Shown here: positions 1 through 36,458 of the stretch, one piece after another
Numbering within the stretch: position 1 is the stretch's first letter
Layout: each line of letters starts with the position of its first letter
Origin: Geobacter sp.
GTDB lineage: Bacteria; Desulfobacterota; Desulfuromonadia; Geobacterales; Geobacteraceae
Length of the DNA stretch: 36,458 bases
NCBI GenBank assembly: GCA_027356255.1
Contig: DAIEGL010000021.1
Coordinates: 1-36,458, forward strand
Direction of reading: 5' to 3'
Made by a program: the position numbers and the translations under genes
The notes under the pieces: generated by a model
Databases searched by the model: none
The model's input: the letters and a program-made list of their open reading frames with translations, nothing else
What the model was told of the DNA's origin: nothing

Positions 1-518
1 CGCAGAATATCGCCGATGTCCGTTGTCGATGCAATGATTGCGCAGACGTCGTTGAGGGTTTTCATCATGTCAAGGGTTTCCTGGAGCGCACGATTCTTCA
101 CGGAAAGATCGTTGATGAGGCGCCGGTTTTCCGCGGTCAAAGCCTGCTTTTCCAAGGTCCTCGCCACTACGTTGTAGAGTATCGCTTCGTCGTCGATGGG
201 TTTCACGATATAGTCATACGCCCCCAGACGCAGCGCTTTTATGGCGGTAAAGCTTGAGGCGTTGCTGGAAATGATGACCACATCCATTTCCGGTTTGATC
301 TCTTTGACCAGCTTGAGCATGTTCAGGCCGCTCATGCCCGGTAGGATGATATCCGTCAGGACCATGTTGAAGTCTTCGGCCTGAAATATCTTTATGGCCT
401 CCTCGCCGGATGAGGCGCAACTGACACGGTATCCTTTTTTTACAAGACGCCCGGAGAGCATCTTCTGGAACGAAGGCGAGTCATCCACTACCAGTATATG
501 CGGTGACATGTTTTCCAA
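1..518 (-). CDS. Response regulator, N-terminal part (runs off the window edge)
   Basis: Leftward gene whose 3' end lies outside the window. The visible product opens with a CheY-like receiver: an acidic patch in ILVVDDSPSF, the phosphoacceptor aspartate in VLTDIILPGMSG, a Ser-Ser pair at the switch Thr/Ser position (VVIISSN) and the conserved lysine in YIVKPID. After the receiver comes a charged, probably coiled-coil linker (LEKQALTAENRRLINDL) and then NDVCAIIASTTDIGDIL, which resembles the first helix of a GAF domain; the output domain itself is not visible. Start: AAGGAG (532-527) stands 8 nt before a TTG at 518, but 17 nt before the ATG at 509, so TTG is preferred and ATG is the alternative (three residues shorter). 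It is transcribed away from the polyprenyl synthase gene. The receiver assignment is firm. Whether the output is enzymatic, such as a kinase or GGDEF domain, cannot be told. Confidence 0.85.
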   Translation of the reverse strand, partial: MENMSPHILVVDDSPSFQKMLSGRLVKKGYRVSCASSGEEAIKIFQAEDFNMVLTDIILPGMSGLNMLKLVKEIKPEMDVVIISSNASSFTAIKALRLGAYDYIVKPIDDEAILYNVVARTLEKQALTAENRRLINDLSVKNRALQETLDMMKTLNDVCAIIASTTDIGDIL

Positions 519-554
519 AGGTTCCTCTCCTTGAGCGCATGGACGTGCGTTCGA

Positions 555-583
555 ATGGTAGTGTAAGAGGCGTTAAAAATCAA
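555..583 (-). promoter_or_regulatory. Candidate sigma-70 promoter for the leftward response regulator
   Basis: On the minus strand TTGATT (583-578) and TACCAT (560-555) are separated by 17 nt, about 30 nt upstream of the ribosome binding site. Each hexamer matches consensus at 4 of 6 positions, so this is a plausible but unproven promoter. Confidence 0.3.
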
Positions 584-644
584 CATTAAATGAGAGTTAT
601 TCAAACCCGGGGTGCCCTGAAAGGCTCTGTTTACTAGAAAAGCT

Positions 645-672
645 TTGACAACACCTGAGTATTTCCTATAGT
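645..672 (+). promoter_or_regulatory. Sigma-70 promoter for the polyprenyl diphosphate synthase gene
   Basis: A perfect -35 box TTGACA (645-650) is followed after 16 nt by TATAGT (667-672). The predicted transcription start is near 679, giving a leader of about 23 nt before the ATG at 702. This is one of the best vegetative promoter matches in the window. Confidence 0.7.
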
Positions 673-701
673 ATTGGCCAAAATTCAGCAGAGGTTTGGT
701 A

Positions 702-1670
702 ATGGAAGCAGCGCTTGCCCTCATCGGGGAAGACCTGAAAAATGTCGAATGCCAGTTCAAAAAGGATCTTCAGTCGGACGTCCCGCTGATTCGCAAGGTT
801 GGCGAATATGTGCTCTCAAGCGGCGGCAAGCGGATCCGCCCGGCACTACTGCTCCTTTCGGCAAGGTTGTGCGGCTATCGGGGCGACAGGCATGTGCCTC
901 TGGCTAGCGTGATCGAGTTTATCCATACCGCCACCCTCTTGCACGATGATGTGGTGGACAACGCCAACCTCCGGCGCGGTTTGGCGTCCGCCAATACGCT
1001 CTGGGGAAACGAAGCGTCGGTCCTTGTTGGCGACTTCCTCTTTTCCAAATCATTTTCCCTGATGGTTGCGGACGGCGATCTCAGTGTTTTGAAGGTCCTC
1101 TCCGGCGCTACCACCATAATTGCCGAAGGTGAAGTACTGCAACTGGTCTGCACCAGCGATCTGGATGTGACCACCGAGCGTTACATCGAGGTTGTGAAAT
1201 CCAAGACAGCCATACTCCTTTCAGCCGCATGCCAGGCGGGGGCCATTCTTGGAAAGGCTTCCCCGGAGCGCGAAGTCGCCTTGCAAAATTTCGGCATGGA
1301 GCTGGGCATTGCCTTTCAACTGGTGGACGACACGCTCGATTATGTCGCCAGCGAAGAGCAGTTTGGCAAGAGCATCGGCCATGATCTGGAAGAGGGAAAA
1401 ATCACTTTGCCGCTGATCCATACGCTGAGACACTGCACCGCATCTGAAAAAGTGAAAATTGCCGAGGTCGTCGAAAAAGACGCCCTGGAGGAAGATGATT
1501 TTACGGCGGTCTTTGAGTTGGTCCATCGATACGGCGGCATCGACCATGCTGTGACGGTGGCAAAGGAACATGTCACCCGCTGCAAGGCGTACCTGGATGC
1601 TTTCGAGGATTCCCCGGAAAAGAATGCACTGGTCAGTCTGGCTGACTATGTCGTGACCCGCGTTAAATAG
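702..1670 (+). CDS. ispB: Polyprenyl (octaprenyl-type) diphosphate synthase
   Basis: Trans-isoprenyl diphosphate synthase of 322 aa. It elongates farnesyl or geranylgeranyl diphosphate with isopentenyl diphosphate, probably to make the side chain of menaquinone. Both aspartate-rich Mg-diphosphate motifs are present: HDDVVDNANLRRG near residues 80-92 and FQLVDDTLDY near 205-214. The GGKRIRP motif near residues 42-48 binds IPP. An in-frame TTG lies at 696, but AGAGG (690-694) is spaced 7 nt from the ATG at 702, so that start is chosen. The gene stands alone behind a strong promoter; the next gene begins 150 nt later with its own sigma-54-like promoter. The family is certain. The chain length of the product (C40 or other) cannot be read from motifs alone, so the symbol is by similarity. 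Confidence 0.93.
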   Translation: MEAALALIGEDLKNVECQFKKDLQSDVPLIRKVGEYVLSSGGKRIRPALLLLSARLCGYRGDRHVPLASVIEFIHTATLLHDDVVDNANLRRGLASANTLWGNEASVLVGDFLFSKSFSLMVADGDLSVLKVLSGATTIIAEGEVLQLVCTSDLDVTTERYIEVVKSKTAILLSAACQAGAILGKASPEREVALQNFGMELGIAFQLVDDTLDYVASEEQFGKSIGHDLEEGKITLPLIHTLRHCTASEKVKIAEVVEKDALEEDDFTAVFELVHRYGGIDHAVTVAKEHVTRCKAYLDAFEDSPEKNALVSLADYVVTRVK

Positions 1671-1747
1671 CAGCCCCCATCCGTTAAAAAACACAAAAGA
1701 TTATCTCCCCTTAATCGCATACCGGCAGTGGTCGCTCCCCCATGTAC

Positions 1748-1764
1748 TTGGCATAAATACTGCT
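1748..1764 (+). promoter_or_regulatory. Candidate sigma-54 (RpoN) promoter
   Basis: TTGGCA (1748-1753), six bases, then CTGCT (1760-1764) gives the invariant GG-N10-GC spacing (GG at 1750-1751, GC at 1762-1763) and close agreement with the TGGCA/TTGC consensus. The start of transcription would be about 1775, some 46 nt before the ATG of the 86-aa gene. An NtrC-type activator gene lies 590 nt downstream. Confidence 0.55.
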
Positions 1765-1820
1765 ATTTAATATGACAACGGTTTCCATTACGCTAAGTTA
1801 TCTATTGCAAGGGCGATGTC

Positions 1821-2081
1821 ATGTGGGAAGAGGTGCTGGTTCACAAATCGGAAATCGAACTCCATGGTGACAGTTATCAGATCATGATCTATTGCCGTAA
1901 AGACGGCCGGCATTTCGCCCAGACCCATTTGGGTGAAAACGACATCATCATCAATGACGGTTCCTCCCTGGAAGAGGTCCTTGCAAAGCATGAAAGGCTC
2001 CTCCCCCTTGCCATAAACTCACGCAGGATTCGGCGGGATTACCAGGGTTTTGTCGGCAGAATCAAGTCGAAACGCTTCTGA
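1821..2081 (+). CDS. Conserved-looking small protein of unknown function (86 aa)
   Basis: I do not recognise a named family. The protein is 86 aa, soluble, without signal peptide, membrane segment or cysteine cluster (one Cys). The N-terminal half looks beta-rich (HKSEIELHGDSYQIMIYCRK) and could be a small alpha/beta or beta-sheet domain; the C terminus is strongly basic (INSRRIRRDYQGFVGRIKSKRF). The ATG at 1821 has only a weak AAGGGCG upstream. It looks genuine because codon use matches its neighbours and a good sigma-54-type promoter lies at the right distance. It lies between ispB and a sigma-54 activator gene, which might regulate it, but that is inference only. Confidence 0.7.
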   Translation: MWEEVLVHKSEIELHGDSYQIMIYCRKDGRHFAQTHLGENDIIINDGSSLEEVLAKHERLLPLAINSRRIRRDYQGFVGRIKSKRF

Positions 2082-2350
2082 CCCTGCCTCACCACCCCCA
2101 CTTCTCCCAGCAGTAAAATATCCTTGCATTCATTTCCTGCATCGACTAATAGTGTCTCCATGAAACGTGCAAAGATGGTTCGTTGGCGGTCCGGCCGTAA
2201 ATCACTCTGCAGCACAAGCTGATCTCTGTATGACATCCTCCAGCGGCTTGATTGGCTGCCGATAATTTGCCGCCCGCTGGTGCGGGTTACGCACCAGAGT
2301 GTAGGGTGTTCCGTGCGCCCCGGTCGAACGGCGTTGCTTGAGAGGGAACA

Positions 2351-3715
2351 ATGGCTGCAAAAATACTTATCATTGACGATGATACATCGCTGCGGCGGGT
2401 TCTCGAGTACAACCTCCAGGAAGAAGGGTATGAGGTCATTACCGCCGCTGACGGCGAGGCGGGGCTTGCACTGTTTGCCGAGAGTTCCCCTGCCCTGGTC
2501 GTCACCGACCTGAAAATGCCGGGAATAAGCGGCTTCCAGGTGCTGGCGGCCATAAAAGAACGTTCCCCAGCCACTCTGGTTATCGTAATCACCGCTTTTG
2601 GCGCCATCGATACGGCGATCGAGGCGATGAAGCTCGGCGCCTATGATTACATCACCAAACCGTTCAACCGGGACCAGCTCAAGCTGGTGGTGAAAAAAGC
2701 CCTGGAACTGCGGGGGCTGTCCGAAGAAAACCGGCTCCTGAAGGAGGAGTTGACCGAACGCGCCGAGTTCAGAAACATCGTCGGCATTTCCCGCGGGATG
2801 GAACAGGTCTTCGCCGTCGTGCGCAAGGTTGCCGACACGGATGCAACGGTATTGATTACCGGCGAGTCCGGCACCGGCAAAGAGATGGTCGCCAAGTCTA
2901 TACATTCCCTCAGTTCCCGCAGGTCTTTTCCCTTTGTCCCCATCAATTGCGCCGCCATTCCCAGGGAACTCCTTGAGAGCGAGCTGTTCGGTCATGTGAA
3001 AGGGGCGTTCACGGGCGCCGTCCGGGACAAGGTCGGCAAGTTCCAATCTGCTGACGGCGGGACCCTGTTTCTCGATGAAGTGGGCGAATTGCCGGTTGAT
3101 CTGCAACCCAAGCTGTTGCGTGCCTTGCAGGAGAGAATCATCGAGCCGGTGGGGGGGACGACTTCGCGGAAGCTGGATGTACGGATTGTTGCAGCAACCA
3201 ATGTGGATCTGGAGACGGCCATCGAAGAAGGACGCTTCCGCGAGGATCTCTATTATCGCCTGTCGATCATACCGATTCATCTCCCTCCTCTGCGGGAAAG
3301 GGGTGACGATGTTTTGCTCCTGATCAGGCATTTCACCGCAAAGCACGGCGGGGGCGGCGTAACCTTCACCCCTCGGGCACTGGAGATAATGAAGCACTAC
3401 CCCTGGCCGGGAAATGTGCGGGAGCTTGAAAACACCATTGAACGTCTGTTGATCATGCGCAATAGCGACAGTATCGATGCGGAAGACCTACCGGGAAAAC
3501 TCCGCGGTGTCAAGAAGGGGCGCGAGGGCGGGGTAATAAATCTTCCGGCAGAGGGGTATTCCCTTGAGCAACTGGAACGGGAGATCGTTGTCGAGGCGCT
3601 TGATAGAAACGACTGGAACCAGACGGCTGCGGCCCGTTTTCTCCGTATTCCCCGCCATACGCTCATCTATCGCATGGGAAAATACAACATTACGCAACAG
3701 GAGCGGAAGAGATGA
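2351..3715 (+). CDS. Sigma-54-dependent response regulator, NtrC family
   Basis: A 454-aa activator with the full three-domain layout. The receiver spans about residues 4-115, with acidic D9-D11, phosphoacceptor D53 in VTDLKMPG and the lysine in YITKPFN. The AAA+ domain spans about 140-365: Walker A GESGTGKE near 171-178, the sigma-54 contact loop GAFTGA near 218-223 and Walker B GGTLFLDEVGELP near 236-248. A Fis-type helix-turn-helix lies at the C terminus (NQTAAARFLRIPRHTL). No histidine kinase gene is adjacent, so it is an orphan here. GAGAGGG just upstream supports the ATG. Its stop overlaps the start of the thioredoxin gene (ATGA), implying translational coupling with the redox genes behind it. 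Targets are unknown; the sigma-54-like site at 1748 is a candidate. Confidence 0.95.
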   Translation: MAAKILIIDDDTSLRRVLEYNLQEEGYEVITAADGEAGLALFAESSPALVVTDLKMPGISGFQVLAAIKERSPATLVIVITAFGAIDTAIEAMKLGAYDYITKPFNRDQLKLVVKKALELRGLSEENRLLKEELTERAEFRNIVGISRGMEQVFAVVRKVADTDATVLITGESGTGKEMVAKSIHSLSSRRSFPFVPINCAAIPRELLESELFGHVKGAFTGAVRDKVGKFQSADGGTLFLDEVGELPVDLQPKLLRALQERIIEPVGGTTSRKLDVRIVAATNVDLETAIEEGRFREDLYYRLSIIPIHLPPLRERGDDVLLLIRHFTAKHGGGGVTFTPRALEIMKHYPWPGNVRELENTIERLLIMRNSDSIDAEDLPGKLRGVKKGREGGVINLPAEGYSLEQLEREIVVEALDRNDWNQTAAARFLRIPRHTLIYRMGKYNITQQERKR

Positions 3716-4218
3716 ATAGGATTATTTTTGCTGTGCTGATTTTATGGAGTATCGTGGTTGTCGGCTGTTCCCGTCAGGAGGAACCGCCCGTGGAAGGGAA
3801 AACCGCGCCTGATTTCACCCTGAATGATTTGGCCGGTCGACAGGTGCGCCTTTCGGACTTCAGAGGGAAGGTTGTCTTCCTCAATTTCTGGGCGACCTGG
3901 TGCCCCCCCTGCCGTGAGGAGATCCCCTCCATGGTCAGGCTGAATCAGGCAATGTCTGGAAAACCTTTTCAGATGCTGGCAGTATCCATAGACGAGGGGG
4001 GAAGGGATGCCGTTGAGGGATTCTTCAGAAATTCGGGATCGGTGCTGCCGGCACTACTCGATACGGACCAGGCGATCGGCAAGCGTTACGGCACTACCGG
4101 CGTGCCGGAGACCTTTATCTTGGACAAGAAGGGTGTTATAGTAAAAAAAGTCGTCGGCGGCATGGATTGGAGCGATCCGCAGGTGGTGGCCTTTTTCAAC
4201 GAGATCGTGAGTCAGTAG
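3712..4218 (+). CDS. Thioredoxin-like lipoprotein, ResA/TlpA type
   Basis: A 168-aa periplasm-facing thiol-disulfide reductase. The N terminus is a lipoprotein signal (hydrophobic stretch ending in VVVGC, so Cys at about residue 19 would be lipidated), followed by an AhpC/TSA-Redoxin-like thioredoxin fold. The active site is WATWCPPCREEIPSM, and the cis-Pro loop is GTTGVPETFILD. ResA-type proteins keep the haem-binding cysteines of apocytochromes c reduced. That role is fitting here because a CcdA-type electron donor follows directly and the window holds a giant c-type cytochrome, though a general thiol role is equally possible. It starts by ATGA overlap with the regulator, with AGGAG about 10 nt upstream. 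Confidence 0.9.
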   Translation: MNRIIFAVLILWSIVVVGCSRQEEPPVEGKTAPDFTLNDLAGRQVRLSDFRGKVVFLNFWATWCPPCREEIPSMVRLNQAMSGKPFQMLAVSIDEGGRDAVEGFFRNSGSVLPALLDTDQAIGKRYGTTGVPETFILDKKGVIVKKVVGGMDWSDPQVVAFFNEIVSQ

Positions 4219-4243
4219 ACAGCAAGGAAATAGCGGGGCATCC

Positions 4244-4969
4244 ATGGAATCAACCAACATAACCGTTGTAGGAGCATTCATCGCGGGCTTTCTCTCGTTC
4301 CTCTCACCCTGCGTGCTCCCCCTCATTCCTTCCTATATCACGTACATAACCGGTCTTTCCTTCAGCGATCTCCAGCAGGAGCACCCGCCTCACAAGGTGA
4401 GGCGGCAGACCATCATCCATTCGCTCCTCTTCATAGCCGGTTTTACCTTTGTATTCGTATTGCTCGGTGCTTCCGCCACCTTTATCGGCGGTTTTCTTCA
4501 GGAGCACATGACCGCGTTGAGAAGGGTGGGGGGGGCGCTCATCGTCGTTTTCGGCATCCATGTGGCGGGAATCTTCGACATCGGGGTGTTGCTCGGGGAG
4601 AAACGGCTGACCCTCCATCGTAAACCGGCGGGATTTCTGGGAAGCTTTGTCGTCGGAGTGGCTTTTGCCGCCGGCTGGACCCCCTGTATCGGGCCGATAC
4701 TTGCCTCGATCCTGATGGTGGCGGCTACCGAGAGTACCGTATACCGGGGGATAGGGTTGCTGCTTGCCTACTCCATGGGGCTTGCCATCCCATTCTTCCT
4801 CGCGTCATTGGCCATGCACCAGTTCCTCGTCTTTTTTACCCGCTTCAAAAAGTACATCCGCATCTTCGAGATCGTTACCGGGGTATTCCTGATCCTTATC
4901 GGCGTTCTTATCTTCACCAATTATCTTTCTATTTTCAGCCGGTACACGACCATCTGGTTCGGGGATTGA
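4244..4969 (+). CDS. ccdA: CcdA-type cytochrome c biogenesis / thiol-reductant membrane transporter
   Basis: A 241-aa protein with about six membrane segments, the usual size for CcdA, the short relative of DsbD. It passes electrons from cytoplasmic thioredoxin across the membrane to periplasmic thioredoxins such as ResA. The two redox cysteines are in the expected places: FLSPCVLPLIPSY in the first membrane helix and AAGWTPCIGPILAS in the fourth. It lies 25 nt after the ResA-like gene, so donor and acceptor are probably co-expressed. The ATG at 4244 has no strong Shine-Dalgarno; a GGGGC just upstream may serve. A run of eight G at 4528-4535 lies inside the gene, but the frame is intact. Confidence 0.92.
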   Translation: MESTNITVVGAFIAGFLSFLSPCVLPLIPSYITYITGLSFSDLQQEHPPHKVRRQTIIHSLLFIAGFTFVFVLLGASATFIGGFLQEHMTALRRVGGALIVVFGIHVAGIFDIGVLLGEKRLTLHRKPAGFLGSFVVGVAFAAGWTPCIGPILASILMVAATESTVYRGIGLLLAYSMGLAIPFFLASLAMHQFLVFFTRFKKYIRIFEIVTGVFLILIGVLIFTNYLSIFSRYTTIWFGD

Positions 4970-4978
4970 GAGGGATGA

Positions 4979-5410
4979 GTGGCTGACGAAGCGCGGGTAT
5001 CCATGCAGCTGGCGGTTGCCGACATCGATATCACCGAGGCCTTTTACGGCGGGATTCTCGAAATGCCCGTGAAGAGGGCGCTGACTTCTCCCGGCGCACC
5101 CGAGCACCTGATCATGGAACAGGACGGCTGGTCGCTGATCTTTGTCGAGGAGTCTGCCGTGATTCACGCCCATCCGATCCTGGAGGAGCGATTCAGCATC
5201 TATCCGAAGGGGGTGGGCATAACCCTTCATTTCCGCGTGAATGACATTGAAGGGATAAGCGATGCGCTTGAGGATGAAGGGCTGGAAATCCTATATCCGC
5301 TTGAACGGAAGCCATACGGTGCCATGGAGCTGTGGTGTTTTGACCCTGACGGCTACCTGGTGGTGCTGGAGCAACCGGTCGGCAGTCGGCAGTCGGCTGT
5401 CGGCAGTTAA
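4979..5410 (+). CDS. Glyoxalase / vicinal-oxygen-chelate fold protein
   Basis: A 143-aa protein with one glyoxalase/bleomycin-resistance (VOC) module: a first beta-alpha-beta unit (VADIDITEAFYGGILEMPVK) and a second ending in MELWCFDPDGYLVVLEQP, the typical metal-site tail with a glutamate. Substrate unknown; VOC proteins include isomerases, dioxygenases and resistance proteins. The start is GTG at 4979, preceded by GAGAGGGATGA and 9 nt after the ccdA stop; the nearby ATG at 4975 hits a stop after three codons. The last nine residues (GSRQSAVGS) are not part of the fold but are translated from a tandem DNA repeat that has run into the gene end. Confidence 0.85.
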   Translation: MADEARVSMQLAVADIDITEAFYGGILEMPVKRALTSPGAPEHLIMEQDGWSLIFVEESAVIHAHPILEERFSIYPKGVGITLHFRVNDIEGISDALEDEGLEILYPLERKPYGAMELWCFDPDGYLVVLEQPVGSRQSAVGS

Positions 5411-5425
5411 CCACCGACTGCCGAC
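5378..5425. repeat. Four tandem heptamers plus inverted copy at a convergent gene junction
   Basis: Four consecutive 7-bp units, GTCGGCA, GTCGGCA, GTCGGCT, GTCGGCA (5378-5405), cover the last codons of the glyoxalase-fold gene. After the stop, CCGACTGCCGAC (5414-5425) is the exact reverse complement of 12 bases of the array, so the transcript can form a GC-rich stem. It sits between convergent genes and may act as a transcription barrier, although no T-run follows. Confidence 0.75.
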
Positions 5426-5438
5426 CATCGACCGCCTT

Positions 5439-6362
5439 TCACGGCGCATTAACCGTCACCACCGGGCTTTCCTCGCTGTTTGGATTTATCACCTGGATTT
5501 TGATGCTTTTCAGTGTGGAGTCGTACGGGTGGCGCTGGTAAATGATGCGGGTGCAGTCAACGTAGATGAATCTTTCCCTCTCTGTGGCGGGGCCCATTCC
5601 GCTGTAGAGCCTTGCGCCATCCACCACTAGCGTCGATCCCTGCTGGAAGTTTTTCCCCTCGATAATCAGTTCGTAGTAGTTGACGTACTCTCCCCCTTGG
5701 GTGACGCTTAGAATCTCCGGCCTGGTGTCGATGAAAAGGGCGACTGCGCCGGAAACCTCATCCGACGGGTTTTTCACCTGCACCTGATGGAGCCCGCTGA
5801 AGAGCTGGGAAGGGACATTGAAGGAAACGGATTCGCGCGAGAAAACGCGACTTCTGATTGCAGCTCCGTCCAGCAGGACCTGTGCCCCTTCCTGGAAATT
5901 CCGGCCGCTGATAACCACCTCACGCTCCTTCCCCGTGGCGCAACTGTATAACGTGTCTGGCGACAGCGACACGGCCACCGGCTTCTGCGCCTGAAGCATG
6001 AAGTTGTACGGTTTACTGGTGGCACCATCCTCCCGCTTCACAAACAGGGCATAGAGCCCGGGGGGGAGGTCTGGTATGTCGAAGGTGAGTATTTTTGGGG
6101 TTACCAGTTTCGTCGGCATGCTGACGCTGCCGAGAAAAGCAATGGTCTTGTCGGTGAATCCCGTGCCGCTCAAGGTCACACTCATCCCCGGCTCCCCCTG
6201 GGCAGGGATGATGCTCAGGATGCTGATGGGTGGCTGCTCCTCTTTGGTGGCGGTTTTCTGCGGGGTGGCGCCCTTCTGGGCCACTTTTTTCCCTTTTGCA
6301 GCAAAGGCAGGCAGGCATGTCACCTGAGTGAGAACGATCAAAAAGACGATGAAACGGGACAT
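5439..6362 (-). CDS. Exported protein with three IPT/TIG domains
   Basis: A 307-aa exported protein. It has a clear signal peptide (MSRFIVFLIVLTQVTCLPAFAAKG), a Lys/Thr-rich linker, then three immunoglobulin-like IPT/TIG units opening at ISILSIIPAQGEPG, VAVSLSPDTLYSC and EILSVTQGGEYVN, each with the typical IxGxNFxxG strand (for example VVISGRNFQEGA and LIIEGKNFQQGS). The reading frame is open further upstream, but AAAGGAG (6379-6373) and the signal peptide place the start at ATG 6362; a GTG directly before it is possible. It follows lptG by 61 nt on the same strand and is probably in that operon, which suggests an envelope role. Exact function unknown. Its 3' end faces the glyoxalase-fold gene. 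Confidence 0.8.
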   Translation of the reverse strand: MSRFIVFLIVLTQVTCLPAFAAKGKKVAQKGATPQKTATKEEQPPISILSIIPAQGEPGMSVTLSGTGFTDKTIAFLGSVSMPTKLVTPKILTFDIPDLPPGLYALFVKREDGATSKPYNFMLQAQKPVAVSLSPDTLYSCATGKEREVVISGRNFQEGAQVLLDGAAIRSRVFSRESVSFNVPSQLFSGLHQVQVKNPSDEVSGAVALFIDTRPEILSVTQGGEYVNYYELIIEGKNFQQGSTLVVDGARLYSGMGPATERERFIYVDCTRIIYQRHPYDSTLKSIKIQVINPNSEESPVVTVNAP

Positions 6363-6423
6363 CACGGGCGGACTCCTTTCAACGATAACTCCTCCGCAAA
6401 TTAAACCACGGCAGGCACCCTTG

Positions 6424-7503
6424 TCAAATTTCAACCCGCATGCTGAACCATATGCCGCACATGATGAAGATGAGATTCGTTGCCCAGGCGGAAACGAGAG
6501 GCGGCAGCACGCCGGCCTGGCCGAATGAAAGTATGACCGAATTGGTGATGAAATAGGTGAAGCCGATGCCGAGGCTTGTGCCGATGCCGAGTGCGATGCC
6601 GCTTGAACGGCCGCCGCGCATGGCAAACGGTATCCCGATGAAGGCCATGATTACCGGGGCGAAGGAAAGAGAAATCCTTGAATGCATCTGGGCCAGATAC
6701 CTGGTCGGATCGTATCCACCCTTCCTGAGCTTGTCACAGTAGCGGATCAGTTCCCGTATTCCCATGTTGTCGGAGAACCTGCCGAGCACCTTCAGGTCCT
6801 TTGCCTTCAGGTCCAGTCTGACCGGCAACGAAGGGGAAGCGGTGGTGCTGACCACATTACCGCCGGCGATTTCCCGGGTTACCACATCCCTGAAGAGCCA
6901 TCCGTTGCTGCGCAGCTCCCCCTGGGCGGCCTCGATGCGCTGTTGCGGCTCCATCTCTTTTCCTATCCGCCAGAGGGTTATCCCCTTCAGGCAGCGGGTT
7001 GCCGGGTCGAAAAGCCTGGCCTTGAGGATGTAATTATCGTCCTTGTACCAGATGTTTTGCTGACGGAAAAATGTACTCGGGCTCTTTTTGTCTATCAGCA
7101 CTTCCCTGATGTATTGCCCCTCGGTATTGCATTTGGGCATGACGAATTCGCTGATGAAGAGGGTGGACAGGCTGACGGCAACGGAGATGGCGAATATCGG
7201 AGCAGTGATGCGGGCAAGACTGAGTCCGCAGCCGCGCATGGCGGTGAGTTCGCTGCTGAGGGAGAGCATGCCCAGTGTCAGGAGCGTGGCCATCAGGACG
7301 GCCATTGCAGCAGTCTGACAGATGATCTCCGGTATCCGGGTCAGAAAGAAGAGGGCGATATGTCCCCATTCGGCGTTGACGCGGGCAAAGCGGCCGATCT
7401 TTTCCAGAAAGTCGACGACCAGATAGATGGCGATGAATGCTCCCAGGCAGAGGGCGAGCATCTTTGCGTATGCAGTGGCAATGTAGCGGCTGATTATCTT
7501 CAC
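6424..7503 (-). CDS. lptG: LPS export ABC transporter permease LptG
   Basis: A 359-aa YjgP/YjgQ-family inner-membrane permease. With LptF and the ATPase LptB it extracts lipopolysaccharide from the inner membrane and feeds it to the LptC-A-D bridge. About three membrane helices lie at each end with a large periplasmic jellyroll domain between them. Family features include the cytoplasmic coupling segment SLSSELTAMRGCGLSLARI and the C-terminal FIGIPFAMRGGRSSGIALGIG. The start is GTG at 7503, overlapping the lptF stop by 4 nt (GTGA), with AAGGAAGGG upstream. LptF precedes LptG, as usual. The assignment of F versus G rests on gene order and on closer similarity to LptG in the N-terminal helix. 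Confidence 0.9.
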   Translation of the reverse strand: MKIISRYIATAYAKMLALCLGAFIAIYLVVDFLEKIGRFARVNAEWGHIALFFLTRIPEIICQTAAMAVLMATLLTLGMLSLSSELTAMRGCGLSLARITAPIFAISVAVSLSTLFISEFVMPKCNTEGQYIREVLIDKKSPSTFFRQQNIWYKDDNYILKARLFDPATRCLKGITLWRIGKEMEPQQRIEAAQGELRSNGWLFRDVVTREIAGGNVVSTTASPSLPVRLDLKAKDLKVLGRFSDNMGIRELIRYCDKLRKGGYDPTRYLAQMHSRISLSFAPVIMAFIGIPFAMRGGRSSGIALGIGTSLGIGFTYFITNSVILSFGQAGVLPPLVSAWATNLIFIMCGIWFSMRVEI

Positions 7504-8669
7504 AGATCGCCCTTCCTTGCAAATCTGCTGTGCAACCAGCTGGTGAGGCCGGCGAGGAGTCCGTACAGGGGAATCCTCTTCTCGGATGCGGTTGTCTTGA
7601 ATAGGTAGATGCCCAGGGAGACAAAGAGGAGGTTGGGCGCCCAGGCCGCCAGCAGCGGACTCAGGAGACCCTTTTCCCCGAGGGCCTTCCCGGCGGAGAG
7701 GACGATGTAGTAGCAGAGGAGCAGTGCGATGCTCACGGTGAAGCCGGCTGCCTTGCCGGATCGCTGGTTCTGTATGCCGAGCGGCATGCCGACGAGGGCA
7801 AATATGAGACAGGCAAAGGGGAGCGAGAACCGGCGGTGATATTCCAGGCGCATGTCGCGCATCATCTTGGCGTCGAAACGGCCTGAAGCGAGGTTGGCGC
7901 GCAGCTCCGCAAGGGACATGTCCAGCTCGTTCCTGTTTACCGCCTGGCTGGCCTGGTTGAGGTTTATGTTCAGGTCGTAGCTCCTGAACTCCACCAGGCG
8001 GTAGCCCGTCTTTCCCTGCGTGCGATGGATGCTGCCGTTGTCGAGGCGCAGCCTGATCGACTTTGTCGCGGGATCTGAGTTTATTACGCCGCTCCGGGCG
8101 TAGATGGTTGACGGGTCGAGGGGGTCCCGTTCATCCTGAATGAGGATGCCGGTCATGGTCTGTTTGCGCTGGTTGTAGCGGTCGGTGTATATGACCATGC
8201 CGGGGAAGTCGTCGTTGAAGACCTTTTCCTTGATCCCTAGGGAGGCGCGGGCTTCCGCCACATCGACCAGGAGTTTTTTGAACGACGTGTTCCCCCATGG
8301 GACGGCATAAACGGTAATCAGGGCGCCGGCCAGGTAGGCAATGAGCGCAAAACAGAAGACCGGCGGGAGCATGCCGTAAAGGCTCACGCCGCAGGCTTTC
8401 ATCGCAGTGATCTCGCTGTCGCCGGAGAGCCTGCCGAAGGCGAGCAGGATCGCCAGGAGAAACGCCATGGGGATGGTAACGAGAAAAAACGACGGGAGGA
8501 GGTAGAGAACCATGCGTAGTACATCGGCAAGGGGGACGCCGTTTGACACTACCATGTCGGCCAGTCTCAGTATTCGCCCCATGAGGAGGGCAAAGGTGAA
8601 GGTGGCAACTCCCAGAAGGAACGGTGGCGGTATTTCCTTGAAAATATAGAGGTAGAGGGTTTTCTTCAT
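7500..8669 (-). CDS. lptF: LPS export ABC transporter permease LptF
   Basis: A 389-aa partner of LptG, same fold: N-terminal membrane helices (LYIFKEIPPPFLLGVATFTF), the coupling segment GDSEITAMKACGVSLYGML, a periplasmic beta-domain and C-terminal helices with CLIFALVGMPLGIQNQRSG. The frame is open six codons further (ATG 8687), but family members begin very close to the first helix, so MKKTLYLYIF at 8669 is preferred; neither start has a strong Shine-Dalgarno. The gene diverges from rpsB, and the 213-bp gap holds the rpsB promoter. I could not pick a convincing leftward promoter. Confidence 0.9.
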   Translation of the reverse strand: MKKTLYLYIFKEIPPPFLLGVATFTFALLMGRILRLADMVVSNGVPLADVLRMVLYLLPSFFLVTIPMAFLLAILLAFGRLSGDSEITAMKACGVSLYGMLPPVFCFALIAYLAGALITVYAVPWGNTSFKKLLVDVAEARASLGIKEKVFNDDFPGMVIYTDRYNQRKQTMTGILIQDERDPLDPSTIYARSGVINSDPATKSIRLRLDNGSIHRTQGKTGYRLVEFRSYDLNINLNQASQAVNRNELDMSLAELRANLASGRFDAKMMRDMRLEYHRRFSLPFACLIFALVGMPLGIQNQRSGKAAGFTVSIALLLCYYIVLSAGKALGEKGLLSPLLAAWAPNLLFVSLGIYLFKTTASEKRIPLYGLLAGLTSWLHSRFARKGDL

Positions 8670-8747
8670 TGCCTGGGCATGATACATGAGATGGCCGGTT
8701 AAGTAAAGGACGGCGGACGTGGACCGGCCTGCAGAGGCAAAATTGCC

Positions 8748-8776
8748 TTGCCAAGCGGCAGTTGTTGTGTTATATG
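8748..8776 (+). promoter_or_regulatory. Sigma-70 promoter of the rpsB cluster
   Basis: TTGCCA (8748-8753) and TATATG (8771-8776) are spaced by 17 nt, giving a start near 8783 and a leader of about 100 nt before rpsB. A palindromic GGCAA-AA-TTGCC (8736-8747) abuts the -35 box and could bind a regulator. Confidence 0.55.
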
Positions 8777-8809
8777 GTTTTGCTGTTCAAAATTCACACG
8801 CATCCTTTT

Positions 8810-8845
8810 TCACCGGTGGTGTCTGCCAGTCGCGGATTCCGGTGA
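8810..8845 (+). promoter_or_regulatory. Hairpin in the rpsB mRNA leader, candidate S2 autoregulatory element
   Basis: TCACCGG (8810-8816) pairs perfectly with CCGGTGA (8839-8845), enclosing 22 nt, in the leader of rpsB. S2 operons in other bacteria are regulated by their own leader RNA, so the position is suggestive. I cannot confirm membership in the known rpsB RNA family without a covariance search. Confidence 0.4.
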
Positions 8846-8882
8846 GCACGGGGAGGCGGAGGAAAAACCAAAGGAGAGTGCC

Positions 8883-9653
8883 ATGTCTAACATCACCATG
8901 AAGGAACTGCTGGAAGCCGGTGTCCATTTCGGACACCAGACCAAGAGATGGAACCCGAAGATGAAACCGTATATTTTCGGGGCGCGCAACGGGATTTACA
9001 TCATCGACCTGCAAAAAACGGTCAGGCTCTTCAAAAGTGCCTATAACTTCGTCGCAGATGCGGCCCAGGCCGGGGAGACCATGCTGTTCGTCGGGACCAA
9101 GAAGCAGGCGCAGGATTCCGTCTCCGAAGAGGCGCAGCGTTGCAGCATGTTTTATGTGAACGAGCGTTGGCTGGGCGGCATGCTCACCAACTTCAGCACG
9201 GTCAAGCAGAGTATCGACAGGCTCAAACGCCTGGATGCCATGTTTGCGGACGGCACCATCGAGGCTTATACCAAGAAAGAGGCCCTGCAACTGGAGAAGG
9301 AGCGCCAGAAGCTGGAGAAGACTCTTGGCGGCATAAAGGGGATGAACAAGCTTCCGGGCGTGCTGTTCGTCATCGACCCTAAAAACGAGGAGATCGCCGT
9401 CAGCGAGGCGAAGAAACTGGGCATTCCGGTGGTTGCCATCGTCGACACGAACTGCGACCCGGACAACATCGATTACGTGATCCCCGGCAATGACGATGCA
9501 ATCCGCGCCATCCGCCTCCTGACCAGCAAGGTGGCCGATGCCATGATCGAAGGTGGGCAGGCGCGCAACGCCAAGCTTCAGACGGACACCGAAGGGGCGG
9601 AATTCGCCGCTGAGGCCGAAGGGGTTGCCGAGGAAGTGGCCGGCGAGGCGTAA
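8883..9653 (+). CDS. rpsB: 30S ribosomal protein S2
   Basis: A 256-aa S2 of the small ribosomal subunit, where it bridges head and body. It opens with the hallmark [26 protein letters not shown] (quoted in part: [18 protein letters not shown]) and contains [23 protein letters not shown] and the C-terminal [20 protein letters not shown]. The tail is acidic and Ala/Glu-rich. The frame is open upstream, but AAGGAGAG (8871-8878) directly in front fixes ATG 8883. It is the first gene of the rpsB-tsf-pyrH-frr-uppS-cdsA-dxr-rseP-tsaB cluster, an order widely conserved in bacteria. Confidence 0.98.
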
Positions 9654-9737
9654 GGTCCCGGCGCAACCGAATTTCCGTTTCGATAATAAAAATAAAGAAA
9701 GACGGCCGACAGTGCCGGTCGTTTGCGGAGGATAAAC

Positions 9738-10388
9738 GTGAGCATAACAGCAGCGCAAGTAAATGAACTGAGAAAAGCTACCGGCGCAGGCCTCATGGAC
9801 TGCAAGAAGGCTCTGACGGAAACCGGCGGGGACCACGAGAAGGCGGTTGACTATCTGCGCAAGAAGGGTCTGGCTGCCGCTTCCAAGAAGGCGGGCCGGG
9901 CTGCAACCGAAGGACTGGTCGGCTCTTACATACATGCAGGCGGAAAGATAGGCGTACTGGTCGAGGTGAACTGCGAGACCGACTTCGTCGCCAAGAATGA
10001 AAATTTCCAGGCGTTCGTCAAGGATATCGCCATGCATATCGCCGCGGCTTCCCCTCTTTATGTGCGTCGCGAAGAGGTTGATCCGGCCGTGCTTGAGCGC
10101 GAAAAGTCAATCTACCGGGAAAAAGCCAAGGAAAGCGGCAAGCCCGACAACATCGTGGAGAAAATCATCGAGGGGCAGGTCAACAAGTTTTATGCCGACA
10201 TCTGCCTCCTTGAGCAGTCGTTTGTCAAGGACCCGGATAAAACGGTGCAGACCTACCTGAACGAAACCATCGCCTCCATCGGCGAAAATATCAGTATCCG
10301 CCGCTTTGCCAAGTTCACCCTCGGCGAGGGGCTGGCAAAGAAAGAGAGCGACTTTGCGGCAGAAGTCGCAGCCGCTGCCGGCGTGTAA
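9738..10388 (+). CDS. tsf: Elongation factor Ts
   Basis: A 216-aa nucleotide exchange factor for EF-Tu. The N-terminal UBA-like domain contains the signature [18 protein letters not shown], and the core has [19 protein letters not shown], the EF-Tu-contacting TDFV motif. The length matches the short form of EF-Ts; the E. coli protein is about 280 aa. GGAGG (9727-9731) six bases before GTG 9738 defines the start. The 84-nt gap after rpsB has no clear terminator, so the two are probably co-transcribed. A strong terminator follows. Confidence 0.97.
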
Positions 10389-10400
10389 CGGACAAGAGGG

Positions 10401-10432
10401 AGCCGGCCATGTTACATGGTCGGCTTTTTTTT
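10401..10432 (+). terminator. Rho-independent terminator after tsf
   Basis: AGCCGGCCATG, a TTA loop and CATGGTCGGCT pair over 11 bp (one G-T), followed by eight T. This is the clearest terminator in the window. As pyrH begins only 61 nt later, it must be leaky or pyrH needs its own promoter. A weak candidate is TTAACA (10451-10456) with TATGCA 16 nt downstream. Confidence 0.85.
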
Positions 10433-10481
10433 CGTCGAGTGCCCGAACCATTAACATTAACCAAGTCGAAAATATGCATAA

Positions 10482-11213
<732 letters not shown>

Positions 11214-11214
11214 C

Positions 11215-11772
11215 ATGACGAAAGCCGTCATCAGCAACATGGGCGCCCATATGGACAAGACCATAGACGCACTGCGCAAGGAGTACCAGAAGGTCCGCAC
11301 CGGCCGGGCCAGCACCGGGCTCCTGGACGAGATCCGGGTCGACTTCTACGGGACCCCAACGCCTATCAACCAGGTGGCGACCCTCGCCGTTCCCGAACCG
11401 CGCACCATCACCTTGCAACCGTGGGACGCAAAGATGATCCCGTTGATCGAGAAGGCGATCATGAACGCCAACCTCGGGCTTACCCCAGCCAATGACGGCA
11501 AGGTGATCCGGCTCAATCTCCCCCCCCTCACCGAGGAGAGGCGCAAAGATATCGTCAAGCAGCTCAAGAAGCTGGCTGAAGACGCAAAGGTCGCGGTCAG
11601 GAACATCCGCCGCGACGCCATAGACGAACTGAAGAAGCAGGAAAAGGAGAAGAAGATCTCGGAAGACGACCTGAAGCGCGCGGAGAAAGAGGTCCAGGAT
11701 GTGACCAACAGCCATGTCGCCAAGATCGACGAAGTCTGTCTTCACAAGGAAAAAGAGGTCATGGAAGTCTGA
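11215..11772 (+). CDS. frr: Ribosome recycling factor
   Basis: A 185-aa factor, the standard length, that splits post-termination ribosomes together with EF-G. The N terminus carries the family signature [21 protein letters not shown] and later [20 protein letters not shown] (shortened). The C-terminal half is the long charged three-helix bundle, EEKKIS-type, ending in [19 protein letters not shown] within the end of pyrH is its ribosome binding site. A terminator-like hairpin follows, so expression of uppS onward may be reduced or driven by a separate promoter. Confidence 0.97.
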
Positions 11773-11785
11773 TGTATCCTAACCG

Positions 11786-11822
11786 GCGGGGGGCGGCGAC
11801 GCGTCCCCCGCTCCTATTTTTT
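11786..11822 (+). terminator. Terminator-like hairpin after frr
   Basis: GCGGGGG (11786-11792) pairs with CCCCCGC (11805-11811), followed by TCCTA and a run of six T. It lies 14 nt after the frr stop. Confidence 0.65.
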
Positions 11823-11850
11823 GCTTGCGAACTCCTTGTATTTAAGGTTA

Positions 11851-11882
11851 TATAATTTGCCCCTTCGTTCAGGGGATTTTTT
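11851..11882 (+). promoter_or_regulatory. TATAAT box overlapping a second small hairpin before uppS
   Basis: A perfect TATAAT (11851-11856) is followed by CCCCT-tcgttc-AGGGG (11860-11875) and a T-rich tract. The best -35 match, TTGCGA (11825-11830), is 20 nt away, which is too far, so promoter status is doubtful. The hairpin with ATTTTTT could instead be a second terminator. The two readings cannot be separated by eye. Confidence 0.3.
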
Positions 11883-11947
11883 GTTTTCAGGGGTGGCGAC
11901 CCCGCTCCGATCCGGCAGCGGGGACATGAGGCTGTCTCAGGGGCGAT

Positions 11948-12706
11948 ATGGACAAATTATCAAAAGAGAATCTGCCGCGTCACCTGGCCGTGATCATGGA
12001 CGGCAACGGCCGGTGGGCGAAGCAGCGGATGTTGCGGCGGATCGTCGGTCATCAGAAGGGGGTGGAGACCGTCCGGCTGATCGTCGAAGAATGTTCCCGG
12101 CTGGGCATAGCTTACCTCACCCTTTTCGCCTTTTCCGCGGAAAACTGGCTCCGGCCCAAGACCGAAGTGAAGGCGCTCATGGCACTTCTGAAGAAGTACA
12201 TCAGGTCTGAGATCGCACGGATGATGCAGAACAATATCCGGTTCAACGTCATCGGCGACCGTGGGGAGCTGCCGGCGGACATCAACCGGGAGATCGACGA
12301 GGCGATCGCACGCACCTCGGGCAACAGCGGCATGCTCCTGACCCTGGCCCTTTCCTACGGAGCGCGGCAGGAGATCGTCCATGCCGCGCGGCAGATCGCG
12401 ATCGATGCGGCGTCGGGAAAGATTACTGCTGACAGCATCGATGAGGAGCTCTTCTCTGATTACCTTTACACCGACCGGATTCCCGAACCCGATTTCCTCA
12501 TCAGGACCAGCGGCGAAATGCGGATCAGTAACTTTCTCCTCTGGCAGCTCGCCTATACGGAGCTCTATTTCACCGATGTGAACTGGCCGGATTTCGACAG
12601 AAACGAACTTGCCAAGGCATTCCGGGATTACCAGGCCAGGGAGCGCAGATTCGGCAAGACCAGCGATCAGCTGCGGGTGAGCGGGGCGGACGCCCGCCGC
12701 CCCTGA
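11948..12706 (+). CDS. uppS: Undecaprenyl diphosphate synthase (isoprenyl transferase)
   Basis: A 252-aa cis-prenyltransferase that makes the C55 lipid carrier for peptidoglycan and O-antigen. Signatures: HLAVIMDGNGRWAKQR (the catalytic Asp and diphosphate-binding region), FAFSAENWLRP, and near the C terminus FLIRTSGEMRISNFLLWQ with the RxSGExRxSNFL motif. GGGCGAT lies before the ATG. Placed between frr and cdsA, as in many proteobacteria. The cytosolic product uses farnesyl and isopentenyl diphosphates, which ultimately derive from the dxr pathway encoded two genes downstream. Confidence 0.97.
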   Translation: MDKLSKENLPRHLAVIMDGNGRWAKQRMLRRIVGHQKGVETVRLIVEECSRLGIAYLTLFAFSAENWLRPKTEVKALMALLKKYIRSEIARMMQNNIRFNVIGDRGELPADINREIDEAIARTSGNSGMLLTLALSYGARQEIVHAARQIAIDAASGKITADSIDEELFSDYLYTDRIPEPDFLIRTSGEMRISNFLLWQLAYTELYFTDVNWPDFDRNELAKAFRDYQARERRFGKTSDQLRVSGADARRP

Positions 12707-12747
12707 GCCGATATCCATAACGCCATCAATCCATCCAGGAGTATCCC

Positions 12748-13539
12748 ATCAAACGATTAGCAACGGCGATAATTGTCTTACCCCTCCTGATCCTCTTCTT
12801 TCTCAGGGCGAGTCATGCCTTCTTCACCGCCTTCATACTGTTCCTGATCTTTCTGGGACTCTGCGAATTCTACCGGATGGCCCTGCCGGAGCGCAGGCTG
12901 GAAGGCTGGATCGCCGCCGTGGCCGGCACGTTCCTGCCGCTCCTGTATATCGCTCCCCTTCCGTACGGCATGCCGCTCGGGCTTACCTCCCTGGTCATAT
13001 CCTTTTCCCTCCTCTTTCTCTTCCGAATCAGGGATATCCGGCGGGCCGCGGGCGAGGTTGCGCTTGTCCTCATGGGCTTTCTGTATGTTCCGCTCCTCCT
13101 CGGGCACCTGGTTCTCCTGCACGGCCTCCCTGCCGGCGTGCAGTGGATTTTCCTCATGATGGTGATCGTCATGGCAGGAGACAGTACCGCTTATTACGTC
13201 GGCTCCACCCTGGGAAGGACGAAGCTCTACCCGGCCGTCAGTCCCAACAAGAGCGTAGAGGGCGCGCTCGGCGGACTGGCGGGTAGTGTCGTCGGCGCTC
13301 TGATCGCCAGGGCGACTTTTTTCCCGATGCTTACGGTCGTGGACTGCGTGGCTACGGCCCTCCTGCTCGGCCTGCTCGGTCAGCTGGGCGATCTTTTCGA
13401 ATCGCTTCTGAAGCGGAGCTGCGGAGTTAAGGATTCCGGCACCATAGTTCCCGGGCATGGCGGGATACTCGACCGTCTCGACAGCATCCTCTTTGCCGCG
13501 CCTGCGGCGTTTTACTATGCCTATTTCGTTTTCAAGTGA
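12748..13539 (+). CDS. cdsA: Phosphatidate cytidylyltransferase, apparently starting at ATC
   Basis: Makes CDP-diacylglycerol from phosphatidate and CTP, the precursor used by pssA at the window end. A multi-pass membrane protein of 263 aa carrying the complete family signature near residues 222-245: KRSCGVKDSGTIVPGHGG then ILDRLDS. Codons from 12748 read (start)KRLATAIIVLPLLILFFL, the normal first helix of CdsA, and an ideal AGGAG (12737-12741) stands 6 nt before codon ATC at 12748. Between that and the upstream in-frame stop at 12718 there is no ATG, GTG or TTG. The first in-frame ATG is 12877, which would delete about 43 residues and the first membrane helix. So either ATC is used, or a base differs from the true sequence (ATG to ATC). 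Function is certain; the start is the puzzle. Confidence 0.92.
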   Translation: MKRLATAIIVLPLLILFFLRASHAFFTAFILFLIFLGLCEFYRMALPERRLEGWIAAVAGTFLPLLYIAPLPYGMPLGLTSLVISFSLLFLFRIRDIRRAAGEVALVLMGFLYVPLLLGHLVLLHGLPAGVQWIFLMMVIVMAGDSTAYYVGSTLGRTKLYPAVSPNKSVEGALGGLAGSVVGALIARATFFPMLTVVDCVATALLLGLLGQLGDLFESLLKRSCGVKDSGTIVPGHGGILDRLDSILFAAPAAFYYAYFVFK

Positions 13540-13613
13540 AGAATGAGCGGTGCGCGAGGCGTGAGAGGCTGTGAAGCCGTTTCCGCCCACCCGTAACGCT
13601 CCCGGAGGGTAAC

Positions 13614-14774
13614 ATGAAAAAGCTTGCCATACTCGGTTCCACCGGCTCCATCGGGGTCAGCACCCTGGATATCGTTGCGGCCCATCCCGATAAATTTCAG
13701 GTGGTCGCGCTTACCGGAGGGGGGAACCTGGAGCTTTTGAAAAAGCAGATCGAGGCGTTTTCCCCCCAGGTTGTGGCGGTCCTGAACGGGGAGCTTGCGC
13801 AGAAATTGCGGCGGATGCTGCCGGCGAATGGGCCTGAGATCCTCCATGGCGTCGAGGGGATGATCGCGGCCGCAACCGCCGCTGACGCCGAGATGGTGGT
13901 CGCGGCGATCGTCGGTGCCGCCGGTCTGGTGCCGACCGCTGCCGCCATAAAGGCGGGGAAGGATATCGCCCTGGCCAACAAGGAGACCCTGGTCACTGCC
14001 GGTCGCCTGGTCATGGATATGGTCAACGAGCGCGGGGTGAAGCTCTATCCGGTGGACAGCGAGCACAGTGCGGTTTTCCAGTCACTACATGGACACCGGA
14101 TGGCGGATGTGAGCAGGGTCATTCTCACCGCATCGGGGGGGCCGTTTTTTACCTGGTCCGCGGAGAGGCTGGCGCAGGTCACGGTGAGTGATGCGCTCAA
14201 CCATCCCAACTGGAGCATGGGGCAGAAGATCACCATCGATTCTGCCACGATGATGAACAAAGGGCTGGAGGTCATCGAAGCGCGGTGGCTCTTCGACGTG
14301 CCGGCGGAGAAAATTGCGGTCAACATCCATCCCCAGAGTATCGTCCATTCCATGGTAGAATATGTAGATGGCTGTGTCATGGCGCAGCTGGGAGTGCCGG
14401 ACATGAAGGCCCCCATCGCCTATGCCCTTACCTATCCAGGCCGGGTGCCTACCGGCGTGAAGCCGCTCGATCTGACGGCTCTTTCGGGTCTTACGTTCTT
14501 CAATCCCGACTTCAGCCGCTTTCCGGCACTCAAGCTGGCGTACCGGGCGCTTGAAGACGGGGAGAGCATGCCGACGGTCATGAATGCCGCCAACGAGGTT
14601 GCCGTCGGTGCGTTCCTCAGCGGGGGAATCAGATTTACCGCCATTGCCGAGGCTATCGAGAAGACCATGGATCTGCATCAGCCCCACCTCCTCAACTCCA
14701 TCGAGGAAGTGCTCTTCGTGGATCGGTGGGGGAGAGAGAAATGCCGGGAGCTGCTGGGAATCGCCAACCCGTAA
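13614..14774 (+). CDS. dxr: 1-deoxy-D-xylulose-5-phosphate reductoisomerase
   Basis: A 386-aa NADPH-dependent enzyme of the MEP isoprenoid pathway that converts DXP to MEP. The N-terminal nucleotide-binding motif is [18 protein letters not shown]. The metal and substrate sites are in [18 protein letters not shown] and the [18 protein letters not shown] stretch. Length is typical. GGAGGG lies just before the ATG. The 74-nt gap after cdsA has no clear terminator. It feeds uppS and ispB products in the same window. Confidence 0.98.
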
Positions 14775-14787
14775 GACGCGAATCGTG

Positions 14788-14804
14788 AGCAGTGGATCAC
14801 TGCT
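14788..14804 (+). other. Perfect small hairpin between dxr and rseP
   Basis: AGCAGTG-gat-CACTGCT gives a 7-bp stem with a 3-nt loop, 13 nt after the dxr stop and 21 nt before rseP. There is no T-run, so it is more likely an mRNA-stability or processing element than a terminator. Confidence 0.45.
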
Positions 14805-14825
14805 TGCGGTCAAAAGAGGAATCTT

Positions 14826-15893
14826 ATGCTGAGCATAGTATCCGCAATCATCGCCCTCGGGGCGCTCATCTTCATTCACGAACTGGGTCATTTCCTCTTT
14901 GCCAAGATGTTCGGGGTGGGGGTCGAGAAGTTTTCGCTGGGGTTCGGTCCCAAGGTCGTCGGGAAAAAGGTTGGAGAGACGGAATACCTCCTCTCCGCGT
15001 TCCCGCTGGGCGGCTATGTGAAGATGATCGGAGAAAATGACGGCGCCGACCTGTCGGAATCGGACAAGGGGCGCTCCTTTGCGGAAAAGCCTCCTCTTAA
15101 GCGGATCGCCATCGTTGCGGCCGGACCGGTGTTCAATCTCTTCTTTGCCTGGTTCATCTTCATCGTGTTGTACATGGTGGGGGTCCCCGCGGCCACCACC
15201 AAGATCGGCGAGGTCGTGAAGGAAAAGCCCGCCGCCCGCGCCGGCCTCATGGCCAACGATGTCGTGACCGCCATCAACGGAAAGCCGGTCAACCGCTGGG
15301 ACGAACTCGCGAAAACCATTGCCGAAGGGAAGGGGCAGCCGGTCGAGTTGCAGGTCAAAAGGGGGACGGCCACCCTCGTTTTCCGGATCGTGCCGGAAAG
15401 CCGGACGGCAAAAAACCTCCTTGGCGAAACCGTCACCTCCCCGGTCCTGGGGGTCGTATCGGCCGGCGAGACGGTCATCGACCGTTTTGGTCCCCTGGAT
15501 GCCCTCGTCAGGGGGAGCGCCCAGACTTGGAACGTCATCAGGATAACGGCCCTCTCGCTGGTGAAGCTCGTGGAACGCGCCATTCCGCTGAATACCATCG
15601 GCGGCCCCATCATGATCGTCAAGATGGCCGGACAGCAGGCTGCGGAGGGGGGTGTCAGCTTTCTCGCCTTCGTGGCGCTCCTTTCCGTCAACCTGGGGGT
15701 ACTGAACATCCTCCCGGTGCCGATCCTTGACGGCGGGCACCTCTTCTTCTATCTGTGGGAGCTCGTATTCAGAAGGCCGGTCAGCCAGAAAGCCAGGGAG
15801 ATCGCCCAGCAGGTTGGCCTTGTGCTCCTCATCGGCCTGATGATCCTGGCATTCTACAACGATATCGCCCGTTATCTGATCGGCCAACGGTAA
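14826..15893 (+). CDS. rseP: RIP (site-2) zinc metalloprotease RseP
   Basis: A 355-aa intramembrane protease that cleaves anti-sigma factors and leftover signal peptides. The zinc motif HELGHFLFAK lies in the first membrane helix (residues about 19-28), and the third ligand motif NILPVPILDGGHL near 294-306 in a later helix. A single PDZ domain lies between them (IGEVVKEKPAARAGLMANDV region); E. coli RseP has two, so this is the common short form. Start at ATG 14826 behind AGAGGAAT. Fifteen nt separate it from tsaB. Confidence 0.96.
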   Translation: MLSIVSAIIALGALIFIHELGHFLFAKMFGVGVEKFSLGFGPKVVGKKVGETEYLLSAFPLGGYVKMIGENDGADLSESDKGRSFAEKPPLKRIAIVAAGPVFNLFFAWFIFIVLYMVGVPAATTKIGEVVKEKPAARAGLMANDVVTAINGKPVNRWDELAKTIAEGKGQPVELQVKRGTATLVFRIVPESRTAKNLLGETVTSPVLGVVSAGETVIDRFGPLDALVRGSAQTWNVIRITALSLVKLVERAIPLNTIGGPIMIVKMAGQQAAEGGVSFLAFVALLSVNLGVLNILPVPILDGGHLFFYLWELVFRRPVSQKAREIAQQVGLVLLIGLMILAFYNDIARYLIGQR

Positions 15894-15908
15894 ATAAGAG
15901 GCGACACT

Positions 15909-16595
15909 TTGAAGCTCCTCACCATTGACACCTCCACCAATACCTGCAGCGTGGCCCTCACCCTGGGCGACCGGTTGGCCGGCGAATATCTTGTCGATCT
16001 GGACAGAACGCTCACCAACCGGCTTTTGTCCTGTGTGCATATGCTCCTGACCGATGCAGGGCTGGCAGTGGCCGACCTGGACGCCTTGGGGGTCGCGCTC
16101 GGTCCCGGTTCGTTCACCGGCGTCAGGGTCGGCGTGGCGACCGTCAAGGGGCTGGCGCTGGCGGCCGTCAAGCCGGTGGTAGGCTTTTCCTCCCTGGCCA
16201 TGCTCGCCATGAACCTCCCCTGGAGCTCCTCCCCCGTGTGCGCCATGTTTGACGCGAGGAAAAAAGAGGTCTATGCGGGGCTCTATAGCTGCCGCACCCT
16301 TCCCGTGCCTCTCATGGAGGATGCGGTGCTGCCGCCGTCAGACCTCCTGAATAAAATCAACGCCCCCACCATCTTCGTCGGTGAAGGGGCGGTCAGGTAT
16401 CGCGACCTCATCACCTCTTCCCTGGGGGAGAGGGCGCTCTTTGCTCCATGGAGTCTCAACCAGCCGCGGGCCTCCGCCGGTGCCCTCCTTGCGGCGGAAG
16501 CCCTTGCCAAAGGGGAAACGATATCCCTCGCCGATCTCAATCCCGCCTATATCAGACCTTCTGAAGCGGAACTGGCGAAGCTCGCCTCCAGGTAA
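15909..16595 (+). CDS. tsaB: tRNA t6A biosynthesis protein TsaB
   Basis: A 228-aa member of the ASKHA fold, the non-catalytic partner of TsaD in forming threonylcarbamoyl-adenosine at tRNA position 37. The N-terminal phosphate motif is LTIDTSTNTCSVALT, and the segment ALGPGSFTGVRVGVATVKGL is diagnostic. The start is TTG at 15909, with AAGAGGCG upstream; no better start exists since the conserved fold begins at once. It is the last gene of the rpsB cluster. The 355-nt region after it separates this block from the cytochrome module. Confidence 0.94.
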   Translation: MKLLTIDTSTNTCSVALTLGDRLAGEYLVDLDRTLTNRLLSCVHMLLTDAGLAVADLDALGVALGPGSFTGVRVGVATVKGLALAAVKPVVGFSSLAMLAMNLPWSSSPVCAMFDARKKEVYAGLYSCRTLPVPLMEDAVLPPSDLLNKINAPTIFVGEGAVRYRDLITSSLGERALFAPWSLNQPRASAGALLAAEALAKGETISLADLNPAYIRPSEAELAKLASR

Positions 16596-16950
16596 TACCT
16601 CTCCGAAAAACACGGTGTCCCTTCCGCGGTCCGTCAAGTCCCTTCGCAAATGGTTTTAATATTGCAGCTATCATCCTGCAGTTCACCGTGTTGTGTGAGA
16701 TACGAGCCTTTTTAGGCGGTTATCCCGGCCGGAGGGAGAACGAACCCTGCAAATTTTGTGTTATGCCGTGTGTCAGGCGTCATATTCCAGAATAGAAAAC
16801 TAAATATCAGTGTTTAATTAGAATCATAACACCCCGATATTGCTTAATTAGTAATAAATAATATTAAATTTTATATATATTTGCAGGTCTATGTCTGCCG
16901 GATTTTGCTGGACGGTATGGTTCCGGCGGACGGGTTTGCAGGGAGGGTGC
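16596..16950. other. Gene-free control region before the cytochrome gene
   Basis: A 355-bp region with no credible gene. The first half is GC-rich and holds a possible sigma-54 element: TGG (16651-16653) and TTGCA (16662-16666) with GG-N10-GC spacing, but the -24 half reads TGGTT rather than TGGCA. Further on are a GCCTTTTTAGGC hairpin and an AGGG-agaacgaa-CCCT hairpin (16734-16753 area). From about 16790 to 16885 it becomes very AT-rich and contains a direct repeat. I looked for a cyclic-di-GMP (GEMM) riboswitch core, common before Geobacter cytochromes, and did not see one. Confidence 0.6.
16811..16855. repeat. Two TGYTTAATTAG direct repeats exactly 30 bp apart
   Basis: TGTTTAATTAG starts at 16811 and TGCTTAATTAG at 16841. 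The 30-bp period is close to three helical turns, so both copies face the same side of the DNA, as expected for tandem operator half-sites. They lie within the AT-rich block about 100 nt before the cytochrome start. Confidence 0.45.
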
Positions 16951-19900
16951 ATGATCGGCAATAATCTGAGGCGGACCGGTAACCGCATAATGATGCTGCT
17001 TCTTCTGGCAGTGACGGTTACCGGGGGCGTGGCTGAGGGGTCGATTTCCTGCTACGATTGCCATGGGACAAGGAAAACCGCCGACTTCCGGCCGCTGGAT
17101 GGCAGTTATCGGAATATCACGACCGGCGGCTTTCAGGGGAAGCACCGCACCCATCTCCCCCCCTATGCGGGACCGGCAAACTGCGCCATCTGCCATCCGG
17201 GGAGCGAAGGATATAGCACCTCCCATCGTGACGGAAAGATCAAGCTTTCCAGCAACATCAACAATTCCCCCGTCAGCGCGGTTTACAAGAACCGCACCTC
17301 ATCGTTCGGCAACTGGACTTCGCCCTTTCCCCAGACTCCCAACCCGGTTCTCGGCAGCTGCACCAACGTCAACTGCCACTTCGAAAAGAGCACGCCGCAA
17401 TGGGGAAACCCGCTGCTGGAGGCCCCGGCAGGGTGCAGCGCCTGCCACGGCTTGCCGCCGGACGACGGGGGGCACCCGTCCCAGAGCGGTCCGGGCAAGA
17501 AGCATGGCGATTACTACGGCGTTGACGAGAACAGCTGCGGCAAGTGCCATCCGGTCCACGCCACGTTTTCCCACGCCACCAGCGCGGGGCGCCGCGGGCT
17601 GGCGGTACAGTTTCTTTCTACGCCTAACAGCGGCGGCTCATATTCCGGCAATGTGGATTATCCCAACTACCTGCCGTCGCAAAGCACGGGAAGAAACGGC
17701 GCATGCAGCAACCTTTACTGCCACTCGAACGGCAACCCCACCGGCCGGGCGAACGCCTTTGCCGCTCCGACCTGGGGTGGGACGCTCGACTGCACCGGAT
17801 GCCACGGCGGAAACGGCGACACCTCGACCATGAGCCCCCGCCATGACAAGCACGCCAAGGATTACCAGTACGCCTGCGAAAAATGCCATAGCGCCACCGT
17901 CACCGGCTCCGCAACTATCGCGGATCGCACCAGGCATGTCAACGGCGAGAAGGACGTCTCCCTGAAGGACGGCGGCAGCTATGTGCAGGGCTCGAAGCAG
18001 TGCACGAACAGCTACTGCCACTCGAACGCCCTCGGTAGACCCGGTTTCAAAACGCCATCCTGGAGCGACCAGGGGCCCTACAAGTGTTTTTACTGCCACC
18101 GCGGTTTGACGACCGACTCGACCTCCGACAACTGCGCCGAGATCGGCGGCTCCTGGGACGGAGCGCGCGGCGTCTGCACCCCTTTCGTAAACATTTCCAC
18201 CAACGCCCACGCCAAGCATGTGGGTCCCCAGTGGATCAGGAAATACCCGTGCAGTTACTGCCATTATCAGACGGTGGACGCGGCCGGGAATATCAAGGAC
18301 ATGACAAGGCATGCCGACGGGACCAAACAGGTGGCGATCGATCCGCAGTGGAGCATCGCCGGTCGCCCCGCCCCCTACTTTGACCCGGCAACCCGCAGCT
18401 GCAGCAACGTCTATTGTCATTCCGACGGCACGGTGAACCCCCTCGATACGGAAGTGAAGCAGCCGAACTGGCCCAACAAGGGGTGGTCCCGCTGCAACGC
18501 CTGTCACGGCCATCCGATCAGCGGAACGTGCAACGCGAGCGGCTGCCATGACGGCACCAGCCACGACGGCAAGTTCTGGCCCGTCTTCACCCGCTGGTCC
18601 ACCGGCACGGAATGGCGGGCGGCGATGCCGATCTTCCATAACGAAGGGGCGGGAGAGCCCCGCGCCAACTCCCATCCGCGCCACACCGGCACCTCCTTCA
18701 CCTGCGGCAACTGCCATGCTGCAACGGTCATCAACGGGGACTGCAAAACCTGCCATGCCGGCGGGCTTCCCCCGGGGAACATGGGGGAAACTGCCCACAT
18801 CAATCCCGCCTACCACGTGAACAAAACGCGTGACGTCATATTCAACGCCGGCGGTTCTTACCGCCCCACGAGCAAGACCTGCTCCAACACCCGCTGCCAT
18901 ACCGGTGCCACCGATCCCCAGTGGGGGGCTTCGGTCAATTCGAGCATCATCTGCCTCAATTGTCACGGCACCGCCGGCCCTGACGTGGACACCTTTGCCG
19001 GCTTCGACAACGGGACCATGGCGAAGATCAACCTCAGCCAGTGGGTGACCACCGGCCATGGCCGCTATTCGTCCGCCGGCCGTTATCCGGGGTCGAACAA
19101 TCCCGCTGCGAACTTCCCGAGCAATCCCTGCTGGTACTGTCACGACAATTCGGTCATCCACGGGGACGCATCCAATCCGTTCCGGCTCAGGAGGCACCCC
19201 CAGTATGAGCAGCGCTTCGAAAAGGAGTGTGTCTACTGCCACATGGAGCACAAGGATTACGAGTGCCTCCAGTGTCACGTGGGGCAGATGGAGAGCCTGG
19301 CGCCCCAGGCTACCACCGGCGGCATCGTGGTGAAGCTGCGCACAGGCGGCTTCCGGACCGATTGGCCCGACCACGGTCATCTCGATTCCTGCACCTCGAC
19401 CGGTTGCCACGATTCGGATGACGGGACCTTTCCGACGGGGGGGCACAAGGGACATTCAACCGGCGCCGGCACATGGACCCCCACCCAGAAGGCCGACGTC
19501 AAGAGCCAGTACGTCATGATGGGGGTCTGCCTGCAGTGCCACGACGACGATTCCGGCGGCCAGTGCACCTTCTGTCACACTGCGCCATCTGACAATCCCG
19601 GCAAGTATTCGCTCGGTTTCGACCCCGGCACGGGCTTCATCAAGCCGAAAAAGGCACGTGCCTCGGCCGCCCACTTCGGCAAGAAGCATTACGGTGCCTT
19701 CATCAAAACACCGAATGCCTGGGAGAAGGACGCAAACGGCAAGTTCCTGGGGACCTGGAAGGGGGGGAAATTTTGCTGGGACTGTCATGACCCCCACGGC
19801 GACGACAACATCTACATGATCCAGAACCAGGTGGCGACCACTACGGACGGGATATTCGGCATACCCAAGACCCGGGCGGCCGTCTCCTTCACCCAGAAGA

Positions 19901-22038
19901 CAACGGGGAGCGACTACGCGGGCGCCTCCAACAGGATCTGCAACGTCTGTCACGGCCCCGACTCCAAGCACTATCTGAACAACTTCAGCGACGGGCATAA
20001 CTCCACCAAGATCTGCACCAACTGCCACATGCACCGTTTCGCGGACGCCCATGCCGATTCCCAGAGCTGCAACTCGTGCCACAGCAACGCCAAACCGGTG
20101 CCCAAGCATGTGGCATTCGGCCTGCCGGTCATCTGCGTCAAGTGCCATGCAGGCTCCATCGGCGCCAGGGCAGACGTGGTCGGACAGTTCAACAGCAACT
20201 CGCACCACGTCCAGAACCCGGGGGTGGCGCTCACCGGCCGACAGTGCTTCGCCTGTCACTGGGAAGCGACTCCCTACGGAACGATCGACACGAGCCGTCA
20301 CGAGGGGTTCGATTTCAGGACCTACTCGGGGGTGAAAAACGCCCAGGTGGACCTTGTGGTCTGGCGGCCGGGAGAACGGCCGACCTTTTACAGCAGCACT
20401 TCCGCGGTCCAGTTCTTTGCCAACCGGATCACCACGGACAAGGAGCGGGATGAGATCGGCAAGGTGACCAACCACTGCCTCTCCTGCCATTCCGATCAGA
20501 ACAACGAGTCGACCCCGTTCGGCGACTGCAAGACGCCGCGCCAGTATGCCTGGGACGGCCAGTCGATCGCCGCCCGCTACTCCCAGCTGGGAACGACCAC
20601 CTGGGGAAAAGTGAACTCGGGCACCTATCCCAACGCCAACAAGAAGGACACGGTCACCAAGGCGTTCTCGGCCCACGGCAATGCGGCCGCCAACCAGGGG
20701 GGATGGAACGCTGCAGACGGTTACGACGCAGCACCGCCGAACACGAGGGGGGGAGGGAAGAACGTCCAGTGCTACGACTGCCACAACTCTCACGGCTCCA
20801 AGGTCAACGGCACCACAACCAGCTACGTGACATTCAACAACACGCGCAACGGCGGCAACCTGAAGGAGACCCAGAACGGCAAGGGTGGATATGGCGCCAC
20901 CTATATGGCCCAGGGGAACGCTTCGGGCAAGAACCTGTATGCGGCAGGCGCAGGACAGTGCTTCGATTGCCACGAGAACCAGAACGCCTCGTCTTCCAGA
21001 CCATGGGGCTACCAGTCGACCTACAACGCCAGCCAGCCCATCATGGGGTACGACGACAGCCCGCGTTTCGGCGGGGGGACCAAAGGGCGTTATACCCGCT
21101 TCCCGTTCCGCAAGACTACCGTTGCCGGGACCCACTTCTCCGCTTCGAGCATGCTCAACTACACGACGCATGAGCGGATCAACGGCCTCTGCACCCCATG
21201 CCACGACCCGCACGGGGTCTCCCCGACCCTAGGTGAACTGATGTCATACGCAGTGCCGCTTCTGAAGGGGACATGGATGACCAACCCCTACAAGGAGGAT
21301 GCCCCTCCACCAAGCGCCGCCGGCGGTATCGCATCCCCACCTTACCGGTGGGGCGGCTACTTCGGTGCCTCGGCCGGATCAACTCAGTTGACCTTCGACA
21401 ACCGGAAGCCGACCGTTCCCGTACCGGTCGGCTGGAACACGGACCGTAACACCTTCAACACGAACCGGATAGCGGAGAACGACAAACAGTTCGCCGGCCT
21501 GTGCCTCCGGTGTCACCAGCAGAATAAGCTGACCGACGGGGTGAACAAGAACACCCCCTGGAAATCGCGCGACCGGATGCACGAATCGGTCAAGGGGTGG
21601 GGGGCAAATACGGAGCACTCGTTTACCTGTTCGAAGTGTCATCAGCCCCACTCATCCGCCCTGCCGCGGCTCATGGTGACCAACTGCCTCGACTACCAGC
21701 ACCGGGGGCGGGTCGCCTCCGGCGGCAAGGTCTCTGCGGCCGACGTCCTCTACAGGAGCCGCGCCGATTGGACCGGCGGTCACTGGGGCTACCCGATCGC
21801 AGGGACGATCAGCGGCAAGATCAGCACGAGCGATCCCGCCTACCTGGCGGACCCGTACAAGTACGAGGCATATACCCAGTGCCACCTGCGGCGCGCCGAT
21901 ATTACCATTACCCCCCCCTACGGTACTTGGGATAATAGTTATACCATCATAATTCCGGACCAGTGGCCGCAGGAGGATATGTGGAACAACGTGACCCCGT
22001 GGCCGAGCCTTGTGCCGCCGCGCAGTTACAGCCCGTGA
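16951..22038 (+). CDS. Giant multihaem c-type cytochrome (29 CX2CH plus 7 CX4CH motifs)
   Basis: An exported 1695-aa protein with a Sec signal (basic MIGNNLRRTGNR, then IMMLLLLAVTVTGGVAEG). I count 29 CXXCH motifs and seven CX4CH motifs (CTNVNCH, CSNLYCH, CTNSYCH, CSNVYCH, CNASGCH, CSNTRCH, CTSTGCH), up to 36 haems. The CX4CH copies all lie in the N-terminal half (about residues 135-820), usually as CX4CH, a Trp-containing spacer, then CXXCH, the repeat known from Geobacter cytochromes; the C-terminal half has only CXXCH. GGAGGG before ATG 16951 sets the start; the frame is open 20 codons further from ATG 16891. No membrane anchor or lipobox is evident, so it is probably periplasmic, surface-attached or extracellular. 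A role in electron transfer to external acceptors is likely from its class. It resembles large Geobacter Omc-type cytochromes, but I do not assign a name. Confidence 0.93.
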   Translation: MIGNNLRRTGNRIMMLLLLAVTVTGGVAEGSISCYDCHGTRKTADFRPLDGSYRNITTGGFQGKHRTHLPPYAGPANCAICHPGSEGYSTSHRDGKIKLSSNINNSPVSAVYKNRTSSFGNWTSPFPQTPNPVLGSCTNVNCHFEKSTPQWGNPLLEAPAGCSACHGLPPDDGGHPSQSGPGKKHGDYYGVDENSCGKCHPVHATFSHATSAGRRGLAVQFLSTPNSGGSYSGNVDYPNYLPSQSTGRNGACSNLYCHSNGNPTGRANAFAAPTWGGTLDCTGCHGGNGDTSTMSPRHDKHAKDYQYACEKCHSATVTGSATIADRTRHVNGEKDVSLKDGGSYVQGSKQCTNSYCHSNALGRPGFKTPSWSDQGPYKCFYCHRGLTTDSTSDNCAEIGGSWDGARGVCTPFVNISTNAHAKHVGPQWIRKYPCSYCHYQTVDAAGNIKDMTRHADGTKQVAIDPQWSIAGRPAPYFDPATRSCSNVYCHSDGTVNPLDTEVKQPNWPNKGWSRCNACHGHPISGTCNASGCHDGTSHDGKFWPVFTRWSTGTEWRAAMPIFHNEGAGEPRANSHPRHTGTSFTCGNCHAATVINGDCKTCHAGGLPPGNMGETAHINPAYHVNKTRDVIFNAGGSYRPTSKTCSNTRCHTGATDPQWGASVNSSIICLNCHGTAGPDVDTFAGFDNGTMAKINLSQWVTTGHGRYSSAGRYPGSNNPAANFPSNPCWYCHDNSVIHGDASNPFRLRRHPQYEQRFEKECVYCHMEHKDYECLQCHVGQMESLAPQATTGGIVVKLRTGGFRTDWPDHGHLDSCTSTGCHDSDDGTFPTGGHKGHSTGAGTWTPTQKADVKSQYVMMGVCLQCHDDDSGGQCTFCHTAPSDNPGKYSLGFDPGTGFIKPKKARASAAHFGKKHYGAFIKTPNAWEKDANGKFLGTWKGGKFCWDCHDPHGDDNIYMIQNQVATTTDGIFGIPKTRAAVSFTQKTTGSDYAGASNRICNVCHGPDSKHYLNNFSDGHNSTKICTNCHMHRFADAHADSQSCNSCHSNAKPVPKHVAFGLPVICVKCHAGSIGARADVVGQFNSNSHHVQNPGVALTGRQCFACHWEATPYGTIDTSRHEGFDFRTYSGVKNAQVDLVVWRPGERPTFYSSTSAVQFFANRITTDKERDEIGKVTNHCLSCHSDQNNESTPFGDCKTPRQYAWDGQSIAARYSQLGTTTWGKVNSGTYPNANKKDTVTKAFSAHGNAAANQGGWNAADGYDAAPPNTRGGGKNVQCYDCHNSHGSKVNGTTTSYVTFNNTRNGGNLKETQNGKGGYGATYMAQGNASGKNLYAAGAGQCFDCHENQNASSSRPWGYQSTYNASQPIMGYDDSPRFGGGTKGRYTRFPFRKTTVAGTHFSASSMLNYTTHERINGLCTPCHDPHGVSPTLGELMSYAVPLLKGTWMTNPYKEDAPPPSAAGGIASPPYRWGGYFGASAGSTQLTFDNRKPTVPVPVGWNTDRNTFNTNRIAENDKQFAGLCLRCHQQNKLTDGVNKNTPWKSRDRMHESVKGWGANTEHSFTCSKCHQPHSSALPRLMVTNCLDYQHRGRVASGGKVSAADVLYRSRADWTGGHWGYPIAGTISGKISTSDPAYLADPYKYEAYTQCHLRRADITITPPYGTWDNSYTIIIPDQWPQEDMWNNVTPWPSLVPPRSYSP

Positions 22039-22051
22039 CGGAGAAAGAGAC

Positions 22052-25000
22052 ATGAGAAGACTCATTACATCCATAGCCATCTTACTTGCCCTGGCGACGC
22101 CGGTCCTGGCCAGCGGGGGGGGCGATCTCCCCGGTCATCCGCTCATCGATTTCCGTAAGGGGAAACAGGAATCGCGTGCGGCGGCGATCGTGCCGGCTAG
22201 CGGGGCGACGGTCGTCACCGGCTACCAGAGCCTGGCCGGCGACGGCAACGACGACGTCTACACGGTCAAGTATGCGGCTGACGGCGCGGTTGTCTGGAGG
22301 GTAGCTTACGACGCCGGCGGCGGCAGCGACCAGGGGCTGGCGGTGACGATCGACAAGTCTGGCGATGCGATCGTCGTGGCGAGCGTCATGAACGCCGGCA
22401 ACTATGACGTATACGTGGTCCGTTACCGCGACAACGGCACCGGCACCCCAGCGGTGGTCTGGAGCAGGACCTGGTCCGGAGCGGCCGGGAGGACCGACAT
22501 CCCCCAGGCGGTTGCCTACGATCCGGTCAACGACCGGGTTTACGTGGCCGGCTACTCGAACAACGGCAACAACGACGACTACCTGTTGCTTGCCTTCAAC
22601 AACAGTGCGACGGGCGACAACCCGCCTCTCTGGACGAAGACTTATGATGCAGGGGGGGCGGACCGGGCTTACGCCGTCGCCGTTTCGCCGGACGGGAACG
22701 GCATCGCCCTGACCGGCGAGTCGTCCAACGGCACGGACCTTGATCTGGTCACTGTCCTCTGGGACGCTGCCGGCGGCCAGCTCCGCGTCTGGCCCAAGAG
22801 CGGCGCAGGCTCCTACAACGATCGCGGCACGGCGCTCGCCTTCACGCCCGCCGGGAATGTGGTGGTTGCGGGCTACCTCACCAACGGTCGCGGGGACGAC
22901 CTCTATTCAGCCGAGCTGGCGGCCGGCTCCGCTACACCCCTCTGGGAGGCTGTCTACGATGCCGGTTTCGACGATCAGCCGGACGCAGTGGCGGTAGACC
23001 CGGCGGGAGATGTCTATGTTGCCGCCACGGCCGGGGTTCTGCCGGCATTTTCGAAACTTTTCGTCGTCAAATACCACAAGAACGGGACCGCAGTCCCGGA
23101 CACCGTCTGGGCCACCACTTACGATGCCGGGTCGATCAACGCTTCCGGCGCTTCTGCGCTTGCGGTGGATCCGGCGGGGGGCGTCTTCGTTGCAGGGTGG
23201 CGCGACTACGCAGGGGTGAAGAGAGTCGTGACTGCGAAGTTCAGCCGCAAGAACGGCCGGCTCCTCTGGGACAGGGAATGGAGTGGGGTGAACGGCAACA
23301 GCTCCCGTCCGGTGGGGATCGGACTCGCGGGGCAGGGGGTGGTGACCGCCGCCTGGACCGACCGGACGCAGCCCCTGGACGGCGGGACGCAGGCCGCCAC
23401 AGGGGGATCCAAGACCTCGCTGCAAAACGGAGCGAAGTCCTGGGGCGCAGACCAGTGGGCGGGCTACACCCTCTACATGGCCAGCGGCCTTAACAAGGAC
23501 ATCTTCCGCCGCATCCAGGGAAACGACGCCACCATTATCACTCTTTCCGCGACCCAGGCGCTTCCCTACGCTGTGGCTGGCGGAGACCTCTACTACCTCT
23601 ACGACAAGGACGACATCGACTACGTGGTGCTCCGCCAGGACAAGGGGACGCTCGATCCGCCGACCGGCCTCGCCGCCCAGGTGCTGAACAATACGTCGGT
23701 ACGCCTCTCGTTTTTCGACAACACCGAGACCGAGACCGGTTTCAAGGTGGATGTCAAGATCGGCGAAAACGGGACCTGGAGCCAGGACGCATACACGATG
23801 CCTGCCCCCGACCAGCCGGGCACCGGTATCGTCACCTTTGACGTGACAGGGCTCCTTCCCGACACCAATTACTACTTCAGGGTCAAGGCATACGACGGCA
23901 CCGGCAGCGGCGATCTTTCCGGAGAGGCGAACGCCCTCACCAGGGTCGCCACCTACGCTTTGCCGGCGCTCACCTATGTTTACGCCGATCCGGCGGCGGG
24001 GGATGACCAGGCGAACGATATTGCCTCCTTCTCGGGGGGGGCGGTGGTCCTCACCGGCACCATTCACGCCGATCAGAACGGCGCGGGTGCTCCTTCCAAA
24101 GATTACTACACGGTAAAGCTGAACCGCAACACCTTTGCCGTGCTCTGGCAGGACCGCCGCGACGGCGGTTACGACGAGGACGATGACGCCGTTGCCGTGA
24201 CCGTTGACCCGAATCTGGAAACCGTCGTGACAGGCAGCTCCAGCCAGAGCGTCTCCGGCGTGGGCAACATACCTTCGGTCTGGACCCACAAGTACCCCTT
24301 TTCACCAACCATCGACGGGGCGCTCGAGGCGACCCCCTCATGGACCGATCAGCTGAACGGCGCCGGCAAACTCTCCGACCACGCCGATGCGGTGGCTGTC
24401 CAGGGGGTCTCTCCGTACGCTGTTGCCGTTGCCGGTCACGGCAATGCGGACCTTTCCAACGTCGACTATTATGTGAGAAAACTCTCTGCAACCGGGACAG
24501 TCCTCTTTACGGCCCAGGGCCATCTGGGGGGGAACGAATACCCAGCCGCCGTTTCCCTGGATGCGGCCGGAAATGTGTTTATCGCCGGCCGGGTCGAGCT
24601 GGCCGGAAACAACGACTGGTTCGTCGCCAAGCTGGACGGCGTCAGCGGCACCGTCCTCTGGAGCGATACCTACGGCGGCAGTGGTGACGACCGGGCGCTG
24701 TCGCTCACCACCGACGCCGCCGGCGATGTTTATGTGGCCGGCTATGTCACCGATGCGGCGACCGGTTTTACGAACCAGGTGGTCATCAAGTATTGGGGCG
24801 GTGCGACCGGAATAGCAGACCGCCGCTGGGTCAGGATCTATCCGGTGGGTACACCGGCAGGCAATTCGGCCGCACGCAAGATCGCCTACGACAGCTTCGA
24901 CAACGAGATCGTGGTCGCCGGTGAGGTTTATCGCGGCGCCAATGACCGGGACCTGGCCGTCCTCCGCTACGATACCGCGGGGACCCTCCTCTGGGAGAGC

Positions 25001-28000
25001 GAGCTCAGCCGCCCAGGCACCGATGAGGTCCTGACCGGTCTTTCCCTCGATCCTTCCGGATACATCTACATTGCCGGGGACACCGGTGTGAGTCCCAATA
25101 CCGACATCGTCGCCGCCATCTATACCTCCGGCGGTGACTACGTAAAGTCGTTCCTCTACAACGGGGCTGCGGGTAAGGAAGACCATGCCGCAGCGATTAG
25201 TGCCAACAAGTTCGGCGAAGGTTTTGTCGCCGGCTACACCATGTCCGATGCCGGAGACCGGAATTTCCTCGCCCTCAAGATCGTCAATGACCTGGTCGTC
25301 ATGCCCCATACGCCTTTGGCCGTTGCCGAGGCGGACTCATCCCGTATCGACCTGTCATGGACCAACGTGACCGCGGGTACCAGCCCGTACCTTAAGCGGA
25401 GTGTTCAGGGGGGCGGTACATGGGTCGATCCTTCGGGAACGGTCAATGGCAAGCTCGCTGCGGACGCCGCCTCATTTGTCGATACCGGCCTGGCTCCCAA
25501 CACCTCCTACTGCTGGCGACTCTATGCGGAATTGAACTCCGTCACCACCCGTTACAGCGAGTTCTGCGCCACTACCACCCTGGCGAAACCGGCCGCCCCG
25601 GTCATAACCAACCCGAGCCCGGCAACGACCAACTCGCTCCACGTCTCCTGGCCCAACATCGCCGGCAATACCGGCTACCTGCTCGAACGGAAGACCGGGG
25701 CAGGGGGGACCTATGCAACCGTCGCCACCCTTGCGGCAGATACGCCATCATACGACGATGCCGGTCTCTCCACGGCGACGAATTACTACTATCGTCTATC
25801 CGTGCAGAACGTCGCCGGCTGGTCATTGGCTTCGCAGGATTCCGCGCCGGCATACACCGCTCCGAACCCGATCTCGAGCTGGTCGGGCGCCTCCGCTCCG
25901 GACGCCACCCATGCCAACCTGTCGTGGTATTACCCCGGTTCGGAATTCACCGGGATCAGAGTCCAGCGCAAACCCGCCGGGGGATCGTGGACGGAAGCAG
26001 GGATTGCGGGGCGGGTCTTCAGCTATGGCGACAGTGGCCTTGCCCCCAACACCGCCTACACTTACCGGATTTACCTTAACTACAACGGGGTGGAGAATCC
26101 GACCCCGAGTCCGGAGATCGTCGTAACGACACCGCTTGTGCCGCCGACGCTCCTTTCCGCCGCCCCCCTGACGGCAACCACCTATACCGCCACCTGGACC
26201 CAGGTGGCGGGCAACACGGGGTATGATCTGGTCGGCAAGAGCTGCCCGGCAAGCGCTTCGGTCGCTCAAATCCTCGCCAATCCGTCCACCTCTTGCTGGG
26301 GCACAATCTATACCAATGCCATGCCGGCCGACGCCCTTTCCGGCTCGGGGGGGGGCACGCTAGACCCCTACTACCGGGGATGGTACGTCTCGGTCAGGAC
26401 GAAGAGCGGCGCCACGACTTCGGCGGACAGTAACGGTATCGTCGTCTTTCCCCCTCTGGCGGTCACGCTTTCCAACATCGACATCCCGGCCTCCAACCAG
26501 CTCCGGCCGTCCTGGACCGACACCTATGAAGACAACTTCGACGTCCAGCGTCGCCCGCCATCCGGCACATGGGAGACGGTCGCGACGGGGATCGCGGCAA
26601 ACACCCTGAACTGGCTCGACACGACGGTAACCAACGGCAGCCAGTATTGCTATCGCGTTCGCGCCTACACCGCAGCCGGCGGGCCTGCCGAAGCGTGGTC
26701 AAATGAACTCTGCCAGACGGCCCAGGCGCCGCCGGCCAAGCCGTCGCTCTCCCTTTCCACCCCGACAGCGACGGATATCCGGCTCGACTGGGACAACACG
26801 AATTTCCCGACCGCGATGAACTTCGACGTCTATCTGAACAGCTACCTGTACAGTTCCGGCGGCACGCCGGAAACGTATCCCGGTTATTGGGGAGGGTGGT
26901 GGAAGCAGACGACCGTGTCTTGCTCGACGGCGACCTGCAGTTACACCTACCCGGCAGGGCGTGGACCGGGAATCCAGGCTTTCGTGCGGATGAGCTACTT
27001 CGGGACCGTCATCGACTCCCAGACGATCAGCCCGTCCTACGGCTACGCCCAGACCATGCCTTCTCCTCCCGGCATCGCTTCGACCTCGTCCTCGGATTCG
27101 TCCATAACCGTAAGCTGTGGCCGTGTCGAACAGGCCTACGGCTACAACATCTATTACAAGAAGGCGGCCGACGGGGCCTGGAGCGGGCCGTTGTCAGCAC
27201 CCCGCTCCTGGAATCCGCCACCTTACACGATCACCGGGCTCGCCGCCGGCACCCAGTACCAGGTGAAGGTCGAGTCGGTCGGCAAGTCCACCGAATCAAA
27301 CGATGCGGTTGCCAAAAACGTCTGGACGCTCAGCTCTGCCCCTACGATCACCGGCATCTCGGGGGTGAGTGCCGACCAGGCGACCCTCTCCTGGACCCCT
27401 TCGGCCGGGGCGACATCGTACAAGCTTGAGCGCTCCAGCGACAACGCCACCTGGACCCTCGTCACCAGCCAGAACGTGTTGAGTTATGCGGACAGCGGCC
27501 TTTCTCCGGGCATGACCTACTGGTACCGGGTCAAGGCGGTCAACGCCGGAGGTGACTCCGCCCCGTCGGCGTCCGCGAGCACCACTACAATACCGGCCAC
27601 GGCCGGCGTGCCGTTGTTGATTACCCGTTCCGATAATCGGATCACGGTCGGCATCCGCCTGGTAAAGGGGGCCACCGGTTACAAGATCTACAGGAAAGAC
27701 GGCGGGAGCGGGTCCGGCCAGAACCTCGCAGCCACCATCAACGTGCCGTATGCAGAGTGGTTCTGCGGTTCGGACATCTCAACCATCGCCTGTGCGTCTC
27801 CGGTGGCGAAAATCTTCGATTATGACGACTCCGCAGCTCTCATCGCCAACACCGCCTACTGCTACTCGCTGGTCGCCTTCAACGGTTCCGGCGAGGCGGC
27901 GATGGGGCCGGAGTACTGCGGCGCTACCAGCCCTTACGGTCCGGCGACGTTGAACGCCGTGCCCTTGAGCCCTTACAAGGTGCAATTCTCAATCACACCC

Positions 28001-28912
28001 GGGAACGGGACCGCTCCGACCGGTTACCAGCTGGAGTTTAAGCAGGGGGATAACTGGGGTGTCGTTGCCAGGATTCCTTACGGAACCAACAGCTACACCC
28101 TGTCGGGGATGCTTGGCGCCGGAGGAAGCGGCATCTTCCGTGTGCGTCCCTACAAGCTCCTGGCCGATGATTTCTCGTCCGGGATCAATCCGGCAATCTG
28201 GTCGCAACGGGTGATCATTAGGGATCCAAGCAACCTGACGGTGGTGGATAACCAAACCCCGCCGCTCGACTTTACGACATCGAACGGCAATTCATCCATA
28301 GTCGCTGCGAACGGAGTGGTCACCTTGAGCGAATCGTCGAGCGGAAACGGTGCTGCCAACAGCTGGAACTCGGCGCGGCTGTTTCTGGCAGATGTCACGC
28401 CGCTCTTAGGCGACTTCGATTTTTCGACGAAGCTCCGCCTCCCGGCCGGGGAGGTGACCGGGAACCAGTACCACGTCTATGCCCGGCTCCAATTCAACAT
28501 GCCTGCAACTGCCGGAAGCAGCGCCCGAAACAACTTCTTCTACATCGGACGGTACGGCTCGACGGCCAATGGATACGAAATCTGCTGGACTCTGGATGGG
28601 GTCGGTTATTGTAACAGTGCGAATGCCGACAATACGTCCGGGGGATTGCGGATCACCAGGATCGGGCGGACGGTGACCGGCTGGGTTGCCAATGGCGCGG
28701 GGAATGGTTGGCAACCGTTCCAGAGCAATGCCGAATTCCAGGCGGCGCCCGGTTACTACGGCATGGTCTCACAATTCCTTGCCAGGAGCGAGGCCATGGC
28801 GCTTGTCACCGAGCTGGACGATACCGTGCTGATCGGGGGGATCACCTCGCCGTCCAACGATGTGACCGTTACCATGCCTGCCTACGTCAACGGGCAGAAC
28901 TCGTGTCCGTAA
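22052..28912 (+). CDS. Giant exported protein: two beta-propeller-like blocks, about 11 Fn3 domains, C-terminal lectin-like domain
   Basis: A 2286-aa protein beginning 13 nt after the cytochrome. Signal peptide MRRLITSIAILLALATPVLA. Layout by eye: first SBBP-type beta-propeller repeats, about residues 30-535 (units like DVYVAGYxxN, AVDPAGDVYVAAT); one Fn3 (537-632); second propeller block (640-1080, for example DAAGDVYVAGYVTDAAT); about ten Fn3 units (1085-2030) with recurring GLAPNTxYxYRxxA strands; and a C-terminal beta-sandwich (about 2035-2286) beginning DDFSSGINPAIWS, like LamG/DUF1349 folds. Cysteines are absent from the propellers but paired in several Fn3 units, suggesting disulfides. 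No haem motif and no membrane anchor. Start: weak GAGAAAGAG before ATG 22052; an open frame extends to 22010. It contains runs of 8, 8 and 9 G. A surface scaffold or adhesin partner for the cytochrome is inferred. Confidence 0.85.
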   Translation: MRRLITSIAILLALATPVLASGGGDLPGHPLIDFRKGKQESRAAAIVPASGATVVTGYQSLAGDGNDDVYTVKYAADGAVVWRVAYDAGGGSDQGLAVTIDKSGDAIVVASVMNAGNYDVYVVRYRDNGTGTPAVVWSRTWSGAAGRTDIPQAVAYDPVNDRVYVAGYSNNGNNDDYLLLAFNNSATGDNPPLWTKTYDAGGADRAYAVAVSPDGNGIALTGESSNGTDLDLVTVLWDAAGGQLRVWPKSGAGSYNDRGTALAFTPAGNVVVAGYLTNGRGDDLYSAELAAGSATPLWEAVYDAGFDDQPDAVAVDPAGDVYVAATAGVLPAFSKLFVVKYHKNGTAVPDTVWATTYDAGSINASGASALAVDPAGGVFVAGWRDYAGVKRVVTAKFSRKNGRLLWDREWSGVNGNSSRPVGIGLAGQGVVTAAWTDRTQPLDGGTQAATGGSKTSLQNGAKSWGADQWAGYTLYMASGLNKDIFRRIQGNDATIITLSATQALPYAVAGGDLYYLYDKDDIDYVVLRQDKGTLDPPTGLAAQVLNNTSVRLSFFDNTETETGFKVDVKIGENGTWSQDAYTMPAPDQPGTGIVTFDVTGLLPDTNYYFRVKAYDGTGSGDLSGEANALTRVATYALPALTYVYADPAAGDDQANDIASFSGGAVVLTGTIHADQNGAGAPSKDYYTVKLNRNTFAVLWQDRRDGGYDEDDDAVAVTVDPNLETVVTGSSSQSVSGVGNIPSVWTHKYPFSPTIDGALEATPSWTDQLNGAGKLSDHADAVAVQGVSPYAVAVAGHGNADLSNVDYYVRKLSATGTVLFTAQGHLGGNEYPAAVSLDAAGNVFIAGRVELAGNNDWFVAKLDGVSGTVLWSDTYGGSGDDRALSLTTDAAGDVYVAGYVTDAATGFTNQVVIKYWGGATGIADRRWVRIYPVGTPAGNSAARKIAYDSFDNEIVVAGEVYRGANDRDLAVLRYDTAGTLLWESELSRPGTDEVLTGLSLDPSGYIYIAGDTGVSPNTDIVAAIYTSGGDYVKSFLYNGAAGKEDHAAAISANKFGEGFVAGYTMSDAGDRNFLALKIVNDLVVMPHTPLAVAEADSSRIDLSWTNVTAGTSPYLKRSVQGGGTWVDPSGTVNGKLAADAASFVDTGLAPNTSYCWRLYAELNSVTTRYSEFCATTTLAKPAAPVITNPSPATTNSLHVSWPNIAGNTGYLLERKTGAGGTYATVATLAADTPSYDDAGLSTATNYYYRLSVQNVAGWSLASQDSAPAYTAPNPISSWSGASAPDATHANLSWYYPGSEFTGIRVQRKPAGGSWTEAGIAGRVFSYGDSGLAPNTAYTYRIYLNYNGVENPTPSPEIVVTTPLVPPTLLSAAPLTATTYTATWTQVAGNTGYDLVGKSCPASASVAQILANPSTSCWGTIYTNAMPADALSGSGGGTLDPYYRGWYVSVRTKSGATTSADSNGIVVFPPLAVTLSNIDIPASNQLRPSWTDTYEDNFDVQRRPPSGTWETVATGIAANTLNWLDTTVTNGSQYCYRVRAYTAAGGPAEAWSNELCQTAQAPPAKPSLSLSTPTATDIRLDWDNTNFPTAMNFDVYLNSYLYSSGGTPETYPGYWGGWWKQTTVSCSTATCSYTYPAGRGPGIQAFVRMSYFGTVIDSQTISPSYGYAQTMPSPPGIASTSSSDSSITVSCGRVEQAYGYNIYYKKAADGAWSGPLSAPRSWNPPPYTITGLAAGTQYQVKVESVGKSTESNDAVAKNVWTLSSAPTITGISGVSADQATLSWTPSAGATSYKLERSSDNATWTLVTSQNVLSYADSGLSPGMTYWYRVKAVNAGGDSAPSASASTTTIPATAGVPLLITRSDNRITVGIRLVKGATGYKIYRKDGGSGSGQNLAATINVPYAEWFCGSDISTIACASPVAKIFDYDDSAALIANTAYCYSLVAFNGSGEAAMGPEYCGATSPYGPATLNAVPLSPYKVQFSITPGNGTAPTGYQLEFKQGDNWGVVARIPYGTNSYTLSGMLGAGGSGIFRVRPYKLLADDFSSGINPAIWSQRVIIRDPSNLTVVDNQTPPLDFTTSNGNSSIVAANGVVTLSESSSGNGAANSWNSARLFLADVTPLLGDFDFSTKLRLPAGEVTGNQYHVYARLQFNMPATAGSSARNNFFYIGRYGSTANGYEICWTLDGVGYCNSANADNTSGGLRITRIGRTVTGWVANGAGNGWQPFQSNAEFQAAPGYYGMVSQFLARSEAMALVTELDDTVLIGGITSPSNDVTVTMPAYVNGQNSCP

Positions 28913-28926
28913 GGGGGGGCGAGTTT

Positions 28927-29814
28927 ATGGAAGCAAGATGGAAATCCGCGTTCGTCAGGTTCCTCTTCCTCTGGTTGGTCTCCACGGGGTATGCACATGC
29001 GGGCGGCCTCGTCACGGGACAGCTCGCGCCCGAACAGGAGCCGCTCCGCTGCGCCGTCTTTGCCTATGAAGCCGACAAGGCGCCCACGTCGCCTTACGCT
29101 GCGCCTTTGTTTGCCGCTCCCTGCGCCCCTGACGGGAGCTTCAGCATGATGCTGCCGGAGGGGACGTACCTGATTGGCGCCGGTATCAGCATCGGCGGGC
29201 ATACGTGGGCCGCCCAGCCCGATCCGGCTCGTCGCCTGCCGCTGGTTGGCCTGCAGGCGCAAAAGATCATCGTCCGCAACGGGCTGAACTACAGGTTGAA
29301 GGCTGCGCCTGCGGCCGACAGTCGGCTTGCGTTGATTGCGCATGCCGGGGAGCAGCCAACGGTCGAACTGTCTCCGCCCGATGTCCGGCGGACGGCGACC
29401 GTCACGCTCACTGGGTTGGTTCGCGACAAAGCCGGCCGACCGCTTGCCAATGCTGTCGTCCAACTCCGGGAACCGGGAAACGGCGGGACGGCGACCGGTC
29501 GGCCACGCTACCTGAGTGCCCCCACAGATGCCGGTGGGAAGTATCGTATCGAAGGGGCGGCGCCGGAGCGCTATGTGGTCTGTGCGTTCAAGTCTGACCC
29601 CGACCAGGGCCTCCTTACCGGTGAGTCTGCGTCGCTCGACTTGGCGGATCCGACGGTCCCGCTTGCCATCGACGTGTTCATCCGACATGATATCAACGCC
29701 CCCATGCCGGCGCATCGGGAAACGACGACCGCTGCCGGAAACGGTGATGCTTCGGCCGGCGACGCGACCAAGCGGGTTGAGCCGTTGCGGGGCCCCTCTG
29801 CTGATCCCTTCTGA
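28927..29814 (+). CDS. Exported protein with carboxypeptidase-regulatory-like domain
   Basis: A 295-aa protein, third gene of the module, 14 nt after the giant Fn3 gene. Signal peptide MEARWKSAFVRFLFLWLVST then GYAHAGG. The first part (about residues 25-135) looks like a transthyretin-like beta-sandwich: GLVTGQLAPEQEPLRCAVFA with FSMMLPEGTYLIGAG. The second part (about 160-260) is a clearer CarboxypepD_reg-like domain: VTLTGLVRDKAGRPLANAVVQL, then TDAGGKYRIEGAAPERYVV. The tail is low-complexity and hydrophilic. AAGGGGGG upstream supports ATG 28927; the frame is open further upstream inside the previous gene, without a good site. Such domains often act as small carbohydrate- or protein-binding modules on the surface. 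No enzyme motif is seen. Confidence 0.8.
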   Translation: MEARWKSAFVRFLFLWLVSTGYAHAGGLVTGQLAPEQEPLRCAVFAYEADKAPTSPYAAPLFAAPCAPDGSFSMMLPEGTYLIGAGISIGGHTWAAQPDPARRLPLVGLQAQKIIVRNGLNYRLKAAPAADSRLALIAHAGEQPTVELSPPDVRRTATVTLTGLVRDKAGRPLANAVVQLREPGNGGTATGRPRYLSAPTDAGGKYRIEGAAPERYVVCAFKSDPDQGLLTGESASLDLADPTVPLAIDVFIRHDINAPMPAHRETTTAAGNGDASAGDATKRVEPLRGPSADPF

Positions 29815-30017
29815 TTCTATTCTTCATTGCGAATAATCGGCGCCGGTCGCCTGTCGCCGGCCCAGATTACTTTCACCGCGATCCACCGATTGTTTCAGCA
29901 CATCAAACTTTCCTTTGAGCGTTATAACGCCTTTTTATTGCCATTTTATTGCTGTTGACAGTCGAATGATAATGTATTATTTTCATTTTTCACTTTTTTC
30001 TGACAGATGAGGTCGTC
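29815..30017. other. Gap between the cytochrome module and ilvD
   Basis: A 203-bp region. It contains a GC hairpin without a T-run (GCCGG and CCGGC near 29843-29864) and, at 29919-29930, the perfect 12-bp palindrome GCGTTATAACGC followed by CTTTTTATT. The palindrome may be a weak terminator for the module or an operator. The ilvD promoter candidate follows. Confidence 0.4.
29955..29983 (+). promoter_or_regulatory. Candidate sigma-70 promoter for the ilv operon
   Basis: A perfect TTGACA (29955-29960) and TATTTT (29978-29983) are 17 nt apart. A better-looking TATTAT at 29975 is only 14 nt away. The leader would be about 28 nt, too short for a leader-peptide attenuator or T-box. Confidence 0.5.
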
Positions 30018-31679
30018 ATGCGCAGTGATACGATAAAAAAAGGGCTGGAGCGGACTCCGCACCGGGCGCTTTTGAAGGGGACCGGCGTCCCGCAGAGCGA
30101 GATGGACAAACCGTTCATCGGAGTTGCCACCAGTTTTACCGACCTGATCCCCGGGCATGTGGGGATGCGGGACCTGGAGCGCTTCATTGAAAAGGGTATC
30201 CACACCGGCGGGGGGTACGCCTTCTTTTTCGGCATTCCCGGCGTCTGCGACGGCATTTCCATGGGGCACAAGGGGATGCATTATTCGCTCCCGACCCGCG
30301 AGCTTATCGCCGACATGGTGGAGTCGGTGGCCGAGGCCCATCGCCTCGACGGCCTGGTGCTTCTGACCAATTGCGACAAGATCACCCCGGGCATGCTGAT
30401 GGCTGCTGCCCGTCTCGATATCCCCTGTATCGTCGTCACGGCTGGGCCTATGATGAGCGGCCGCGGCGATGGGGGACGGAAATACTCATTTGTCACCGAC
30501 ACCTTTGAGGCCATGGCCCGCTACAAGGCCGGGGTCATCGACGAGCAGGAGCTGAAGGTCTGCGAGGACAATGCCTGCCCCGGCATGGGTTCCTGCCAGG
30601 GGCTCTTCACTGCCAACACCATGGCGATCCTCACTGAAACTCTGGGGATGAGTCTCCCCCGCTGCGGCACCGCCCTGGCGGTATCTGCCTTGAAGCGGCG
30701 TATCGCCTTTGCCTCCGGCGAGCGCATCGTCGATCTGGTAAGGAACAACGTGACCCCCCGCAGCATCCTCACCCGCGCGGCATTCGAAAACGCCATACGG
30801 GTCGATCTGGCTCTCGGCGGTTCATCTAACACCGTGCTCCATCTCCTCGCCATTGCCCATGAGGCGGGTGTTGAACTCCCGCTGGAAACCTTCGACATCC
30901 TGGCCAAGGAAACCCCCCAGCTCGCCTCGATGAACCCGGCCGGGGAGTATTTCATGGAGGACCTGGACGCTGCCGGCGGGGTTGCCGGGGTGCTCATGCA
31001 GCTGGGAGACAAGATCAAGGACAATCCGACGGTGATGGGTTTGACTACTTTGCAGCTGGCCGCCAGCATTGCCGGTGTGGACGAGTCGGTCATCCATCCA
31101 TTGACTGATCCGGTGAAGAAGGAGGGGGGGATCGCCATCCTGTTCGGCAACATTGCACCCAAGGGGGCGGTGGTCAAGCAGTCGGGCGTTTCGGCCCCGA
31201 TGATGAAGTTTACCGGCACGGCCCGCTGCTTTGACTCGGAAGAGGCGGCCATGGCGGCCCTGATGAACGACGATATCAAGCCGGGAGACCTGGTGGTCAT
31301 CCGCTACGAAGGCCCCAAAGGGGGGCCGGGGATGCGGGAGATGCTGGCGCCGACCGCCGCCCTCATGGGGCTTGGCCTGGGTGACTCCGTGGCGCTCATC
31401 ACCGACGGCCGTTTTTCCGGCGGAACCCGCGGCCCTTGCATCGGTCACATTTCGCCGGAAGCGGCGGAAGGTGGTCCGATAGCCCTCGTGGAGGACGGCG
31501 ACCGGATCGAGCTGGACATCCCCGGCCGCAGGCTGGACCTGCTGGTTGACGAGCAGACGCTGGCCGAGCGCCGCGCCCGCTGGCAGGCGCCTGAGCCGAA
31601 GATCAAGACCGGCTGGCTGGCCCGGTATGCCAAGGTTGTTACTTCGGCGTACACCGGGGCGGTGACAACGGCGGAGTAA
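30018..31679 (+). CDS. ilvD: Dihydroxy-acid dehydratase
   Basis: A 553-aa iron-sulfur enzyme that dehydrates dihydroxy-isovalerate and its methylvalerate homologue, the third shared step of valine and isoleucine synthesis. Cluster and active-site motifs are intact: [57 protein letters not shown] and the C-terminal [24 protein letters not shown] six bases before the ATG is a good ribosome binding site. First gene of ilvD-ilvB-ilvN-ilvC, in line with pathway order except that the enzyme for the last of the three steps comes first. Confidence 0.97.
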
Positions 31680-31742
31680 TGGATACGGGTTGCAGGCGCG
31701 GGCCGAAGAGAACGGCCTGCCCATTGTTCTGGAGGTTTTGCT

Positions 31743-33443
31743 ATGAAAATGAATGGGGCGAAAATTTTACTGGAGTGTCTCAAGCTGGAAGGGGTGGATA
31801 CCGTCTTCGGCTATCCCGGCGGCACGGTAATCAACCTCTACGATGAACTGTTCTCCTTCAAGGAGATACGGCACATCCTCCCCAGGCACGAGCAGGCAGG
31901 GGTCCATGCTGCCGACGGCTATGCACGGGCGACCGGCAAGGTCGGCGTGGCCATTGCCACGTCGGGCCCCGGTGCTACCAACACCATCACCGGCATTGCC
32001 ACCGCCTACATGGATTCCATTCCGATGGTGATCATCACCGGCCAGGTGCCCACGGCGCTCATCGGCAACGATGCCTTTCAGGAGGCGGACATCATCGGCA
32101 TTACCCGTCCATGCACCAAGCACAACTTCCTGGTGAAGGATGTCAAGGACCTTGCCCTGATAGTGAAGAAGGCATTTTACATTGCCCGCACCGGACGGCC
32201 GGGACCGGTCCTCATCGATCTCCCCAAGGACGTGCAGATCGCTACCACCGAATTCAAATACCCCGACACGGTCGAGATTCGCGGCTACAAGCCGACCATC
32301 GAGGGGCATCCCAAACAGGTGGAGAAGGCGGTTTCCCTGATCCTGGCGGCCAAGCGGCCGGTCATCTATGTCGGGGGCGGCGTGATCCTGGGGAATGCGG
32401 CCGAGGAGCTGACCACGCTCGGGAGACGTCTTGAAACGCCAGTGACCACCACGTTGATGGGGCTCGGCTCCTTTCCCGAAGAGGATCCGCTTTCACTCGG
32501 ACTACTCGGCATGCACGGCACCTACTACGCAAACATGGCGGTTTCCAACTGCGACCTTCTGGTGGCGGTAGGGGCGCGATTCGACGACCGGGTGACCGGA
32601 AAGATAGCGTCCTTTGCCCCCCATGCAAAGATTATCCATATAGACGTGGACCCCACCTCCATCAAGAAAAACGTCCGAGTTGACCTCCCCATCGTCGGTG
32701 ACGTGAAAGACGTGCTGACACAGATATTGAAGGTCCTCGAAGAGCAGGCGGACAAACTGGAAGCCTTCAAGAAAGCGATTGTTCCATGGTCTGAGGAGAT
32801 CGAAGGGTGGAAGGCCCGGCACCCCATGGGTTACAAGCAGGCCGCCACCGTCATCAAACCGCAGTTCGTCATTCAAAAGCTGCGGGAGCTCTCCGATCCC
32901 GATGCCATCGTGGCAACGGATGTGGGGCAGCACCAGATGTGGACCGCGCAGTTCTTCAAGTTCAACAGGCCGAGGACGCTCCTCTCCTCCGGCGGTCTAG
33001 GCACCATGGGGTACGGACTCCCCGCTGCCATGGGCGCCCAGGCTGCATTCCCCGACCGGCAGGTGATCGTCGTCTGCGGCGACGGCGGTTTCCAGATGAA
33101 TCTCCAGGAACTGGCGACCCTGGTACAGAACCGGCTGGCAGTGAAGATCTGCATCCTCAACAACAACTTTCTCGGCATGGTGCGCCAGTGGCAGGAGCTG
33201 TTCTTTGACAAACGCTACTCCCAGACCTGCATGGAGCTTCCGATCGACTTCATCAAGCTCGCTGAGGCGTTCGGCGCCAAGGGGTTCCAGGCGACCAAGC
33301 CCGACGAGGTGGAATCGGTCATTAAGAAAGGATTCGCAACACCGGGGCCGGTGATTATGGAGTTCAAAGTCGCCCGCGAGGAGAAGGTCCTCCCTATGGT
33401 CCCTGCGGGGGCATCGCTGACGGAGATGGTGCTCGCATCCTGA
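31743..33443 (+). CDS. ilvB: Acetolactate synthase, large (catalytic) subunit
   Basis: A 566-aa ThDP/FAD enzyme that condenses pyruvate with pyruvate or 2-ketobutyrate. N-terminal ThDP-binding Pyr domain with the catalytic glutamate in [20 protein letters not shown], a central FAD/TPP-M domain ([15 protein letters not shown]), and the C-terminal PP domain with the Mg-ThDP motif [12 protein letters not shown] ending in ILNNN. GGAGG stands 8 nt before the ATG. It precedes its regulatory subunit gene ilvN by 84 nt, a gap holding two small hairpins. Confidence 0.97.
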
Positions 33444-33459
33444 TGTCATGTTCTGTAAG

Positions 33460-33498
33460 GGGGCCTGTTAGCCCCATTGTTTTGGCAGACCTGGAGCC
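33460..33498 (+). other. Two tandem hairpins between ilvB and ilvN
   Basis: GGGGC-ctgtta-GCCCC (33460-33475), followed by ATTGTTTT, and then GGCAG paired with CTGCC (33484-33502 area). The first is terminator-like but weak and lies inside an operon, so it may adjust the ratio of catalytic to regulatory subunit by partial termination or by RNA processing. Confidence 0.4.
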
Positions 33499-33527
33499 TG
33501 CCTTAGAGTCGATTTCGGAGGGTTTTC

Positions 33528-34019
33528 ATGAAACATACCATAGCCGTCCTAGTGGAAAATGAATTCGGCGTCCTTTCCCGTGTTGCCGGGCTTTTCTCCG
33601 GCCGCGGGTTCAATATCGATTCCTTGTCGGTGGCGCCCACCAACGACGAGACCATATCGCGGATGACCATCGTCACCCGCGGCGATGAACAGATCATGGA
33701 GCAGATAACCAAGCAGCTGAACAAGCTGATAGACGTGATAAAGGTCATCGACTTTGTGGACGGTAGCGCCATCGAACGGGAAATGGCCCTCATCAAAGTT
33801 ACGGCCGAGGACGAGAGCCGGGCCGAGGTGCTCAGGATCGTCGATATTTTCCGGGCAAAGATCATAGATGTGACGCCCAGGTCTTACACGATCGAGGCGA
33901 CCGGTGCGCCGGCCAAAATCGATGCGATCCTGGAACTGCTCCGCCCGCTGGGGCTGAAGGAGCTGGTGCGGACCGGCTCTGTGGCCATCGGCCGGGGCGC
34001 CAAAGGGTGGAAAGGTTAA
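33528..34019 (+). CDS. ilvN: Acetolactate synthase, small (regulatory) subunit
   Basis: A 163-aa regulatory subunit, of IlvH length. The N-terminal ACT domain shows the valine-binding region: HTIAVLVENEFGVLSRVAGL followed by FSGRGFNIDSLSVAPT. A second ACT-like C-terminal domain follows (ALIKVTAEDESRAEVLRIVDIF). It activates IlvB and confers feedback inhibition by valine in known systems. GGAGGG lies upstream of the ATG. The ilvN/ilvH name is a matter of convention. Confidence 0.95.
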   Translation: MKHTIAVLVENEFGVLSRVAGLFSGRGFNIDSLSVAPTNDETISRMTIVTRGDEQIMEQITKQLNKLIDVIKVIDFVDGSAIEREMALIKVTAEDESRAEVLRIVDIFRAKIIDVTPRSYTIEATGAPAKIDAILELLRPLGLKELVRTGSVAIGRGAKGWKG

Positions 34020-34103
34020 TTTGCAGCGGGGCAGGGCTCAACTCTGCCTCTGCTCGTACGGGAGCGCCGGAAGGGTGTTCCCGGAAAATTGCAGAATAAA
34101 TAA

Positions 34104-35135
<1,032 letters not shown>

Positions 35136-35155
35136 CGACTCCTTTCATTGCACGC

Positions 35156-35212
35156 GAGGCCGGATTCGGGCTATTATCGACAATTCCTGTCGCTAGCCCG
35201 GAGTCCGGCCTC
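35156..35212 (+). terminator. Large three-tier hairpin after ilvC
   Basis: Three nested perfect stems: GAGGCCGGA (35156-35164) with TCCGGCCTC (35204-35212), CGGGCTA (35167-35173) with TAGCCCG (35194-35200), and CGACA (35178-35182) with TGTCG (35188-35192), with small internal loops. Only TTT follows, so it is an atypical terminator or an RNA-processing/stability element separating ilvC from psd. Confidence 0.6.
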
Positions 35213-35256
35213 TTTGCAGTTAATACATGCATGAAATCTAAAGATAAGGAAGATTG

Positions 35257-35898
35257 ATGCGCAACAAAAACACCCCCATTGCAGCGGAAGGTTATCCATT
35301 CGTTGTGATTGCCGGTTTTATCACCCTGCTCTTTGCTCTCCTTGCCTGGAAGGTGCTCGCCGCTTTTTTTCTCGTTGTCACGCTGTTCATTGTCTTCTTT
35401 TTCCGAAACCCGCAGCGGACCCCACGGGGCGATGAGAATGCGGTCGTCTCCCCGGCGGACGGTGTCGTCATTTACCTGGGCAATGCCCATGAGAGCCATC
35501 TTGATGAGGAGATGGTGAAGATCAGCATCTTCATGTCGGTTTTCAATGTCCATATCAACCGCGTACCCGTTTCCGGCAGGGTCGTGGACAGTTTTTATCT
35601 GCCGGGGAAGTTCCTTGATGTCCGCAATGAGCGGGCCACCTTTGAAAATGAGCAGAACGGCCTGGTTCTGGAAACGGCGCGCGGGATAAAGATGGTCGTT
35701 GTCCAGGTTGCAGGGCTCATTGCCCGGCGCATTGTCTGTTATCCGAAAGTCGGCGACATGCTTCATCGCGGTCAGCGATACGGATTGATCCGCTTCGGCT
35801 CCCGGTTGGACGTCTACCTGCCGAAGGGCGTCGAGCTGCGCGTTTCCATGGGTGACAAAATCGTGGCCGGCGAAACCATTCTGGGGATTTTACCGTGA
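35257..35898 (+). CDS. psd: Phosphatidylserine decarboxylase proenzyme
   Basis: A 213-aa short-form Psd that makes phosphatidylethanolamine from phosphatidylserine. It cleaves itself to create a pyruvoyl group; the processing site is the Gly-Ser in LIRFGSRLDVYLPKG near residues 178-191. Two membrane segments occupy the N terminus (YPFVVIAGFITLLFALLAWK and the stretch after it), followed by VVSPADGVVIYLG and SVFNVHINRVPVSG. AAGGA (35246-35250) sits six bases before ATG 35257; the TTG directly before it is a less likely start. Its stop overlaps the pssA start (GTGA), so substrate-making and substrate-using enzymes are translationally coupled. Confidence 0.96.
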   Translation: MRNKNTPIAAEGYPFVVIAGFITLLFALLAWKVLAAFFLVVTLFIVFFFRNPQRTPRGDENAVVSPADGVVIYLGNAHESHLDEEMVKISIFMSVFNVHINRVPVSGRVVDSFYLPGKFLDVRNERATFENEQNGLVLETARGIKMVVVQVAGLIARRIVCYPKVGDMLHRGQRYGLIRFGSRLDVYLPKGVELRVSMGDKIVAGETILGILP

Positions 35899-36458
35899 GC
35901 GCTGAAAAGATCGACATGTCCGAAGGGATGCGGAAGGGGATATACATCCTCCCCAACCTCTTTACCGCCGGTAGCCTCTTTGCCGGTTTTTATTGCATGG
36001 TTTCCACCCTTAACTACGATTACAGGACGGCCGCACTCTGGATACTCGCCTCCTCCATCTTCGACGGCCTGGACGGCAAGGTGGCGCGGCTCACCGGCAC
36101 GGCCAGCAAGTTCGGGGTGGAGTTCGACTCCCTTGCCGACCTCGTTTCTTTCGGTGCGGCCCCTGGGCTTCTCATGTACGCGTGGGCGCTCAAGCCGTTC
36201 GGGAGGCTCGGTTGGCTGGCCGCTTTCCTCTTTGTCGCCTGCGCGGCTCTCCGCCTTGCCCGCTTCAACGTGCAGGTAAACACGGTGGAAAGCAAGCGCT
36301 TCGTCGGCCTTCCCACTCCGGCGGCGGCCAGCATGGTCTCCGCAACGGTGCTCCTGTTCTCCCATTTCGGCTGGCCCAGCTCCTACAAGAAACTGGCCAT
36401 CCTGCTCCTAATATATTTTCTCGCCCTCCTCATGGTTTCCAACGTCCGCTACTATTCC
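35895..36458 (+). CDS. pssA: CDP-diacylglycerol-serine O-phosphatidyltransferase (cut by window end)
   Basis: The 5' part (188 codons visible, no stop before the edge) of an integral membrane CDP-alcohol phosphatidyltransferase. The catalytic signature DGxxxAR...G...D...D is complete: FDGLDGKVARLTGTASKFG then VEFDSLADLVSFGAAP. An N-terminal segment reads GIYILPNLFTAGSLFAGFY. It starts at GTG 35895, sharing GTGA with the psd stop. It uses CDP-diacylglycerol from CdsA and serine to make phosphatidylserine, which Psd decarboxylates. Adjacency to psd favours serine as the acceptor rather than glycerol phosphate or inositol. Confidence 0.95.
   Translation, partial: MSAEKIDMSEGMRKGIYILPNLFTAGSLFAGFYCMVSTLNYDYRTAALWILASSIFDGLDGKVARLTGTASKFGVEFDSLADLVSFGAAPGLLMYAWALKPFGRLGWLAAFLFVACAALRLARFNVQVNTVESKRFVGLPTPAAASMVSATVLLFSHFGWPSSYKKLAILLLIYFLALLMVSNVRYYS

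Follow-up and report, generated by a model that had tools for sequence, protein, structure and literature searches.

What might three consecutive genes for exported-type proteins, the first of them a multihaem cytochrome, be doing in a Geobacter genome, placed between tsaB and ilvD and otherwise surrounded by housekeeping genes? The window, by which we mean the whole stretch of 36,458 nucleotides that was analyzed, belongs to a 3.4-Mb draft genome and holds on its forward strand a gene for a giant cytochrome, a gene for a still larger scaffold protein, and a small third gene. The first-pass annotation had read them as a three-gene exported module that forms an extracellular electron-transfer assembly. 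On balance, we lean toward seeing the three genes as a laterally mobile and co-inherited export unit, for which extracellular electron transfer is the most likely use.

The coordinates, lengths and gaps of the unit were verified (Table 1). The cytochrome reading frame runs from the ATG at 16951 to the stop codon at 22036-22038. A gap of 13 nt separates it from the ATG of the scaffold at 22052, and 14 nt separate the scaffold from the ATG of the third gene at 28927, exactly the spacing given at first reading. The equimolar supply that had been deduced from this tight spacing does not follow from it. All three proteins begin with a basic segment, followed by a hydrophobic stretch and an A-x-A-like site, as in exported proteins. 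The N-termini and membrane segments were read from a crude hydropathy scan (not SignalP), in which none of the three proteins showed a lipobox or a further clear membrane helix. Thus, no obvious anchor is encoded in the unit, and a porin match was found neither among the three gene products nor among their neighbours, in agreement with the earlier statement that porin and anchor are both missing. The host genome also carries a gene for a type II secretion secretin.

Table 1. Features of the three-gene unit, in positions of the window
Feature	Position	Strand	Basis or remark
Leader region of the unit	16596..16950	+	contains conserved AT-rich stretch, ~16840-16885
Cytochrome, 1695 aa, 36 haem-binding motifs, export-type N-terminus	16951..22038	+	Pfam/NCBIfam, motif count
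Conserved tail domain of the cytochrome	21610..22002	+	last CxxCH, TNCLDxxHRG, lone CH, WNxVTPW
Candidate long-loop haem site CX64CH (hypothetical)	21685..21885	+	C1579 ... C1644-H1645
Scaffold, 2286 aa, two propellers and Fn3 repeats, export-type N-terminus	22052..28912	+	
First propeller of the head	22118..23647	+	low-confidence insert at model residues 423-504
Fn3 domain between the propellers	23648..23935	+	approximate limits
Second propeller of the head	23948..25294	+	
Fn3 array	25295..28909	+	final Fn3 domain with beta-rich insert (about 28157-28823)
Third gene, 295 aa, exported, CarboxypepD_reg-like domain	28927..29814	+	optional member

The insertion site bears on how the unit came to be here. 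The genes dxr, rseP, tsaB and ilvD are contiguous in ten of ten genomes that lack the unit at this place (eight genera, the congener G031 included), whereas the site between tsaB and ilvD is occupied in four congeners and empty in every other genome tested. Because tsaB and ilvD are direct neighbours in the genomes without the unit, the three genes moved as a single block, either into this site or out of it in the other genomes. Of the two, arrival is the simpler explanation, given that only the four congeners are occupied. A promoter-like TTGACA...TATTAT (29955-29985) before ilvD is kept in occupied and empty sites alike, and therefore ilvD probably retains its own promoter beside the insert. 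At the other end, upstream of the cytochrome, an AT-rich stretch at 16840-16885 (TTAATTAGTAATAAATAATATTAAATTTTATATATATTTG) is nearly identical in genome G033 while the surrounding leader has diverged; it is a candidate promoter or regulator site. Save for the conserved promoter region of ilvD, the scans for promoters and terminators were close to the expectation from shuffled sequences and were not used as evidence. Types of the GEMM riboswitch occur upstream of Geobacter cytochromes; an Rfam scan for riboswitches gave none in the window.

The cytochrome is a member of the CxxxxCH/CxxCH multihaem cytochromes, with both types of motif present and with profiles above their curated cut-offs (TIGR01904, the CxxxxCH/CxxCH domain, 130.8 bits versus 27; PF09698, 53.2 bits versus 21.7). 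It also matches the cytochrome c7 family. The upper figure of 36 haems in the first-pass annotation is accounted for by 29 CxxCH and 7 CxxxxCH motifs, to which one lone conserved CH is added. This CH is part of a C-terminal tail, whose pattern of (T/I/V)(N/D)C(L/F/M)(D/N)xxH, 32-99 residues, the lone CH and then WNxx(T/S)xW is found in 43 of 43 tails. In the window, the tail contributes C1579 and C1644-H1645, and 64 residues separate the two cysteines. An invariant CH that is accompanied by a further invariant cysteine suggests a haem site of the long-loop kind, and the cytochrome would possibly bind 37 haems rather than 36 if this site is occupied. The same two cysteines could instead form a disulphide.

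Could the tail have a different purpose, namely that of a joint? Known extracellular cytochromes of Geobacter form filaments (PMC9473688, PMC6584659), and the conserved tail, together with its candidate additional haem site, might allow the cytochrome to self-polymerize into a nanowire, in which case the scaffold would only cap or tether the filament. We find this very improbable, as PDB searches with the whole cytochrome (E 0.01) and with the tail profile (E 0.1) gave no match to any solved cytochrome, including filament cytochromes of the OmcS, OmcE and OmcZ type, and as the fused relatives described below extend beyond the tail into Fn3 domains, a poor fit to a head-to-tail joint at that place. 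The tail cannot be a tag for the scaffold alone either, because it occurs in cytochromes without a scaffold: L042, L116, L120, L122 and L124 end in it with no scaffold, be it separate or fused. The notion of the WN..TPW tail as a marker of scaffold partners only was rejected on these grounds. L042 (6471-10394, G000:C146) is located in the same genome and encodes a 19-haem cytochrome with the full tail and no scaffold; the genes around it are for membrane proteins and for glycosyltransferase-like or TPR-like proteins.

The scaffold is devoid of haem motifs. Its earlier description as a propeller/Fn3 protein of 2286 residues holds, as the profiles for fn3 (123.7 bits, E 3e-36) and for the SBBP propeller (25.6 bits) are both above their cut-offs and the propeller fold is seen in structural models, which makes it a member of the Fn3/SBBP propeller proteins. 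The AlphaFold2 model of the head (mean pLDDT 79, pTM 0.52), built on a 14-sequence alignment and uncertain in the mutual placement of the halves, contains two propellers linked by an Fn3 domain. Each half of the head compared at Z > 30 with solved propellers, designed and natural eight-bladed ones among them; the number of blades is taken from the model and from these structural matches. Only common propeller folds were listed in the structure comparison, so that the absence of a more telling relative is no evidence, and a PDB sequence search with the head matched chiefly Fn3 domains.

The periplasmic assembly factor BamB also gives a good alignment with each propeller half. As other cytochrome operons pair a propeller gene with a gene for a prolyl isomerase (PMC5539420), and as maturation genes are close to some of our loci, one could consider the propeller protein a periplasmic helper in the assembly or export of the long haem protein and not a surface scaffold. 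The match to BamB is one of fold only, at 12-13% identity. Scaffolds across the relatives are about 2000 to 4500 aa in length, and such long Fn3 arrays, together with fusion to the cytochrome, would be unusual for a reusable helper. We hold this role to be very unlikely.

The distal end of the scaffold has features of its own. A beta-rich insert of about 220 aa interrupts the final Fn3 domain ahead of its last strand; this is the part that had been called lectin-like at first reading. It had no Pfam match and matched no profile named lectin or LamG, and in the profile search against PDB the matches were confined to the Fn3 part. The scaffold of the window has a cysteine two residues from its C-terminus (28904-28912). 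Among 28 scaffolds, 24 have a cysteine as one of their four final residues, following a TTPxYxxGDGTC-like motif, where it might be a disulphide, crosslink or sorting feature; the remaining four share their C-terminal domain with the fused L123. This domain of approximately 510 aa with a YNTR-containing motif at its end, for which there was no informative Pfam family, is present in the very long scaffolds L050, L052, L060 and L067 and in L123 (16388-19900).

Co-conservation of the genes, a check proposed with the first-pass annotation, was examined at two scales. We looked for relatives of the cytochrome and the scaffold across 48 family genomes, eight of which have the scaffold, with up to five cytochrome-scaffold pairs per genome (G003). 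A scaffold N-terminus is present at 21 of these family loci, and without exception a homologous cytochrome precedes it directly, in the same orientation. The 84,980 species genomes of GTDB were scanned with a closer set of scaffold heads, since the full set of 17 gave too divergent an alignment. Pairs were recovered from Geobacter, Geotalea toluenoxydans, MAGs of Geobacteraceae, one 'Deltaproteobacteria' MAG, and six loci in MAGs of Nitrospirota/Thermodesulfovibrionia. Wherever these scaffold loci included upstream sequence, the cytochrome was there, and the intact ones had 31-38 haem motifs. Weaker matches in Bacteroidetes, WOR-3 and archaea were dismissed, being generic propellers that no cytochrome accompanies. 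The gene order of the unit, conserved as it is across genera and phyla, is not a matter of chance. A lack of co-conservation had been named at first reading as a refuting outcome, and this check did not refute the module.

The Nitrospirota members form a single clade for both proteins, inside the diversity of Geobacterales, which fits a transfer of the cytochrome-scaffold pair as a unit between phyla. The distance matrices of the two proteins are also correlated (Mantel r 0.83, a value reached in none of 2000 permutations), although this match is weak evidence, because adjacent genes share their history anyway. The scaffold evolves faster than the cytochrome, as judged from identities to paralogues of 30-38% for the scaffold head of the window versus 51-61% for the cytochrome. 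At L039 (G032:C3:117000-136900), the orthologues of cytochrome and scaffold are broken up over several reading frames, as is a neighbouring ilv gene; these breaks are likely sequencing errors of the assembly, or possibly decay. Recoding from stop codons inside relatives was considered and rejected, as the alignments merely extend one or two codons beyond the normal stop.

A search across the family with the tail domain of the cytochrome uncovered fused relatives. In genus g6, the tail is followed by Fn3-like domains within one chain (L117, L119, L121 and L056). L115, of which L118 is a near copy, has Fn3 and RCC1 propellers behind the tail in the same chain. L123 combines the tail, Fn3-like repeats and the C-terminal domain of about 510 residues in a single chain, and this domain is 63% and 66% identical to the scaffold ends of L050 and L060, and 30% to that of L052; the identity is confined to the C-terminal domain and does not include the propeller head. 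The fused chains continue directly after the WN..(T)xW motif, the point at which the split cytochromes end. Among the sequence-based arguments, these fusions are the strongest for the cytochrome and scaffold parts working side by side. At L117 (12048-13909), and also at L119 and L121, ResB-like and NicO/DsbD-like genes come after the fused cytochrome, a small protein and a beta-helix gene; they are a possible dedicated haem-maturation set of the fused forms.

The main rival to the export unit is co-regulated secretion of proteins that do not bind one another. The scaffold would then be a free secreted adhesin or matrix protein, made together with the cytochrome because one and the same biofilm or mineral calls for both. 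Such a role would suit the frequent occurrence of Fn3 proteins among matrix and adhesion proteins, the faster evolution of the scaffold, and the fact that no docking domain was recognized. The exclusive, one-to-one nature of the pairing and the fusion of the parts in relatives are hard to accommodate in it, and we judge it rather unlikely.

The third protein is a beta protein with a Pfam match to CarboxypepD_reg, and its structural model is weak (mean pLDDT 52). Close orthologues were found only in the four Geotalea loci. By profile, the family extends to genes behind the scaffolds in G038, G047 and several Geobacter and Nitrospirota loci, as well as behind the fused cytochromes of genus g6. 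Many scaffolds have no such gene behind them and hence the third gene is an optional part. Often, a larger exported protein is encoded further downstream, with right-handed beta-helix or CarboxypepD_reg and NosD-like repeats. In two different loci, L063 (17453-18046) and L070 (17687-18253), small exported proteins with a partial match to OpuAC (substrate-binding) are encoded downstream of the unit.

The reading of the three genes as an export unit draws on strict adjacency, block insertion, the fusions, the distance match, the third-gene family, the secretin and the maturation genes. Speaking against it are the lack of an encoded anchor, the presence of the tail also in cytochromes that lack a scaffold, and the generic nature of propeller and Fn3 folds. 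The electron-transfer assembly of the first-pass annotation is partly supported: adjacency, block insertion and fusion uphold the association at its core, whereas the anchorless proteins and the scaffold-less relatives of the cytochrome do not favour it. The genomic comparisons give good support to the association of cytochrome and scaffold; that the proteins form a complex, sit at the surface, are anchored there and transfer electrons is what we infer.

In the export unit as we envision it, the cytochrome would be loaded with haem in the periplasm and then exported, conceivably with the type II secretin that the host encodes. The double-propeller head of the scaffold would dock at or near the WN..TPW tail. 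The Fn3 array would form a stalk, and its variable end would keep the wire in place within the matrix, on a mineral or on a partner cell. An optional adaptor may be the role of the small third protein, and the 36 (perhaps 37) haems would carry the electrons. We consider the unit a good candidate for a surface machine, so far undescribed, through which cells would be wired to minerals or to their partners. A more general proposal, which we put forward tentatively, is that of giant cytochromes that each have a co-inherited double-propeller/Fn3 scaffold docking at a dedicated tail, that exist in split and fused forms, that cross phyla as a cassette, and that have the cysteines of a haem site up to 99 residues apart. 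Many giant cytochromes of Geobacterales are of unassigned use. One family of them now has a defined partner, a tail and natural fusions, and its docking, location and function are thus directly testable. The unit in Nitrospirota MAGs suggests that a cassette for surface electron transfer crossed phyla, and the tail is a concrete test case for haem attachment through cysteines that are very distant in the chain.

How does this unit compare with known systems? The operon of SEEP-SRB1/Desulfuromonadales encodes cytochromes of 26 and 16 haems, a six-bladed propeller and a prolyl isomerase (PMC5539420). It shares with the present unit an exported giant multihaem cytochrome alongside an exported beta-propeller protein, core genes without a membrane anchor, distribution between lineages by transfer, and a function that is putative in both. 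Gene content sets the two apart: the window has a single cytochrome, of 36 haems, a 2286-aa double-propeller/Fn3 protein and a CarboxypepD_reg protein, and no isomerase among the neighbours, and so does not contain the four-gene core of that operon. The porin-cytochrome conduits (PMC4245776) are likewise encoded as units of genes, and they move electrons through the outer membrane or past it, but the present unit has no porin in it or beside it, and its neighbours are housekeeping genes. The filaments of OmcS and OmcZ (PMC6584659, PMC9473688) are built from extracellular multihaem cytochromes of Geobacter, a location that we infer for the cytochrome of the window, with 6 to 8 haems per subunit compared to 36 here. 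No publication naming this unit was found by a literature search whose coverage excluded most subscription journals. Ties between Fn3 domains and electron-transfer cytochromes have precedents. OetF of syntrophic sulfate reducers is a cytochrome with Fn3 domains, proposed to bind the matrix or partner cells (PMC10553843). The fused L117, L119 and L121 resemble it, whereas the Fn3 protein of the window is a separate gene product with propellers. Genes for multihaem cytochromes bearing Fn3 domains are also expressed, at the transcript level, in Fe(III)-reducing soil (PMC6199725). The accessible part of that report links Fn3 to multihaem cytochromes in Geobacter-like Fe(III) reducers, as we do, at the level of domains and with no description of a conserved two- or three-gene unit. 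By analogy, the unit may work along lines similar to those of the known cytochrome/propeller and Fn3-cytochrome systems.
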